Below, one piece after another: positions 1 through 64,000 of a stretch of 64,000 nt of DNA; position 1 is the stretch's first letter; every line of letters starts with the position of its first letter. The position numbers and the translations under genes were made by a program. Where the stretch lies: positions 67,761 to 131,760 of the forward strand of contig WHTS01000002.1 in the NCBI GenBank assembly GCA_009377585.1. Reading direction: 5' to 3'. Source of the DNA: Betaproteobacteria bacterium (GTDB lineage Bacteria > Pseudomonadota > Gammaproteobacteria > Burkholderiales > WYBJ01). Under the pieces are notes generated by a model. It had not been told where the DNA came from and did no database searches. It saw only the letters and a list, made by a program, of their open reading frames with translations.

Positions 1-992
1 GGATCGGTGGCAGCGGAGACCACGGTCCCTTTGTCCGTCTTCTCCAGGCGGGCACCGTGGCGTACCGCGGTCATTTCCGCGATGATGGAGAGCGCGATCT
101 CGGGCGGGGTCTTGCCGCCGATCTGCAAGCCGATCGGCCCGTGCAGCCGGTCGATCTCTGCCTCGGTCATGTCGAAGTGCTTGATCAGGCGCTCGCGGCG
201 CTTGCGATTGTTCGCGCGCGATCCGATCGCGCCGACGTAGAAGGCCGGCGAGCGCAACGCTTCCAGCAAGGCCATGTCGTCGAGCCTGGGATCGTGCGTG
301 GCCGCGACCACTGCGGTGTGCGCGTCCGTTCCCATCTCGCGCACCACGTCGTCCGGCATTTCGCGCGTGAGCGCGGCCCCGGGCACTTCCCAGCTTCTCG
401 CGTACTCTTCGCGCGGATCGCAGGTGGTCACGTGGTAGTCGAGCGCCTGGGCGAACTGCGCCACGTAGCGCGAGAGCTGACCCGCGCCGATCAGCAGCAG
501 CCGCCAGCGTGGTCCGTGCACGGTGGTGAGGCTCTTACCGTCGAAGACCAGATCATCGCCGGCGCGGCCCGCAGTCACTTCCACCCGTCCGCTCGCCATA
601 TCGAGCCGGCGCGTGACGACTTCATGGCGTTCGATCGACGCAACCAACTCGGATAATCCCGATTGCGGCCCGAGAGGTTCGGCCACCAGTTCCAGCGTCC
701 CGCCGCAGGGCAAGCCGAAACGCTCGGCCTGCTCGCGCGTCACACCGTACACGACGAGCTCCGGACCCGCAACCGCCATGGTGCCCGCGCGCACTTTCTC
801 GATCATGTCGTCCTCGACGCAACCGCCCGACACCGATCCCGCCACCAGGCCATCGTCGCGAATGACGGTCATTGCGCCCACCGGCCGCGGCGCGGAGCCC
901 CAGGTATGCACCACCGTCGCAAGCGTTGCACCACGGCCTGCCCGCACCCATTCCAGGCTCGTCTTCAGAACGTCGAGATCGATACTGTCCAT
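1..992 (-). CDS. xdhC: XdhC/CoxI family protein, cut by the left edge
   Basis: XdhC-type maturation factor, which in this family binds molybdenum cofactor and helps load it, often in sulfurated form, into xanthine dehydrogenase-type or CO dehydrogenase-type enzymes. The N-terminal XdhC_CoxI domain shows GSAPRPVG at residues 32-39 and SGGCVED around Cys58. The second half has a Rossmann-like start LLLIGAGQLSR, and the family's C-terminal LHGPIGLQIGGKTPPEIALS stretch is also present, so only a few residues should lie beyond position 1. I chose ATG at 992; an overlapping ATG at 996 is in another frame. It is divergent from the Moco cluster starting with moeA, which fits its role. The molybdoenzyme partner is not in the window. 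Confidence 0.88.
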   Translation of the reverse strand, partial: MDSIDLDVLKTSLEWVRAGRGATLATVVHTWGSAPRPVGAMTVIRDDGLVAGSVSGGCVEDDMIEKVRAGTMAVAGPELVVYGVTREQAERFGLPCGGTLELVAEPLGPQSGLSELVASIERHEVVTRRLDMASGRVEVTAGRAGDDLVFDGKSLTTVHGPRWRLLLIGAGQLSRYVAQFAQALDYHVTTCDPREEYARSWEVPGAALTREMPDDVVREMGTDAHTAVVAATHDPRLDDMALLEALRSPAFYVGAIGSRANNRKRRERLIKHFDMTEAEIDRLHGPIGLQIGGKTPPEIALSIIAEMTAVRHGARLEKTDKGTVVSAATD

Positions 993-1176
993 GCATCGCT
1001 CCACTGCCGGGCAATTCCGGATTCGGCAATCCGAGCTTGCGAGCTCGGCAATCCCACTGCGGCGGGCCGCAATCCGACCGCGGTGCGCCGAAATTCGGAC
1101 GATTTGGTGTTTTCGACCTGCAGCTCGTCCATTACGACAGCGCCGGTGGCGCGGGCGACAGCGCCGCCAGCACGGT

Positions 1177-1220
1177 CGTTATGAATAACGGAATATAGCG
1201 CACCCGACGAGCCCGGACAA
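1177..1220 (-). promoter_or_regulatory. candidate xdhC promoter with a palindromic operator at the start site
   Basis: On the minus strand I read -35 TTGTCC (1215-1220), a 17-nt spacer and -10 TATATT (1192-1197). The predicted start near 1185 falls inside a perfect 6-2-6 palindrome, CGTTAT-ga-ATAACG (1177-1190), an AT-rich island in GC-rich DNA. This is what a repressor site over +1 would look like. The leader to xdhC would be about 190 nt. The rest of the 993-1345 gap holds two short hairpins (1018-1033 and 1033-1046) and three GGATTGC-like motifs that I cannot interpret. Confidence 0.4.
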
Positions 1221-1345
1221 GCAACGCACCGAGCGTGCCCTGGCGCCCATCCCGGACCTGATCGTTTGCGCGCGCGCTGCATCGCCGGCGGAGTGCGACG
1301 CAGCCTGCGGTAAACTGCTTCTCCTGGCTGACCAAGGAGCTCGGG

Positions 1346-2617
1346 ATGAGCGAAGCGAAGACGACGCTGCGCGAGCTGAGCTGCACCGACGACTACGATC
1401 CGAACTCGCTGCCTGTCGACCAGGCGCGCGCGCTGATCCGGCGTTTTCTGGCCCCTATCCGCGGCATCGAGCGCTGCGCCATTCGGACTGCGCTCGGGCG
1501 CATACTGGCCGCGGACGTGACCTCTCCCGTCGACGTGCCCGCGCACGACAATTCCGCGATGGATGGTTATGCCGTGCGCGCATCGGATCTGGGCAGCGGC
1601 GAGACCGGCTTGCGAATCGTCGGCAGCGCCTTTGCCGGCAAGCCCTATGGCGGTCGAATCGAGACCGGCGAATGCATCCGCATCATGACGGGCGGCGTGG
1701 TCCCTGCAACCCTGGATACGGTCGTCATGCAGGAGCACGTGCGCGCGGCGGGCGACCGAGTCACCATCGGCGGCGGACACCAAAAGGGCCAGCACGTGCG
1801 CCGCGCCGGCGAGGATCTGCGCCGGGGCAGCGTCGCTCTCGCAAAAGGCCGGCTCGCCACGCCGGCCGACATCGGATTGCTCGCTTCCCTCGGCATCGGC
1901 GAAGTCGGCGTCTATCGAAAACTGCGCGTGGCCTTCTTCTCCACCGGAGACGAGCTGGTTTCGATCGGCCAGCCGCTCGCCGCCGGCCAGATCTACGACA
2001 GCAATCGCTACACGATCCACGGCATGTTGAGCCGGCTCGGCGTCGATGCGATGGACATGGGCGTAGTGCGCGACGATCCCGCGTTGCTCGAGTGCGCATT
2101 CCGCGATGCTTCCGAAATCGCCGATGTCGTGATCACCAGCGGCGGGGTATCGGTCGGCGAGGCGGACTTCGTCAGGGATCTGCTCAATCGTCTCGGCGAG
2201 GTCGTGTTCTGGAAGATCGCGATGAAGCCGGGTCGGCCGCTCGCCTACGGGCGCGTCGGCAACGCGCACTTCTTCGGTCTGCCGGGAAATCCCGTCTCGG
2301 TGATGGCCACGTTCTATCAGTTCGTGCGCGAAGCGCTCTACGTGCTGATGGGGCGCGATCCGGTCCCGCCGATTCCAGTGCTCAAGGCGCACTGCACGAG
2401 CGCATTGAAGAAGGCGCCGGGGCGTACCGAGTTCCAGCGCGGCATCCTCTCCTGCGATGCCGACGGTCAGTGGCGCGTGCGCGTCACCGGCGAGCAAGGC
2501 TCCGGAATCCTGAGCTCCATGTCGGAAGCGAACTGCTTCATCATTCTGCCCGCCGAGCAAGGCAATGTCCCCGCCGGCGCGACGGTCGATGTCCAGGTGA
2601 TGGAAGGGGTTATCTGA
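1346..2617 (+). CDS. moeA: molybdopterin molybdenumtransferase MoeA
   Basis: MoeA inserts molybdenum into adenylylated molybdopterin, the last step of basic molybdenum cofactor synthesis in the cytoplasm. The 423-residue length is normal. The N-terminal MoeA domain has the DVTSPVDVPAHDNSAMDGYA signature (about 70-90). The MoCF_biosynth domain carries TGDELV, SGGVSVGEADFV (about 262-273) and PGNPVSVM (about 312). A clear Shine-Dalgarno sequence, AAGGAG, sits 6 nt before ATG 1346. It is followed by moaA, fdhD and mobA on the same strand, so these four form a Moco/formate dehydrogenase maturation cluster. Nothing looks damaged. Confidence 0.95.
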   Translation: MSEAKTTLRELSCTDDYDPNSLPVDQARALIRRFLAPIRGIERCAIRTALGRILAADVTSPVDVPAHDNSAMDGYAVRASDLGSGETGLRIVGSAFAGKPYGGRIETGECIRIMTGGVVPATLDTVVMQEHVRAAGDRVTIGGGHQKGQHVRRAGEDLRRGSVALAKGRLATPADIGLLASLGIGEVGVYRKLRVAFFSTGDELVSIGQPLAAGQIYDSNRYTIHGMLSRLGVDAMDMGVVRDDPALLECAFRDASEIADVVITSGGVSVGEADFVRDLLNRLGEVVFWKIAMKPGRPLAYGRVGNAHFFGLPGNPVSVMATFYQFVREALYVLMGRDPVPPIPVLKAHCTSALKKAPGRTEFQRGILSCDADGQWRVRVTGEQGSGILSSMSEANCFIILPAEQGNVPAGATVDVQVMEGVI

Positions 2618-2709
2618 CGGCGGATTTTCGGCGCACCATTTGAATCCGTGCCCGGCAATGACTCGGTGCTGGAGCGAACCCGCGCGCGCCTTCGCGCGCC
2701 TGTGGTGTG

Positions 2710-2718
2710 TGCCATAAT
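2710..2718 (+). promoter_or_regulatory. extended -10 promoter candidate for moaA
   Basis: TGCCATAAT fits an extended -10 element (TGn followed by CATAAT, one mismatch to TATAAT). Transcription would begin only 7-9 nt downstream, at about the moaA ATG at 2727, and no Shine-Dalgarno sequence precedes that ATG. A leaderless moaA transcript is therefore possible. Read-through from moeA is the alternative. Confidence 0.35.
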
Positions 2719-2726
2719 TGCTTCAA

Positions 2727-3758
2727 ATGTCGCATTCTCCTACCACCCCGCCAAGCCTTGCGCAGGACAAGCTCGGCCGCCCGCTGCGCGACCTGCGCAT
2801 CTCGGTCACCGACCGCTGCAATTTCCGCTGCGTCTATTGCATGCCCAAGGAGGTGTTCGGCAAGGACTTTCAGTTTCTCGACCGCAAGGCGCTGTTGAGC
2901 TTCGAGGAGATCGAACGGGTCGCGCGCATCTTTCGCGGGCTCGGCATCGAGAAGATCCGTCTGACCGGGGGCGAGCCGCTGGTGCGGCGGAATCTCGAGG
3001 CCTTGATCGGGAAGCTCGCCACGATCGAAGGTCTTGATCTCACGCTCACGACCAACGGCTCGCTGCTCGCGCTCAAGGCGTTGCGCCTGCATGAAGCGGG
3101 CCTGAAGCGCGTCACCGTGAGCCTCGATTCGCTCGACGATGCGGTGTTCCGGGCGATGAACGACGTCGACTTTCCAGTCGAGCGGGTGCTCGCAGGCATC
3201 GACGCCGCGGCCGCCGCCGGGCTCGCGCCCATCAAGGTCAACATGGTGGTCAAGCGCGGGGTGAACGACGACAGCATCGTGCCGATGGCGCGCTTTTTCC
3301 GAGAACGCGGCCACATCGTGCGCTTCATCGAGTACATGGACGTGGGCCACAGCAACGGCTGGCGCATGGACGATGTGGTGAGCGCCGCCGAAGTCGTGCA
3401 GCGCATCGACCGCGAGTTGCCGCTGGAGCCGATCGGTGCCCACTATCGCGGCGAAGTTGCCCAGCGCTGGCGCTACCGCGACGGCTCGGGCGAGATCGGC
3501 GTCATCGCCTCGGTCACGCAAGCGTTCTGCCGCGATTGCACCCGCGCGCGGCTTTCGGCCGAAGGCCAGATCTATACGTGCCTGTTCGCGACCTCGGGGC
3601 ACGATCTGCGCGCGCTGCTGCGAAGCGGGGCTTCCGACGAGGCGATCCGCGAATTCATCGTCGGCCTGTGGAGCAAGCGCTCGGATCGCTATTCGGAGAT
3701 TCGGGGCAGCCACACCGTGCGCCTGCAGAAGGTCGAAATGTCCTACATCGGTGGCTGA
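2727..3758 (+). CDS. moaA: GTP 3',8-cyclase MoaA (radical SAM)
   Basis: MoaA uses S-adenosylmethionine and two 4Fe-4S clusters to convert GTP to 3',8-cyclo-GTP, the first step of molybdopterin synthesis. The radical-SAM motif CNFRCVYC gives Cys31, Cys35 and Cys38. The C-terminal cluster ligands are Cys268, Cys271 and Cys285 ([19 protein letters not shown]). The protein ends in the conserved Gly-Gly tail. I chose ATG 2727 (343 residues); an in-frame TTG at 2718 would add three residues. There is no visible ribosome binding site. The stop codon directly abuts the ATG of fdhD, so translational coupling is likely. Confidence 0.95.
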
Positions 3759-4607
3759 ATGCGCGAACGTCCCCTGCTGAGCAACGCCACCCGGCCGGCA
3801 ACCGTGGAAGTCGAGTCGACGAACGAACGCGGCGAGCGACTCGCCACCGCCATTGCCGGCGAGCATCCGCTCACGATCTATCTCGACAAGCGCGAGCTGG
3901 TGACCTTGATGACGCTCGGGCAATGTCCCGAGGCGCTCGCCATCGGCTATCTGCGCAATCAACGTCTGGTGCGCTCGCTGGCCGAGATCCGCTCGGTGCA
4001 GGTCGACTGGGACGTCGACTCGTGCGCGGTGACCACCTTCGCCGGCGTCGAAGATCTGGACGGCAAGATGGAGAAGCGCACCGTCACCACCGGCTGCGGC
4101 CAGGGTACGGTGTTCGGCGATCTCATGGCCGAGATCGACAGCGTGGCGTTGCCGGCCGATGCGAAGCTCACCGAGGCGACCTACTATGGCCTCATGGACA
4201 ATGTGCGGCGCTACGACACCGTCTACAAGACGGCGGGCGCGGTACACGGCTGCGCGCTCGCGCGTGGCGACGAGATTCTGATGTTCGTCGAAGATGTCGG
4301 CCGCCACAACGCGGTCGATGCCATCGCCGGCCAGATGTGGCTGGAGAATCTCGACGGGGCCGACAAGATCTTCTACACCACCGGCCGGCTCACCTCCGAG
4401 ATGGTGATCAAGTGCGCGCAGATGGGCATACCGTTCCTGGTCTCGCGCTCCGGGCTCACGCAAATGGGCCACGACATCGCGCGCCGCGTCGGCATCACCA
4501 TGATCGGCCGCGCCACCGGCAAGCACTACCTCCTCTTCACCGGCTCGCACCGCTTCGTCCGCGGCGCGTCGGCCGACGATCCGAACCGGGTTTCGGTCGC
4601 GACGTGA
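3759..4607 (+). CDS. fdhD: formate dehydrogenase accessory sulfurtransferase FdhD
   Basis: FdhD moves sulfur from a cysteine desulfurase to the molybdenum cofactor of formate dehydrogenase, which activates the enzyme. The 282-residue protein has the family core with TGCGQGTVFG, giving Cys113 as the reactive residue. The E. coli protein has a CxxC pair here; this one has a single Cys followed by Gly-Gln-Gly, a form I believe is also found in related bacteria. Later motifs include AVHGCALA and VEDVGRHNAVDAIAG, both family hallmarks. It starts right after the moaA stop and its own TGA overlaps the GTG of mobA. A formate dehydrogenase must be encoded elsewhere. Confidence 0.94.
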   Translation: MRERPLLSNATRPATVEVESTNERGERLATAIAGEHPLTIYLDKRELVTLMTLGQCPEALAIGYLRNQRLVRSLAEIRSVQVDWDVDSCAVTTFAGVEDLDGKMEKRTVTTGCGQGTVFGDLMAEIDSVALPADAKLTEATYYGLMDNVRRYDTVYKTAGAVHGCALARGDEILMFVEDVGRHNAVDAIAGQMWLENLDGADKIFYTTGRLTSEMVIKCAQMGIPFLVSRSGLTQMGHDIARRVGITMIGRATGKHYLLFTGSHRFVRGASADDPNRVSVAT

Positions 4608-5230
4608 CAGGTATTGCCGTCACCGGATTGATCCTCGCAGGCGGCCAGGGTCGACGGATGGGCGGCGTCGACAAAGGTCTGCAGCTCCTGCAGAGCCGTC
4701 CCCTGATCGCGTGGGTGCTGGAGCGCCTCGGTCCCCAGGTCGACGAAATTCTCGTGAGTGCCAACCAGAACCTCGAGCGCTACCGCAGCTTCGGTCATCC
4801 GGTGCTGCCGGACGAGGTCGGCGGCTTTGCCGGACCGCTCGCCGGCCTCGAGCGCGGGCTCGCGCTCGCGCGCAACGAGCTGGTCGTTGCCGCGCCGTGC
4901 GATTCGCCGTTCCTGCCCGCGATGCTGGTGGCGCGGCTGCACCAAGGATTGTCGCAGAACGAAGCCGAGCTTGCGGTGGCGCGCACGGGCGAGCAGCCGC
5001 ATCCGGTCTTCTGCCTGTGCAAGCGCAGCCTGCACGCCGATCTGCGGGACTATCTCGCCGGTGGCGGGCGCAAGATCGACGCCTGGTATGCGCGCCTGCG
5101 CGTGATCGAAGTGCCCTTCGACGACATGCCGGAAGCATTCAGCAACATCAATACGCGCGAAGAGCTGCAAGTGCATGCCGAGCAGGCCGGCGGCGCCCGG
5201 GAAATCGGGACCGAGCCCGGTTCGCGCTGA
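4604..5230 (+). CDS. mobA: molybdenum cofactor guanylyltransferase MobA
   Basis: MobA attaches GMP to Mo-molybdopterin, forming the guanine dinucleotide cofactor used by DMSO reductase-family enzymes, including formate dehydrogenases. The nucleotidyltransferase signature LAGGQGRRMGG followed by DKGL lies within the first 25 residues. Later parts of the fold include GGFAGPLAGLERGL and the PCDSPFLP metal site. The start is GTG 4604, chosen because it overlaps the fdhD stop (GTGA) and gives 208 residues, close to the usual 195-205. A much longer frame upstream runs through fdhD and is not real. It ends 58 nt from the convergent GGDEF/EAL gene. Confidence 0.93.
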   Translation: MTGIAVTGLILAGGQGRRMGGVDKGLQLLQSRPLIAWVLERLGPQVDEILVSANQNLERYRSFGHPVLPDEVGGFAGPLAGLERGLALARNELVVAAPCDSPFLPAMLVARLHQGLSQNEAELAVARTGEQPHPVFCLCKRSLHADLRDYLAGGGRKIDAWYARLRVIEVPFDDMPEAFSNINTREELQVHAEQAGGAREIGTEPGSR

Positions 5231-5288
5231 AGCGTAGCGTCGTCTTCTCCGCCTAAGCGGCCGCCGTCGCGGGCGCGACGCACCTGCG

Positions 5289-7193
5289 TCAGATCAGCAA
5301 CTGCGCCTGGGCAAGCGCCGGCGCTTCCGGCAAATGCATCTGCAGCGGCTCGGGCCGGGCGATGTGGAAGCCCTGAGCATAGTCGACGCCGAGCAGGCGC
5401 AAGCGGTCCAGCGTCGCCTGATCTTCGACGATCTCGGCCACCGTCTGCATGCCGAGGATGTGCGCGATACGATTGATGGCTTCCACGATCGCACAGTCCA
5501 TCTCGTCGTCCGCCATGTCGCGCACGAACGTGCCGTCGATCTTGAGGAAGTCCACCGGCAGATATTTGAGATAGGCAAACGACGACATGCCGATGCCGAA
5601 ATCGTCCAAAGCGAAGCGGCAGCCCATGTTCTTCAGCTCGTGCATGAGCTCGGCTGCCTTGGTCAGATTCGAGATCGCGGTCGTTTCCGTCACCTCGAAA
5701 CACAGCAGGCTCGGCGGCACGGGGTAGCGCGCGAGCTGGCGCCGCAGAAAATCCGAAAAGCTGGAATCGTTGATGCTCGCGCCGGACAGATTGACCGAAT
5801 ACAGCCCAGCCTCGGGGGCGATCTGGGTGCCGGCAGCGCGGCTACGGGCAGCCAGCACCTGCAGCAGCTCGGTGATCACCAGCCGGTCGATCGCGGTCAG
5901 CAGGTTGTAGCGTTCCGCCGCCGGAATGAACGCCATCGGCGGCACCAGCTCGCCGTTGTCGCCGCGCATGCGCACGAGTATCTCGAAGTGCGGCGACGAT
6001 ACCGCTTCCTTGAGCGGCTGGATGTATTGCTGGTAGAGCACGAAGTCGCCCTGCTCGAACGCCTGGCTCAGGCGCGAGATCATCTGCGGCTCGCCGTTCT
6101 CGCGCTGGCCAGCCTGCTGCGGGCGGTGCACCTGCACCCTGTCGCGGCCCTTGTTCTTCGCTTCGTAGCAACATGCATCGGCGGCCGTCAACACGTCCGC
6201 GATGTCGCCGCTGGCCGCGTCGATCGGCACCAGGCCGATGCTCGCGCCGACGGTGAAGGACTTGCCTTCCCAGGCGAAACGGAAGTCGCGCACCACTTCG
6301 CGTATGCCATTGGCAATGCGCAAACCCTGATCGAGCGGACACGACTGCAGCAGCGCCGCGAACTCGTCGCCGCCGAGCCGCGCCAGGATGTCGCTGCCGC
6401 GGATCTTGGTGCTCATGACCGAGGTGAGGCTGCGCAGCAGCTCGTCGCCGGCCGTGTGCCCGCACGAATCGTTCACCGTCTTGAAGTTGTCCAGGTCGAT
6501 GTAGAGCAGCACGTGCTGGCGCCCTTGTGTGCGCGCGGACTCGAGCAGTTGGTTCAGGCGGCTCTCGAGCTCGCGCCGGTTGACCAGTCCTGTGAGCGAG
6601 TCGTGGCTTGCTTGCCACGACAGCTGCTGCGCCAGCGCACGCAACTGAGATACGTCGTGGAAGACGACCGCATAACCACTGCGCTGCCCTGCTTCGTCGC
6701 GCACCTCGGTGAACGAATCGTGTACCGAAGTCTCCTGACCGTCGCGGCGGATGAGCCGCGCCGCCGCACGCCCGGAGTCGGCCAGATGAGCGCCTTCGGG
6801 AGCGCCCTGGGCGATGTAGTCGAGCGTGCTTCGGCTGTGCTCGTCGATGATGCGATAGACCATGTGCAGGGGCTGGCCCTTCGCCTCGGCGATGCCCCAG
6901 CCCGAAAGCTCCTCGGCCGCCGCGTTCAGATAGACCACGTTCCCGTCCGTGCCGGTCGCGATCACGCCCTCGCGCAAGTCGCTCAGGACCGACCACGCCC
7001 GGGCCGGATCGATGGGCAAACGCCTCTTCTTCAAGTACAGGCGAGTGACCAGCACCGCGGCCACGGCCCCCGCGAGCGCCGCCGCAACGAGCATCGCTGC
7101 GCCGTCGAGCGCAGGCCAAGTCTCGGCCGCCAGGCAGGACTGCGCCCACAGCGTGAGGATTACAGTTGCAGGGCGAAGCAGGGGTCGCACCAT
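5289..7193 (-). CDS. PAS-GGDEF-EAL cyclic-di-GMP signalling protein
   Basis: A 634-residue membrane-anchored regulator of cyclic-di-GMP. Two hydrophobic segments near residues 9-25 and 31-51 come first, then a PAS domain (about 64-170), a GGDEF domain with intact GGDEF at 274-278, and an EAL domain. The signature EAL reads EIL (Glu404 kept), with ExTE in FEVTETTA and DDFG near 527. The loop-6 stretch reads DDFGIGMSS rather than the usual DDFGTGYSS. Both cyclase and phosphodiesterase activity are plausible from these residues; which one dominates cannot be read. It lies 18 nt after mtfA on the same strand, so the two are probably co-transcribed. Confidence 0.9.
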   Translation of the reverse strand: MVRPLLRPATVILTLWAQSCLAAETWPALDGAAMLVAAALAGAVAAVLVTRLYLKKRRLPIDPARAWSVLSDLREGVIATGTDGNVVYLNAAAEELSGWGIAEAKGQPLHMVYRIIDEHSRSTLDYIAQGAPEGAHLADSGRAAARLIRRDGQETSVHDSFTEVRDEAGQRSGYAVVFHDVSQLRALAQQLSWQASHDSLTGLVNRRELESRLNQLLESARTQGRQHVLLYIDLDNFKTVNDSCGHTAGDELLRSLTSVMSTKIRGSDILARLGGDEFAALLQSCPLDQGLRIANGIREVVRDFRFAWEGKSFTVGASIGLVPIDAASGDIADVLTAADACCYEAKNKGRDRVQVHRPQQAGQRENGEPQMISRLSQAFEQGDFVLYQQYIQPLKEAVSSPHFEILVRMRGDNGELVPPMAFIPAAERYNLLTAIDRLVITELLQVLAARSRAAGTQIAPEAGLYSVNLSGASINDSSFSDFLRRQLARYPVPPSLLCFEVTETTAISNLTKAAELMHELKNMGCRFALDDFGIGMSSFAYLKYLPVDFLKIDGTFVRDMADDEMDCAIVEAINRIAHILGMQTVAEIVEDQATLDRLRLLGVDYAQGFHIARPEPLQMHLPEAPALAQAQLLI

Positions 7194-7211
7194 GATGGGC
7201 TCGTCGGGGGC

Positions 7212-8000
7212 TCAGACTTCCTCCAGGAGCCCGGCCGCGACATGGCGCGCATAGGGATCCTGGCGATAAAACCTCATCAATTGCTCGTAGATGGCCGGAT
7301 AGCCGGCGCGCACGATCTCGGGCCGTTCGATGAACGCCTCGCTCAGCACGGCAAAGAACTCGCCCGGAGATTCGGCCGCATAGGGATCGATTGTAGTCCG
7401 GCGGCCGGCATCGACGCTGTGGCAAAAATCCTCATAGGCCGACGTAAACGCCTTCGTCCAGGCCGCCCGATCCATGCCCGCGTGCAAGGGCGGATAGCCG
7501 TCGGCGTCGCCGTTGAGCATGTCGAGCTTGTGCGCGAACTCGTGGATCGCCACGTTGATTCCGTCGGCGAAATCCTCGCCGATGTCGGCCCACGACAGGA
7601 TCACCGGCCCGTGCAGCCACGCCTCGCCGGAGCGGATTTCCTTGCCGGCGTGGACCACCCCGAATTCGTCCTGCCACTCGACATCGGGCACGAATTCGTT
7701 CGGATAGACCACGATCTCCACCCAGCCGTCATACCAATCGTCGGGCAGGTTCAGCAACAGGACGCAGGCCTGAACGGCCAGCGCCATGCGCATCGAATTG
7801 TCGAGCTCGAGGTCCGCGGCGCCGTGGATCTGCTTGTCGTGCAGGAAAACCGTCACGAGGCCGCGCAGGCGCTCGCGCTCGGCATCGCTCAATCCGCTCA
7901 GGAAGCGATAGCGTGCGAGCGATTCCATCCATAGTGCTTCGTCCAGTGGGGCCCTGCGCACGATGCGTGCGCGTCGCCAACGCTGCAGGCTGAATCCCAT
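7212..8000 (-). CDS. mtfA: MtfA family zinc peptidase
   Basis: MtfA-type protein. In E. coli MtfA binds the Mlc repressor, relieving control of glucose transport, and has zinc-dependent aminopeptidase activity. The zinc motif HEFAH is at residues 153-157, followed by KLDMLNGDADG, and a later SPGEFFAVLSEAF supplies the distal acidic ligand region. I chose ATG 8000 (262 residues, normal for the family). A longer frame to 8123 reads through an intergenic repeat and is unlikely. Whether an Mlc homologue exists here is not known, so the regulatory role is inferred. Confidence 0.88.
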   Translation of the reverse strand: MGFSLQRWRRARIVRRAPLDEALWMESLARYRFLSGLSDAERERLRGLVTVFLHDKQIHGAADLELDNSMRMALAVQACVLLLNLPDDWYDGWVEIVVYPNEFVPDVEWQDEFGVVHAGKEIRSGEAWLHGPVILSWADIGEDFADGINVAIHEFAHKLDMLNGDADGYPPLHAGMDRAAWTKAFTSAYEDFCHSVDAGRRTTIDPYAAESPGEFFAVLSEAFIERPEIVRAGYPAIYEQLMRFYRQDPYARHVAAGLLEEV

Positions 8001-8074
8001 GCCGCGCACTCCGTATCGCGCCGCGGCTATTGATGCACCGGAAAGTGGCTGACAAGCCGCTTTCCGCAAAACGC

Positions 8075-8125
8075 TCCCCTCTCCCTCCGGGAGAGGGGTT
8101 GCGGGTGAGGGAGCGAGCGACAAGG
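8075..8125. repeat. intergenic palindromic repeat (CCCCTCTCCC...GGGAGAGGGG type)
   Basis: CCCCTCTCCC followed by TCC and GGGAGAGGGG forms a strong hairpin, then TTGCGGGTGAGGG. I know this kind of unit from many proteobacterial intergenic regions, where it occurs in multiple copies. It sits between rmuC and mtfA and could act as a transcription or mRNA-stability barrier. No T-tract follows on either strand, so I do not call it a terminator. Confidence 0.55.
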
Positions 8126-8141
8126 CATTACCTGAAGCTCG

Positions 8142-9569
8142 CTAGACGGCCTGCTCGGCCTGCTGCTCCGGTTCCCGGCCTTCGCCGGCCGGGTCCGGCA
8201 GCATCTCCTCCGCGGCCGCTTGCGGATGTTCGAATTCTACGCTCTCGATCTGTGCGAAGCGCTGCGCGATCTTCACGCTGGAGACGTGCACGCGCTCGGC
8301 ATCCTCGTGCGCCTGGCGGATATGGTCGGCGAGCCGGCGCATGCGCTCGTCGAAACGCGAGAAGTCCTTCGCCAGCTTGCCCAGTGCGTCCTTGATCACG
8401 TGCACCTGGCGCCGCGTCTCGACATCCTTGATGACCGCTCGCGCCGTATTGAGCACGGCCATCAGCGTCGTGGGTGACACCACCCAGACGTGTCGCGCCA
8501 GGGCGTGATCGATGATGTCGCGATGATAGGCGTGGATCTCGGCAAATACCGCTTCCGCCGGCACGAACATCACCGCGCCATCGGAGGTTTCTCCCGGGAT
8601 CACGTACTTGTCGGCAATATCGTCGACATGCCGGCGCAGGTCGGCCTTGAACGAGCGCTCGGCCTGTGCGCGCTCGGCCTCGGCGAGCCCCGGCGTATAC
8701 ATCCGGTGATAGTTCTCGAGCGGAAACTTGGAGTCGACGGCGACCGAGCCGGTGGGCTCGGGCAAGCGCAACACGCAATCGGCGCGCGCGCCGTTGGAGA
8801 GCGTCACCTGCATCTGCCAGGCGTTCGGCGGCAGGCAATTGCGCACCAGCCCCTCCAGCTGCACCTCGCCGAATGCGCCGCGCGCGCGCTTGTCGCCGAG
8901 CAGCTCCTGCAGGCTGACGACGTTGGTGGCAAGCCCGTCGATCTTGCGCTGCGCCTCGTCGATCACCGCGAGCCGCGCCATGACGTTGGAAAAAGTCTCG
9001 TTGGTCTTGCGGAAGCCTTCGTCCAGGCGCTCGGCGACACTGCCCCGGATCTGATCCAGGTGCTGCTCGACGTTGCCGCGGATCTGCTCCAGGCGCTCGT
9101 CGGTGCGGCTCGCCAGCGCCTCCATCGCCACGCGCAGCTCCTGCGTCATCGACTTGAGCGAGCGATCCATGACGTCGCGATCGGCGCCTGCCTGTTCGGT
9201 CAGCCGCGTCTGCAAGCCGAGGCTCATGTCGGCCAGGCGCGACAGCACCGCCTCGCGGAAGGTCGCGAGCTCATGCTGCTGCGACAATTGCAGCACCTGC
9301 ATGGCCTCGCGCGCATGCTTCAGATCGTTCGAAACCACGGCACGCAGCCGCTCCGAATTGTCGGTGAGCGTGCCGGCTAGCCGATCGCCCTGCCGTTCCA
9401 GGTTGTCGCGCAACTCGCCCACCAGAACGCGTTGTTTCTGCTCGTTCGCTTCCACCTGGCTCAACGCGTGAGCGTTCATCGCCTTCGCCAGCGCGCCCAT
9501 CTTGACGACCAAAAGGATGACGGCGCCCAGGACCACCAGCGCCAGAATGACGACGACGATTTCGACCAT
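8142..9569 (-). CDS. rmuC: DNA recombination protein RmuC
   Basis: RmuC-family protein, linked to suppression of inversions at short inverted repeats in E. coli and carrying a nuclease-like fold. Residues 2-23 form one hydrophobic anchor, followed by a long predicted coiled coil (about 40-200, rich in Glu, Gln, Arg and Leu) and the conserved RmuC core (about 190-430), with DSKFPLENYHRM and LMAVLNTARAV. The 475-residue length is typical. The C-terminal tail is acidic and low in complexity. It stands about 150 nt downstream of the ABC exporter operon and is likely expressed on its own. Confidence 0.9.
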   Translation of the reverse strand: MVEIVVVILALVVLGAVILLVVKMGALAKAMNAHALSQVEANEQKQRVLVGELRDNLERQGDRLAGTLTDNSERLRAVVSNDLKHAREAMQVLQLSQQHELATFREAVLSRLADMSLGLQTRLTEQAGADRDVMDRSLKSMTQELRVAMEALASRTDERLEQIRGNVEQHLDQIRGSVAERLDEGFRKTNETFSNVMARLAVIDEAQRKIDGLATNVVSLQELLGDKRARGAFGEVQLEGLVRNCLPPNAWQMQVTLSNGARADCVLRLPEPTGSVAVDSKFPLENYHRMYTPGLAEAERAQAERSFKADLRRHVDDIADKYVIPGETSDGAVMFVPAEAVFAEIHAYHRDIIDHALARHVWVVSPTTLMAVLNTARAVIKDVETRRQVHVIKDALGKLAKDFSRFDERMRRLADHIRQAHEDAERVHVSSVKIAQRFAQIESVEFEHPQAAAEEMLPDPAGEGREPEQQAEQAV

Positions 9570-9723
9570 GTTGCCCCTCCGCTACTCGCCGCAGTATAGC
9601 CCAGGCATTCGGGCCGCCGCGCGCACGCGGCTCGCCGCTATCGACCGAAAAGTCCCTGACAAGTCGCTTTGCGCGATGGAGCGAGCGCCAGCTAGACCAC
9701 TGACCGGACCCTCGCGAGAAGGC

Positions 9724-12213
9724 TCAACCGATCTGGCGCAGGCTCGCGAGCGGCGGCGTGGCCAGAACGCGCCGAGTGAACAGCATCCCGGCCGCCAACA
9801 CGCCGGCAACGCCGGCGACGAATCCGAACAGCCACACCAGCGGGTCGAACTGGTAGGGCAGATTCAGTACTTTCGCGGCCACCGTGTAACCGAGTGCGCT
9901 CGCACCGGCCGCGGCGAATACGCCGGCCATCGCGCCGATCAGCGCAAACTCGGTCGCATGCGCCCGCACCACCTGGCGCCGATTCGCCCCGAGTGTGCGC
10001 ATGATCGCCACCTCCCGTACGCGCTCGTCGTGGGTGGCCACGATACCGGCGTAGAGCACCAGAATGCCCGCCGCCAGCGTGAAAACGAAAACGAAACTGA
10101 TCGCGCGCGATACCTGCCCGATCATCGCCTGCACCTGCGTCACCAGGCTTGCCACGTCGATCACCACCACGTTGGGAAAGCGCTGCACCAGCGCATTCAC
10201 CACGGTGCTGTCGTTGGGCGGCAGATGGAAGCTGGTGATGTGCGTCGCCGGATGCGAGGCGAGCAGACTGGGCGCTGCGATCACGAAAAAGTTGACGCGA
10301 AAGCTGTCCCATTCGACCTCGCGCAAGCTGGTGATCCGCGCCTCGAAGCGCACGCCGGCGACGTCGTAGGTCAGCCGGTCGCCCAGCCGAAGATGCAAGG
10401 TGCGCGCGATGCCCTCCTCCACCGACAATCCGGGGTCGCTACTGCCCTCGCCGTGCCAGCGCCCGGCCGTGATGCGATTGTGCACCGGAAGCCGATCGCC
10501 CCAGCCCAGGTTGAACTCGCGCTCCGCCAGCCTTCGCGCCCGATCGTCGGCGTAGGCCGACGGATCGATCGGCTCGCCGTTCACAGCCACCAATCGCCCG
10601 CGCACCGTTGGATAGACTTCGGGCCGGTAGCCCAGGCGGGACGCAAGCAGTTCCTGCACCGCGGCGACCTGATCAGACTGGATGTTGATGAGAAAGCGAT
10701 TGGGCGCATCCGCCGGCAGATTGGCCTGCCAGGCCGCGAGCAGATCGGAGCGGATGAGCGTCAGCGTGAGCAGCGCGGCGAGGCCGAGCGCGAGCGCGAC
10801 CACCTGCCACACGGTTGCGGCCGAGCGTCGGCGCAGGCTTGCGATGCCGTAGCGCCAGCTCACGGCGCCGCCGCTTCGCACCGCCCCAAGCGCGCGCAGG
10901 CTCGACCACGTGAGCGCGGCTGCGGCCGCGATCGTCGCAAGGCAGCCGAGCAGCACATAAGCGCCCAGTCGCAGGTCGCCCGCGTGCCATAGGACCAGAC
11001 CGGCAACGCAGCCGATGCCAAGTGCATAGGCTCCCATGCCCGCGATGCCCGGGCCGCCTGCCTCACGCCGCAGGACCCGCAGCGCGGGCACCTTGCGTAG
11101 CGAAAACAACGGCGGCAAACCGAAAGCCGCCAGCAGCACGATGCCGAGCAGCGTTGCGCGCACGGCTGCGCCCAGGCTGGGTTGCGGCAGCTCGATGCCG
11201 ACGAGCGAACCGAGCCAGGAGCCCAGGGCCGCCTGGCCGGCGTAGCCGACGGCGCAACCCGCGATGCTCGCGCCCACGCCGACGGCTGCGAGCTGAACGA
11301 ACTGCAGGCGGAACACCCGCCACTCGCCGGCGCCGAGGCAACGCAGCATCGCGCAGACGTCGAGCTGGCGTTCGTGATAGCGCCGCGTGGCGAGCATGAC
11401 CGCCACGGCCGCGAGCGCGACAGCCACTAGGGCGGCAAGGCTCATGAAGCGCTCGGCGCGCTCCAGCGCCGCACGCACTTCGGGCCGCGCGTCGCGCACG
11501 CCCTCCAGGCGCGTGCCGGCGGGAAGCCGCGGCCCGGCCCATGCCCGATAGGCGTCGACCGCCTGGCGCTCACCCGCGATCAACAGCCGATGCACGGCGC
11601 GGCTGCCTGGCACCATCAATCCGGTTGCCGCCACGTCCGCGCGCGCCATCACCAAGCGTGGGCCCATGCCGAAAATGCTCAGCGTGAGGCTCGGATCCTG
11701 CGTGAGCACCGCCGCCAGCGTGAAGGTCTTCTCGCCGAGCGTGATGCGATCGCCCACCTGCACTTTAAGCTGGCTGAAGAGGCGCTCGTCGGCCCAGACC
11801 GTTCCGCTCGCGGGCATCGATCGCGGCACTTCGTCCGCGCCGCCGCGCCTCGATGCGATCCGGGTCGTGCCGCGCAACGGATAGCCCGGATCGACCGCGG
11901 TGATCTCGCCCAGCAGGCTCGTCTCGGCACGGATCACCATGCTTCTGAAGGCCAGCGTCGACACCGCAGAGAGACCGCGCGCACGCGCTGCTTGCTCGAG
12001 CTCGAGCGAAATCGGGCGCGTCCAACGCAACACGAGATCCGCGCCCAGCAGCCGGTTGGCTTCTTGCTCCATGGCCAGGCGCGCGCGATCGGAGAACAAG
12101 CCGACCGTCGCCATCGCCGCAACTGCCAGCGCAATCGCCGCCACGAGCAGATTGAGCTCCCCGGCCCGCAGCATGCGCGCGGCCAGGCGCAGGCCGAGTA
12201 CGATGTCCTTCAC
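9724..12213 (-). CDS. ybbP: FtsX-like ABC transporter permease (YbbP type)
   Basis: An 829-residue integral membrane protein of the MacB/FtsX-type permease family, YbbP-like. An N-terminal membrane segment (about 20-40) is followed by a large periplasmic domain, several clustered membrane helices (about 260-480), a second periplasmic domain, and three C-terminal helices ending with the FtsX-type block containing RTLGANRRQV. It starts with GTG 12213, which overlaps the stop of the ATPase gene (GTGA), so the pair is translationally coupled. In E. coli the YbbAP pair is next to tesA, exactly as here. Its substrate is not established. Confidence 0.88.
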   Translation of the reverse strand: MKDIVLGLRLAARMLRAGELNLLVAAIALAVAAMATVGLFSDRARLAMEQEANRLLGADLVLRWTRPISLELEQAARARGLSAVSTLAFRSMVIRAETSLLGEITAVDPGYPLRGTTRIASRRGGADEVPRSMPASGTVWADERLFSQLKVQVGDRITLGEKTFTLAAVLTQDPSLTLSIFGMGPRLVMARADVAATGLMVPGSRAVHRLLIAGERQAVDAYRAWAGPRLPAGTRLEGVRDARPEVRAALERAERFMSLAALVAVALAAVAVMLATRRYHERQLDVCAMLRCLGAGEWRVFRLQFVQLAAVGVGASIAGCAVGYAGQAALGSWLGSLVGIELPQPSLGAAVRATLLGIVLLAAFGLPPLFSLRKVPALRVLRREAGGPGIAGMGAYALGIGCVAGLVLWHAGDLRLGAYVLLGCLATIAAAAALTWSSLRALGAVRSGGAVSWRYGIASLRRRSAATVWQVVALALGLAALLTLTLIRSDLLAAWQANLPADAPNRFLINIQSDQVAAVQELLASRLGYRPEVYPTVRGRLVAVNGEPIDPSAYADDRARRLAEREFNLGWGDRLPVHNRITAGRWHGEGSSDPGLSVEEGIARTLHLRLGDRLTYDVAGVRFEARITSLREVEWDSFRVNFFVIAAPSLLASHPATHITSFHLPPNDSTVVNALVQRFPNVVVIDVASLVTQVQAMIGQVSRAISFVFVFTLAAGILVLYAGIVATHDERVREVAIMRTLGANRRQVVRAHATEFALIGAMAGVFAAAGASALGYTVAAKVLNLPYQFDPLVWLFGFVAGVAGVLAAGMLFTRRVLATPPLASLRQIG

Positions 12214-12905
12214 TGCCGTTGCGGCTCCAGCAAGCGTCCGCTCGCCAGGCGCAACGTGCGCCTGCAGCGATTCGAAACCGCTTCGTCATGCGTAACCAGC
12301 AGGAGCGTAGTGCCGCGCTCGTGGTTCAACTCGAACATGAGCTCGGCGATGCACGCCCCGGTGGCGGCATCGAGGTTTCCGGTCGGCTCGTCGGCCAGCA
12401 GCAGCTTCGGTCTTGCGACGAACGCGCGTGCGATTGCGACACGCTGCTGCTCGCCGCCGGAAAGCTGCTTGGGACAATGCGTCAGGCGCTCGCTCAAGCC
12501 GACCCGATCGAGCAGCGCCGCCGCGGCCGTGCGTGCGTCGGCTGCGCCCGCGAGCTCCAGCGGCAGCATGACGTTCTCGATGGCCGTGAGCGCGGGCAGG
12601 AGCTGAAAGGACTGGAACACGAAACCGACCGCGCGCGCGCGCACGGCCGCGCGACCATCCTCGTTCAGTGCCGTGATGTCCTCGCCATCGAGGTAGACCT
12701 GCCCCTCGCTCGGCGTATCGAGGCCAGCGAGCAAGCCGAGCAAAGTCGACTTGCCCGAGCCGGAGACGCCGACGATGGCCACCGACTCGCCCGGGAACAC
12801 GCTGAAACTGACGTTGTCAACGATTCTTAGGTCGCGGCCATCGCTTCTGACTTGCTTCACCAAGCCAGCCGCCTCCACAATCGGCCGTATGTCGTTCGTC
12901 TTCAT
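12210..12905 (-). CDS. ybbA: ABC transporter ATPase (YbbA/LolD type)
   Basis: ATP-binding subunit of the exporter with the permease just downstream. Walker A is GVSGSGKST, the signature is LSGGEQQRVAIARA, Walker B is LLLADEPTGNLD and the H-loop is VTHD. These features put it in the MacB/LolD/FtsE group. I chose ATG 12905 (231 residues, typical); a longer frame to 12968 would run into the divergent tesA gene. The start codon shares the tetranucleotide CATG (12903-12906) with the ATG of tesA on the other strand, so each promoter must lie inside the neighbouring gene. Confidence 0.9.
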   Translation of the reverse strand: MKTNDIRPIVEAAGLVKQVRSDGRDLRIVDNVSFSVFPGESVAIVGVSGSGKSTLLGLLAGLDTPSEGQVYLDGEDITALNEDGRAAVRARAVGFVFQSFQLLPALTAIENVMLPLELAGAADARTAAAALLDRVGLSERLTHCPKQLSGGEQQRVAIARAFVARPKLLLADEPTGNLDAATGACIAELMFELNHERGTTLLLVTHDEAVSNRCRRTLRLASGRLLEPQRQ

Positions 12906-13536
12906 GTCGAGACTGTTAGTCCTGATCGCGCTGCTGGGGTTCCCGCTGCTCGCCTGGCCGGCGGGCACCGTGCTCGTATTCGGCGACAGTCTTTCGGCTG
13001 GTTATGGGCTAGCCCAGAACGCGGGCTGGGTGAGCCTGCTCGCGCAGCGCATCGGCAAGGTCGCGCCCGATTATAGGGTGGTCAATGCCAGCATCAGCGG
13101 GGAAACGGCAGCCGGCGGGCGGCGCCGGATCGAGTCGGCGCTGGCGCTGCACAAACCCGCCATCGTGGTGGTCGAGCTGGGCGCGAACGATGGCTTGCGC
13201 GGCCAACGCATCGAAACCTTGCGCGCGGATCTGGACGCGATTCTGAATGCGTGTCTTAAGCGCAATGCGCGCGTCGTCCTGGTGGGCATGCGCTTGCCGC
13301 CCAACTACGGGGCCGGTTACGTGAAACAGTTCGAAGCCGTTTATGCCGAGCTGGCGAAGAAGCCGCGCGTGGCGCTGGTTCCGTTCCTGTTCGAAGGCTT
13401 CGGCGAGCGCCACGAGCTGTTCCAGCCCGACGGCATCCACCCCGCGCGCGAGGCGCAGCCGCTGATGCTCGAGACGGTGTGGCGCGTGCTCGGTCCGATG
13501 CTCAACGCACGGCGACCCGCGGCGAGCCCGCGCTGA
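12904..13536 (+). CDS. tesA: GDSL esterase/acyl-CoA thioesterase I TesA
   Basis: Periplasmic SGNH/GDSL hydrolase (thioesterase I/protease I/lysophospholipase L1 in E. coli). A signal peptide covers roughly residues 1-17 or 1-20, followed by FGDSLSAGYG with catalytic Ser29, the oxyanion residues GxND in GANDGLRG, and the Asp-His pair in DGIHP. I chose ATG 12904 because it begins directly with the signal peptide; ATG 12889 would add five residues. The 3' end overlaps the convergent selD by 35 nt. The tesA-ybbA-ybbP arrangement is conserved in E. coli. Confidence 0.9.
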   Translation: MSRLLVLIALLGFPLLAWPAGTVLVFGDSLSAGYGLAQNAGWVSLLAQRIGKVAPDYRVVNASISGETAAGGRRRIESALALHKPAIVVVELGANDGLRGQRIETLRADLDAILNACLKRNARVVLVGMRLPPNYGAGYVKQFEAVYAELAKKPRVALVPFLFEGFGERHELFQPDGIHPAREAQPLMLETVWRVLGPMLNARRPAASPR

Positions 13537-14575
13537 GCTCGCCGATCACCGCCGCCTGCGCAAAACCGGCGCGGTGAAAGACGCCGAGCACCGCGGCCGC
13601 GCTGTCGGCGCTGCAGGCCACCAGCAATCCGCCACTGGTCTGCGGATCGGTGAGCAGATTGCGCTGCCACTGCGGCAATGCTTGCGCCAGATCGACATCG
13701 ATACCGACGCTCGACCAGTTGCGTGCCGAGGCGCCGGTGACGTGACCCGCTTGCGCGGCCTGCCCTGCCTCGGACAGGACCGGGATGGACGTCATGCGCA
13801 GCTGCGCGGCAACGCTCGAACCTTTGCAGATCTCCAGCAGGTGTCCCAGCAAGCCGAAGCCCGTGACATCGGTCAACGCATGCACCGAATCCATTTCGGA
13901 CAACGCGATACCTGGCGTATTGAGTCGGGTGGTGGTCTCGACCATTTGCGCGTAGCCTTGGGCGCTGAGATCGTCCTTCTTGAGCGCGGCGCTCAGAATG
14001 CCGACCCCGAGCGCCTTGCCGAGTATGAGGATGTCGCCTGCGCGCGCCCGGTCGTTGCGCTTGATGCGATCCGGATGTACCAACCCCAGCGCCACCAAGC
14101 CGTAGATCGGCTCGGGCGAATCGATCGAGTGACCGCCCGCAATCGGAATGCCGGCTTCGATACATATCGATTGCCCGCCCGCAAGAATGCGCGCGATCTC
14201 TTCCGCAGTCAGCTTCCCTACCGGCATTCCGCACACGGCGAGCGCCATAATGGGCCGTGCGCCCATGGCATACACGTCCGAGAGCGCGTTAGCCGCGCTG
14301 ATGCGGCCGAAGTCGAACGGATCGTCGACGATCGGCATGAAGAAGTCGGTGGTCGCCACCAGCGCCTGCTCGGCGTTCAGGCGATAGACCGCGGCATCGT
14401 CGCAACTCTCGTTGCCGACCAGCAGATTGGGATCGATGATGCCCGCGGGCGCCTTGGCCAGGACTTCGCTCAGCAACGCTGGCGTCATCTTGCAGCCTCA
14501 CCCGCCGCCGTGCGACAGCTGGGTGAGCCGGATTGCTGTCCGCACAGGATCTAAAGGAGGGTCGTTGGGGCACAT
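13502..14575 (-). CDS. selD: selenophosphate synthetase SelD with an in-frame UGA (selenocysteine)
   Basis: SelD makes selenophosphate from selenide and ATP, the selenium donor for selenocysteine and for tRNA 2-selenouridine. A naive reading starts at ATG 14488 and misses the catalytic N-terminus. Upstream in the same frame the sequence reads LTQLSHGGG-TGA-GCK, which is the family's active-site motif with TGA (14498-14500) at the Cys/Sec position. From ATG 14575 this is Sec26, with Cys28 and Lys29 following, and the protein has 357 residues. An in-frame ATG at 14593 is an alternative start. Further motifs are DDAAVY and ALSDVYAMGARP. A hairpin fitting a bacterial SECIS follows the UGA. It is divergent from mnmH, which uses its product. 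Confidence 0.9.
14467..14484 (-). promoter_or_regulatory. bacterial SECIS hairpin candidate in selD
   Basis: Counting the U of the UGA (14500) as 1, nucleotides 17-34 fold as CGC-CAGC, loop GUU, GCUG-A-GCG: seven pairs with one bulged A on the 3' side. The apical loop holds G24 and U25. Known bacterial SECIS elements lie inside the coding region just after the UGA and need a GU-containing apical loop at about this distance for SelB binding. The structure was worked out by hand and not energy-scored. Confidence 0.6.
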
Positions 14576-14643
14576 GGATGAAGCCGCGCGCATGAAATTG
14601 CTGTAGACTGCGGCCGCGTCCGAAACCGATTGCGACGCGCGCC

Positions 14644-15711
14644 GTGGAGCACAGCCGAGACGTTACCGTAGCACAGGTCGATGACTTTGACGAGATCGTC
14701 GACGTGCGCACGCCCGCGGAGTTCGCCCTCGGTCACATCCCGGGGGCGATCAATTGCCCGGTGCTGAGCGACGACGAGCGCGCACGTGTCGGCACGATGT
14801 ACAAGCAGGTCTCGGCGTTCGCTGCCAAGCGCAGCGGCGCCGCGCTGGTCGCACGCAACATCGCCCATATGCTCGAAACGCGATTGCACGATCGGCCGCC
14901 GGGCTGGTCGCCGCTGGTCTATTGCTGGCGCGGTGGAGGCCGTTCGGATGCGCTGTGCGAGGTGCTGCGCAGGGTGGGCTGGCGCGCCGCGCGCCTGCAA
15001 GGCGGCTATCAGGCGTACCGGCGCTCGGTGGTGGCAGCGTTGGAGCAATTGCCGCAAGCCTACGACTATCGCGTGCTGTGCGGGCGCACCGGTTCAGGCA
15101 AGAGCCAGGTGCTGGAGGCATTGGCCGCGCTCGGCGCGCAGGTGCTCGATCTCGAAGGGCTGGCGAGTCACCGCGGCTCGGTGCTCGGCGACGTGCCCGG
15201 CCACCCGCAGCCGACGCAGAAAATGTTCGAAAGCCTGCTATGGCAACGGCTGCGCGAGCTCGATCGCAGCCGCCCGGTCTTCGTCGAGGCCGAGAGCCGC
15301 AAGGTCGGCAACGTCCAGGTTCCGGGGGCGTTGATCGCAGCCATGCGCGCTGCGCCGTGTGCGCTGGTGCAGGCGCCGACCCCGGTGCGCACGGCGCTGC
15401 TGATGAAACACTACGCGCATTTTCTCGAGCAGGACGCGCTGCTGTCCGAGCGTCTGCATGCGCTTACGAGCCATTATGGTCGCGCGACCATCGAGCGCTG
15501 GTGCGCCTTGGCGCAGGCCGGCCGCCATCCCGAGCTGGTCGCGGAGCTGCTCGAGCAGCACTACGATCCTGCCTACGATCGCTCCATCACGCGCAACTTC
15601 GCCCACGTCTGCGAGGCGCAGACCTACCGGCTCGATGTCGCATCGGCACCTGCGATCCGGGCTGTCGCCGAGCAGATCTTCGCGCAGTGTGCGCATGAGC
15701 AGCCGGCCTGA
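14644..15711 (+). CDS. mnmH: tRNA 2-selenouridine synthase MnmH
   Basis: MnmH (SelU/YbbB) replaces sulfur by selenium in 2-thiouridine at the wobble position of tRNAs for Lys, Glu and Gln, through a geranylated intermediate. The N-terminal rhodanese domain has the active-site loop YCWRGGGRS with catalytic Cys94. The C-terminal half carries a P-loop, CGRTGSGKS (about 146-154), used in geranyl transfer. The 355-residue length is normal. The start is GTG 14644. It faces selD across a 68-nt gap, so the selenophosphate maker and one of its users probably share regulation. Confidence 0.93.
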   Translation: MEHSRDVTVAQVDDFDEIVDVRTPAEFALGHIPGAINCPVLSDDERARVGTMYKQVSAFAAKRSGAALVARNIAHMLETRLHDRPPGWSPLVYCWRGGGRSDALCEVLRRVGWRAARLQGGYQAYRRSVVAALEQLPQAYDYRVLCGRTGSGKSQVLEALAALGAQVLDLEGLASHRGSVLGDVPGHPQPTQKMFESLLWQRLRELDRSRPVFVEAESRKVGNVQVPGALIAAMRAAPCALVQAPTPVRTALLMKHYAHFLEQDALLSERLHALTSHYGRATIERWCALAQAGRHPELVAELLEQHYDPAYDRSITRNFAHVCEAQTYRLDVASAPAIRAVAEQIFAQCAHEQPA

Positions 15712-15808
15712 GCGCGGCGCGTGCGCGCCGGGCGGCCTATGATGTCGCAGGCATACGCCACTTGCCTGGTAGCGGCTGCGCGCGAGTTCGCCGCGCCGCC
15801 GCCATGAG

Positions 15809-16333
15809 ATGGCGATGAGCGCGTCGACCGGCGAACGCGCCACGGGCTTCGACATCCGTCCGGCCGTGTCGGCCGATGTCCCGCAGTTGCTCGAGCTGAT
15901 TCGGGGCCTGGCCGAGTACGAACGACTTTCGCACATCGTTCAGTGCACCGAATCGCGCTTGCAGGAGGCGTTGTTCGGCGCCGAACCGTGCGTGGAGGCC
16001 CTGCTCGCTTGCTCGCGCGACGGCGGTGCCGCGGCCGGCTTCGCGCTTTTTTTCCACAACTATTCCACCTTCCTCGGCCGCCGCGGGCTGTACCTCGAGG
16101 ATCTGTACGTGCGGCCGGAGTTCCGCGGCCGCGGTTGCGGTAAGGCGTTGCTCGTCCGGCTTGCGCGCCTTGCGTGCGAGCGTGGCTGTGGCCGCTTCGA
16201 GTGGTCGGTACTCGATTGGAACATCTCCGCACAGCGCTTCTATGAAGGGCTCGGAGCATTGGTATTGCCGGACTGGCGCATCGTGCGGCTGACCGGAGAT
16301 GCGCTCGGTCGGCTTGCCGCCCAGGACGCCTGA
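15809..16333 (+). CDS. GNAT family N-acetyltransferase
   Basis: A 174-residue acetyltransferase. The GNAT core reads LYLEDLYVRPEFRGRGCGKALLVRLARLA (about 92-120); the RGRGCGKAL stretch is the acetyl-CoA pyrophosphate loop. The later WSVLDWNISAQRFYEGLGA segment is typical of SSAT-like members, which acetylate polyamines or related amines, so a small amine substrate is possible but not shown. The start could be ATG 15809 or 15815. Its stop overlaps the start of the next gene (TGATG), which implies co-translation with the ArnD-like deacetylase. Confidence 0.85.
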   Translation: MAMSASTGERATGFDIRPAVSADVPQLLELIRGLAEYERLSHIVQCTESRLQEALFGAEPCVEALLACSRDGGAAAGFALFFHNYSTFLGRRGLYLEDLYVRPEFRGRGCGKALLVRLARLACERGCGRFEWSVLDWNISAQRFYEGLGALVLPDWRIVRLTGDALGRLAAQDA

Positions 16334-17289
16334 TGGCGCAGACGATCTTCCCGCCCGAACGCCCTGCGGCGCCACCCGCGAAGCGCCTCGCCCTCAAGGT
16401 CGACGTGCAAACTTATCGCGGCACGCTGGAAGGCGTTCCTCGCCTGGTGCAGGCGCTGCGCCGCCACGGCGCGCAAGCCACGTTCCTGTTTACTCTCGGG
16501 ACCGAGCATACCGGCGCTCGGCTGCTGCGCATGGGAGCGGCTGCACGACGCAAGATCGGCGGCCACACGCTGCTGTCGCACTACGGTGCGAAGACGCTCA
16601 TGTACGGCACCGTGCTGCCCGCGCCCGATATCGGGCGGCGCTGCGCCGAGATCATGCGAAACGTGCGCGACGCGGGGTTCGAAGTCGGAATTCAGGCCTG
16701 GGACAGCGCGCGCTGGCGCGAAGCCGCAGCCGCCTCCGACGCCCGCTGGACCTTGGAGCAGATGCAACGCGCGACCGACCGATTCGAGGAGATATTCGGC
16801 ACGGCGCCTCGCGTGCACGGCGCGGCCGGCTGGCAGATGAATACGCATGCGTATCGCCTAACGCAGCGGCTCGGGTTCGATTATTGCTCCGATACGCGGG
16901 GACTCCATCCCTTCACCCCGGTCGTCAAGGCCGAGCTGATCGCGTGTCCGCAGATTCCGACCACGTTGCCTGCATTGGACGAGTTGCTCGCCCGCGACGG
17001 CATGAGTCCCGACAACGCTGCGGCGTTGCTGGTCAAGGCAACGCGTACGCTGCCCGCGGCCGCGGGTCATGTGTACACGCTGAGCGCCGAGCTCGAAGGC
17101 ATGGCGCTGCTGCCGCTGTTCGAGCAGATCGTGCATGCATGGCGCGATAGAGGCATGGAACTGCTCAGCCTGAACGGTTATTTCGAGGCAGCGCGCGCCG
17201 CGACGCTTCCGCGTCACTGCGTCAGGATCGCACGCCTGGACGGATTCGCGGGTCCTGTCGCCCTGCAGGGCGCGGAGTTCCTCGCCTGA
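16333..17289 (+). CDS. polysaccharide deacetylase family protein, ArnD-like
   Basis: A NodB-fold deacetylase of 318 residues. It resembles ArnD, which removes formyl from undecaprenyl-linked 4-formamido-arabinose in lipid A modification: LALKVDVQTYRGT supplies the metal-binding Asp, then ATFLFTLGTEHTG and GFEVGIQAWDSARW match the ArnD pattern, and a C-terminal HVYTLSAELEG completes it. The His in the usual AWDHHxW segment is replaced here by Ser-Ala-Arg, so strict ArnD activity is uncertain. No other arn genes are in the window. It is coupled to the upstream GNAT gene by a one-base overlap and followed by a terminator-like hairpin. Confidence 0.8.
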   Translation: MAQTIFPPERPAAPPAKRLALKVDVQTYRGTLEGVPRLVQALRRHGAQATFLFTLGTEHTGARLLRMGAAARRKIGGHTLLSHYGAKTLMYGTVLPAPDIGRRCAEIMRNVRDAGFEVGIQAWDSARWREAAAASDARWTLEQMQRATDRFEEIFGTAPRVHGAAGWQMNTHAYRLTQRLGFDYCSDTRGLHPFTPVVKAELIACPQIPTTLPALDELLARDGMSPDNAAALLVKATRTLPAAAGHVYTLSAELEGMALLPLFEQIVHAWRDRGMELLSLNGYFEAARAATLPRHCVRIARLDGFAGPVALQGAEFLA

Positions 17290-17312
17290 GCGCTCGGGGC
17301 ACGGTCCCCAGG

Positions 17313-17338
17313 GCGCGCTTGCGTCGCGCGGGGTTTTT
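17313..17338 (+). terminator. terminator candidate after the ArnD-like gene
   Basis: GCGCG (17313-17317) pairs with CGCGC (17325-17329) across a 7-nt loop, followed by GGGG and five T residues (17334-17338). The stem is short, so the terminator is plausible rather than certain. Confidence 0.45.
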
Positions 17339-17376
17339 GTCAACAATTGAGCCGCCCCACCTTGGCCTATCCCCCC

Positions 17377-17838
17377 ATGATCGATCACCCCGTGCCCGAA
17401 CTGGCGCTGCCGTCTACCGGCGGCAAGACCGTCCGCTTCAGCGAGTTGCGCGGCTCGCCATTCGTGCTGTACTTCTATCCCAAGGACAATACGCCCGGCT
17501 GCACCACGGAAGGCCAGAATTTCCGCGACCTCCATCCGCAGTTCACGGACGTGGGTTGGCGCATCTTCGGGGTGTCGCGCGACAGCATCAAGTCGCACGA
17601 ATCGTTCAAGACCAAGATGAGCTTTCCCTTCGAGCTGCTATCCGATCAGGATGAAAAGGCTTGCAGCGCGTTCGCCGTCATCAAGATGAAGAACATGTAC
17701 GGGCGCCAGGTGCGCGGAATCGAACGCAGCACCTTCGCGGTCGATGCCGCCGGCATCGTACGCGGCCAATGGCGCGGCGTGAAGGTCCCCGGCCACGCGC
17801 AGGAAGTGCTCGACTTCGTGAAGTCGCTTTCCGCGTAA
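17377..17838 (+). CDS. bcp: peroxiredoxin, Bcp/PrxQ family
   Basis: Thiol peroxidase that reduces hydrogen peroxide and organic hydroperoxides. The catalytic motif NTPGCTTE gives peroxidatic Cys42, preceded by VLYFYPKD. In E. coli Bcp a resolving cysteine lies five residues later (CTTEAC); here that position is Asn, so a one-Cys or distant-Cys mechanism is likely (another Cys lies in DEKACSAF). I chose ATG 17377 (153 residues), matching the family N-terminus; TTG 17347 would add ten residues. It precedes the PIN-PhoH gene by 6 nt. Confidence 0.88.
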   Translation: MIDHPVPELALPSTGGKTVRFSELRGSPFVLYFYPKDNTPGCTTEGQNFRDLHPQFTDVGWRIFGVSRDSIKSHESFKTKMSFPFELLSDQDEKACSAFAVIKMKNMYGRQVRGIERSTFAVDAAGIVRGQWRGVKVPGHAQEVLDFVKSLSA

Positions 17839-17844
17839 AGCGCG

Positions 17845-19272
17845 ATGGCGCAGCGCAAGCCAGCCCGGATCGTCCCCCGGCCGCAGGTTTCCGGCCGCAA
17901 GCTGTTCGTGCTCGACACCAACGTGCTGATGCACGATCCGACCAGTCTGTTCCAGTTCGAGGAGCATGACGTCTACGTGCCGATGGCGATTCTGGAGGAG
18001 CTCGACGGGCACAAGAAGGGCGTCTCCGAAGTCGCGCGCAACGCGCGCCAGGCGAGCCGCTTCCTGGAGGAGCTGGTCGCTAGAGCCGAGCACGACATCG
18101 GCAATGGCATCCCGCTCGATTCGCGCGGCAACCGCGCCGCTAGCGGCTGCCTGTTCCTGCAGACCGAAGCCATCAACGGCGAGCTGCCGGCGCGGCTCGC
18201 TTCCGGCCGAACCGACAACCAGATCATCGGCGTCGTCAAGTTCCTGCAGACCCGCCACGCGGGCCGCCAGGTCATCCTGGTCAGCAAGGACATCAACATG
18301 CGCATCAAGGCCCGCACGCTGGGCCTTGCGGCGGAGGACTACTACAACGACAAGGTCCTGGAGGACACGGAGCTTCTCTACACCGGCGCGGTCGAGCTGC
18401 CCGGCGATTTCTGGGAGCAACACGGCGCGGGCATGCAATCCTGGCAAAGCGGCGGGCGCAGCCTCTACCGCATCGGCGGGCCGCTGGTGGCCTCGCTCTA
18501 CGTCAACCAGTTCGTGCACCTTCCGGCCGAGCCGCCGTTCGACGCCTGGGTGAAGGAAAGCGACGGCCGTAGCGCCGTGCTGGAGACGCTGCGCGACCAC
18601 GCGCAGGCACGCAACAACATCTGGGGCATCACGGCGCGCAACCGCGAACAGAATTTCGCGCTCAATGCGCTGATGAGCCCGGAGATCGATTTCGTCAGCC
18701 TGGTGGGCCAGGCCGGCACCGGCAAGACGCTGCTCGCACTGGCTGCGGGACTGCAGCAAACGCTGGAACAGAAGACATTCACCGAGATCATCATCACGCG
18801 CGTGACGGTTCCGCTGGGCGAGGACATCGGCTTCTTGCCCGGCACCGAGGAAGAGAAGATGAATCCCTGGATGGGCGCGCTCGAGGACAACCTGGACGTG
18901 CTCGATCAGTCCGACGACGAGGCCGGCGAATGGGGCAAGGCCGCAACGCGAGACCTCATCCGCTCCAAGATCAAGGTGAAGTCGCTCAATTTCATGCGCG
19001 GGCGCACCTTCCTCAACAAGTATCTCGTCATCGACGAGGCACAGAACCTGACGCCCAAGCAGATGAAAACGCTGGTAACGCGCGCGGGACCGGGCACGAA
19101 GGTGGTATGCCTGGGCAATATCGCACAGATCGACACGCCCTATCTCACCGAGGGCAGCTCGGGACTTACCTACGTAGTAGACCGCTTCAAGGGCTGGCGC
19201 CATGCGAGTCACGTGACGCTGCAGCGGGGAGAGCGGTCGCGACTGGCGGATTTTGCGGCGGAGGCGTTATGA
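17845..19272 (+). CDS. PIN-PhoH fusion protein (PhoH family ATPase)
   Basis: A 475-residue two-domain protein. The N-terminal PIN-type RNase domain (about 15-150) shows VLDTNVLMHDP and further acidic residues. The C-terminal PhoH ATPase (about 235-470) has Walker A GQAGTGKTLLALAAG and Walker B YLVIDEAQNLTP. Such PIN-PhoH fusions (PhoH2 type) act as RNA helicase/RNases in the studied cases; the biological role here is unknown. It closely follows bcp and converges with dnaB across an inverted repeat that probably ends both transcripts. Confidence 0.88.
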   Translation: MAQRKPARIVPRPQVSGRKLFVLDTNVLMHDPTSLFQFEEHDVYVPMAILEELDGHKKGVSEVARNARQASRFLEELVARAEHDIGNGIPLDSRGNRAASGCLFLQTEAINGELPARLASGRTDNQIIGVVKFLQTRHAGRQVILVSKDINMRIKARTLGLAAEDYYNDKVLEDTELLYTGAVELPGDFWEQHGAGMQSWQSGGRSLYRIGGPLVASLYVNQFVHLPAEPPFDAWVKESDGRSAVLETLRDHAQARNNIWGITARNREQNFALNALMSPEIDFVSLVGQAGTGKTLLALAAGLQQTLEQKTFTEIIITRVTVPLGEDIGFLPGTEEEKMNPWMGALEDNLDVLDQSDDEAGEWGKAATRDLIRSKIKVKSLNFMRGRTFLNKYLVIDEAQNLTPKQMKTLVTRAGPGTKVVCLGNIAQIDTPYLTEGSSGLTYVVDRFKGWRHASHVTLQRGERSRLADFAAEAL

Positions 19273-19358
19273 GGCAGTGAAGAGCGAAGGAGTGAAAAGT
19301 GAAACGGGCTCGCGTCGCAGGCACTTCTCCCTTCACTCATTCACTCTTCACTCCGCCT
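19271..19358. terminator. heptad inverted repeat between phoH and dnaB, likely two-way terminator
   Basis: The left arm (19271-19303) is built from AGYGAAR-like heptads, for example GTGAAGAGCGAAGGAGTGAA. The right arm (19323-19358) is its imperfect reverse complement, reading TTCACTCATTCACTCTTCAC. They would form a long hairpin between convergent genes. The same heptad family recurs at 63262-63417. Confidence 0.5.
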
Positions 19359-19366
19359 CTCTGGTG

Positions 19367-20752
19367 TCAAAACCTGCCCGGGTCCGCATAGCTTTCGAAG
19401 CGCGTGTACTGGCCCTGGAAAGTGAGCTTCACGGTCCCGATCGGGCCGTTGCGCTGCTTGCCGACGATGATCTCGGCGATACCCCTGTCTTGCGTGTCGG
19501 GGTTGTACACCTCGTCGCGGTAGATGAACAGGATGAGATCGGCATCCTGCTCGATCGCGCCCGACTCGCGCAGATCCGACATCACCGGGCGCTTGTTCGG
19601 CCGCTGCTCCAGGCTCCTGTTCAACTGCGAGAGCGCGATCACCGGCACCGACAGCTCCTTCGCCAGCGCCTTGAGCGAGCGCGAGATCTCCGAGATTTCG
19701 GTGGCCCGATTCTCGCCGTGCGACGATGCGCTCATCAGCTGCAGATAATCGATCACGATGAGGCCCAGACCCGGTCCGCCCACCTGCCGGTGCAGTCGGC
19801 GCGCGCGTGCGCGCAGCTCCAGCGCGTTCAACGCCGGCGTCTCGTCGATGAAGATGGGCGCTTCATTCAGCCGGCCCCACGCCTGCGTGAGCCGCGGCCA
19901 CTCGTCGTCGGCGATGCGCCCGGTGCGCACCTTCAACTGGTCCACCTTCGCCACCGAGCCGATCATGCGCATGACGAGCTGCGTGCCCGACATTTCCATG
20001 CTGAATACGGCAACGGGCAGTCCTTCCACCAAACCCAGGTGCTCGGCGATATTGAGCGCCAGCGCAGTCTTGCCCATGCTCGGCCGCCCGGCCACGATCA
20101 CGAGATCACCCCCCTGCAAGCCCGAGGTCATGCGATCGAGATCGACGTAGCCGCTGGGGATGCCGGTGATGTCGCTCGGATTGGCATGCAGCTGATCGAT
20201 GCGCTCGACCACCTGCGCGATCAGCGGCCGGATCTCCACGAACCCCTGCCGGCCGCGCGCGCCCTGCTCCGAGATCGCGAACACCTTCGCCTCGGCGTCG
20301 TTGATGAGCTCTTCGGCGCTCTTGCCCAGAGGATTGAAAGCCGACTCCGTGATCTCCGTTCCGACGCCCACGAGCTGGCGCATGACGGCGCGGTCGCGCA
20401 CGATCTCGGCATAGCGGCGGATGTTGACCGCGGAGGGCGTGTTCTGCGCGAGCGCCGCCAGGTACGAAAGTCCGCCGGCCTCGGCAAGCTTGCTGGAGCG
20501 CTCGAGCGCTTCGGTCACCGTGATCACGTCGGCCGGCCTGGAGCCTTCGATCAGGCGCGAGATGTACTGATAGAGCAGCCGGTGATCGGCGCGGTAGAAA
20601 TCGGCTTCGGAGATGAAGTCGCCGATCTTGTCCCAGGCGCTGTTGTCCAGCAACAGTCCGCCCAGCACCGCCTGCTCGGCTTCCACCGAGTGCGGGGGCG
20701 TACGCAACGAATCGAGGCTCGCGTCCGCGCTAGCAATGACGAGTTGAACCAT
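19367..20752 (-). CDS. dnaB: replicative DNA helicase DnaB
   Basis: Hexameric 5'-3' helicase that unwinds DNA at the fork. The N-terminal DnaB domain (about 15-120) begins PPHSVEAEQAVLGGLLLD, where it should meet primase and loader. The C-terminal RecA-like ATPase has Walker A AGRPSMGKTALALN (about 220) and the SQLNRSLEQRPNKRPVMSDLRESGAIEQDAD block near the end. The 461-residue length is normal and there is no intein. It is the last gene of the rnr-rlmB-rpsF-priB-rpsR-rplI run, with its own promoter candidate in the gap to rplI. Confidence 0.96.
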   Translation of the reverse strand: MVQLVIASADASLDSLRTPPHSVEAEQAVLGGLLLDNSAWDKIGDFISEADFYRADHRLLYQYISRLIEGSRPADVITVTEALERSSKLAEAGGLSYLAALAQNTPSAVNIRRYAEIVRDRAVMRQLVGVGTEITESAFNPLGKSAEELINDAEAKVFAISEQGARGRQGFVEIRPLIAQVVERIDQLHANPSDITGIPSGYVDLDRMTSGLQGGDLVIVAGRPSMGKTALALNIAEHLGLVEGLPVAVFSMEMSGTQLVMRMIGSVAKVDQLKVRTGRIADDEWPRLTQAWGRLNEAPIFIDETPALNALELRARARRLHRQVGGPGLGLIVIDYLQLMSASSHGENRATEISEISRSLKALAKELSVPVIALSQLNRSLEQRPNKRPVMSDLRESGAIEQDADLILFIYRDEVYNPDTQDRGIAEIIVGKQRNGPIGTVKLTFQGQYTRFESYADPGRF

Positions 20753-20785
20753 GCGGGCTCTCGCAGCGAATGCGGAACGGGAGGC

Positions 20786-20818
20786 GAGGCGCCGGATGCA
20801 GCGCCTCGTGCGATTCTA
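20786..20818 (-). promoter_or_regulatory. dnaB extended -10 promoter and 5'-terminal hairpin
   Basis: Minus strand TGCTAGAAT is an extended -10 (hexamer 20813-20818). The predicted start lies close to 20807, where a perfect 7-bp hairpin begins: GAGGCGC (20801-20807), an 8-nt loop, GCGCCTC (20786-20792). A stem-loop at the very 5' end usually protects mRNA from decay. Confidence 0.4.
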
Positions 20819-20883
20819 GCAGTCTACCGCCAAGGCGAAAGCGGCGTCGCGGCTTGTCAGATGGCCGCAGGCGATGATCGTGC

Positions 20884-21336
20884 CTAGACGGTATCGCCGA
20901 GCACCGAGACCTTGATCTGCGCGTTCACGTCGGCGTGCAACGCGAGCGCGATGTCGTGATCGCCGATCTGCTTGAGCGGTCCCTGCGGCATGCGGATGAC
21001 AGCCTTGGGCACTTCGTGCCCGGCGGCTTCGAGAGCTTCGGCGATATCGGCATTGGTCACCGAGCCGAACAGCTTGCCGTCCACGCCCGCCTTGCGTGTG
21101 ATTTGCAGCATCAGGCCCTCGAGCCTGGCAGCACGCTCCTGTGCCTGCCCCAACGCCTCGGACTGCAGCTTCTCCAGCTCGCCGCGCCGGCCTTCGAACT
21201 CGGCAATGTTCTCGGGTGTGGCGCGACGCGCCTTGCCGTACGGGATGAGATAGTTGCGCGCGAACCCGGCCTTCACCTTGACCACGTCGCCCAGGCCGCC
21301 CAGGTTCGGCAGCTTCTCCAGAAGGATTACTTCCAT
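20884..21336 (-). CDS. rplI: 50S ribosomal protein L9
   Basis: Large-subunit protein with two globular domains joined by a long helix. The N-terminal [30 protein letters not shown] pattern is diagnostic and the C-terminal domain includes [17 protein letters not shown] chose ATG 21336 (150 residues); upstream in-frame sequence belongs to the gap after rpsR. It is the last gene of the S6 operon (rpsF-priB-rpsR-rplI), 13 nt after rpsR. Confidence 0.97.
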
Positions 21337-21349
21337 GCGCGTGCTCCGT

Positions 21350-21649
21350 TCAGTGCAGGTCGGTGTACGGCAGCAGCGCCAGGAAGCGCGCCCGCTGGAT
21401 CGCAACCGAGAGCTGGCGCTGGTACTTCGCGCTCGTGCCGGTGATCCGCGCGGGAATGATTTTGCCGTTCTCGTTGACGAATTCCTTCAGGACATCGATG
21501 TCCTTGTAGTCGATCTGCTTCACGCCCTCGGCGGTGAAGCGGCAGAACTTGCGGCGCCGGAACAGCGCCCGCGAGCCGCGTCCGTCGCGGCGTCCACCGG
21601 GGCGTCCGCGGCCTTTTGTCGTCTTGCTAGAGCGTCTGACTGCCATCAT
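21350..21649 (-). CDS. rpsR: 30S ribosomal protein S18
   Basis: Small-subunit protein that binds 16S rRNA as a pair with S6. The conserved core [19 protein letters not shown] and [31 protein letters not shown] is complete. The N-terminus carries an Arg/Gly-rich extension (about residues 12-28), longer than in E. coli. Two adjacent ATGs (21649 and 21646) are possible starts. It lies between priB and rplI. Confidence 0.96.
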
Positions 21650-21655
21650 GCACCT

Positions 21656-21952
21656 CTATTGAAATTCGATCTCCTGCGCATGCAGTACGAGCTGCGTGCT
21701 GCGCAGACTGCGTGGAGCCAGGAATCCGCTCGCGACAACCTCGCCTCCCGGCGCGTCCTGCGCCAGGCGCTGCGCCAGCGGCCCGAATGCGATCGCCGGC
21801 ATGTCGAGCTCGACGCGGCGCGCTCCGCCCGCCTCGCTCTGCACCGACGTGTGTCGCAAGCGGAACTCCAGGACCGGAATGCCGGCGGGCGTGAAGCGCA
21901 GTTCGAGCGCGTCGTGCGCCATTCCGGAGAGCCGCACGTCGTTGCTGCTCAC
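21656..21952 (-). CDS. priB: primosomal replication protein N (PriB)
   Basis: A 98-residue OB-fold protein that binds single-stranded DNA and links PriA to DnaT/DnaB during replication restart. The pattern LTPAG-like [16 protein letters not shown], then FGPLAQRLA and GFLAPRS, matches PriB. Its position between rpsF and rpsR is the conserved one. The start overlaps the rpsF stop by 4 nt (ATGA), so translation is coupled. PriB at this place is a feature of beta- and gammaproteobacteria. Confidence 0.9.
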
Positions 21953-22440
21953 GCTGGGGTTTTCTCGGCCGGCTTCTCTTCGATCTTTTCCCCGGGCTTT
22001 TCTTCCGCCTGCGGCTGCGGCTGCGGTTGCGGCGCGCGCTCGGGACGTGGACCCCGGTCGCGATCGCCGCGGTCACCCCGATCGCGGTCACGGCCCCGAT
22101 CCCGGTCGCTCGAGCGCGGTTTCTCTTCGCGCATCATCGGCGACGGCGTGGTGACGGCCTCGTCCGCTTTCGTCGTGAGATGCCGCAGCACGGCATCGTT
22201 GAAGCGGAATGCGTGTTCGAGCTCCTGCAAGGTCTCGTCATCGCACTCGATGTTCATGAGTACGTAGTGGGCCTTGTGCAGCTTCTGTATGGGATAGGCG
22301 AGCTGGCGGCGGCCCCAGTCTTCCAGGCGGTGGAGCTTGCCGCCGCGGCCGCTTACCATGGTGCGGTAGCGGTCGATCATCGCCGGGACCTGCTCGCTTT
22401 GGTCCGGATGGACGATGAATACCATCTCGTAGTGTCGCAT
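21949..22440 (-). CDS. rpsF: 30S ribosomal protein S6 with a long low-complexity tail
   Basis: S6 binds S18 and the central domain of 16S rRNA. The core (residues 1-95) is typical: [18 protein letters not shown] and [25 protein letters not shown]. After about residue 108 there is an unusual tail of some 55 residues made of Arg/Asp/Gly repeats, then Pro/Gln and Glu/Lys/Pro runs. Tails of S6 are natural targets of RimK glutamylation in E. coli, but this one is compositionally different. A good Shine-Dalgarno sequence, AAGGAG, precedes the ATG. The first gene of the S6 operon, it has its own promoter and leader hairpin. Confidence 0.95.
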
Positions 22441-22461
22441 CGATTCTCCTTGTGGGTTGAA

Positions 22462-22491
22462 GCCTCCCGCATGCGCGACCGGCGGTGAGGC
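22462..22491 (-). promoter_or_regulatory. leader hairpin of rpsF, candidate S6:S18 autoregulation site
   Basis: In the 58-nt leader the RNA reads GCCUC, A, CCGC, an 11-nt loop, GCGG, GAGGC: a two-part stem with a bulged A next to a CCG trinucleotide. Known S6:S18 leader motifs, by which the S6-S18 pair represses its own operon, feature a stem with an exposed CCG. Position and content fit; the fold is by eye. Confidence 0.45.
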
Positions 22492-22504
22492 AAGGAAGCG
22501 CGCG

Positions 22505-22532
22505 ATTATAGCCCCTTGGAGCGCGAGTTCAA
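22505..22532 (-). promoter_or_regulatory. rpsF operon promoter overlapping the rlmB stop codon
   Basis: -35 TTGAAC (22527-22532), 16-nt spacer, perfect -10 TATAAT (22505-22510) on the minus strand. The -10 overlaps the rlmB TAA. The start should be near 22498, giving a leader of about 58 nt. Confidence 0.6.
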
Positions 22533-23285
22533 GGCCATGGCGCGTTGTGACATGGCGCGCTGGCGGCGGCTCTCGTACAGGCAGATTCCCGCCGCCACCG
22601 AAACATTCAGACTTTCCACGCTCCCCTGCATGGGGATGCGCACGAGCTGATCGCAGGATTCGCGCGTCAGGCGGCGCAGGCCCTCGCCCTCGGCGCCTAG
22701 CACCCAGGCAAGCGGACCGTCCAGCCGCGCCGCGGGCAGCGGGTCCGCGCCCTCCTGGTCCGCGCCGATGACCCAGATGCCCGCTTGCTGTAGTTGCTTC
22801 AGGGTACGCGCGAGGTTGGTGACCTGCAGATAAGGCACCGCGTCCGCGGCGCCCGCGGCGACCTTGGCGACGGTGGGCGTGAGCGCCACCGCGCGGTCTT
22901 TCGGCGCGATCACCGCGTGGGCGCCGAATCCGTCGGCCACGCGCAGGCAGGCGCCGAGGTTGTGCGGGTCCTGCACGCCGTCGAGCACGAGCAGCAGCAC
23001 GGGTTCTTGCGCCTGCGCGATGACGTCCTCGATGCCGGCGCGCAGCTCGATTGCGACCACGCGCGCCGCAACCCCCTGGTGCTTCTCGGCGCCAGCGATG
23101 CGCTCGATACGGCTCGCATCGGCTTCGATCACTCGCACACCGGCCGCCGCCGCTCGCGCCGCCAGATCGCGCGCACGCGCATCGCGCCGCGCCGGGTCGA
23201 GATAGATCTCGTGAACGCTGTCGGGACGCCGCCGCAGCCGGCCGACGACCGCGTGGAAGCCGAACAGGATGCGCGTGTCACTCAT
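22506..23285 (-). CDS. rlmB: 23S rRNA (guanosine-2'-O)-methyltransferase RlmB
   Basis: SpoU/TrmH-family (SPOUT) methyltransferase that modifies G2251 in the peptidyl-transferase loop of 23S rRNA. An N-terminal L30e-like substrate-binding domain (about 5-80) with the [21 protein letters not shown] start precedes the SPOUT domain. Its three motifs are present: [33 protein letters not shown] and [22 protein letters not shown]. It overlaps the 3' end of rnr by 8 nt, so it is co-translated with RNase R, as in other proteobacteria. Confidence 0.94.
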
Positions 23286-25461
23286 CGAGCGTGAAGTCGA
23301 TCCGCATCTGCTCCAGGTCCACGCGCACGAGCTTCACGCCCACCCGGTCGCCGAGGCGAAAGCGGCGCCCGGTGCGGCTGCCGAGTAGCAGATGCCGCGC
23401 CGGATCGAAATGGAAGTAGTCGTTGCCGAGCTCGGAGACGTGCACCAGCCCCTCGACATAGACTTCGTCGAGCGCGACGAAAATACCGAACCCGGTAGCC
23501 GCCGACACGCTGCCCTCGAAATGCTCGCCGACGCGATCGCGCATGTAATAGCACTTCAACCAATTGACGACATCGCGGGTTGCCTCGTCGGCGCGCCGCT
23601 CGGTCATCGAGCAATGCGCGCCGAGCGCGGCCCAGTCGCCCGGCGTATAGCGCTTCTTCGCCAGCACCGCCTTGATCGCACGGTGCACGAGCAGATCCGG
23701 ATAGCGCCGGATGGGCGACGTGAAGTGGGTATACGACTCGTAGGCGAGCCCGAAGTGGCCGACGTTGTCCGGGCTGTAGACTGCCTGCTGGAGCGAGCGC
23801 AGCAGCACCGTTTGCAGCAGCTGCGCATCGGGCCGGTCCTTGATGGTGCCGAGCAGGCGCGCATAGTCGCCCGCTTTCGGCTCGTCGCCCCCGCCCAGCT
23901 GCAGGCCGAAGTCGCCCAGGAATTCGCGCACGGCGCCGAGTTTCTCCGGCGTCGGCCCCTCGTGAATGCGATACAGCATCGGCTGGCGATTGCGCTTCAG
24001 GAAGCTCGAGGCGCAGACATTGGCCGCCAGCATGCACTCCTCGATCAGGCGGTGAGCGTCGTTGCGCTGGACCTTGACGATGCGCTCGATCTTGCGCTCC
24101 TCGTTGAAGACGAGCTCGGTCTCGATCGTCTCGAAGTCGATCGCGCCGCGGCGGCTGCGTGCCTGTGCCAGCGCGCCGTACGCTCGTGCCAGGGCATCGA
24201 GATTCGCGCATACCTCCGGCGCCAAGTCCTCGCGGCTGCCTTCGAGGAACGCCGCAACCCGCGTGTAGGTCAGGCGTGCGCGCGAATGAATGACTGCGGA
24301 ATAGAAAGCGTAGCTCTCCAGCCGACCGCGCGCGCCGATCGTCATGTCGCATGCCACGCACAACCGATCGACCTCGGGATTGAGCGAGCACAAGCCGTTC
24401 GACAGCGCCTCGGGCAGCATGGGAATCACCCGGCGCGGGAAGTACACCGAATTGCCGCGCTCGAGCGCTTCCTGGTCGAGCGCGGCGCCATGATGCACGT
24501 AGTGGCTCACGTCGGCGATCGCGACGATCAAGCGAAAGCCGCCGCTTCCCGCGGCACGGCTGGCACCGCCTGCGCCCTTGGAGAGCGCTTCGCACCAGAC
24601 CGCGTCGTCGAAATCGCGCGCATTCTCCCCGTCGATCGTGACCAGCGCGAGGCTGCGCAGATCCTTGCGGCCACGCAGGTCGCGCGCCTCGGGCGCGGGC
24701 GCAAAGCGCGCGGCCTCGTCCTCGGCCTCGGGACCGAAGCGATACGGCAGCCGGTGCTTGCGCAGCGCGATCTCGATCTCCATGCCCGGATCGGCGTAGG
24801 AACCGAGCACCTCCACGATCCTCGCCACGGGTTGCGCGGCGCGCGAGGGCTGCGCCACGATCTCGGCCACCACCACTTGCCCGGGCAGTGCCTCGCCCGC
24901 GCCATCGGGTGCGACCAGCAGCGGCTGGCTGATGCGCCGGTCCTCGGGCTCGATCACGAGAATGCCGTAGTCGCGACGCAGTCGTCCCACCACGGTCGCG
25001 TTGCCGCGATCGAGCACCTCGACGATCGCCACCTCGCAGCGCCCGCGCCGGTCGACGCCGATCTCGCGCGCCATGACCCGATCGCCGTGCAGGACCTTGT
25101 GCATCTGGCGCGCGCCGACGAAGCAGTCGGGCTTGCCGTCGTCGCGAACGAGAAAGCCGTAGCCGTCGCGATGGCCTTGCACGCGACCACGGATGAGATC
25201 GAGATTGTCGACCAGGCACAACGCGCCGCGCCGGTTCTGCATGACGCTGCCTTCGTGCTCGAGGTCTTCGAGGGCTTGCTGGAACTCGGCATGCGCGGGG
25301 TTGCCGTAGCCCACGCGGCGCGCGAGATCGCGCGGCTGCAGCGGCACGGCCGCGGTCCGCAACTCGCTCAGCAGCGACTCCGCGACATTGGAGCCGCGCC
25401 GGCGCGTGCCGCGAGCCCGGTTGCGTTCCGACCTCTCAGACGCACGCTGCTTCATTGACAT
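23278..25461 (-). CDS. rnr: ribonuclease R
   Basis: 3'-5' exoribonuclease that degrades structured RNA. Domains in order: a winged-helix region, two cold-shock domains (about 70-250), the RNB catalytic domain with ARDFDDAVW and the conserved Asp residues, and a C-terminal S1 domain. At 727 residues it is shorter than E. coli RNase R (813), mainly because the Lys-rich C-terminal tail is absent. Starts ATG 25461 and 25455 both fit. The start region coincides with the promoter of the divergent tRNA-Leu gene, so rnr is probably fed by read-through from purA, crossing the tRNA in antisense. Confidence 0.94.
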   Translation of the reverse strand: MSMKQRASERSERNRARGTRRRGSNVAESLLSELRTAAVPLQPRDLARRVGYGNPAHAEFQQALEDLEHEGSVMQNRRGALCLVDNLDLIRGRVQGHRDGYGFLVRDDGKPDCFVGARQMHKVLHGDRVMAREIGVDRRGRCEVAIVEVLDRGNATVVGRLRRDYGILVIEPEDRRISQPLLVAPDGAGEALPGQVVVAEIVAQPSRAAQPVARIVEVLGSYADPGMEIEIALRKHRLPYRFGPEAEDEAARFAPAPEARDLRGRKDLRSLALVTIDGENARDFDDAVWCEALSKGAGGASRAAGSGGFRLIVAIADVSHYVHHGAALDQEALERGNSVYFPRRVIPMLPEALSNGLCSLNPEVDRLCVACDMTIGARGRLESYAFYSAVIHSRARLTYTRVAAFLEGSREDLAPEVCANLDALARAYGALAQARSRRGAIDFETIETELVFNEERKIERIVKVQRNDAHRLIEECMLAANVCASSFLKRNRQPMLYRIHEGPTPEKLGAVREFLGDFGLQLGGGDEPKAGDYARLLGTIKDRPDAQLLQTVLLRSLQQAVYSPDNVGHFGLAYESYTHFTSPIRRYPDLLVHRAIKAVLAKKRYTPGDWAALGAHCSMTERRADEATRDVVNWLKCYYMRDRVGEHFEGSVSAATGFGIFVALDEVYVEGLVHVSELGNDYFHFDPARHLLLGSRTGRRFRLGDRVGVKLVRVDLEQMRIDFTLDE

Positions 25462-25482
25462 TCCATGGTTTTGCGTTTAGAT
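25455..25482 (+). promoter_or_regulatory. promoter of tRNA-Leu(CAG)
   Basis: Perfect -35 TTGACA (25455-25460), 16-nt spacer, -10 TTAGAT (25477-25482). The start would be about 5 nt before the tRNA. The -35 covers the start codons of rnr on the other strand. Confidence 0.55.
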
Positions 25483-25493
25483 TCTGGCGCCTC

Positions 25494-25580
25494 GCCGAGG
25501 TGGCGGAATTGGTAGACGCACCAGGTTCAGGTCCTGGCGGTGGCAACACTGTGGGGGTTCGAGTCCCTTCCTCGGCACCA
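25494..25580 (+). tRNA. tRNA-Leu, anticodon CAG
   Basis: An 87-nt tRNA with encoded CCA. The acceptor stem pairs GCCGAGG with CCTCGGC followed by A and CCA. The anticodon stem is CCAGG/CCTGG around a TTCAGGT loop, giving anticodon CAG, which reads CUG, likely the main leucine codon in such GC-rich genes. There is a long variable arm, as in class II tRNAs, and a T arm with GGTTCGAGTCC. It stands alone between the divergent rnr and purA and is the only tRNA I find in the window. Confidence 0.97.
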
Positions 25581-25666
25581 TGGCGCGGTTCTAAGAATTC
25601 GGCGCAATGCTCCCGCGAACCCGCGCTGCGCAATGATTTCCTCGAGTTCATCTACGCTCCGCGCGC

Positions 25667-27016
<1,350 letters not shown>

Positions 27017-27046
27017 TCATTCTTTTCGACGCGCTCGTGCACATTC

Positions 27047-28294
27047 TCAGCCCGTCGGCGCAGATCGTTCCCGGCCCGGTCGGCGCGCATTGCTCGCGCC
27101 AATGCGGCGCCCGTTGTTCGCGGCGGGCCGTTGCGCACGATCGAGGGCACGCACCTGCCAGCGGCCGCCGACCCGCGCGATGACATGGTCGCAGCCGAGC
27201 TCTTGTCGAGTATCCGCATGACCCGGCAGCTCGGCAACCACGATCTCGCCCCGCCCGCGCAGCTCGGCAACCAGCCGTTCGAGCTGCGGCGCGCGTGCCG
27301 CAGGCGCCAGGATGCGGCGTTGCTCGCGCTTGCCGCATGCGCCCGCGAGCTCGCGCACATCGAGACTGAACCCGGTTGCCGCGCGGGCGCGCCCGAAGGC
27401 CTCGCCCACCTCGTCGTAGCGTCCGCCGCGCGCCACTGCAGCGGTGAAGCCCGGCGCGTAAACCGCGAACACCACCCCGCTGTGATAGCGATAACCGCGC
27501 AGCTCCCCCAGATCGAACTGGATGGTGCGAGCGAGATCGCGCGTGGCGGCCGCCAACCGCCGTAAGTCCCGCAGCGCACCGGCGATCTCGGGAAGTCGCG
27601 GCAGCCGGCGCCCCGCTTCGCGCAACACCGTCTCGTCGCCGTACAGCTGCGGCAGGAGCTCGAGCGCCTCGCGATACGGCGCTTCGACCTCCCGCAGCAG
27701 CGCGCGCAGCTCGGGTAGATCCTTGGCCTGCAGTGCCAGAAACAATTCGTCTTCGCGCCGGCCGTTCAAGCCGCTGCGGCTCACGAGGCTGCGCAGCACG
27801 CCGACATGGCCGAGGTCGATCTGCGGAGCCGCGATTCCGGCCTGCGCCAGCGCCGCGAGCATGAGCCGCTGCACCTCGATGTCGCTTTCGAGCCCACGGT
27901 GGCCGAAAAGCTCCGCGCCCACCTGCATGGATTCGCGCGTACGGCTGCCGGCTACCGGCAGCGTGTGTACGACGCTACCCGCGTAGCACAGCCGTGCCAC
28001 GCCCTTGCGATTGAGCAAATGCGCATCGATGCGCGCCGCCTGCGGCGTGATGTCGGCACGCAGCCCGAGCATGCGGCCGTTGAGCTGATCCACCAGCTTG
28101 AAGGTCTGCAGGTCGAGGTCACCGCCCGTGCCGGTGAGGAGCGAATCCAGGTATTCGATGATCGGCGGAATGACCAACTCATAGCCGTGCGCGACGAACA
28201 GGTCCAGCATGCGCCGGCGCAGCCGTTCGATGCGCATCGCCTCGGTGGGCAGCGCGTCTTCGATGTACTCGGGCAATACCCAGCGCGGGGTCAA
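27047..28294 (-). CDS. hisZ: ATP phosphoribosyltransferase regulatory subunit HisZ
   Basis: HisZ is a catalytically dead relative of histidyl-tRNA synthetase that activates the short form of HisG in histidine synthesis. The class II synthetase-like fold is visible ([44 protein letters not shown], then [21 protein letters not shown]). The start is TTG 28294 with a good GGAG six nt before it. The 415-residue length includes an Arg/Ala-rich tail of about 27 residues after the usual end, of unknown use. HisG itself is not in the window. The real hisS is at 35.6 kb. Confidence 0.9.
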
Positions 28295-28365
28295 CGATCG
28301 CTCCGACTATGGTGAGGGCGGCGGCGTCCCGACCGCGCACGCGCGCATCGCCGCTCGCCTCGGCC

Positions 28366-28551
28366 TCACCTGACGAGATAAAGCAGCAGCACACCCGCGA
28401 CCATCGAGCTCAGGCCGAGAAAACGCACCTGCCCGTCGCTCATTTCGGTCAGGCGCCGAAACGCCTCGCGCCACAGGGCCGGTATCAGAAACGGCAAAAT
28501 GCCTTCGATCACCAGCACCAGGGCAAACGCGGTGAGCAGCATCTTCGACAT
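28366..28551 (-). CDS. DUF2065 family small membrane protein (YjeT)
   Basis: A 61-residue inner membrane protein with two hydrophobic helices (about 4-24 and 44-59) around a short charged loop, EAFRRLTEMSDGQVRFLG. The length, pattern and position between hflC and hisZ/purA match YjeT-type DUF2065 proteins. Function is unknown; the constant neighbourhood of hflKC suggests a link to membrane protein quality control, but this is inference. Confidence 0.85.
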   Translation of the reverse strand: MSKMLLTAFALVLVIEGILPFLIPALWREAFRRLTEMSDGQVRFLGLSSMVAGVLLLYLVR

Positions 28552-28598
28552 CGCACGCCTCTGGCGGCCCGGTAGCGATCGGTCATGCGTGAGCGGCG

Positions 28599-29477
28599 CT
28601 ACTTGGCGGGCCGCGCGGGGCTCTTCAGGTACTTGAAGAACTCCGAGTTCGGATCGAGAACAAGCACGTCGCTGCGGCTGCCAAGCCCGACCCGGTAAGC
28701 TTCGAGGCTGCGGTAGAAGGCGTAGAACTCCGGGTTCTGCTCGTAGGCGCGCGCGTAGATCGCGGCGGCCTTTGCGTCGCCCTCGCCCTTGATCCGCTGC
28801 GCTTCGCTGTAGGCGTCCGCGATGATGACTTCGCGCTGCCGGTCAGCATCGGCGCGAATCTTCTCCGACTCCGCCGCCCCGGTGGAGCGCAACTCGTTGG
28901 CCACCCGCTTGCGCTCGGCTTCCATGCGCCGGTACACCGACTCGCTCACTTCCTGCGGCAGATCGACGCGTTTGAGGCGCACATCGATCACCTGCACGCC
29001 GATCTTGCTCGCATCCTCGTTCGCCCTGTCGCGCATGAACTCCATGATCTGGTCGCGCTCGCCCGAGACCACGTCGTGCACCGTGCGGTTGCCGAACTCG
29101 TCGCGCAGGCTCGAATTGATCGTCTGCGACAGCCGCGTCTGTGCGCGCATCTCGTCGCCGCCCACGCTGATGTAGTACTGGCGCACGTCGACGATGCGCC
29201 ACTTCACGAACAGGTCCACCAGGACGTTCTTCTTCTCCGAGGTGATGAAGCGTTCCGGTTCGGCCGTATCCAGCGTGAGGATGCGCGTATCGAAATAGCG
29301 CACGTTGTCGACGATCGGAAGCTTCAGGTACAGTCCCGGGCTCGTCTTGATGTCGACGATCTCGCCCAGACGGAACACGATGGCGTGCTGGCGCTGATCG
29401 ACCACGAACATCGACAACGCAGCCAGCACCGCGGCCGCGATCAGCGCAACCAGCACACCTCCCAGCTTGGTGCGCAT
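28599..29477 (-). CDS. hflC: HflC, SPFH-domain subunit of the HflKC complex
   Basis: HflC forms with HflK a large membrane complex that surrounds and modulates the FtsH protease. Residues 5-25 form one membrane anchor and the SPFH/band-7 domain follows (VVDQRQHAIVFRLGEIVD to about 200), then a helical region with heptad character (REVIIADAYSEAQRIKGEGDAKAAAIYARAY). The 292-residue length is normal. Its start overlaps the hflK stop by one base, so the two subunits are made in balance. Confidence 0.94.
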   Translation of the reverse strand: MRTKLGGVLVALIAAAVLAALSMFVVDQRQHAIVFRLGEIVDIKTSPGLYLKLPIVDNVRYFDTRILTLDTAEPERFITSEKKNVLVDLFVKWRIVDVRQYYISVGGDEMRAQTRLSQTINSSLRDEFGNRTVHDVVSGERDQIMEFMRDRANEDASKIGVQVIDVRLKRVDLPQEVSESVYRRMEAERKRVANELRSTGAAESEKIRADADRQREVIIADAYSEAQRIKGEGDAKAAAIYARAYEQNPEFYAFYRSLEAYRVGLGSRSDVLVLDPNSEFFKYLKSPARPAK

Positions 29478-30652
29478 CAGCGCGACTCCCTTTCGCGGGA
29501 ACGGAACGCCTCGCGCGAGCGCTGTGTCTGTGCGGGGCTCGCTTCAGTGGCATCCTGGCGCGATTGCGGCAGCGGCGCGCCCCTGCTCCCGGCCGATTGC
29601 AGGATTTTGTCCAGCGGCAGGTACAGGAGGCTGCCGCCGCCGGCGCGCTGATCGATGACGATCTTGCTGGTCGACTCGAGCACCTGTTGCATGGTCTGCA
29701 GGTACAGCCGCTCGCGCATTACAGCGGGCGCCTTCTGGTATTCCGCCAGCACTTGCGTGAAGCGGGAGGCCTCGCCCTCGGAGCTTGCCACCACCCGCTG
29801 GCGATAGCCCTGAGCTTCCTCGAGCAGTCGCGCCGCAGCGCCCTTGGCCTTGGGGATGACATCGTTGGCGTATGCCTGGCCCTCGTTCTTCAGGCGCTCC
29901 CTGTCCTGGCCCGCCTTGACCGCATCGTCGAAGGCGGATTGCACCTGCTCGGGCGGCTGCGCGTTCTGCATCGTCACCTTGCTCACCAGGATGCCCGTCT
30001 GGTAGCGATCGAGAATCCCCTGCATGAGCTTGGTCGCCTCCGCGGCCACCTGCTCGCGGCCCTCGTAGAGCACGAAGTCCATCTTGCTCTTGCCCACGAT
30101 CTCGCGAATCGCGGTTTCCGCGGCCTGCAGCACCGCGTCGTCGGTGTCGCGATTGTTGAAGAGGTAGTCCTCGGGGCTCTTCAGAATGTACTGGACCGCA
30201 AACTGGATATCGATGATGTTCTCGTCGTCGGTGAGCATCAGCGCCTCTTTCAGCACCTTGCTCTTGACGTTGTTGCGGTATCCGACCTCCACCGTGCGCA
30301 CCTGCGAGAGGTTCACGATCTCGGCCGACTCGATCGGATACGGCAGGTGCCAGCGCGGCCCCGGCTGGGTGGTCTCGTGATACTTGCCGAAGCGCAGCAC
30401 CACGCCACGGTTACTGGCATCGACGATGTAGAACCCGCTCGCAAGCCACACCAGCAAAACCAGGATGGCAAGGAGCAGCACGCCGCCGCCGCCGACACGC
30501 GCGCCGCCGTCGCCCCCGCCCGAGGGCGGCTGACTGCCCCCCTTGCGGCCGAACAATCCGTTCAGCTTGGCATTCAGATTGCGCAATAGTTCGTCGAGGT
30601 CGGGCGGGCCTTCGTTGCCTCGTTTGCCCCACTGCGGATCGTTCAACGACAT
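29477..30652 (-). CDS. hflK: HflK, SPFH-domain subunit of the HflKC complex
   Basis: Partner of HflC. The cytoplasmic N-terminus is rich in Gly (about 36-55: FGRKGGSQPPSGGGDGG), followed by one membrane helix (about 56-78) and the SPFH domain starting at FYIVDASNRGVVLRFGKY. The helical tail ends in a short polar region. The 391-residue length is typical. It sits directly after hflX and before hflC in the conserved hfq-hflX-hflK-hflC order. Confidence 0.95.
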   Translation of the reverse strand: MSLNDPQWGKRGNEGPPDLDELLRNLNAKLNGLFGRKGGSQPPSGGGDGGARVGGGGVLLLAILVLLVWLASGFYIVDASNRGVVLRFGKYHETTQPGPRWHLPYPIESAEIVNLSQVRTVEVGYRNNVKSKVLKEALMLTDDENIIDIQFAVQYILKSPEDYLFNNRDTDDAVLQAAETAIREIVGKSKMDFVLYEGREQVAAEATKLMQGILDRYQTGILVSKVTMQNAQPPEQVQSAFDDAVKAGQDRERLKNEGQAYANDVIPKAKGAAARLLEEAQGYRQRVVASSEGEASRFTQVLAEYQKAPAVMRERLYLQTMQQVLESTSKIVIDQRAGGGSLLYLPLDKILQSAGSRGAPLPQSRQDATEASPAQTQRSREAFRSRERESR

Positions 30653-30690
30653 GGCTGGCTATTGGAGTTCGCTACAGGATGACCGCGCTA

Positions 30691-31800
30691 TCAGGCGGCC
30701 GCTATCTTTTTGGATTGCTGGCTGTGGCTGCGAATCGCTGCGCGTACCGCGGCGAGCCCCGACCGGTCGCGCGCGCTGAGCCAAATCTTTGAAATGCTAC
30801 CACACTCATCGCGCACAACCTCCGGTTCGATCCCCAGCAGGTCGACCTTGTTGTAGACGAGCAGCTGCGGGATCCCGCCCGCCCCGATCTCGTCCAGCAC
30901 CTTGTCGACGTCGACCGCCTGCTGGTCGTGGCCGGGATGGGCCGCATCGATCACGTGCAGCAGCAGATCCGCCTGCACGGTCTCTTCGAGAGTGGCGCGA
31001 AACGCCGCGACCAGCGTATGCGGTAGCCCGCGGATGAACCCGACCGTGTCGGAGACGACGGCCTCGGTCTGGGCGTCGAGCTGGATGCGCCGCGAGGTGG
31101 TATCGAGGGTTGCGAACAGCTGGTCGGCCGCGTACGCGGACGCTTGCGCGAGGGCATTGAAGAGCGTCGACTTGCCCGCGTTCGTGTATCCGACCAGGGA
31201 CACGTTGAAGACCTCGGCCCGGTGCCGGGCGCGGCGCTGAACGCGGCGCTGCGAGCGCACCTTGTCGAGCTTCTCCCGCAGCACCTTCATGCGATTGCCG
31301 ACCAGCCGCCGGTCGGTTTCGAGCTGGGTCTCGCCGGGCCCGCGCAAGCCGATGCCGCCCTTCTGCCGCTCCAAGTGGCTCCAGCCATGCTTGAGCCGGG
31401 TCGACAAGTGCTGCAACTGGGCGAGCTCGACCTGCAGCTTGCCTTCATGGCTGCGTGCCCGCTGGGCGAAGATATCGAGAATGAGGCTGGTGCGATCGAT
31501 GACCCGGCGCTTGAGCCGCAGCTCCAGGTTGCGCTGCTGTGCCGGGGCCAGGTCGTGGTTGAAGATGACCACGTCGGCACCGAGATCGGTGGCCACGCGT
31601 TCGAGCTCTGCGACCTTGCCGCTGCCGGCGAAATAGGCAGGATCGGGTCGCTCGCGGCGCCCGCCCACGGTCGCCAGCGCGGCCACGCCGGCGCTCGAGG
31701 TGAGCTGCTTCAGCTCCGCGACGCTTTCGGCATGACCGACCTCACCCAGGTCGAGGCCAACCAAGATGGCCCGGTGACCGTTACCCGGACGCTCCAGCAT
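30691..31800 (-). CDS. hflX: GTPase HflX
   Basis: Ribosome-binding GTPase that splits stalled 70S particles during stress such as heat. An N-terminal HflX domain (about 15-180) with GGRRERPDPAYFAGSGKVAEL comes before the GTPase domain, with P-loop VGYTNAGKSTLFNAL, DTVGFIRGLP and NKVD. I chose ATG 31798-31800 (369 residues): it overlaps the hfq stop as TGATG, and the frame beyond it only continues through hfq. A short Ala/Ser/Lys-rich C-terminus closes the protein. Confidence 0.94.
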   Translation of the reverse strand: MLERPGNGHRAILVGLDLGEVGHAESVAELKQLTSSAGVAALATVGGRRERPDPAYFAGSGKVAELERVATDLGADVVIFNHDLAPAQQRNLELRLKRRVIDRTSLILDIFAQRARSHEGKLQVELAQLQHLSTRLKHGWSHLERQKGGIGLRGPGETQLETDRRLVGNRMKVLREKLDKVRSQRRVQRRARHRAEVFNVSLVGYTNAGKSTLFNALAQASAYAADQLFATLDTTSRRIQLDAQTEAVVSDTVGFIRGLPHTLVAAFRATLEETVQADLLLHVIDAAHPGHDQQAVDVDKVLDEIGAGGIPQLLVYNKVDLLGIEPEVVRDECGSISKIWLSARDRSGLAAVRAAIRSHSQQSKKIAAA

Positions 31801-32039
31801 CAGCTCTCTTGCGCTTGTTCCGCCTGCAGGTTGACCGGTCGGGAGGGTACGACGGTGGAAATGGCATGCTTGTATACCATCTGAGTGACCGTATTGCGCA
31901 ACAGCACCACGTACTGGTCGAACGACTCGATCTGGCCCTGGAGCTTGATGCCATTTACCAGGTAGATTGACACCGGTACATGCTCCTTGCGCAGCGCGTT
32001 GAGGAATGGGTCTTGTAATAATTGGCCTTTTCCGCTCAT
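31800..32039 (-). CDS. hfq: RNA chaperone Hfq
   Basis: Hfq forms a ring that pairs small RNAs with mRNAs. The Sm1 motif ([40 protein letters not shown]) and the Sm2 motif with [10 protein letters not shown] are intact; Gln8, Lys56 and His57-type positions that bind RNA are present. The 79-residue protein has only a short C-terminal tail, as is usual in Betaproteobacteria. GGAG precedes ATG 32039. Its presence supports the idea that small RNAs such as the candidate at 46.7 kb act through base pairing. Confidence 0.97.
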
Positions 32040-32314
32040 ATTGACTCCATTCTAGTCGGTCCCACCGCGGCACTGTACGCGATTTCGGCGGCGAATACCA
32101 TAAAACGGGCCGCCGCCGCCCGGCGCCGATAGCCGGCGCAAATGCAATAAGAACCGCGCCGCACGATTCGGTTCCGAAAATTCGCCGAGCTCTCTGCAAG
32201 CTACCTGCCCGGAGGCATCTTGCCGTCATGCTACGCGTCCGTCATGGGCCGGCTTGCCGTCGCGCTTTGGGGCAGCACGCCCCTAGTCTCTTGCGGGCGG
32301 CACGCCCCGAGTCG
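32040..32314. other. intergenic region between der and hfq
   Basis: About 275 nt separate two conserved gene blocks. I see one inverted repeat (GAACCG paired with CGGTTC, within 32148-32196) and Gly/Cys-rich direct-repeat-like stretches, but no convincing promoter. The hfq promoter is expected here. No gene is visible. Confidence 0.4.
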
Positions 32315-33673
32315 TCAGCGGGCGCGGCGCCCTGAACCGTGCACGTAAGGATTGTCGCCCTGGCGGTATTCGATTCTGAGCGGCGTCCCGTGCAGCTTGA
32401 AAACGGCGCGCACCCGACCTTCCAGGTAGCGGCGATAGCTTTGCGGCAAATTGGCCACACCCGTGCCGTGGGCCACCACGATGGGGGGATTGTTCCCGCC
32501 CTGATGGGCATAGCGCAGCTTCGGCCGGTTGAGCCCCTTGCGCGGCGGCGGGTAGGCGGCAATCGCGTCCCGGACCACGCGGGTGAGTCTCGGCGTCGGC
32601 ATTTTCAGAAACGCAGCCCGATACGCTTCGTCCACGGCCCGCATGAGCGCATCGAGCCCCTGGCCGTTGCGCGCGGAGATGAACTGGAAGCGAGCGAAGT
32701 CGAGGTAGTTGAGACGGCGCTCCAGCTGCGCCTTGAGCTGCGAGCGCTCGGCGGCGCTGAGCCGGTCGCACTTGTTGACGGCCACCACGGTGGCGCGGCC
32801 CGCATCGATCACGTAGCCGGCGATATTGCCGTCCTGGTCGCTCACGCCTTCGAGGGCGTCGACGACCAGAATCGCGACATTGGCCTGCTCGATCGCCTGC
32901 ATGGCGCGAATGACTGAAAATTTCTCGATCGGGTCCGAAACCCTCGCCCGCCGCCGCAGTCCGGCCGTGTCCACGAGCGTGTAACCGCGGCCCCGATGGT
33001 CAAATTCGACTTCGATACTGTCGCGGGTCGTGCCGGCGGTCTCGGAGGTGATGAGGCGCTCGGCGCCGAGCAAGGTATTGATGAGGGTGGACTTGCCGGC
33101 ATTCGGCCGTCCCACCACCGCGATCCGCGGCCGCTTTTCCCCGCGCTCGGCTGCGTCATCGGGCTCCGGCTCCGGCGCGCCGGCGACCGCATCCAGCATG
33201 TCCTCGATCAGCGCGGCAACGCCATCGCCGTGCGCCGCCGAGACCGGCCAGGGCGCGCCCAGCCCGAGCTCGTGGAACTCCGCCGCCGCGACGCTGCGGT
33301 CGAGACCTTCGGCCTTATTGATCACCAGCCAGATGCGCTGCCCGCTTTCCCGCAGGCGCTGAGCGATCACTGCGTCCTGGGCTGTCAATCCCTCGCGGCC
33401 GTCAGCGAGGAAAACGACCGCGTCGGCCTCCGTGATGGCGCCCAGCGTCTGCCGCGCCATCTGCAGCGGCAATCCCGCGCTGGCCGCGGGCTCGAAACCT
33501 CCCGTATCGACCACCAGAAACGGCCGCGCGCCGACGCGCCCACGTCCATAGTGCCGATCGCGGGTGACGCCGGGCGTATCGGCGACGATGGCCGAGCGCG
33601 AGCGGGTCAGCCGGTTGAACAGCGTCGACTTGCCCACGTTGGGGCGTCCGACGATTACGAGCGTGGGAAGCAC
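32315..33673 (-). CDS. der: ribosome assembly GTPase Der (EngA)
   Basis: Essential GTPase for 50S assembly. It has two tandem G domains: the first P-loop is GRPNVGKSTLFNRLT (about 8), the second GRPNAGKSTLINTLLG (about 189), each with its own NKxD (INKAEG, VNKCDR). A KH-like domain ends the protein (YAHQGGNNPPIVVAHGTG). At 452 residues the length is normal. The start is GTG 33673. It lies 64 nt after bamB, the usual order. Confidence 0.96.
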   Translation of the reverse strand: MLPTLVIVGRPNVGKSTLFNRLTRSRSAIVADTPGVTRDRHYGRGRVGARPFLVVDTGGFEPAASAGLPLQMARQTLGAITEADAVVFLADGREGLTAQDAVIAQRLRESGQRIWLVINKAEGLDRSVAAAEFHELGLGAPWPVSAAHGDGVAALIEDMLDAVAGAPEPEPDDAAERGEKRPRIAVVGRPNAGKSTLINTLLGAERLITSETAGTTRDSIEVEFDHRGRGYTLVDTAGLRRRARVSDPIEKFSVIRAMQAIEQANVAILVVDALEGVSDQDGNIAGYVIDAGRATVVAVNKCDRLSAAERSQLKAQLERRLNYLDFARFQFISARNGQGLDALMRAVDEAYRAAFLKMPTPRLTRVVRDAIAAYPPPRKGLNRPKLRYAHQGGNNPPIVVAHGTGVANLPQSYRRYLEGRVRAVFKLHGTPLRIEYRQGDNPYVHGSGRRAR

Positions 33674-33737
33674 GGCATTGGTTCCTGGCGTACCCGGGAC
33701 GGTGCTGCGAACCCCGCTGACCGCATGGCCACTACGG

Positions 33738-34892
33738 TCATCTCACGGCGATACTGAAAATGCCGCCGTTGCGGGTCTGAACGAGCACGCTGTCGCGGGT
33801 CGAAACCGGCGGCAACAGGATGGCACTGCCGTCGGTCGCCATGCGCGCCGCAAACGCGCCGTCGGCTCGGTTGAGCAGATGCACATAGCCCTGGTAGTCG
33901 CCGACCGCGACATAGCTGCCGATCGGGGCGGCGCCGGTCACGCCGCGTCCGCTCAATTGCTCCTGGCGCCAGATGCTCGCGCCGGTTGCCCTGTCGAGTG
34001 CGTGGACATTGCCCTGGTCGTCGGTCGCGTAAACATAGCGGGCGTCGGCGGCGAGCGGCATGATGCTGGAAAGATCCCGTGCCCACAGTTGCGACCCCTT
34101 CAACGCATCGAAGCAGCCGGCCTTGCCCTGGTAGGCGATGGCGCACACCATGCGGCCGTCGACCAGGGGTGCGCCCACGATATCGGTGATGCGCTCAAGC
34201 TCGGTCGATCCGCGCGGCGTGGCGACCGTGGCCTCCCAAGCGAGCGCGCCCTTGTTGAGCAGCAGGGCGACCAGCTTCCCGCCCGGGAAACCGGAAAAGA
34301 CTCCGCCGTTCATGACCGTGAGGCCAGCGGGGCTGCGTACCGTCAATGCCGGCAGCGCGCGCTGATAGAGCCAGCGCCGGCGCCCGTCCTGGGCGGCGAG
34401 ACCGTGGATGCGGCCATCGCCGCTCTTCACCGCGACGATGCCTTCCTCGACCTGCGGGGCGCTGAGAATTTCGCCCGAAAGGTAAGCTTTCCACAGCAGC
34501 TTTCCGCTCGCATCGAGCGCCAGCGCTTCGCCCCGCGGCGAGCCGACGACCACGATCCGGCCGTCGGCTCCGGGCCCGGTCGACAGCCGCGAGCCGGTAT
34601 CGACCCGCCATTGAACCTTGCCGGTCGCCGCGTCGAGCTTCGTGACTTCGCCCGATGCATTGGCAGCGTACACCGCGCCGCCGACTACGGCCGGCGCGAA
34701 GGCGAACCGGTCGGAGCCTCCCACGGCTGCCTGCCATACCACCCGCGCGTCCACGCTCGGCGTGAACGGCTGCAACTCGGCTGGCTTCTGCGCCGGCGTG
34801 GAAGAGCCGAAAAAGCGATCGTAGTAGCCGCCGACCGTTTCGCAGCCCGCCAGCGCGAGGACAGCCAGCAGGACGGCGATGCGTCCGATCAT
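33738..34892 (-). CDS. bamB: outer membrane assembly lipoprotein BamB
   Basis: Lipoprotein of the BAM complex that inserts outer membrane beta-barrels. The signal peptide ends in the lipobox LAGC (Cys17), and an eight-bladed PQQ-type beta-propeller follows, with repeated units such as GAVYAANASGEVTKLDAATGKVQWR and RYVYATDDQGNVHALDRATGASIWR. The 384-residue length fits. It overlaps the preceding yfgM gene by 4 nt (ATGA) and is followed by der. Confidence 0.94.
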   Translation of the reverse strand: MIGRIAVLLAVLALAGCETVGGYYDRFFGSSTPAQKPAELQPFTPSVDARVVWQAAVGGSDRFAFAPAVVGGAVYAANASGEVTKLDAATGKVQWRVDTGSRLSTGPGADGRIVVVGSPRGEALALDASGKLLWKAYLSGEILSAPQVEEGIVAVKSGDGRIHGLAAQDGRRRWLYQRALPALTVRSPAGLTVMNGGVFSGFPGGKLVALLLNKGALAWEATVATPRGSTELERITDIVGAPLVDGRMVCAIAYQGKAGCFDALKGSQLWARDLSSIMPLAADARYVYATDDQGNVHALDRATGASIWRQEQLSGRGVTGAAPIGSYVAVGDYQGYVHLLNRADGAFAARMATDGSAILLPPVSTRDSVLVQTRNGGIFSIAVR

Positions 34893-35527
34893 TGCGTCTG
34901 CCCCAGCGCGTCGATCTTGATCTGGATCAGATTGCGATACGGGCTGCCGACTTCGGTCTTCTCCAGCGCGCTCTGGTAGGCCGCACGCGCCTCCGGTTCC
35001 GAGCCCTTGGCAAAATAGACATCGCCGCGCAGATCGGCAAACAGGTTGGCCATCGGATGCCCGGGCTTGACATCGAGCAGCCCGAGCGCCTCGTCGTACT
35101 GTTTTTCGTCCAGCAGCACGCCGGCCAGGCGGTAGCGCGCGATGGCCTTCATGTCGTCGTCGCGTGCGTGCTCGATCACCCAGCGCAGGTTCTGCTGCGC
35201 GGCTGCCAGATCGCCCGCCTCGAAGCTCAGGCGCGCACTCAGCAGCTGCGCGAGCGGGGCGTAACCGACCGATGGGTAGCGCTCGGCCAGCATGGCGGCC
35301 GTCTCGCGCGCCTGCTTCGGATCGCCGGCGCTCTCGGCCTTCAGCATCGCCGCGTACAGCTCGGACGCCTTCGCGGCCTGGTCACGCTTGTACCAGCCCC
35401 AGCCTTGGTAGGCCGCGACCGCGCCGAGCACCAGCACAATACCGAGCAGCAACGCCGCGCCCCACTGCTTCCACCAGGCTTGCAGCTCGGACAGTTGCTC
35501 CTGTTCTTCCAGGTCGTAGAAGGCCAT
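34889..35527 (-). CDS. yfgM: YfgM-like TPR protein (ancillary SecYEG subunit)
   Basis: A 212-residue inner membrane protein. A cytoplasmic start MAFYDLEEQEQLSELQAWWKQWG is followed by one membrane helix (about 24-44) and a periplasmic TPR-like region (TPR_21 family). In E. coli YfgM sits next to SecYEG with PpiD and hands over envelope proteins. A Shine-Dalgarno AAGGA lies just before the ATG, and immediately upstream is a perfect 20-bp palindrome. The gene order hisS-yfgM-bamB-der is conserved. Confidence 0.9.
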   Translation of the reverse strand: MAFYDLEEQEQLSELQAWWKQWGAALLLGIVLVLGAVAAYQGWGWYKRDQAAKASELYAAMLKAESAGDPKQARETAAMLAERYPSVGYAPLAQLLSARLSFEAGDLAAAQQNLRWVIEHARDDDMKAIARYRLAGVLLDEKQYDEALGLLDVKPGHPMANLFADLRGDVYFAKGSEPEARAAYQSALEKTEVGSPYRNLIQIKIDALGQTQ

Positions 35528-35541
35528 TGGTCATTTCCTTT

Positions 35542-35586
35542 CCTGATTAGCGACATTCTTCAGCAGGAAGAATGTCGCTAATCAGG
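35542..35586. repeat. perfect 20-bp palindrome between hisS and yfgM
   Basis: The left arm CCTGATTAGCGACATTCTTC (35542-35561) and its exact reverse complement (35567-35586) surround the 5-nt loop AGCAG. The arms are AT-richer than the surroundings. In the minus-strand mRNA the hairpin ends a few bases before the yfgM ribosome binding site. No T-tract follows on the yfgM side, so a simple terminator is unlikely. Confidence 0.9.
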
Positions 35587-35628
35587 TTTCCTTATGATGG
35601 CGGGGCGGACCTGCACCGTCCCGCGGCT

Positions 35629-36900
<1,272 letters not shown>

Positions 36901-37002
36901 GGTTTTGAGCGAAGCGTGGCGGGCAACGGACCGTCCCGCCGGCGGGCTGGCGGACCCGTCAGGCGCTCCGATCGCCGGCTGGCGCGAGGCGGCGAGGCGC
37001 TA

Positions 37003-38277
37003 TCACTGGACGCCGCTCTCCTCCGGCGCCGCTTCCGCGGGTCTGGATGCGCCATAACGGCTGCGTACGTACTCATCCACCAGGCGCTGGAAGTCCTCCG
37101 CGATCGTCGCTCCCTTCAACGTCACGGTTTTCTCGCCGTCGACATAGACCGGTGCGACCGGATTCTCGCCCGATCCGGGCAAACTGATGCCGATGTTGGC
37201 GTGCTTGCTTTCGCCCGGCCCATTCACCACGCAGCCCATCACGGCGACCTCCAGGTTCTCCACGCCCGGATAGCGACTGCGCCACAGCGGCATCTGCGTG
37301 CGCAAATACGACTGAATGCGCTCGGCGAGCTCCTGGAAAAAGGTGCTGCTGGTTCGTCCGCAGCCCGGGCAGGCGGTCACCAAGGGTGCGAACGCGCGCA
37401 GTCCCATGGTCTGCAGCAGCTCCTGCGCGACCAGCACCTCGCGCGTGCGATCGCCGCCCGGCTCGGGCGTGAGCGATATGCGAACGGTATCGCCGATGCC
37501 CTCCTCGAGCAGGATCGCCAGCGCCGCGGTGGATGCGACGATCGCCTTCGAGCCCATGCCGGCCTCGGTGAGGCCGAGATGCAGCGGATAGTCGCAGCGG
37601 CGCGCGAGGTCGCGGTAGACCGCCACCAGCTCCTGCACGTTGCTCACCTTGGCCGAGAGGACGATGCGATCGCCGGGCAAGCCCCAGCGTTCGGCCTGCT
37701 CGGCGCTCGCCAGCGCCGAGACGATCAGCGCTTCGCGCGTGACGGCGGCTGCCTCCCGCGGCTCGGGCAAGCGTGCATTCTCGTCCATCATCCTGCGCGC
37801 CAGCGCCGGATCGAGGCTGCCCCAGTTCACCCCGATGCGCACGGGTTTCTGGTAACGGCACGCGATCTCGATCATCTGCGCGAACTGCTCGTCGCGCTTG
37901 CGGCCCTGACCGACGTTGCCGGGATTGATCCGGTACTTGGCGAGCGCCTGGGCACAATCGGGCACCTGCGCCAGCAATTTGTGGCCGTTGAAATGGAAGT
38001 CGCCGATCAGGGGCACGTCGCAGCCGCGGGCGGCGAGGCGGCTGCGGATCGCTGCGACGGCGCGGGCCGCCTCGAGCGTGTTGACCGTAACCCGGACCAG
38101 CTCGGAACCCGCACGGGCCAGCGCGAACACCTGCTCGACGGTCGCGTTCACGTCGGCGGTGTCGGTGTTGGTCATCGACTGCACGACGATTGGCGCGCCG
38201 CCGCCGATGGTCACGTCGCCGACCTGCGTGCGCCGGGTGCTGCGTCGCGCGGATGGACCGAAGCGCATGGGGGTCAA
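37003..38277 (-). CDS. ispG: 4-hydroxy-3-methylbut-2-en-1-yl diphosphate synthase IspG
   Basis: IspG is a 4Fe-4S enzyme that reduces methylerythritol cyclodiphosphate to HMBPP, the seventh step of the MEP isoprenoid pathway. The cluster ligands are Cys303 and Cys306 (CPGCGRTSS) and Cys349 ([10 protein letters not shown]). The TIM-barrel half begins [25 protein letters not shown]. The 424-residue length, with a mid insertion, is typical of proteobacteria. It follows rodZ by 2 nt. Confidence 0.96.
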
Positions 38278-38279
38278 GA

Positions 38280-39236
38280 TTATTCCAGCCGGAAACGGGC
38301 GATGTTGCGAGTTGCGTGCGGGGCGAGATCGAAAGGCTCGCCATTATAGGTGATCCGAACGCCCGAAGCGTTGCCGACGATCACGTCGGCCGGCGGCTGC
38401 ACTTCGAAGCTGCGCGTGCTGCCCGCGGGGACTGTTCCGGAGAATTGCACCATGCCATCACCGTCGCGAATCTCGATCCACGACTCGCCCACGAACGCGA
38501 TCTGCATGCGCACGCCAACAGAGGCATCGCGCGCCGCGGGGCTCTGCGGCGTAGCTCCGGGGCTTTGCGACGTAGCCGTGGAATTCTGCGACATGGCCCC
38601 TGGGCTCTGCGGCGTAGCCGCAGGCGCCGGCGACGGAACCCCATCCACAGCCTCGTTGGACTGCGTTGCTTCGTCGGCAGGCGGGGCCGGGCTATCGGTC
38701 ACGCGCTCGGGCGACAAGGGGACCGTCGCTTGTGCCGGCGCAGTGGCTTCGGGTCCCGGCAGTTGCGGTGTGGAAGGCGTTTCGCCCGGCGCGACGGAAC
38801 CGATGCTTCCGCCAACCGCGGGCACGCGCCCGCGCCACCATTCGTACGCGGCCGCGATCGCGGCTGCGGCCACCACCACCACGATCACGCCGAGCCATAA
38901 GCGCCCATGGCCGCGGCGCGTGGTCTCGGGCAACGTGCCGGCGATCTCGTGCGCGCGCAGCGGCACGTCACCGCCGAGCGCCGGTTCCAGCGCGTGCAGC
39001 AGCGGAACCGGGTCGAGCTTGAGCAGGCGGGCGTAGTTGCGCACGAAGCCGCGCACGAACACCGTCCCCGGAAGCTCACCGTAGCGGTCCGCCTCGATCG
39101 CTTCGACCTGCCGCGGGGAGATGCGCATCTGCTCCGCGACTTGCGCGATCGAAAGGCCGCTGGCCTCGCGCGCCGTGGCTAGCGCAGCCCCCGGCGTAGC
39201 GGCCAACGCCGCGTCGGCGCCGGGTAGCTCGGTCAT
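38280..39236 (-). CDS. rodZ: cytoskeleton protein RodZ
   Basis: RodZ links MreB to the elongasome and sets rod shape. The cytoplasmic helix-turn-helix domain (about 15-100) reads [26 protein letters not shown]. One membrane helix lies near 119-139 ([19 protein letters not shown]) and a periplasmic DUF4115 domain closes the protein. Between them is a Pro/Ser/Thr/Gln-rich linker with imperfect repeats such as SPGAMSQNS and SPGATPQSP. Its ATG overlaps the pilW stop by 4 nt. Confidence 0.92.
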
Positions 39237-40018
39237 TCGTACTGCCTGTTCAACAACGCCTGGGCTTCACGCGAGTTGGGGAAGTTCCTGCGCAGCTGCA
39301 AGCCATAGCTCGCCTCGGCGTCGCGGTCTCCCAGGCGGCGCTCGATGCGCAACGCCAGCCATAGCGCTTCGGCGCTGAACGTCGAGCCGGTTCGGTTGAG
39401 CCGCGTGAGGTACTTCTTGGCGGCTGCGGCATCGCCGCGGGTGAAAGCCAGGTCGGCCAGCTGGTACAGCGCCTGCGGATGCGCGGGCTGCGCGCTCAGC
39501 GCACGCTGGAAAAACTGTTCCGCGCCGCCGTCATCTCCGCTGGCGCGCGCGCACATGCCGGCGTTGACGAAGGACTTGTCGGGATTCTGGTACAGCGGGT
39601 TCTTCACCGCGCTCAGGAAGTGCTTGATGCCTTCGGCGTAGCGCTGGCGCTGGCACAGGAACCAGCCGTAGTTGTTGTTCGCGTCCGAATCGAGCGGATT
39701 GAGGCGCAGCGCATGCGTGAAGTTCTGCTCGGCGGCGGCATCCTCGCGCAGCGCCATGTACACCAGCCCCAGCATGTTGTACGCCGGGCCGTGATTCGGT
39801 TCGGCGCGCAGCGCCTCGTTCAGTTCCTCCAGCGCGACGGCGTAGTTGCGCAGCTCGTAATAGCCGGCGCCCAGCTGCGTGTGCAAGGTGGCGCGCGTGC
39901 GAGCATCGGCCTGTTGCGGCGTCAGCGGCGCCTCCGGCGTGTGCGGCGGCGCTACCGGCTGCTGCGCGCAGCCCCCCAGGACGGCTGCGCACGCCAGATA
40001 CATGAGCTTCTTGTTCAT
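39233..40018 (-). CDS. pilW: type IV pilus assembly lipoprotein PilW/PilF
   Basis: Outer-membrane pilotin that helps the PilQ secretin assemble. The lipoprotein signal peptide is [17 protein letters not shown] (lipobox LGGC, Cys17), followed by TPR repeats with [17 protein letters not shown] and [14 protein letters not shown] chose ATG 40018 (261 residues) because of the signal peptide. It overlaps the rlmN stop as ATGA. The order ndk-rlmN-pilW-rodZ-ispG is the standard one. Other pilus genes are outside the window. Confidence 0.9.
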
Positions 40019-41103
40019 GCCCGAGTCTCCGCCGCGCGGCGTTCGCGCCGGCGGGTACGATCCTGTACCCGACCGGCCAATTGCCCGCACGCCGCATCGA
40101 TTTCATCGCCGCGTGTACGGCGCACCGTCGTGATGAGCGCGGCGCGCAACAGGATGTCGCGGAAGTGCGCCACGGCATCCGGGGTCGAGCGCTCGAAGCC
40201 CGAATCGGCGAACGGGTTGAACGGAATGAGATTGACCTTGCACGGCACGTCGCGCAGGCGCGCAACCAGCTCGCGCGCGTGCTTCGGGCTGTCGTTCACG
40301 TCGCGCAGCAGCACGTATTCGAACATGATGAAGTCGCGCGGCGCTCGTTCGAGATAGCGGCGGCAGGCGGCGAGCAGCGTGTCGATCGGCCATTTGCGGT
40401 TGATCGGTACCAGGCGCTCGCGCAGCGCATCGTTCGGGGCATGCAGCGAAACCGCGAGCGCCACCGGACACGCGTCGCGCAGCCGGTCGATCATCGGCAC
40501 GAGGCCCGAAGTGCTGACGGTCACGCGCCGCCGCGACAGGCCGTAGGCGTGATCGTCGAGCATGAGCTTGAGCGCCGCGACCACGTTGTCGAAGTTCGCC
40601 AGCGGTTCGCCCATGCCCATCATGACGACGTTGCTGACTCGGCGTGGCGGCGCATCTTGCGCGTCCTGCATGAGGCAGTGGTTGGCCCACCACAGCTGCG
40701 CGATGATCTCGCCGGTTTCGAGATTGCGATTGAAGCCTTGCCGGCCAGTGGCACAGAAAGCGCACTCGAGGGCGCACCCCGCCTGCGAGGAGATGCACAG
40801 CGTCGTTCGATCCGGCTCGGGAATGAGCACGGTCTCGATCGCGTTGCCGGCGCCGACGTCGAGCAGCCACTTGCGGGTGCCGTCCGGCGCTACGGAGTCC
40901 TGCCTCACCTCGGGCAAGCGCATCGTCGCCTCGGCGGCGAGGCGCGCGCGCAGCGGCTTGCCCAGATCGGTCATCGCGCCGAAGTCACGCACGCCGAGCT
41001 GGTGCATCCAGCGCAGCAGCTGGCGCGCACGAAAGGGCTTCTGCCCCCAGCCGGCCAGCACGGCCTCCAGGCCGGCGGCGTCGTAGTCGAACAGGTTCGG
41101 CAT
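40015..41103 (-). CDS. rlmN: 23S rRNA/tRNA (adenine-C2)-methyltransferase RlmN
   Basis: Radical-SAM enzyme that methylates C2 of A2503 in 23S rRNA and A37 in certain tRNAs. The 4Fe-4S motif is Cys110, Cys114 and Cys117 (CALECAFC). [12 protein letters not shown] is the family's SAM-binding motif, and a catalytic Cys lies near the C-terminus. I chose ATG 41103 (362 residues), which overlaps the ndk stop (TGATG). The frame upstream is only a shadow of ndk. Confidence 0.95.
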
Positions 41104-41528
41104 CAGCGCGAATGGATCTCCATTTGCGGAAAGAAGAACGCGACTTCGACCGCGGCGGTCTCGACCGAGTCGGAACCGTGTACGGCATTGGCGTCGATGC
41201 TGTCGGCGAAGTCCGCGCGGATCGTGCCTTTCTCCGCCTTCTTCGGATCGGTCGCCCCCATCAGATCCCGATTCTTCGCGATCGCGTTCTCGCCTTCGAG
41301 GACCTGCACCATGATCGGTCCGGACACCATGAAGTCGACCAGATCCTTGAAGAAGGGCCGTGCCCGGTGAACCGCGTAGAACGCCTCGGCTTCGGCACGC
41401 GAAAGCTGGCGCATGCATGCAGCGGCAATCGTAAGCCCGCTCTTCTCGAATCGAGAATAGATCTCGCCGATCACGTTCTTGGCGACCGCGTCCGGTTTGA
41501 TGATCGATAGCGTGCGCTCGACGGCCAT
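41103..41528 (-). CDS. ndk: nucleoside diphosphate kinase
   Basis: Ndk keeps nucleoside triphosphates in balance through a phospho-histidine. The active site NAVHGSDS gives His117, and the N-terminus [20 protein letters not shown] is diagnostic. 141 residues, normal. ATG 41528 has GGAG 9 nt upstream. It opens the long ndk-rlmN-pilW-rodZ-ispG-hisS-yfgM-bamB-der series and has its own promoter in the 62-nt gap to tilS. Confidence 0.97.
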
Positions 41529-41557
41529 CCAGGCTCTCCAGATTGAATTAACCGCTG

Positions 41558-41566
41558 AATATAGCA
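41558..41566 (-). promoter_or_regulatory. extended -10 promoter of ndk
   Basis: On the minus strand TGC-TATATT is an extended -10 (hexamer 41558-41563). The -35 is poor, as often with extended -10 promoters. The start near 41551 gives a 23-nt leader containing GGAGAG before the ATG. Confidence 0.5.
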
Positions 41567-41590
41567 CGATAAGGCATTGAAACGAAGCCA

Positions 41591-43015
41591 TTATCCAAAA
41601 TGCTCGGAAGCTCCGCGCGGGCGCCAGCAAAACTGCCACGCGCGCTCGCCGGCCACGGCCCGGAAATCGGCGGCAACACCGACGAACGGTGCCCAGGCGA
41701 AGCGTTCGCCGCAATAAACCAGCGGCATGCGCGCTCGCACCCAAGGTGCGACCCCCGCTTCCTGCAACAGGTTCTTCAGCGTGCGCATCGCGCCCGTATG
41801 CGCGATGCGCACGCGCTCGCCGCCGCGGCGGCGTCGAATGGTGACGGCGGCCGTGTGCAGCCGCGCCGCGCTGATCCCGTTGCCGCGACTCGGCCTCGCG
41901 ATCAGCTCCGCGCCGTCGGCCAGGCGCAGCGAGCGCTCGCCGTTCCAAGGCAGCGGTTCGCGTTCGCGCTCGAGCGGCCCCAGCGCAACCAGCTCGATCC
42001 AGCCGCGAAATCGGCGCACGCTGATTCGCTCCAGATCGATTGCCGGCTGCGCATCGGTCCTGGCGCTCGTCAGTTGGCGCAGCATCTCGCGCGTGCGCGC
42101 AAGGCTCGGCGGCGCTTCGCCGTGGCACGCCAGCAAATGACGCAACGCGTTCGCGCCGCGCGCAGCGCCCAAGGCGCACAACCGCTGCAGGTCGAGCCGA
42201 TGGCCGTCGCCGCTGGCCGCGCAATCGGCGGCGGCAAGCTCGTCGAGCAGCGCCGCCGCATCGCGCAAATGCGCCGCGCTGCGCGCCAGCGTTTCATGCG
42301 TGCCCGGAAAGCGCCGCTCGAGCAGCGGCAAGACCTGCAAGCGCAGGAAGTTGCGGGTGAAGCGCGCATCGCGGTTGCTCTCGTCCTCGATCCAGCGCAG
42401 GCGCTGCGAGCGCGCATAGCGCAGCAGATCGCTGCGTGCGATGCGAAGCAGCGGCCGGATGAGACGCACCCGGCTCGCATGCGCCGCATCCTGCGCACCA
42501 TCGAGCGAGCGCACCGCCGGCATGCCGGCGAGCCCGTGCACGCCCGAGCCGCGGACGAGGTTGAGCAGCAGTGTCTCGGCCTGATCGTCGCGGTGGTGTG
42601 CAAGCGCGATCAGTTCCGAGCCGCATTCCGAGAACGCCCGGTAGCGCGCCGCGCGCGCCTGCGCCTCGATGTTGGAGCCCTCGCCGGGCACGCGGACGCG
42701 CACCGCCTGGAACGGCACTCGCCGCCGCGCGCAATGCGTCTGGCAGAACCGTTCCCAGTCCGCCGCATGCGGGCTCAAGCCGTGATTGACGTGCAATGCT
42801 CGCAATTCGAAACCAAGGCCCGGCGCGATTCGGCGCAGCAACGCAAGCAAGACGACCGAGTCGACCCCGCCGCTCAGGCCCACCGTTACCGTCGCCGCCC
42901 CCGGCGCGACCTGCGCCGTCATCGCGGCCGCGACCTGAGCCGTCATCTCGGCTGCGACGTGCGCCTCCAGCCGGCCGCTCGACTCAGCGCTTGGCGCTTT
43001 CCTTGAACTTACCAT
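41591..43015 (-). CDS. tilS: tRNA(Ile)-lysidine synthetase TilS
   Basis: TilS converts the wobble cytidine of tRNA-Ile(CAU) to lysidine so that it reads AUA. The PP-loop is [13 protein letters not shown] (about 46-58), followed by [11 protein letters not shown] and [15 protein letters not shown]. The C-terminal TilS domains appear complete. At 474 residues it is normal. I chose ATG 43015; TTG 43021 is also in frame. The first 45 residues hold a tandem 24-bp repeat (42905-42952) giving two copies of MTAQVA, so the true start may be one of those internal ATGs. It overlaps accA by about 30 nt. Confidence 0.9.
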
Positions 43016-43952
43016 AGGCAATCCAGCGCTGATAGCGCGCTTCGAGCAGCTTGTCCTCGCTCAGCTTGGCGAGCTCGCGGCGCGCATCGACCAGCGCGCG
43101 GCGCAGATTCTGCGCCGTCGTCTCCGGATCGCGATGCGCGCCGCCCAGCGGCTCGGGCACGACCTTGTCGATCAGGCCGAGCGTCTTCAGCCGCGACGCG
43201 GTAATGCCGAGGGTTTCGGCGGCGTCGGCAGCACGCTCGGCGCTCTTCCACAGGATCGAGGCGCAGCCTTCGGGCGAGATGACCGAGTAGGTCCCGTATT
43301 GCAGCATGAGGATCGTGTCGCCGAGCGCGAGCGCGAGCGCCCCGCCGGAACCGCCTTCGCCGATCACGGTCGTGATCACCGGCACGCGCAGCCGCGCCAT
43401 CTCGAACAGGTTGCGCCCGATCGCTTCCGATTGACCGCGTTCCTCGGCACCGACCCCCGGATAGGCGCCCGGGGTATCGACAAAGGTGTAGATCGGCAGG
43501 CCGAACTTCTCGGCCATCTTCATCAGCCGCAGCGCCTTGCGATAACCTTCGGGGCGCGGCATGCCGAAATTGCGCAGCAGCTTCTCCTTGGTGTCGCGTC
43601 CCTTCTGGTGGCCGAGAACGACGCAGCTTTCGCCGTCGAAACGCGCGATGCCGCCGACGATGGCGTTGTCGTCGGCGAAGCTGCGATCGCCGTGCAGCTC
43701 CTCGAAGTCGGCGAACAGCCCCTGGATGTAGTCGAGCGTGTACGGGCGCTGCGGATGGCGCGCGACCATGGCAACCTGCCACGCGCTCAGCTTGGCATAG
43801 ATATCCTTCGTCAGCGCGTTACTCTTCTTCTGCAGCCGGCCGATCTCCTCCGAGATGTCGACCGCGGAGTCGTCCTGCACATAGCGCAGCTCCTCGATCT
43901 TGGCCTCCAGGTCCGCGATCGGCTGCTCGAAGTCGAGAAAAGTCGTTTTCAA
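42984..43952 (-). CDS. accA: acetyl-CoA carboxylase carboxyltransferase subunit alpha
   Basis: AccA with AccD transfers the carboxyl group from biotin to acetyl-CoA, the first step of fatty acid synthesis. Landmarks are [22 protein letters not shown] at the start, [18 protein letters not shown] and the oxyanion-hole stretch [15 protein letters not shown]. The start appears to be TTG 43950-43952 (322 residues), because the conserved N-terminus begins there and no ATG is near; an AGGA lies very close upstream. The rare start may limit its expression. tilS follows with an overlap. Confidence 0.93.
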
Positions 43953-44054
43953 TTTCCTAACCGCATGCGGGCTCGTGACGATTCGCGCCACCCGCCGCAG
44001 CCGGAGCGCGTGCGCATCGAGTGTACAATAGGCCGCGCCCGCAACCATCGCCTT

Positions 44055-44252
44055 ATGCCGCGGGCACGCCCTCCTCCGAATCCCGCGTCACCGGAGCGAC
44101 CCTTGAGCAACGCCTGTCTCGCCGACACACTTCGTACGCAGAGGCGCGAGATCCTCCTTGCCTGGCGCATGCGCACCGAGCATGCGAGCATGCGCGCGGC
44201 TACCCGCGTCCTGCTCGACGCGGGCGCGGTTGCGCGCGCCCTGCCTCATTGA
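44055..44252 (+). CDS. small hypothetical ORF before the FAD-linked dehydrogenase
   Basis: A 65-codon open frame ending 6 nt before the ATG of the next gene on the same strand. The N-terminal part is Pro/Arg-rich and the rest could form one helix. I recognise no family, see no ribosome binding site, and cannot tell it from chance in GC-rich DNA. Listed only because of its tight spacing. Confidence 0.2.
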
Positions 44253-44258
44253 GCCGTC

Positions 44259-45704
44259 ATGGCCGCTAGCCTCGCGCCCACCGTAGCGCGCGAAGCGCTG
44301 CTGGCTCGCTTCGTGCAAGCACTGGGGCCGGCGGGCGTCCTGAGCGCTGGCGCCGACATGGAGCCGTATGCGGCCGACTGGCGCGGGCGCGTGCGCGCCA
44401 CCCCGCTCGCCGTACTGCGTCCCGCGTCCAGCGCCGAGGTGGCCGCAGCCGTGCACATCTGTGCGCAGACGCAGACCGCGCTCGTTCCCCAGGGCGGCAA
44501 CACCGGCCAATGCGCCGGCGCGATTCCATCGGCCGAAGGCGAACAGGTGGTCCTGTCGTTGTCGCGCCTGAACCGGATTCGCAGCCTGGATGTCGCGAAC
44601 AATACGATCACCGTGGAAGCGGGCTGCGTTCTAGCACGTGTCCAGGAAGCGGCCGCAGGGGCGGATCGACTGTTTCCCTTGAGCCTCGGGGCGGAAGGCA
44701 GCTGCCAGATCGGCGGCAATCTTTCCACCAACGCCGGTGGCACCGCGGTGCTGCGCTATGGCAATGCGCGCGAGATGGTGCTGGGGCTCGAGGTCGTGCT
44801 CGCCGACGGTTCCCTGTGGGATGGCCTGCGGGCCCTGCGCAAGGACAACACCGGCTACGATCTGAAGCAACTGTTCCTCGGCTCCGAGGGCACGCTCGGC
44901 GTCATCACGGCCGCCGTGCTCAAGCTCTATCCGGCGCCGAAGGCGGCGGCCACGGTGCTGTTCTCGGTGCCCGAGCCGGCAGTCGCGGTCGACATGCTGA
45001 ACCGCTTTCGCGCCCGCTGCGGCGACCGGCTGACGGGATTCGAGCTCATGTCGCGGCTGTGCCTCGACATCCTGTTCAAACAGATTCCGCGCTTCAGCGA
45101 TCCGTTCGCGTCGCGCTACGACTGGTACGTGCTCGGCGAGTTGCGCGACACCCAAGGCGCTAGAGAGCTGCGCACCATGGCCGAAGCCACACTCGAAGCG
45201 GGCATGCGTGAGGGTCGCGTGCACGACGCGATCGTCGCCAATTCGCAAGCGCAGGCCGAGCACTTGTGGCGCATGCGCGAGGAGATCCCGGAAGCCAACC
45301 GCAGGGAAGCGCCCTGGGTGCGGCACGACGTGTCGGTGCCCGTGAGCCGCATTGCGCAGTTCATCACCCGCGCTTCGGAAACATTGCGCACGCGCTTTCC
45401 CGGGGTTCGTATCGTCGCCTTCGGCCATATCGGCGACGGCAACATCCACTTCAACGCCACCGCAGCCGCGGGCAGCGACGTGGAGGATTTCATCGCCCGC
45501 CAGCACGATGTCTATGCGCTGGTGCACGATCTGGTGATGTCGCTCGGCGGCAGCTTCAGCGCCGAGCACGGCATCGGGTTGGTCAAGGTGGACGAGCTCG
45601 CGCGCTACAAGAGCCCGACCGAGCTCGCACTGATGCAACGGCTCAAGGCCGCGCTCGATCCCGCCGGCATACTCAATCCGGGCAAGGTTCTGCCGTCACG
45701 CTGA
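44259..45704 (+). CDS. FAD-linked D-2-hydroxyacid dehydrogenase (GlcD/D2HGDH family)
   Basis: A 481-residue flavoprotein of the PCMH-type FAD-binding family, closest in pattern to D-2-hydroxyglutarate and D-lactate dehydrogenases. The FAD domain shows PQGGNTGQCAGA, LGAEGSCQIGGNLSTNAGG and LRKDNTGYDLKQLFLGSEGTLGVIT. The C-terminal domain has the metal-binding FGHIGDGNIHFN and EHGIG motifs. It likely oxidises a D-2-hydroxyacid and feeds electrons to an electron transfer flavoprotein or quinone. The exact substrate is not readable. It converges with the cyclase gene. Confidence 0.88.
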   Translation: MAASLAPTVAREALLARFVQALGPAGVLSAGADMEPYAADWRGRVRATPLAVLRPASSAEVAAAVHICAQTQTALVPQGGNTGQCAGAIPSAEGEQVVLSLSRLNRIRSLDVANNTITVEAGCVLARVQEAAAGADRLFPLSLGAEGSCQIGGNLSTNAGGTAVLRYGNAREMVLGLEVVLADGSLWDGLRALRKDNTGYDLKQLFLGSEGTLGVITAAVLKLYPAPKAAATVLFSVPEPAVAVDMLNRFRARCGDRLTGFELMSRLCLDILFKQIPRFSDPFASRYDWYVLGELRDTQGARELRTMAEATLEAGMREGRVHDAIVANSQAQAEHLWRMREEIPEANRREAPWVRHDVSVPVSRIAQFITRASETLRTRFPGVRIVAFGHIGDGNIHFNATAAAGSDVEDFIARQHDVYALVHDLVMSLGGSFSAEHGIGLVKVDELARYKSPTELALMQRLKAALDPAGILNPGKVLPSR

Positions 45705-45726
45705 AAGCCCGCGCCTTGCGCGGACA

Positions 45727-46677
45727 TCAGACGCGATAGAGGGCGCGTCGGTCGCGGCGAAAACCGATGGCCTGCGGCTCCCCCTGATCGAACGCACGCC
45801 CCAGGCTCAGTTCTCCCGAGCCGTCGAGCAGCAGCTCGCTGCGAAACACGTGCGCGGTCTCGCCGTCGCTGCGGCGCACGAACGTGCCGTTGGTGCTGTG
45901 GTCGCTGAGGTAGACCTGGGTGCGGCGCAGGATGAGGGTGGCATGGCGGCGCGAAGCGAAAGAGTCGCCGACGGCAATATCGCAGTCCGCGTCCCGGCCC
46001 AGAACGATCGATGGCCGGCGCGGATCGATGCGCACTTGCGCGTCGCCGAACGAGACCAGCAGGCTGCCGCTGTCGGGCGGCACCAGGTTGTGACGGCGCA
46101 GATTCACGTCGGTGAGCACAGCGCTATCCTGCTGCCAGATCACCTGGTAGAGCGCCGACTCGACGCTGGAACCCTTGATGACGGCGAAGAACAGCGGGCG
46201 AGTGCGTTCCCGCACGGCTTCGGACAGGCCGCCGATGGTCGCCTCCGTGGTCAGGATCTGTCCTCGGGAAGCGACCGCGCACAGGTAGCTGGCGGCGTTC
46301 ACCGTGTCGCCGAATAGATCGCTGCCTTCCACCAGCACCGGCCCATGATGCAGCCCGACATGCATCGCGAGGGCATGCCCGGCGGGGCGCGCGGCGTCGA
46401 TCTGCGCCTGCATTGCGGCGGCGGCGAGAACGGCCCGATCCGGTTCCGGAAATACGCACATCACCTCGTCGCCCAGCGTCTTGACCAGGCGACCGCCGTA
46501 GCGCGGCAGGACGTCGATCACCGCATCGAGGCCGGCCGCGACGATGGCGCGTGCGGCTTCGTCGCCGAGCGAACAATAGAGCCGGGTGCTGCCGCAGATA
46601 TCGGCGAACAGCACCGTCATGGCCGTACTGTGTCGCGTAAGCGGTGATTTCTTGGTGATCGGATGACGAGCCGTCAT
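45727..46677 (-). CDS. class III nucleotidyl cyclase domain fused to FHA domain
   Basis: A 316-residue soluble protein. The N-terminal cyclase homology domain (about 18-190) has the metal-binding Asp26 (LFADICGST) and Asp70, and Lys66 (VKTLGD) for base recognition. It also has Asp124 and Asn127 in LFGDTVNAASYL, but Tyr131 stands where the transition-state Arg (usually N-x3-R) is expected. Activity may therefore be weak or lost. The C-terminal FHA domain (about 222-300) is intact: VLGRDADCD, SRRH and STNGTF, so it should bind phosphothreonine proteins. ATG 46677 was chosen because it precedes the conserved domain; longer frames run through repeats and a small RNA. Upstream lie two tandem 21-bp repeats. 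Confidence 0.85.
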   Translation of the reverse strand: MTARHPITKKSPLTRHSTAMTVLFADICGSTRLYCSLGDEAARAIVAAGLDAVIDVLPRYGGRLVKTLGDEVMCVFPEPDRAVLAAAAMQAQIDAARPAGHALAMHVGLHHGPVLVEGSDLFGDTVNAASYLCAVASRGQILTTEATIGGLSEAVRERTRPLFFAVIKGSSVESALYQVIWQQDSAVLTDVNLRRHNLVPPDSGSLLVSFGDAQVRIDPRRPSIVLGRDADCDIAVGDSFASRRHATLILRRTQVYLSDHSTNGTFVRRSDGETAHVFRSELLLDGSGELSLGRAFDQGEPQAIGFRRDRRALYRV

Positions 46678-46682
46678 GATGC

Positions 46683-46724
46683 GATTCGCACAGCACTGAA
46701 CCCGATTCGCACAGCACTGAACCC
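46683..46724. repeat. two perfect tandem 21-bp repeats before the cyclase-FHA gene
   Basis: Two identical 21-bp units abut at 46683-46703 and 46704-46724, each starting GATTCGCACAG and ending CACTGAACCC. They lie between the cyclase start codon (46677) and the small-RNA terminator. A TTC-N10-GAA half-site pattern is visible in each. They could be binding sites for a regulator of the cyclase gene. Confidence 0.85.
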
Positions 46725-46736
46725 AGTAGCGAGTGC

Positions 46737-46814
46737 AAAAAAAAACGGGCAGCCCCGAGGGCTGCCCGAAAGTCCACACCGAGTAGAGCGCCAGGAGGAG
46801 ACCCCTACTCGGTG
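46737..46814 (-). ncRNA. candidate small RNA with an anti-Shine-Dalgarno loop
   Basis: Minus-strand transcript of about 78 nt. Its 5' part folds into a 10-bp stem, CACCGAGUAG (46805-46814) with CUACUCGGUG (46777-46786), around an 18-nt loop. The loop contains CUCCUCC (46794-46800), complementary to GGAGGAG Shine-Dalgarno sequences. The 3' part is a rho-independent terminator: a 9-bp stem (46746-46754 with 46760-46768) and nine U residues (46737-46745), a good Hfq landing site. A sigma-28-like promoter ends 5 nt before it. The 5'-leader of the cyclase gene is the alternative view. I recognise no known RNA family. No protein-coding gene explains the terminator. Confidence 0.65.
46746..46768 (-). 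terminator. rho-independent terminator of the small RNA
   Basis: CGGGCAGCC / GGCTGCCCG stem with a 5-nt loop, followed on the minus strand by nine T residues (46737-46745). This is a textbook intrinsic terminator for leftward transcription, placed 60 nt before the cyclase-FHA start codon. Confidence 0.85.
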
Positions 46815-46818
46815 CATG

Positions 46819-46845
46819 ATTTCGGCAGCCGGCGGAAAAACTTGA
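46819..46845 (-). promoter_or_regulatory. sigma-28 (FliA)-like promoter for the small RNA
   Basis: Minus strand TCAAGTTT (46838-46845), 11-nt spacer, GCCGAAAT (46819-46826). The known FliA consensus is TAAAGTTT-N11-GCCGATAA; Betaproteobacteria often show TCAAG in the -35. This gives about 13 of 16 matches with the right spacing. The predicted start is near 46812-46814, exactly where the small-RNA hairpin begins. The same stretch can also form a hairpin (GCAGCCGG with CCGGCTGC), which may be coincidental. Confidence 0.55.
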
Positions 46846-46949
46846 GCCCGGCTGCGAAACGCCGAGCCTGCCCGGCCCTCGAAGCTCCATTTAACGGCTG
46901 GCCGGGCGCAGGACTGAAGACGGCGTCCAGGGCGCTGCACAGCCGGAGC

Positions 46950-46977
46950 TTGCAAGGTACCCCCGCGCCCTTGTAAT
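46950..46977 (+). promoter_or_regulatory. msrA promoter candidate
   Basis: -35 TTGCAA (46950-46955), 16-nt spacer, -10 TGTAAT (46972-46977). The start near 46984 gives a 46-nt leader to the msrA ATG. It is divergent from the small-RNA promoter about 105 bp away. Confidence 0.5.
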
Positions 46978-47029
46978 TTGTCACGCAACCATCCGACCCA
47001 AGACTGTCCACCGACGCAGAAAGGCCATC

Positions 47030-47683
47030 ATGTTCCAATTCGGCAAGAAGGCTCGCATGCTAGAGCCCGGCGAAGCGCAGTCGGGACGCGCACAGGAAAT
47101 GCCGGTTCCCGCACGTCACTACGTCAACGGCAATCCGCTCAAGCCGCCATTCCCCGAGGCCATGGCACTGGCGCAATTGGGGCTCGGCTGCTTCTGGGGC
47201 GCCGAGCGCAAGTTCTGGCAGACGCCGGGCGTATTCTCCACGGCGGTCGGCTACGGTGGCGGCGCCACGCCCAATCCCACCTATGAGGAAGTCTGCAGCG
47301 GCCTCACGGGCCACACGGAACTGGTGCTGGTGGTGTTCGATCCCGCGCGCCTGCCGTACGAGGCGCTCCTCAAGGAGTTCTGGGAAGCGCACGACCCGAC
47401 CCAGGGCATGCGCCAGGGCAACGACGTCGGCACGCAGTACCGCTCGGCCATTTATACGTACTCCGACACGCAGCGCGAAATCGCCGAGCGTACGCGTGCC
47501 GACTATCAGGAAGCGCTGAAGCGGGCGGGCTACGGCCCGATCACGACCGAAATCGCGCCAGCCAAGGCTTTCTACTACGCCGAGGAATATCACCAGCAGT
47601 ATCTGGCGAAGAATCCCGGCGGCTATTGCGGCCTGGGCGGAACCGGCGTGAGCTGCGCCGTCGGCACCGCAGTAAAAGCCTGA
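47030..47683 (+). CDS. msrA: peptide-methionine (S)-S-oxide reductase MsrA
   Basis: MsrA repairs oxidised methionine (S-sulfoxide) in proteins. The active site GCFWGAE holds catalytic Cys54; [17 protein letters not shown] and [25 protein letters not shown] complete the family pattern, and the C-terminal cysteines likely act as resolving residues. 217 residues, with a 45-residue N-terminal extension before the catalytic core, as in E. coli MsrA. It has its own promoter and no operon partners. Confidence 0.94.
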
Positions 47684-47702
47684 AGAAGCGTCAGTCGAGC
47701 TG

Positions 47703-47768
47703 TCAGTCGAGCTTGATGCCGGCAGACTCGATCAGGCGCGCATAGCGGGCGCGCTCCTGGATGTCCTC
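47703..47768 (-). pseudogene. remnant of a Bug/TctC-family gene (C-terminus only)
   Basis: On the minus strand about 20 codons read IQERARYARLIESAGIKLD and then TGA. This is the usual C-terminal ending of tripartite tricarboxylate (Bug/TctC) binding proteins, which close with an AGIKxD-like segment. Nothing upstream in the frame continues the family; the hypothetical gene at 47767 takes over. A short duplication, GTCAGTCGAGCT, occurs at its end. Probably what is left after deletion of most of the gene. Confidence 0.4.
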
Positions 47769-48150
47769 AGCGTGTGATCAGCCATAGCGCAGCCGCGGCG
47801 AACGCCACGGTCAAGCCGATGCTGATGCCGAGCAGAAGCCGCATGCGCGCACGCAGGACCTCGATCGCCTCGATCACGCGCGCGTTCTGCTCGGCGAGCG
47901 AGCGAATGAGCTCCGCGCTCGAGTTCTGCTCCGCATCCAGATTTTGCAGCGCGATCTCGAGCTGCCGCAGGCGAGCATGCGCGGCATCGCCGCCCTGCTC
48001 CACGTACGTCTCGGCGTCACCGACGGGCGGCGCCTGCGACTCGCGCGCGGTGTTGAAGAGCTTGCGCGCGCCCTTCACGATGGCCGGAGCTGCCTGCACC
48101 ACGTCTGCCCACGGCACCGCCTTGAGCGCGAAAAGCCAGTTGATCGCCAT
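47767..48150 (-). CDS. hypothetical membrane protein with a coiled coil
   Basis: A 127-residue protein of unknown function. The N-terminus MAINWLFALKAVPWADVVQAAPAIVKGARKLF is amphipathic, a Gln/Glu/Leu-rich coiled coil lies at about 55-100, and one membrane helix (about 103-124, LLLGISIGLTVAFAAAALWLI) ends in a short cytoplasmic or periplasmic LITR tail. It looks tail-anchored. It stands alone between msrA and hrpA. I know no family for it by eye. Confidence 0.7.
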   Translation of the reverse strand: MAINWLFALKAVPWADVVQAAPAIVKGARKLFNTARESQAPPVGDAETYVEQGGDAAHARLRQLEIALQNLDAEQNSSAELIRSLAEQNARVIEAIEVLRARMRLLLGISIGLTVAFAAAALWLITR

Positions 48151-48299
48151 AGATACTCCGCTGCGACGCCGCGTTTGCGCGTCAGAACTACGGGCATGCG
48201 CGTGCCGCGCTAACTACGAGCCTGCGCGGGCCGCGTTCGATGCTATCCCGCCCGACGCGCCGGAACAAGCCGCGCCCGCACGCGTGCCGCGCTTCCCGC

Positions 48300-51200
48300 T
48301 TACGGCAGCGCGCCCCACGCCCTTGCCAGCCGCTTGTACGAGACCGGGTAAGGCGTCTTCAATTCCTGCGCGAACAGCGACACGCGCTGCTCTTCGAGCA
48401 TCCAGCGAAACTCGTCCAGCGCGGGCTCCACCAGGCCGCTCTTGCGATTGCGCTCGGCACGGCTCTGCAGCTGCTGCCACCAGCGGGAGAGCTCATGACT
48501 ATGCTGCTCATCGCGATCCGGCGCTTGCGGCAGCTTCTGCAGTCGTCGCGACATGGCGGCCAGGTAGCGCGGGTAGTGTTGCAGGTGCTCGTAGGGCACC
48601 TGCGCGACGAAGCCAGGAAATACCAGTGCATCGAGCTGGCGTTCGAGATCGATGGTCGCGTGCCGAAACGCTTGCGCCGGCGGCGCCTCGATCGCCTTGC
48701 GCAGCGCGTGCGCCTCACCGAGGATAGCCTCGGCCAGACGCAGATATTCCTGTCCCACGACCTGCAGCCGCGCCCGCGCCTGCTTCAATTTCGCCTCGAA
48801 CTGGCCGCGCGTACGCACCGGCGCCGGGTCCGCCCAAAGCGCCCGGTTCAGGCTCGCCTGCAGCAACGACTCGCGCAGCTGGTCGCCGCTGCCATAGGCG
48901 ATGTAGGCGAGCGCCAGCTGCTTTCCCGGCGTAAACAGCCGTTCCAGCGCGCGCACCTGGTCCTTGAGCGTCAAGCGCGTCAGGCGCGTCGTGCCCATGC
49001 GCGTTTCGGCCTGCGCCTTGGCCGCGGTATCGAGCAGCGTGAGACGCACGCTGTCGCCTGCGTCGACGAGCGCCGGATGGCCCACGAGCCGCTGCCCTGC
49101 GCGCATGAACTCGACCGTTTCGGGCAGCGCGATGTCATCCCAGCTGCGAATTGCGCTTCGCTCCCATTGCGTCTGCGGCGTGAAGCTCGCCTGGGCTCTA
49201 GTGCCGTGCGCGCGCTGCAATGCCGGCAGATCGCGCCCGCAGGCCACTTCCTCGCCCTGTTCGTCCACCACGCTGAAGTTCATGCGCAAGTGCGCCGGCA
49301 TCTCGATGTCGCGCCACAGATCGAGCGGCACGACGATCCCGCGCACCGCTTCCAGCGCTTCCGACAGCGCATCGAGCAACGAGCGCTCGTGCCCCGCCCG
49401 GTCCAGCCATTCGAGACAGGCCGTCACGGTCTCGGGGATCGGCACGCAGGCGCGTCGCAGCGTCTTCGGCAGACCGCGCGAGAGCGAATTCACCTTGTCG
49501 CGCAGCAATCCAGGCACCAGCCACTCGAACGGCTCGGGCGCGATGCGGTTGAGCAGGTGCAACGGCACGATCGCCGTCACGCCATCCAGCGGATGACCCG
49601 GGTCGAAGCGATAGCGCAGCTTGAGCTCGGTATCACCCGCACGCAGGCTGTCCGGGAAGCGCGCGGCCGAGATGTCGCCCGCTTCGGCCCGCACCAAGTC
49701 TTCGTGGCGCATGCAGAGCAGCCGCGGCTCGTCGCGCTCGGTCTGCTTGCGCCAGGCTTCGAAGCTCGCGCCTGAATTCACCCCGGCCGGGATGCGCGCA
49801 TCGAAGAACCGGAACAAGGCCGAATCATCGACCAGCACGTCGCGCCGCCGCGACTTGTGCTCGAGCGCGACGATCTCGCGCTTGAGCGCTGCGTTGTGGC
49901 GCTGGAATTGCGCGGTCGAGACGTAACCGCCTTCGACCAGGCCGGCGCGGATGAAGATCTCGCGCGCATGGGCGGGATCGACCGGCGCATAGGGCACGCG
50001 CCGGCGCGCGACCAGCACGAGCCCGTACAACGAGACCTGCTCCCACGCAATCGCCTGCGCCTGTTCCTTGTCCCAACGCGGATCGAGCCACGCCCGCCGC
50101 ACCAGGTGCGCCCCCGCCGTCTCGATCCACTGCGGTTCGATCTGCGCGGCGACGCGCGCGAACAAGCGCGCGGTCTCCACCAGCTCCGCGCCCATCACCC
50201 ATTTCGGCGAGCGCTTGCGCAGCCCCGAAGCCGGATGCAGGGCGAAGCGAATTCCGCGCGCGCCGTCGTATTCGCCGTCTTCGTTCTTCGAGCCGATGTT
50301 GCCCAGCAATCCGGTCAGCAGCGCGCGGTGGATCTGCTCGTAGCTCGCCTCGGTCTCGCTTTCGAGCACGCCGCTCTCGCTCAACAGCACGTGCAGCTGG
50401 CCATGGACCTCGCGCCATTCGCGCATCCGCGACGGCGACAGGAAGTGCTCGCGCAACAGCTCGACGAGCTTGCGGTTGGATTTCTTGTGGCGGACAGCCT
50501 CGTCGTAAAAGCGCCAGAGCGCGAGCAGGCCGGTGAAATCCGAGCGCTCGTCGCGGAAGGCGGCATGGCGCTCGTCGGCGGCTTGCGCCTTGTCCAGCGG
50601 ACGCTCGCGCGGATCCTGGATGGAGAGCGCCGCGGCTAGAACAAGAATCTCGCGCAGGCAGTTCTCGCGGCTCGCGGCCAGCACCATGCGCCCGATGCGC
50701 GGATCGATCGGCAGGCGGGCGAGCTGCCGGCCTATCGACGTCAGGCGGCGCTTGTCGTCGACGGCGCCCAGCTCGGCCAGCAGCTGATAGCCATCGCTCA
50801 CCATGCGCGGCTGCGGTGGATCGAGAAACGGAAAGTTCTCGACATCGCCCAGGTCGAGCGCCTTCATCCGCAGGATCACGCCGGCCAGCGACGAGCGCAA
50901 CAGCTCCGGATCGCCAAAGCGCGGGCGTGCCGCGAAATCGTCCTCGTCATAGAGCCGAAAGCAGATGCCGTCGGACACGCGCCCACAGCGTCCCGCCCGC
51001 TGGTTGGCCGACGCTTGCGCGATCTTCTCGATCTGGAGCTGCTCGACCTTGTTGCGGTAGCTGTAGCGGTTGATGCGTGCAAGCCCGGTGTCGATCACGT
51101 AGCGGATGCCCGGCACGGTGAGCGAGGTCTCGGCCACATTGGTGGCGAGCACGATGCGGCGCGCATTGGTCGGCTCGAACACGCGTTCCTGCTCGGCCGC

Positions 51201-52211
51201 AGACAGACGCGCATACAACGGCAGGATCTCCGCGCCCGCCGGGTGGCGCTTGCGCAACGCTTCGGCGCTCTGCCGGATCTCGCGCTCGCCGGGCAGGAAA
51301 ACGAGCACGTGGCCCGGACCGCAGCGGTGCGCCTCGTCGACCGCGTCCACGATCGCCGCGCCGAGCTCGCTCTCGTCGGCATCGTCATCGACATCGGCCT
51401 CGCGTTGCGGCGCGCGATAGCGGATCTCGACCGGATAGAGCCGGCCCGAGACTTCGATCACGGGCGCAGCGTCGAAGTGACGCGAGAAACGCTCGGCGTC
51501 GATCGTGGCCGACGTGACCACCACCTTGAGGTCGGGCCGCCGCGGCAGCAGCTGGCGCAAGTAGCCGAGCAGGAAGTCGATGTTGAGGCTGCGCTCGTGC
51601 GCTTCGTCGATGATGATGGTGTCGTAGGCCGCCAGCAGCTGGTCGCCCTGAGTCTCGGCGAGCAGGATGCCGTCGGTCATCAGCTTGACGTAGGCCGAGG
51701 GCGCGAGCTTGTCCTGGAATCGCACCTTGTAACCGACGATCGCGCCGAGCGACGAACCGAGCTCTTGCGCAATGCGCGCAGCCACGCTGCGGGCGGCGAT
51801 GCGCCGCGGCTGGGTGTGTCCGATGAGCCCGCTTGCGCCGCGTTTCAGATCGAGGCAGATCTTGGGCAGTTGCGTGGTCTTGCCCGAACCCGTCTCGCCG
51901 CACACGATGGTGACCGGATGGCGCGCGATGGCGGCCGCGATCTCGTCGCGCTTGGCGGCTACCGGCAGCGACTCCGGATACGAGGGCTGCGGCATGTGCG
52001 CCAGGCGCTCCAGCCGGCGTGCCTGCGATTGCGCCATGCCCGCGCGCAAGGTCGCGAGTCGCGCCGCAAAGCGTTCGGGATCGCTTTCCGCGGCACGCAG
52101 CCGCGCGAGCGCTGCGACCAGACGATAGCGGTCGGCGGCCATGCATTCGGCGAGCGCGTGCTCGGCGTGCTCGACGATGTCGGTGACTGGTGTGGAGAGC
52201 ATCGAGAGCAT
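48300..52211 (-). CDS. hrpA: ATP-dependent RNA helicase HrpA
   Basis: DEAH-box RNA helicase of 1303 residues, the length of E. coli HrpA (1300), which resolves stalled or collided ribosomes. Walker A GETGSGKTTQLP starts at residue 105, the DEAH box is in IIIDEAHERSLNIDF, and the helicase C domain shows ATNVAETSLTVPGIRYVIDTG and QRAGRCGRV. The HA2 and OB-fold regions follow, then the long HrpA-specific C-terminal domain with YPVSYKRLARAW at the end. I chose ATG 52211; the frame extends further upstream only as the antisense shadow of the next gene. A -10 TATAAT is at 52294-52299. Confidence 0.95.
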   Translation of the reverse strand: MLSMLSTPVTDIVEHAEHALAECMAADRYRLVAALARLRAAESDPERFAARLATLRAGMAQSQARRLERLAHMPQPSYPESLPVAAKRDEIAAAIARHPVTIVCGETGSGKTTQLPKICLDLKRGASGLIGHTQPRRIAARSVAARIAQELGSSLGAIVGYKVRFQDKLAPSAYVKLMTDGILLAETQGDQLLAAYDTIIIDEAHERSLNIDFLLGYLRQLLPRRPDLKVVVTSATIDAERFSRHFDAAPVIEVSGRLYPVEIRYRAPQREADVDDDADESELGAAIVDAVDEAHRCGPGHVLVFLPGEREIRQSAEALRKRHPAGAEILPLYARLSAAEQERVFEPTNARRIVLATNVAETSLTVPGIRYVIDTGLARINRYSYRNKVEQLQIEKIAQASANQRAGRCGRVSDGICFRLYDEDDFAARPRFGDPELLRSSLAGVILRMKALDLGDVENFPFLDPPQPRMVSDGYQLLAELGAVDDKRRLTSIGRQLARLPIDPRIGRMVLAASRENCLREILVLAAALSIQDPRERPLDKAQAADERHAAFRDERSDFTGLLALWRFYDEAVRHKKSNRKLVELLREHFLSPSRMREWREVHGQLHVLLSESGVLESETEASYEQIHRALLTGLLGNIGSKNEDGEYDGARGIRFALHPASGLRKRSPKWVMGAELVETARLFARVAAQIEPQWIETAGAHLVRRAWLDPRWDKEQAQAIAWEQVSLYGLVLVARRRVPYAPVDPAHAREIFIRAGLVEGGYVSTAQFQRHNAALKREIVALEHKSRRRDVLVDDSALFRFFDARIPAGVNSGASFEAWRKQTERDEPRLLCMRHEDLVRAEAGDISAARFPDSLRAGDTELKLRYRFDPGHPLDGVTAIVPLHLLNRIAPEPFEWLVPGLLRDKVNSLSRGLPKTLRRACVPIPETVTACLEWLDRAGHERSLLDALSEALEAVRGIVVPLDLWRDIEMPAHLRMNFSVVDEQGEEVACGRDLPALQRAHGTRAQASFTPQTQWERSAIRSWDDIALPETVEFMRAGQRLVGHPALVDAGDSVRLTLLDTAAKAQAETRMGTTRLTRLTLKDQVRALERLFTPGKQLALAYIAYGSGDQLRESLLQASLNRALWADPAPVRTRGQFEAKLKQARARLQVVGQEYLRLAEAILGEAHALRKAIEAPPAQAFRHATIDLERQLDALVFPGFVAQVPYEHLQHYPRYLAAMSRRLQKLPQAPDRDEQHSHELSRWWQQLQSRAERNRKSGLVEPALDEFRWMLEEQRVSLFAQELKTPYPVSYKRLARAWGALP

Positions 52212-52293
52212 GCTGTGGGTCGACGCAGCAAGCGTTGCACTCGCGGCATGTGGGCAGCCGTGCAAAGCCGGTGCTACGAGCTGTCGAACGGTG

Positions 52294-52299
52294 ATTATA
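52294..52299 (-). promoter_or_regulatory. -10 element TATAAT for hrpA
   Basis: Perfect TATAAT on the minus strand, 83 nt before the hrpA ATG, inside a CGGTG...CACCG inverted repeat. The -35 region is not convincing. TATATT on the other strand overlaps it and could serve the divergent DUF748 gene. Confidence 0.35.
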
Positions 52300-52394
52300 T
52301 TCACACCGTGTGCGCATTGCGGCGGTCGAGCCCGACCGGCTGCTTGGTGCGACCCGCGCTTTCCCCGATAATCGAGCGCAAGGAGCTTCGCGCC

Positions 52395-55300
52395 GTGAAC
52401 CGCAAACGCATACGGATAGTCGTGCTCTCGCTGGCAGCGGCGGTCGCGCTGTACGCCCTGCTCGGCTTCCTGCTCGTGCCGTATGCCGCGAAGCGTTTGC
52501 TGGTCTCGTTCGTCGAGCGCGATCTCGGCCACAAGCTGACGCTGGGCGAGGTGCGGTTCAATCCGTTCACCTTCAGGGCCGAGCTCGTCGGTATCGATTT
52601 GCGCGAGCCCGATGGCGGCGCGATGTTCGCCTGCGGTAATCTGTGGGTCGACTTCGAAGCGGCGAGCCTGTGGCGGCGCGCCTGGACTTTTGCCGACATC
52701 GCTGCACGAGCGCCCGAGGTCCGTGTCGAGCTGCGGCCGAACGGGCGGCATAATTTCAGCGCGCTGCTGGATGCGTTGCGCGATCCCAAGCCCCAGCCGG
52801 ACCAGCCCCGGCCCCGGCTTGCGATCGAGCACATCGCCATCGAAGCAGGTCGCATCGATCTGGCCGATCCGCAGGCAGGACAAGCGGCGGGGCTGACGCT
52901 CGCCCCAATCGCGTTCGAGCTTACCGAGCTCACGACCGAAGCCTCCGACACCGCGCCCTACAAGCTGACGGCCCGTTCGCCGGACGGGGAACGTATCGAA
53001 TGGAACGGCGAAGTCTCCATCAACCCGATCGCGTCCAAGGGCCGGCTCGCCCTGCAAGGCTGGAACTTTGCGACCCTGGCGCGTTGGCTCGGCAACCGCA
53101 TTGCGCTGGAGCGCGCCGCCGGCACGCTCGACCTGTCCTTCGATTACGACAGCGCGTTCGCAGGGGGTGTGGGCGCGTTCACGATGTCGAACCTGCAAGC
53201 GCGCATTGCGGACCTGACGCTGGTGAACCGTGCTGCGCGTGAGCCGTTCGCGCAGCTCGAGAGCTTGCAGCTGAGTGGTGGTACGCTGGATCTCGCTGCA
53301 CGCACGTTCGCACTCGAGCGCGTGGAGATCGCGCACGCGGCACTCGCGCTGGAGGTGGGCGCCGATGGGTCCGGCAACTGGTCGGGCGCCATCCCGAGAG
53401 CGCCGGACGCCGCCTCAGAACCTGCGCCGGCGCCTATCTCGACACCTGCCCCGACACCTGCCCCGACACCTGCCCCGACACCTGCCCCGACACCTGCCCC
53501 GACACCTGCCGCGGCATCTGCCTCAGCACCTGCCCCGCAGACCGAAACGCCGGCAACCGCAGCCGCGAATGCCCAGCCCTGGAGCGGCCGCATCGGCCGG
53601 CTGGTCGTTACCGGTTCGGCGTTCTCGTATGCCGATCGGCGGGTCGAGTCCGCCGCCGAGGTATCGGCTGCCGACGTTGCATTCGAAACGACTGCGCAGG
53701 CGACCCATTCGAGCGCGGCGAACGCGATCACGCTTTCGAACATCCGGAGTGCGATCGGCAAGCTCGCCTTACGCAGCGGCGAGCAACAGCTCGAAGGCGC
53801 GCAAGCGGCGCTGAAGGCAGCCGGCGTCGACGCAAAGCTCGGCGGCAGCGGCATCGAGCTCGATGCCAAAGGCGTCGACGCGGCGCTCGCATCGATCGAT
53901 CTAGGGCAAGGCGATGACCGCTGGCAGGCCGGCAAGGCCGGCGCCGCAATCGAATCGGTTCGGGTCAGCGCCAGCGAGAACGGCGGCGCACGGGTCGAAG
54001 GCACCGGGTTTGCGCTCGAAGCGAACGGCATCGCAGCGCGTCTGAGCAAGGACGCAAAGAACGCCATCGAAATCGGTTCGGCGACCGCGCGTGCGCGCAC
54101 GGTCGCACTCGAACCGGGCGCGAACAACCCGAGCGTTCGTATCGATGGCTTGGGCGGTGCGATCCAATCGGCGCTGGTGCGCGACCCCGCGAGCGGCAAC
54201 GAGCTCGCGCGCCTGGCGCGCGCCGAGCTCGCCGGCGCAGCCGCCTCGACGGGCAGCCGCACCTTGAGCGTCGAGAAGGTCGCTGTTGCCGACGTCCATG
54301 CCGCAGTCACGCTGGCCGCAGCAGGAAAGTCGAACTGGGATGCTCTCGTAGCCGCATTCGGTTCAGGCGCAACGCCGGCGCAGGCGAAACCCGCGCAGGC
54401 CGCGGCGCCGTGGCAGGTCGTGGTGAACGCCATCGAGCTCGGCAATCTCGGCGGCACCTTCACCGATCGGCGCCAGGAGCCGCCGCTTGCCGTCGAGCTG
54501 CAGCAGCTGAACGCTCGTGTGCGCAATGCGAGCACCGACGGCGCCAAGCCGATGCAGCTTCAGCTCAGCGGGCGTATCAAGGACGGCGGTCAGTTCAATG
54601 TCGCGGGAAGCGTCCACGCACGCACGTATGCAGCCGATCTCAAGGTGAAGCTGAGCGGGCTGTCGTTGACGCCGCTACAACCCTACGCCGCCCGCTACGC
54701 GCGGGTGCAGATCGTGTCGGCACTCGCGTCCGCCGACGGACGCCTGCGCTATGGATTCACCCAAGCAGCCGGCGCGGATTTCGTGTTCGAGGGCGAGCTG
54801 GGGCTGGACAAGGTCATCGTCGAGGAGACCGAGCCGGCGCAGCCGTTCCTGTCGATCGAAACGCTGCGCGCCGCGCAGACGCGACTGACCCTGGGCCCCG
54901 ATCGTTTGGAAATCCCGGACCTGCGGCTCGACAAGCTCGCCACGCGCCTTTTGATCACCGAGGACCAGAGCGTCAACATCGTCAAGCTGCTGCGCCCGCA
55001 AGCGCAATCAGCAACGTCTAACGCGGCTGCGGTCGCGAAACCGCCGCCGACCGATACAGGCGCGAAACGCGCGGCCGATGCAAGCGATGCCGCCGATCCG
55101 TTCCCGATCGTGATTTCGCGCGTGCGCGTGGACAACTCGGTGCTCGAATTCTCCGACTTGAGCCTGACGCCGCAATTCAACACGCGCATGCACGAGCTGC
55201 AGGGTGTCGTCACCGGCATTTCCACCTCGGCCGACACGCGCGCCCGGATGGAGCTCGACGCGCGCGTGGACGAGTTCGGCTCGGCTCAGATCCGCGGCGT

Positions 55301-56477
55301 CATGAATCTGTTCAAGCCGAAAGTCTTCACCAATGTGAACCTGATTTTCCGCAACCTGGAGATGACCGATCTCACGCCCTATGCGGCCAAGTTCGCGGGC
55401 TATCGCATCGCCTCCGGCAAGCTGTCGATGGACCTGCAGTACCGCATCAGGAAAAGCCAGCTCGTGGGCGAGAACAAGATCGTCGTCGACAAGCTCGAGC
55501 TGGGCGAGCGGGTCGAAAGCCCGTCGGCACTCGATCTGCCGCTGGAGCTCGCAATCGCCATCCTCAAGGACGACAAGGGCCGCATCGATATCGGGCTGCC
55601 GGTTTCCGGCAGCCTCGAAGACCCGCAGTTCAGCATCGCGGCCGTGGTGTGGAACGCGTTCGGCAACCTGCTCGGCCGCATCGTGACCGCGCCGTTTCGC
55701 GCTCTGGCGAGCATTCTCGGCGGCGGCGCCAGCGCCGAAGAGCTTTCCTCCATCCGGTTCGATCCCGGCAGCGCACGCATCGCGCCGCCCGAACGCGTGC
55801 ATCTGGAGACGGTCGCCGAGGCGCTCGGGAAGCGGCCCGAGCTCAAGCTCACCGTGAATCCCACCTATGCGCCGCAAGCCGACCGGGAAGCGTTGCAGTC
55901 GGCCGCGGTGCGGCGCGATGTGCTCGCGCGCGCCGGCATCAAACTCGATCCCGGCGAGTCTCCCGGGCCGCTCGACTACGGCAGCTCGCGCATCCGTAGC
56001 GCCATTGAGGCGACCTTCACGGACGCGTTCGGCTTTCCTGCCGCACGCGACCTGCGCGCGGAGGTGGCGAAGCGCAAGCCGAAGTCCGGTGCCGGCTCAC
56101 CGGCTGCCGGCAGCAGCGAAGCGAAGCCGCCCGCGGAACCGACCGCCGCCCCGAAGCCGCAGGCCTCGGCGAATGCGGCAGGCACTGGCGCCACGGACGC
56201 GCCTGCGGACGCGGGCGTCAAGCCGGCCACGAGCGCGCCGGCCATCGGAGATATTCGCGTCGCACGTGCCATGGTGCGGCGGCTGATCGAGGCACGGCCG
56301 GTCGAGGACGCTGCGCTTACCGAGCTCGCGCAGCGGCGCGGCGAGGCAATCGCGGAGGCGTTGCGCGCGACCAAGAAAATCGAACCCGCCCGGCTCGGCA
56401 CGGCCGCGCCGAGCGCGGTCGAGGTCCCGCCCGAAGGCAGCGTGGTGACGAACCTGGAGCTCGGCGTCGTCAAGTAG
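52395..56477 (+). CDS. large DUF748 (AsmA-like) envelope protein
   Basis: A 1360-residue protein with one N-terminal membrane helix (about 7-30) and a long periplasmic part built of repeated beta-rich AsmA/DUF748-type units (for example VEIAHAALALEVGADGSGNW and VRVDNSVLEFSDLSLTP). The C-terminal third holds the DUF748 core (FRNLEMTDLTPYAAKFAGYRI) and an OmpA-like end with FDPGSARIAP. Such proteins are related to bridge-type lipid transport proteins, so phospholipid movement to the outer membrane is a guess. Start GTG 52395 follows GGAG by 8 nt. Residues about 350-372 are a Pro-Ala/Pro-Thr run from a 12-bp tandem repeat. Confidence 0.85.
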   Translation: MNRKRIRIVVLSLAAAVALYALLGFLLVPYAAKRLLVSFVERDLGHKLTLGEVRFNPFTFRAELVGIDLREPDGGAMFACGNLWVDFEAASLWRRAWTFADIAARAPEVRVELRPNGRHNFSALLDALRDPKPQPDQPRPRLAIEHIAIEAGRIDLADPQAGQAAGLTLAPIAFELTELTTEASDTAPYKLTARSPDGERIEWNGEVSINPIASKGRLALQGWNFATLARWLGNRIALERAAGTLDLSFDYDSAFAGGVGAFTMSNLQARIADLTLVNRAAREPFAQLESLQLSGGTLDLAARTFALERVEIAHAALALEVGADGSGNWSGAIPRAPDAASEPAPAPISTPAPTPAPTPAPTPAPTPAPTPAAASASAPAPQTETPATAAANAQPWSGRIGRLVVTGSAFSYADRRVESAAEVSAADVAFETTAQATHSSAANAITLSNIRSAIGKLALRSGEQQLEGAQAALKAAGVDAKLGGSGIELDAKGVDAALASIDLGQGDDRWQAGKAGAAIESVRVSASENGGARVEGTGFALEANGIAARLSKDAKNAIEIGSATARARTVALEPGANNPSVRIDGLGGAIQSALVRDPASGNELARLARAELAGAAASTGSRTLSVEKVAVADVHAAVTLAAAGKSNWDALVAAFGSGATPAQAKPAQAAAPWQVVVNAIELGNLGGTFTDRRQEPPLAVELQQLNARVRNASTDGAKPMQLQLSGRIKDGGQFNVAGSVHARTYAADLKVKLSGLSLTPLQPYAARYARVQIVSALASADGRLRYGFTQAAGADFVFEGELGLDKVIVEETEPAQPFLSIETLRAAQTRLTLGPDRLEIPDLRLDKLATRLLITEDQSVNIVKLLRPQAQSATSNAAAVAKPPPTDTGAKRAADASDAADPFPIVISRVRVDNSVLEFSDLSLTPQFNTRMHELQGVVTGISTSADTRARMELDARVDEFGSAQIRGVMNLFKPKVFTNVNLIFRNLEMTDLTPYAAKFAGYRIASGKLSMDLQYRIRKSQLVGENKIVVDKLELGERVESPSALDLPLELAIAILKDDKGRIDIGLPVSGSLEDPQFSIAAVVWNAFGNLLGRIVTAPFRALASILGGGASAEELSSIRFDPGSARIAPPERVHLETVAEALGKRPELKLTVNPTYAPQADREALQSAAVRRDVLARAGIKLDPGESPGPLDYGSSRIRSAIEATFTDAFGFPAARDLRAEVAKRKPKSGAGSPAAGSSEAKPPAEPTAAPKPQASANAAGTGATDAPADAGVKPATSAPAIGDIRVARAMVRRLIEARPVEDAALTELAQRRGEAIAEALRATKKIEPARLGTAAPSAVEVPPEGSVVTNLELGVVK
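53441..53512 (+). repeat. 12-bp tandem repeat inside the DUF748 gene
   Basis: The unit GACACCTGCCCC occurs five times exactly (53441-53500) and a sixth time with one change. It encodes repeated Thr-Pro-Ala-Pro. Because 12 is a multiple of 3, copy number can vary without breaking the frame. Confidence 0.95.
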
Positions 56478-56486
56478 CCATTCGCC

Positions 56487-57926
56487 TCAGAAGCGCGACT
56501 TGAACGTCGTCCAGTCCCAGCTACTGTTCTTCTCGTTCAGCGTCGCGCACAGCAGCGTATCGCCGTCGGTACGCACGTTGACCAGGCCGTACACGATTCC
56601 CGTGACCATGTAGGAGCCCGCCAGCCGGCGCGAGCCGCTCGCCGCCTTCAGATCGCCCGCGTTCACCTGCTTGTACCCCACGCGCGCCTTGGCTGCCGCC
56701 AGAGCCGCGGCATCCAGCGTGTTGCCGGATAACGTCAAGGCATCGACTCGACCGACACGGAAACTGCGCGATATCTCGGTCGAGTAGACGAGCGGCGTAA
56801 GCAAGCGGTCGGCATCGACGCTGACGTGCCCCGCCACCGCGGAGGCGCTCACGATCGCCGGGCGCGGATGCGCATGCTGTTCGCTGTCGCCGGAGCTGAT
56901 GATGGTGGCCGAGGGCTCGGTCGCCGCCAGGAACTGATACGAGACGTCGTCGGAGCCGTGATGGCAACTCTTGGCCACATCGCAGGCGAAATCCAGCCGG
57001 CTGCCGGTATAGGCTTCGAGCAGGCGACGGTGCGCATTGCGGTTGAGATCGCCGGTGAGGAGTATGCGTGCGCGCCCGTAGTCGAGGCGCAGCACGAGGC
57101 TGTTGCCATTGGTGTTCTGCGAATTGCTTCCGAGATCGTACAGGCGCCCCTTGTCCGGCTCCACCGGGGCGAGCACGCGCAGCGACGCCGCGCCCTGTTC
57201 CGGATCGAATCCGGGCACATAGGGGGTGCGATCGCTCAATCGCTTGACCTTGCAACCGCACGCCAGCACCCGGCGCAGGAAGCTCGCCCATTCCCCCTGC
57301 AATGCCGGTTGCGCGCCTGCGCGCAACGCTTCCCGCAGGCTCGTGCGGCCCTGCAGCAGGCGAACCAGGCGATCGTTCTCGACCGGTCCGAGATTGCGCT
57401 TGCCCGCATCGCTCCACCACGAAACGCCGGCGTGGTAGAAAGCCTTCACCTCGACCGACTTCGCATCCAGCTCGTCCTGGTGCGCCGGCTCGAGCAAGTC
57501 CCACAGCCCGCCGTAGTGATCGGCATCGCAGTGCGAGCTCATCATCGCGTCGAGCACGATCGCGTCGCGGCCGTAGTCGCGCACGAACTTCCAGTCGACG
57601 AAATCGGCCGCGTTCTTCCCGGTCTGCTGCTTCGCGCGGTTGTAGCCACCGTCGATCAGCACATGGCGGTCGTCGGGGAAGCGGATCAAAATCCCGTCGC
57701 CCTGGCCGACGTCGATGAAGTACACCTCGAGCAGCGACGTATCGCCCAGCGCGGCCGGATCGACGTAGCCGGTAATGCCGCGGGCACGCACGCGCCAGCG
57801 TGCGGCTGACGAATCGAGCACGTGCACGCGGTCGCCCCACAAGAGCTCGATGCGCCGCCGGCGGCCCGTTGGCTGGGCGTAGAGCGGCGCCGTCGGAGTG
57901 GCGAGGTATTTGACGACATCGGTCAT
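56487..57926 (-). CDS. metallo-beta-lactamase-fold hydrolase, ComEC/Rec2-like, with SH3-like N-terminus
   Basis: A 479-residue soluble protein. The first 60 residues look like an SH3-type domain (PLYAQPTGRRRRIELLWGDRVHVLD). An MBL fold of the ComEC/Rec2 type follows: VYFIDVGQGDGILIRF, then SHCDADH with His132, Asp134, Asp136 and His137, and SCHHGSDD with His322-His323. ComEC uses this fold to degrade one DNA strand during uptake, but this protein lacks the ComEC membrane domain. Between 150 and 250 is a helical insert. The substrate is unknown; nucleic acid or a nucleotide is possible. No signal peptide. It is convergent with the DUF748 gene. Confidence 0.8.
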   Translation of the reverse strand: MTDVVKYLATPTAPLYAQPTGRRRRIELLWGDRVHVLDSSAARWRVRARGITGYVDPAALGDTSLLEVYFIDVGQGDGILIRFPDDRHVLIDGGYNRAKQQTGKNAADFVDWKFVRDYGRDAIVLDAMMSSHCDADHYGGLWDLLEPAHQDELDAKSVEVKAFYHAGVSWWSDAGKRNLGPVENDRLVRLLQGRTSLREALRAGAQPALQGEWASFLRRVLACGCKVKRLSDRTPYVPGFDPEQGAASLRVLAPVEPDKGRLYDLGSNSQNTNGNSLVLRLDYGRARILLTGDLNRNAHRRLLEAYTGSRLDFACDVAKSCHHGSDDVSYQFLAATEPSATIISSGDSEQHAHPRPAIVSASAVAGHVSVDADRLLTPLVYSTEISRSFRVGRVDALTLSGNTLDAAALAAAKARVGYKQVNAGDLKAASGSRRLAGSYMVTGIVYGLVNVRTDGDTLLCATLNEKNSSWDWTTFKSRF

Positions 57927-58155
57927 GACAAAGCCTTATCGACGATGCGGCACGTGAAGCCGTGGCGGCGCGATGCTCTGCGCTCCTGTCGGCGGAAGGG
58001 CGCGGCTCACGATTGCGCAAACGCGCTCGCGTTCGTTGCGCCGGCCGCGCCATGATAGCGCCCGCGCGCCCCATCCGCCCCGGCGCCGGCTGACGGGCCG
58101 TGCGCTAGAATCGAGCGCGCGGGCGAGGTAACCGCCGGCACGAAGGAATCCCCGA

Positions 58156-59271
58156 ATGGCAGGCAGCGCCCGATTCGATCCGGTTACGCTGGAAGTGCTG
58201 TGGACCCGCCTCATATCCACCGCCGACGAGGCGGCCGCGGCGCTGGTGCGCACCTCGTTCTCCACCGTCGTGCGCGAGTCCAACGACTTCGCCTGCGTGC
58301 TCACCGATGCCCGCGGCTATTCGCTGGTGCAGGCGACCGACTCGATTCCCTCGTTCATCGGCACCGTGCCGCGCACCATCCGCGAATTTCTGCGGGAGTA
58401 TCCGGCGCAATCGCTGGCGCCGGGCGACGTCCTCGCGACCAACGACATCTGGCTGGGTACCGGGCATCTGCCCGATATCACCGTGGCCAAGCCCATCTTC
58501 CGCGACGGCGTCCTGGTCGGCTTCGCCGGCTCGGTGGCGCATGCGCCGGACATCGGCGGTCGCATCCGCTCGGCCGATTCACGCGAAGTGTACGAGGAAG
58601 GCCTGCAGATTCCGCCGCTGAAAGTCGTGCACGCGGGCGTGCCGGACGAGACCTTCCTGCGCCTGCTGCGCAAGAACGTGCGCGTGCCCGACCAGGTGGT
58701 GGGCGATCTGTTCGCGCAGTTCTCCGCGCTCGATCTGATGGAGCGACGCGTGCTGGCGCTCATGCGCAGCCACGGGCTGGACGATCTCGCCCTGCTGGCC
58801 GAAGAGATCCAGTGGCGTTCCGAACAGGCGATGCGCAAGGCGATCCGCGAAGTGCCCGACGGCGTCTACCGCCACGAAACGATCACCGACGGGTTCGAGC
58901 AACCGGTGCTGCGCGACGCCTTCGAGCAGACCTACGCCACGGTGTTCGGTCGCTGGCCGCCGGTCGCGGAGGTCGAGATCGTGAACATCCGGGTGTGCGC
59001 CACGGCTACGGCCGGCCGGGGCCAGCTCTCGCTCGGACTTGCAGAAGCGCAGTCGCAGCCACAGCCGCGAACGACGCGTACTATCGTGCTCGGCCAAGGT
59101 GCTGCACCGCAAACCGCGCCGGTGTACGAGCGCTCCACACTGCCGGCGGGAATGCGCCTCGCCGGGCCGGCGCTGGTCGAAGAAGCTTCATCGACGCTGC
59201 TCGTGCCGGCGGGAGCGACGGCCACGATGCAGGCGAGCGGCAATATCGTCGTCGAGCTGCCGGAAAGCTAG
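58156..59271 (+). CDS. hydantoinase B N-terminus fused to hydantoinase A C-terminus (chimera)
   Basis: A 371-residue open frame made of two pieces. Residues 1 to about 247 match HyuB (N-methylhydantoinase B/5-oxoprolinase beta): FDPVTLEVLWTRLISTADEA, TSFSTVVRESNDFACVL, NDIWLGTGHLPDITV. From about 256 to the end it matches the C-terminus of HyuA (alpha subunit): VEIVNIRVCATA, PVYERSTLPAGMRLAGPALVEE and the GNIV ending. Complete HyuB has over 500 residues and HyuA nearly 700. The sequence TTCGAGCA occurs in frame at 58894-58901 and 58921-58928, flanking the join. Enzymatic function is doubtful. No other hyu genes are nearby. Confidence 0.8.
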   Translation: MAGSARFDPVTLEVLWTRLISTADEAAAALVRTSFSTVVRESNDFACVLTDARGYSLVQATDSIPSFIGTVPRTIREFLREYPAQSLAPGDVLATNDIWLGTGHLPDITVAKPIFRDGVLVGFAGSVAHAPDIGGRIRSADSREVYEEGLQIPPLKVVHAGVPDETFLRLLRKNVRVPDQVVGDLFAQFSALDLMERRVLALMRSHGLDDLALLAEEIQWRSEQAMRKAIREVPDGVYRHETITDGFEQPVLRDAFEQTYATVFGRWPPVAEVEIVNIRVCATATAGRGQLSLGLAEAQSQPQPRTTRTIVLGQGAAPQTAPVYERSTLPAGMRLAGPALVEEASSTLLVPAGATATMQASGNIVVELPES

Positions 59272-59299
59272 ATCGCTCGGCGAAATATCCAGGCTGGGC

Positions 59300-59632
59300 T
59301 CAATAGCGGTGGTTACGGTGCGCGATCAGCATGCCGATCGCGACGCCGAGCAACGCTGCGAATCCCAGCGTCTTCCATGGATTGGTGTGGACATAGTCGT
59401 CCACCTCGTAGGCTGCGCGCCGCGCGCCTTCGGTCGCCTGCATCTGCATGCGTTGCAGTTCTTGCCGTGCGTGGGAAAGCGACTGCACGACCTTGTTGCG
59501 CGCCGCCGCCACCTGCTCGCCGGTCTGGTCCGCGGTCATCCGCACCAGTTCCTCGGCATCGTCCAGCGCGCCGCTGAATTCGCGCTTGAGGTTCTCACGC
59601 GGTGGGTTCCTGTTCATCACGCTATGGTCCAT
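59300..59632 (-). CDS. DUF883 family protein (ElaB/YqjD-like)
   Basis: A 110-residue protein. A charged N-terminus and an amphipathic coiled-coil region (FSGALDDAEELVRMTADQTGEQVAAARNKV) are followed by the conserved AYEVDDYVHTNPWKTLGFAALLGVAIGMLI tail, a C-terminal membrane anchor. E. coli YqjD and ElaB are tail-anchored and bind ribosomes in stationary phase; the same role is inferred here. Start ATG 59632 has AAGGAGA six nt upstream; ATG 59617 is an alternative. Confidence 0.88.
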   Translation of the reverse strand: MDHSVMNRNPPRENLKREFSGALDDAEELVRMTADQTGEQVAAARNKVVQSLSHARQELQRMQMQATEGARRAAYEVDDYVHTNPWKTLGFAALLGVAIGMLIAHRNHRY

Positions 59633-59798
59633 TCGCCGTCTCCTTGGTACGCCGTGTCGTGTCGCGCACTGGGCCCGCAAATCTTCGGCCCGAGCACCAG
59701 AGCGGCCGCGGCGTCATCCGCGCTTCGTCATCACCGTCGGCTTTCGGGTACGGCCGCTGCATGCAGCGCCTAGCTTTGGCGAAAGTCAACGTGACCTG

Positions 59799-59845
59799 GT
59801 GTCCTGAATCCGAAATTGGCCGCGCAAAACCCGGACTCAGGACAC
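59799..59845. repeat. 14-bp inverted repeat with one mismatch (GTGTCCTGAATCCG)
   Basis: GTGTCCTGAATCCG (59799-59812) faces CGGACTCAGGACAC (59832-59845) across 19 nt. The form, short arms around a small core, is like a mobile palindromic unit or the ends of a deleted element. It lies between the DUF883 gene and the DksA-like gene. Confidence 0.8.
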
Positions 59846-59896
59846 TAGCGCCGTATGCGAAGCCATGCATCCGATCACCTTCGAGGGAGTGCCGAC

Positions 59897-60289
59897 ATGC
59901 CGCTGACCGATTCCGAGCGCAGTGAACTCGAATCCCTGATCAACCGACGCCGCAATGACTTGGCCCGCGAGATCGAGAGCAACGTCGCACGCACGCGTGA
60001 CAACAGCTTCGACGCGGTCGCCGGAGAGGCGCCCGATGCGGGCGACGAGGCGCTCGCCTCGCTGGTGGCAGACACCGAGAACGCGGAAGCCCGCCGCGAC
60101 CTGCGCGAATTGCAGGAGCTGGATGGCGCGCTGACCCGGCTAGCCGAAGGCACTTACGGAATCTGCGACACCTGCGGCGACGACATTCCGTTCGAGCGAT
60201 TGCGCGTCAACTCGGGTGCCATGCGCTGCGTCCGCTGCCAGAGCGTGTACGAAAAAACGCATAGCCATCCCTCCGAGCCCTCGCTTTGA
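59897..60289 (+). CDS. DksA/TraR family zinc-finger protein
   Basis: A 130-residue DksA-like protein. A helical N-terminus with heptads (SERSELESLINRRRNDLAREIE) is followed by an acidic stretch with DAGDEALASLVADTENAEA and a four-cysteine zinc finger, CDTC to CVRC. DksA binds the secondary channel of RNA polymerase and works with ppGpp. The coiled-coil tip lacks the DxxDxA form I would expect in DksA itself, so this is more likely a paralogue (such as YbiI/DksA2-type). ATG 59897 follows GGGAG. Confidence 0.85.
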   Translation: MPLTDSERSELESLINRRRNDLAREIESNVARTRDNSFDAVAGEAPDAGDEALASLVADTENAEARRDLRELQELDGALTRLAEGTYGICDTCGDDIPFERLRVNSGAMRCVRCQSVYEKTHSHPSEPSL

Positions 60290-60296
60290 GGACGGC

Positions 60297-62765
60297 TCAG
60301 CGAACGTCCGCGGCGCTCAGTTCACCGGCCGCCGGCTCACCGAGCGCCGCATGAACCGCATCGTCGACGGTTTCGAGCCAGATGAACTCGATCTGACTGC
60401 GCGCATCCTCCGGCACGTCGGTGAGGTCCTTGCGGTTGCGGGCGGGCAGCATCACGCGCGTGATGCCGGCGCGCAGGGCCGCGAGTACCTTCTCCTTCAC
60501 ACCCCCGATCGGTAACACCAGGCCGCGCAGGCTGATCTCGCCCGTCATGGCGGTATCGCTGCGCACCGGCCGCCCGGTCATGAGCGAGGCCAGCGCAAGA
60601 AACATCGCCACCCCCGCGCTGGGACCGTCCTTGGGCGTTGCCCCGGCCGGCACGTGCACGTGGATGTCGCTCTTCTCGAACAACGACGCATCGACAGCGA
60701 GCGATTGCGCACGCGACTTGATGAGGCTCAACGCTGCCTGGCCGCTTTCCTTCATCACCTCGCCCAGCTGGCCGGTGAGGATCAGCTTGCCGCTGCCCGG
60801 CACGCGGGTCGCCTCGATGAAGAGGATGTCTCCGCCCACGGGCGTCCACGCCAGCCCGGTCGCAACGCCCGGCATACTGGTGCGAAGCGCGACCTCGCTT
60901 TCGAACCGGCGCGGCCCGAGAATCTCCTCGAGGTCATTCGGGCCGACGTCCATGCGGGTCGCCACGCCCTCGGCGATGCGCATCGCCGCGCGCCGCATGA
61001 CCGAACCGATCTCGCGCTCGAGGTTGCGAACACCCGCCTCGCGCGTGTAGTCGTAGATGATCGCGCGCACCGTCTCGTCGCTCAGCGTCACCTGCTCGGG
61101 CGCGAGCCCGTTCGATTCCATCTGCCGCTTGACCAGGTAGCGCCGCGCGATCTGCAGCTTCTCTTCCTGCGTATAGCCCGGAAGGTGAATGATCTCCATC
61201 CGGTCGCGCAAAGGCCCGGGAACCGTGTCGAGCATGTTCGCCGTGCCGATGAACATCACGTGTGACAGATCGAACGGCACCCCGAGGTAGTTGTCGCGGA
61301 AGGTCGCGTTCTGCTCCGGATCGAGCACTTCGAGTAGCGCCGACGACGGATCGCCGTGAAAGCCGCCCGCCCCGAGCTTGTCCATCTCGTCGAGCATCAG
61401 CACGCAGTCGTTGGTACCCGCCTTGCGAATCGCCTGGATGATGTTGCCCGGCAGCGCACCGATGTAGGTGCGCCGATGGCCGCGGATCTCCGCCTCGTCA
61501 TGCGTGCCGCCGAGGCTCACGCGCGCGAACTTCCGCCCGGTTGCCTTGGCGATGCTCTGGCCGAGCGAAGTCTTGCCCACGCCGGGCGGTCCGACGAAGC
61601 ACAGGATCGGGCTCTTGCCCTCGGGGTTGAGCTTGCGCACCGCGAGGAACTCGAGGATGCGGCGCTTGATCTTGTCGAGACCGAAGTGGTCCTCGTCCAG
61701 GACGCGGCGCGCCTCCGCGATGTCAATCTCGCCTTCACTGCGCGTGTTCCACGGCAGCTCCACCAGCCAGTCGAGATAGGTGCGGATCATCGAGTACTCG
61801 CCCGCGCCTTCGGGCATGCGCTCCAGGCGCTTCAGCTCCTTGCGCGCCTGCTTGTCGACGTCCTCCGGCATCTTGGCCTCGCCGATGAGCTTCTCCAGCT
61901 CCTCGACCTCGGCCGTGCGGTCGTCGGCCTCGCCCAGCTCCTTCTGGATCGTGCGCATCTGCTCGCGCAGCACGTGCTTGCGCTGCTGCTCGCCCAAAGC
62001 CTCCTGGGTCTGCTCGCTGATCTGGCGCGTGAGCTTCAGGATCTCCAGGCGGCCGGCGAGCAGCTTGGCGACCTTGTCCATGCGCTCCTTGAGATCGAAG
62101 GTCTCGAGGATCTCCTGCTTCTCGGCCACGCGCACGTCGGCGAAGCTCGCGACCATATCGCAAAGCTGGTTGGCCGAATTGAGGCTCTGGATTGCGGCGA
62201 CCAGCTCGGCGGGGGCTTGCGGCAGCAGTTCGAACACCTCTGCCGCTCGCGCCTTCAAGTTGAGCATGCGCGCTTCGATTTCGGCGCCGTTGACATCGGG
62301 CGTCTCCACCGGCGCGATGCGCGCAACCAGGAACGGATAGCCTTCCACGAATTGCAGCACGCGAAAGCGCTGCGTTCCTTGGCAGACCATGTGGTGCACG
62401 CCGTCCTCGGTGGTCACGTAGCGCATGATGTTGGCCACCGTGCCCACCCAATGGAGATTTTCCGGCCCCGGCGTATTGACCTCGGGCTGGCGCTGCAGCA
62501 GCACGCCGACGGGGCGCTCGGCCCGCAGGGCTTCCTGCGCAGCCGCGATCGAGCCCGGCCGGCCGATGGTCAGCGGGAACACCACGCCGGGGAACAGCAC
62601 GACATTGCGCGAGGGCACGATGATCATCGCATCCTCGGGCACCGCCTTGCTTTCGCGGCCATGGGCGCGCGCCGCTGCCTCGGCGCCGGCCAGGCTGGCG
62701 GTATCGGGCGCATCGACCAATACCGGGGGCTCAACGGGCAAGTTGTTCATCGCGTCCTCGTTCAT
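60297..62765 (-). CDS. lon: ATP-dependent protease La (Lon)
   Basis: Lon degrades misfolded and regulatory proteins. The N-terminal LON domain (about 30-230), AAA+ module with GPPGVGKT at 392-399 and the proteolytic domain with KDGPSAGVAMF (catalytic Ser716) and GGVKEKVLAA (Lys near 759) are all present. 822 residues, the normal size. The start ATG 62765 overlaps the stop of hsp20 (ATGA), which links a small heat-shock chaperone and the protease. An internal ATG at 62750 is possible. Confidence 0.97.
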   Translation of the reverse strand: MNEDAMNNLPVEPPVLVDAPDTASLAGAEAAARAHGRESKAVPEDAMIIVPSRNVVLFPGVVFPLTIGRPGSIAAAQEALRAERPVGVLLQRQPEVNTPGPENLHWVGTVANIMRYVTTEDGVHHMVCQGTQRFRVLQFVEGYPFLVARIAPVETPDVNGAEIEARMLNLKARAAEVFELLPQAPAELVAAIQSLNSANQLCDMVASFADVRVAEKQEILETFDLKERMDKVAKLLAGRLEILKLTRQISEQTQEALGEQQRKHVLREQMRTIQKELGEADDRTAEVEELEKLIGEAKMPEDVDKQARKELKRLERMPEGAGEYSMIRTYLDWLVELPWNTRSEGEIDIAEARRVLDEDHFGLDKIKRRILEFLAVRKLNPEGKSPILCFVGPPGVGKTSLGQSIAKATGRKFARVSLGGTHDEAEIRGHRRTYIGALPGNIIQAIRKAGTNDCVLMLDEMDKLGAGGFHGDPSSALLEVLDPEQNATFRDNYLGVPFDLSHVMFIGTANMLDTVPGPLRDRMEIIHLPGYTQEEKLQIARRYLVKRQMESNGLAPEQVTLSDETVRAIIYDYTREAGVRNLEREIGSVMRRAAMRIAEGVATRMDVGPNDLEEILGPRRFESEVALRTSMPGVATGLAWTPVGGDILFIEATRVPGSGKLILTGQLGEVMKESGQAALSLIKSRAQSLAVDASLFEKSDIHVHVPAGATPKDGPSAGVAMFLALASLMTGRPVRSDTAMTGEISLRGLVLPIGGVKEKVLAALRAGITRVMLPARNRKDLTDVPEDARSQIEFIWLETVDDAVHAALGEPAAGELSAADVR

Positions 62766-63193
62766 GGGTTCGGCTTGCGCAATGTGACCAACAGACAGCC
62801 ATCCTGCAGGGCCGCATGGGAAATCTCCTGCGGCGGGCCCCGGAAGCGCAACCGGCGTACAAATCGTCCATGCGGAATCTCCTTGCGCCGGATGGCGCCG
62901 TCGGCGCATCCGTGCGGGATGGTTCGCTCGGCCACGATGTCGAGGCAATCGCCATCGAGGCGGTAACGGATGCGCTCCGAGGGAACGCCGGGCAGTGCGA
63001 CCAGCACCGTCCAGCTCTCGTCGGTCTCGTAGATATCGACCGGCGGCTCCCATACACCACCCGAATGCTGCGGCTCATCCTGCGTCGATTGCTGTTCCTG
63101 CAGCCGGAAGAACTGCTGCCGCAGGCGATCCGCCTCGTCCAGCATGCGAATCGCCTCCGACCACATCCATGAGCGTGCGTAGCGATCATCCAT
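62762..63193 (-). CDS. small heat shock protein, Hsp20/alpha-crystallin family
   Basis: A 143-residue chaperone holding unfolded proteins. The alpha-crystallin domain covers about 45-135 (WEPPVDIYETDESWTVLVALPGVPSERI to LRFRGPPQEISHAALQDGCLLVTL), and the usual IxI/V-like tail is poor. I chose ATG 63193. A longer frame to 63247 lacks a good start. It is coupled to lon by a 4-nt overlap, so the pair is expressed together, plausibly under heat-shock control, although I could not find a good sigma-32 promoter. Confidence 0.88.
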   Translation of the reverse strand: MDDRYARSWMWSEAIRMLDEADRLRQQFFRLQEQQSTQDEPQHSGGVWEPPVDIYETDESWTVLVALPGVPSERIRYRLDGDCLDIVAERTIPHGCADGAIRRKEIPHGRFVRRLRFRGPPQEISHAALQDGCLLVTLRKPNP

Positions 63194-63261
63194 GGTTGCC
63201 GAAGTGGGGCCTGGTTCGGGGAAATCAATTGCTGGACGCAATTCCAAGGCCCGATGCCGTA

Positions 63262-63417
63262 CGAAGCGAAGGGTGAAAAGCGAAACGTGAGAGGCGGCGC
63301 CCCTTGAGACTCGGGCTCCTCGGAAGTGAAGGATGAAGGGCGAAAAGCCGCGAGATCAGGTTGTTATGCGCTCGGCACCGGCGCCGCGGCCACCTTCACC
63401 CTTCCCTCTTCACTCCC
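63262..63417. repeat. second copy of the GTGAAR heptad repeat, between mlaF and hsp20
   Basis: Three blocks (63262-63290, 63322-63347 and, inverted, 63391-63417) are built of the same AGYGAAR-like heptads as 19271-19358. The inverted pair can fold. The last block supplies the final codons and stop of mlaF (Val-Lys-Arg-Glu-Gly). It probably terminates mlaF. Confidence 0.6.
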
Positions 63418-64000
63418 AACGCCTCCGCATAATTCCCGCCCGCCAAATGAAACGCCACCGGCCCATCGGGTTCGCCGCGGATGAACTGGTGGACGAGTGG
63501 GTCTCCGGAGCGTCGGATCTCCTCGGCCGGACCCTGTGCGGCGACCTTGCCGTTGGCGATGAAGTAGACGTAGTCGATCACCTTCAGCGCTTCCCTCGCA
63601 TCGTAGGACACCACGATCGACGTCACGCCGAGCGCGTCGTTCAGCTCGCGTACGAGGTTGCCGATCACGTTGCACGCAATCGGATCGAGCCCGGAAAAAG
63701 GCTCGTCGTACATGATGAGATCCGGGTCCATCGCGATGGCGCGAGCCAGCCCGACTCGGCGCGCCATGCCCCCGGAGAGCTCCGAGGGCATGAGCCGGGC
63801 AGCCCCGCGCAGCCCCACGGCGTTGAGCTTCATCAGCACGATGTCGCGAATCATGCGCTCGGGCAGGTCCGCCTTTTCGCGCATGGGAAAAGCGACGTTC
63901 TCGAACACCGACAGGTCAGTGAAGAGCCCGCCTTGCTGGAACTGCATCCCGATTTTTCGCCGCACGCGGTAAAGATCATCGCGGTCGAGTGCATTGATCG
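63396..64000 (-). CDS. mlaF: phospholipid ABC transporter ATPase MlaF, cut by the right edge
   Basis: Energising subunit of the MlaFEDB system that moves phospholipids between the membranes and keeps outer membrane asymmetry. The visible part begins after the P-loop: a Q-loop MQFQQGGLFTDLSVFENVAFPMRE, the signature LSGGMARRVGLARAIAMDPDLIMYDEPFSGLDP with Walker B, and a late D-loop. In the expected place of the H-loop His, VVSYDAREA shows Asp/Tyr where most ABC ATPases have His, which is usual in MlaF-type (VSHD) proteins with some variation. The N-terminal Walker A lies beyond 64000. mlaEDCB should be next to it. Confidence 0.88.
   Translation of the reverse strand, partial: INALDRDDLYRVRRKIGMQFQQGGLFTDLSVFENVAFPMREKADLPERMIRDIVLMKLNAVGLRGAARLMPSELSGGMARRVGLARAIAMDPDLIMYDEPFSGLDPIACNVIGNLVRELNDALGVTSIVVSYDAREALKVIDYVYFIANGKVAAQGPAEEIRRSGDPLVHQFIRGEPDGPVAFHLAGGNYAEALGVKREG

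Follow-up and report, generated by a model that had tools for sequence, protein, structure and literature searches.

The described RNAs that stand closest to the one considered here are those of the Rfam family RF02278 ("Betaproteobacteria toxic sRNA"), among them ncS27 and bdhR1 of Burkholderia, and S17 of Bordetella pertussis. RF02278 RNAs are reported to be toxic to E. coli when cloned (PMC4603805, PMC5688073), and S17 is reported not to be similarly toxic (PMC11722255). S17 is described as transcribed by sigma-A, as Hfq-dependent and as a repressor that acts through complementarity to ribosome-binding sites (preprint PMC11722255; PMC5688073); 70 of its 91 candidate genes (92 according to the abstract) have ribosome-binding-site matches and 32 genes or operons are transporter-related (PMC11722255). 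Another set of anti-Shine-Dalgarno sRNAs, AbcR1/2 and NfeR1, is known from the alphaproteobacteria. The AbcR1/2 loop reads CUCCUCCC, and these RNAs inhibit the translation of mRNAs for transporter components, those of NfeR1 encoding two periplasmic binding proteins (PMC8844928).

Here, we examine a stretch of 64,000 nucleotides (the window), the minus strand of which very probably holds, to judge from its letters and those of its relatives, a conserved small-RNA gene. The predicted RNA has in common with RF02278 and S17 the bacterial order, the size, a 5'-proximal GUCUCCUCC and a U-rich terminator; the opinion of the earlier note on this DNA, which knew of no described family like it, thus has to be corrected. 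There are nonetheless clear differences. In RF02278 RNAs, a short hairpin of the CCACC/GGUGG type is flanked by two CUCCUCC-like motifs, whereas the window RNA has one CUCCUCC and a longer, 5'-extended stem different from that hairpin; and S17 has a reported sigma-A promoter, in contrast to the FliA-like promoter of the window RNA. What is new is the sigma-28-like promoter on an anti-Shine-Dalgarno RNA, together with a sister family at the flhC/motA junction; RNAs of the RF02278/S17 type were already known. Among open-licence PMC papers, we found no FliA-driven anti-Shine-Dalgarno sRNA of the Burkholderiales.

Anatomy of the Predicted RNA

The features of the locus are collected in table 1. 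The leftward unit with a 3' intrinsic terminator and nine U residues that the earlier note had proposed is confirmed. Its 5' hairpin, described there as a 10-bp stem exposing CUCCUCC, stands as a hairpin with a CU-rich loop; the details have to be corrected, since the first C of CUCCUCC is paired in the minimum-energy fold, the loop is UCCUCCU and the stem has more than 10 pairs. The fold of the 79-nt RNA has an energy of -47.9 kcal/mol (z = -6.88), which none of 200 shuffled sequences equalled. Between positions 44000 and 50000, a simple terminator scan returned 3 sites versus 3.6 in shuffles, and a sigma-70 site scan returned 0 versus 0.8, too low an expectation to be informative.

Table 1. 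Predicted RNA unit, promoter elements and flanking genes (window coordinates)
Feature	Position	Strand	Remarks
Predicted small RNA, ~79 nt	46737..46815	-	5' end placed from promoter position
Conserved segment GUCUCCUCCUGG	46791..46802	-	Anti-Shine-Dalgarno, likely seed; common to flhC/motA family, partly to RF02278
Unpaired loop UCCUCCU	46793..46799	-	Minimum-energy fold
Hairpin 5' arm	46800..46815	-	Outer part variable among relatives
Hairpin 3' arm	46776..46792	-	Invariant in 4/4 genus genomes
Intrinsic terminator stem-loop CGGGCAGCCC-TCG-GGGCTGCCCG	46746..46768	-	10 pairs, 9 GC
Nine-T terminator tail	46737..46745	-	Possible Hfq site
Sigma-28 (FliA) -35-like element TCAAGTTT	46838..46845	-	6/8 columns invariant, 4 genus genomes
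Sigma-28 (FliA) -10-like element GCCGAAAT	46819..46826	-	6/8 columns invariant, 4 genus genomes
Adenylate/guanylate cyclase catalytic domain + FHA	45727..46677	-	PF00211, PF00498; downstream neighbor, outside the RNA unit
msrA, peptide methionine sulfoxide reductase	47030..47683	+	PF01625; upstream, divergent neighbor

As a separate observation, the region that separates the terminator from the cyclase gene (46683-46724) holds GGGTTCAGTGCTGTGCGAATC twice on the minus strand, as tandem 21-bp copies; this region is gapped in the other three genus genomes.

Conservation in the Genus

Promoter, core and terminator, with fixed spacing, are carried by all four genus genomes examined. Conservation in relatives, as envisaged in the earlier note, is thus found, and the flanks drift: the fraction of invariant ungapped columns is 61/65 from core to terminator, 6/8 in each promoter element, 4/11 in the spacer and 6/15 in the leader and 5' arm, versus 13/59 in the upstream and 8/56 in the downstream flank. 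This pattern makes visible selection on the promoter, the loop segment, the 3' arm and the terminator. The compensatory base changes for which the earlier note had proposed a test in the stem did not appear: among the 26 consensus pairs of the alignment, which comprises only four sequences, none shows a two-sided change. Four outer pairs are each broken in one genome, and the inner pairs are intact in all four, some of them through a one-sided change. As an invariant 3' arm is unable to covary, this comparison decides neither for nor against the stem.

A covariance model of the window RNA (R2), trained on the four genus sequences, gives 98.7-108.5 bits to these same sequences. Over 399 genomes of the order, high scores were confined to these four genomes; 73 further genomes had weak matches of at most 33.7 bits.

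A FliA-Like Promoter

A sigma-28-shaped promoter at the right distance from the RNA had also been claimed, and this is borne out by scores of 13, 13, 14 and 13 of 16 in the four genus genomes, each with a spacer of 11 bases and a constant 15 bases from promoter to GGTCT core. The window promoter (46845-46819) owes its 13 to comparison with the FliA consensus, TAAAGTTT-N11-GCCGATAA; elsewhere in this genome, over 0.86 Mb read on both strands (1.72 Mb of strand), a single site reached 13 and 17 sites reached 12. FliA is encoded in full length by the genome (282 bits), as are FlhC, flagellin (fliC) and MotA, the last recognized by motif.

The strict pattern AAGTTT-N11-GCCGA has 10 matches in the four genus genomes versus 3 for its reversed control. 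Three of the 10 are the promoter of this sRNA, the G001 copy having escaped the pattern through a one-base difference, and no match turned up ahead of fliC or motA. The genus promoters of these two genes read T[CAT]AAG[TC]T[TCG]-N11/12-G[CT]CGTAA[AT], mostly with a spacer of 12, and the -10 of the sRNA is hence not the genus form but a neighboring one. The few strict-pattern matches and this differing form leave FliA control likely, not certain; on the sequence data, we regard control of the window RNA by sigma-28 (FliA) as probable.

A Sister Family between flhC and motA

An exact scan of genome_contigs, a collection of 84,980 species genomes, with AAGTTT-N11-GCCGA-N14-44-GTCTCCTCC returned 15 records. 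A terminator follows GTCTCCTCC in nine of them (eight by the automatic test, and L083, with an odd stem loop, by eye); the six without one come from Luminiphilus, Paenibacillus, Clostridia, Bryobacter, Saccharibacteria and Odinarchaeota. Eight of the nine terminator-bearing records are labeled Burkholderiales, Burkholderiaceae, Albitalea, Piscinibacter or Rhizobacter, the three named genera being Sphaerotilaceae of the Burkholderiales, and one is labeled Pseudomonadota; the genus relatives G002 and G003 are among the nine. Six of the nine (L072, L075, L076, L078, L085 and L086) have the RNA in the orientation of flhC, at the end of that gene or immediately past it, and in the five of these where the stretch extends far enough motA is the next gene. 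Pfam confirmed FlhC, FlhD, MotA and flagellin in L075, L076 and L086.

From six such flhC/motA-type RNAs, with the promoter left out, we built a second covariance model (R1). At E <= 0.001 it has matches in 84 of the 299 genomes taken from a large related taxonomic family. We examined the top 59 of the 96 matches listed (46.7-88.5 bits), together with 11 from the weaker remainder of 37. Of the top 59, 51 have flhC no more than 400 nt upstream and 39 have motA no more than 340 nt downstream, one or both being present in 57. On an alignment fitted to the R1 model, two-sided changes occur in 12 of 14 pairs and 96.3% of cells are paired, which was matched by none of 500 shuffles. The flhC/motA RNA is an uncatalogued sister family with covariation support. 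A FliA promoter score of at least 12, with N11 only, was found at 25 of the best 59 loci and lower scores at 34, a count slightly biased by at least two loci (G263 and G489) that contributed training sequences found through their promoter; by comparison, none of 30 canonical RF02278 loci and none of 1400 shuffles reached 12 (maximum 11 in both). The 11 weaker loci, RF02278-like sequences among them, have promoter scores of at most 11.

The type is patchy in its distribution. In G000, the window's genome, the 420 nt or so that follow the flhC domain contain no CTCCTC. A search of 160 genomes of the order detected flhC in 58, and behind the best 49 of its 76 listed matches no combination of promoter, CTCCTC and terminator was seen; three of the genomes behind these 49 regions come from the same taxonomic family as the sister RNAs. 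Of 399 genomes of the order, the strict promoter with CTCCTCC occurs in four, G263 and three of the genus, versus 1 for the reversed control. When 250 genomes of the large related family were scanned with a looser version (CTCCTCC only), it gave 4 matches versus 7 for its reversed control, two of the 4 being sister RNAs.

The window RNA was considered as a member of this family and rejected, its R1 score of 22.7 bits being no better than those of six canonical RF02278 loci (17.2-33.8; genus relatives 15.0-24.9). It shares a FliA-like promoter, GTCTCCTCCTGGC and a terminator with sister RNAs, but sits between msrA and the cyclase; the longest segment common to both is GUCUCCUCCUGGC. Common descent and parallel recruitment by FliA of a CUCCUCC RNA are both possible.

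A side observation concerns L079, in an uncultured Burkholderiales MAG: a 16/16 FliA promoter precedes an RNA, GTCTCCTCCT, that is barely more than a terminator hairpin and adjoins an ORF judged by eye to be NikR-like.

Relation to RF02278

At the Rfam gathering score, the window contains a tRNA only, and none of 14 loci (11 of the sister RNA and three of the genus: L001, L003 and L004) reaches that score. Below it, the window RNA matches RF02278 with 30.4 bits (E = 2.3e-4; gathering score 50). RNAs of this kind are widespread: among the 200 relatives sampled, 139 have a match at E <= 0.01 (74 above the cut-off). Their function is described in the literature as largely unknown. In G000, G001 and G003, a CATAAT element precedes one separate RF02278-like RNA that scores about 48 bits; of the two anti-Shine-Dalgarno RNAs of the genus, one thus seems to be under sigma-70 and the other under sigma-28. 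The sequence of the former, at G000:C78 (L049), G001:C82 (L050) and G003:C27 (L051), is CGTTTCCTCCAAAACCTCCTCCTTTGGTGGATT.

A TGCNNNGCAN[CA]A box was noticed within 110 nt upstream of 20 of 30 RF02278 loci (e.g., L011, L018, L029 and L030), with a shuffled mean of 0.09 and a maximum of 2 for a pattern picked after reading the same sequences. The box resembles PhaR-type operators; if it is one, the RF02278 RNAs would be tied to polyhydroxyalkanoate metabolism.

Candidate Targets

Across the four genus genomes, the pattern AGGAGGAGA-N3-11-ATG occurs at 68 distinct sites (71 rows, 3 of them overlapping) versus 4 for the reversed control. We examined 63 of these, five from G002 being omitted, and the removal of ORFs shorter than 200 aa left 49, of which 29 encode TctC. 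For the control site AAGGAGGT, loci were taken for 30 of 63 listed sites, and TctC accounts for 2 of the 13 long ORFs that remained after the same cut (Fisher p 0.011 versus AGGAGGAGA). For the gene background, genes were called by a crude method over 0.93 Mb of G000, which included the window. TctC/Bug receptor genes make up 45 of the 493 genes called there. GAGGAGG precedes 11/45 TctC versus 6/448 other genes, plain AGGAG 23/45 versus 60/448 and AGGAGGAGA itself 2/45 versus 1/448. The enrichment of AGGAG and GAGGAGG points to stronger Shine-Dalgarno sites in TctC genes generally, and pairing with the TctC sites would also be possible for the RF02278-like paralogue (G000:C78). The mRNAs of TctC solute-binding proteins are hence the best lead to targets, a lead and not a proof, as the evidence is correlative.

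Flagellar targets were sought by eye on the flagellar contigs (about 62-80 kb) of three genus genomes, and none of the 8-10-base matches there was both convincing and shared. fliC, with the site TTAGGAGTC or TTAGGGGTA in two relatives, was a weak case and was set aside.

Alternative Explanations

The arrangement of the genes invites the reading that the promoter serves the cyclase-FHA gene and that the terminator is regulated, so that the unit would be a leader or attenuator. The cyclase is on the same strand as the RNA, its ATG is about 60 nt from the terminator, and it follows the RNA in three of the four genomes (G000, G001 and G003). In G002, however, where the contig begins about 1 kb upstream of the RNA, promoter, core and terminator are intact, no cyclase was found within 8 kb around the RNA and the next gene is an FAD oxidase on the opposite strand. 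The persistence of RNA and promoter without an adjacent cyclase is a strong argument against a cyclase leader, and the poor conservation behind the terminator also speaks against it. This explanation, the alternative named in the earlier note, is strongly weakened and in our judgment highly improbable; the separate small RNA with an anti-Shine-Dalgarno loop, probably FliA-dependent, that the same note preferred is supported.

It would be less surprising, although we still think it unlikely, if this were an ordinary RF02278-type sRNA of general stress or stationary phase, driven by sigma-70/A, the FliA-like promoter being accidental. The match to RF02278, the shared GUCUCCUCC and GGUGUGGA, the wide occurrence of such matches and the genus fliC/motA promoters, somewhat unlike that of the sRNA, are in its favor. 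Yet the match is far under the gathering score, three of the four genus genomes have their separate CATAAT-preceded copy, and the FliA-like promoter is preserved in all four. The RNA might also be FliA-dependent and act mainly through protein binding, Hfq titration or its 3' arm, GGCGCUCUACUCGGUGU, and not through CUCCUCC; an invariant 3' arm facing a drifting outer 5' partner suggests that this arm has a function of its own. We give this little credence, as it is GUCUCCUCCUGGC that is the longest segment common with the flhC/motA family and GUCUCCUCC that is common with RF02278.

Proposed Mechanism

The reading that we prefer, with a probability of roughly two in three, is that of a trans-acting, FliA-dependent sRNA that masks AGGAGGAGA-like ribosome-binding sites while flagella are built. 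The unit with its FliA-like promoter, its conservation and its family resemblance are computed results; transcription, FliA dependence, the use of Hfq, repression and targets are inferred. FliA (sigma-28) activity would lead to transcription of the RNA, which would end at its own terminator, ahead of the cyclase gene. Probably assisted by Hfq, as the U tail and the example of S17 suggest, GUCUCCUCCUGG would then pair in trans with G+A-rich, AGGAGGAGA-like ribosome-binding sites. The translation of a set of mRNAs would thereby be lowered during flagellum building, TctC/Bug-type solute-binding proteins most likely included. That a related RNA lies inside the flagellar gene cluster of many related bacteria suggests that motility is coupled to the turning-down of other proteins.

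Comparison with Known Systems

A FliA-wired version of a widespread kind of RNA, together with an uncatalogued family in the flagellar cluster, would constitute a direct link from motility to translation control. AbcR1/2 and NfeR1, to which the window RNA is likened by description, belong to another bacterial class, and the available part of their account makes no mention of sigma-28 (PMC8844928); the resemblance nonetheless makes repression of transporter mRNAs by the window RNA an attractive idea. A wider proposal, tentative and in our view somewhat more doubtful than not, is that anti-Shine-Dalgarno sRNAs of the Burkholderiales came under FliA in at least two settings, the genus locus and flhC/motA, and form a motility-versus-uptake switch on transporter receptor mRNAs that is positionally analogous to MotR of E. 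coli. MotR is sigma-28-dependent, a control that the window RNA probably shares. It lies between flhC and motA in E. coli K-12 (PMC10578931), the genomic position in which the sister family is found. The window copy is unlike MotR in its location between msrA and the cyclase, its own terminator and its CUCCUCC core. The flhC/motA junction thus has, after MotR, a second case of a probable sigma-28 sRNA, and one of quite different anatomy.
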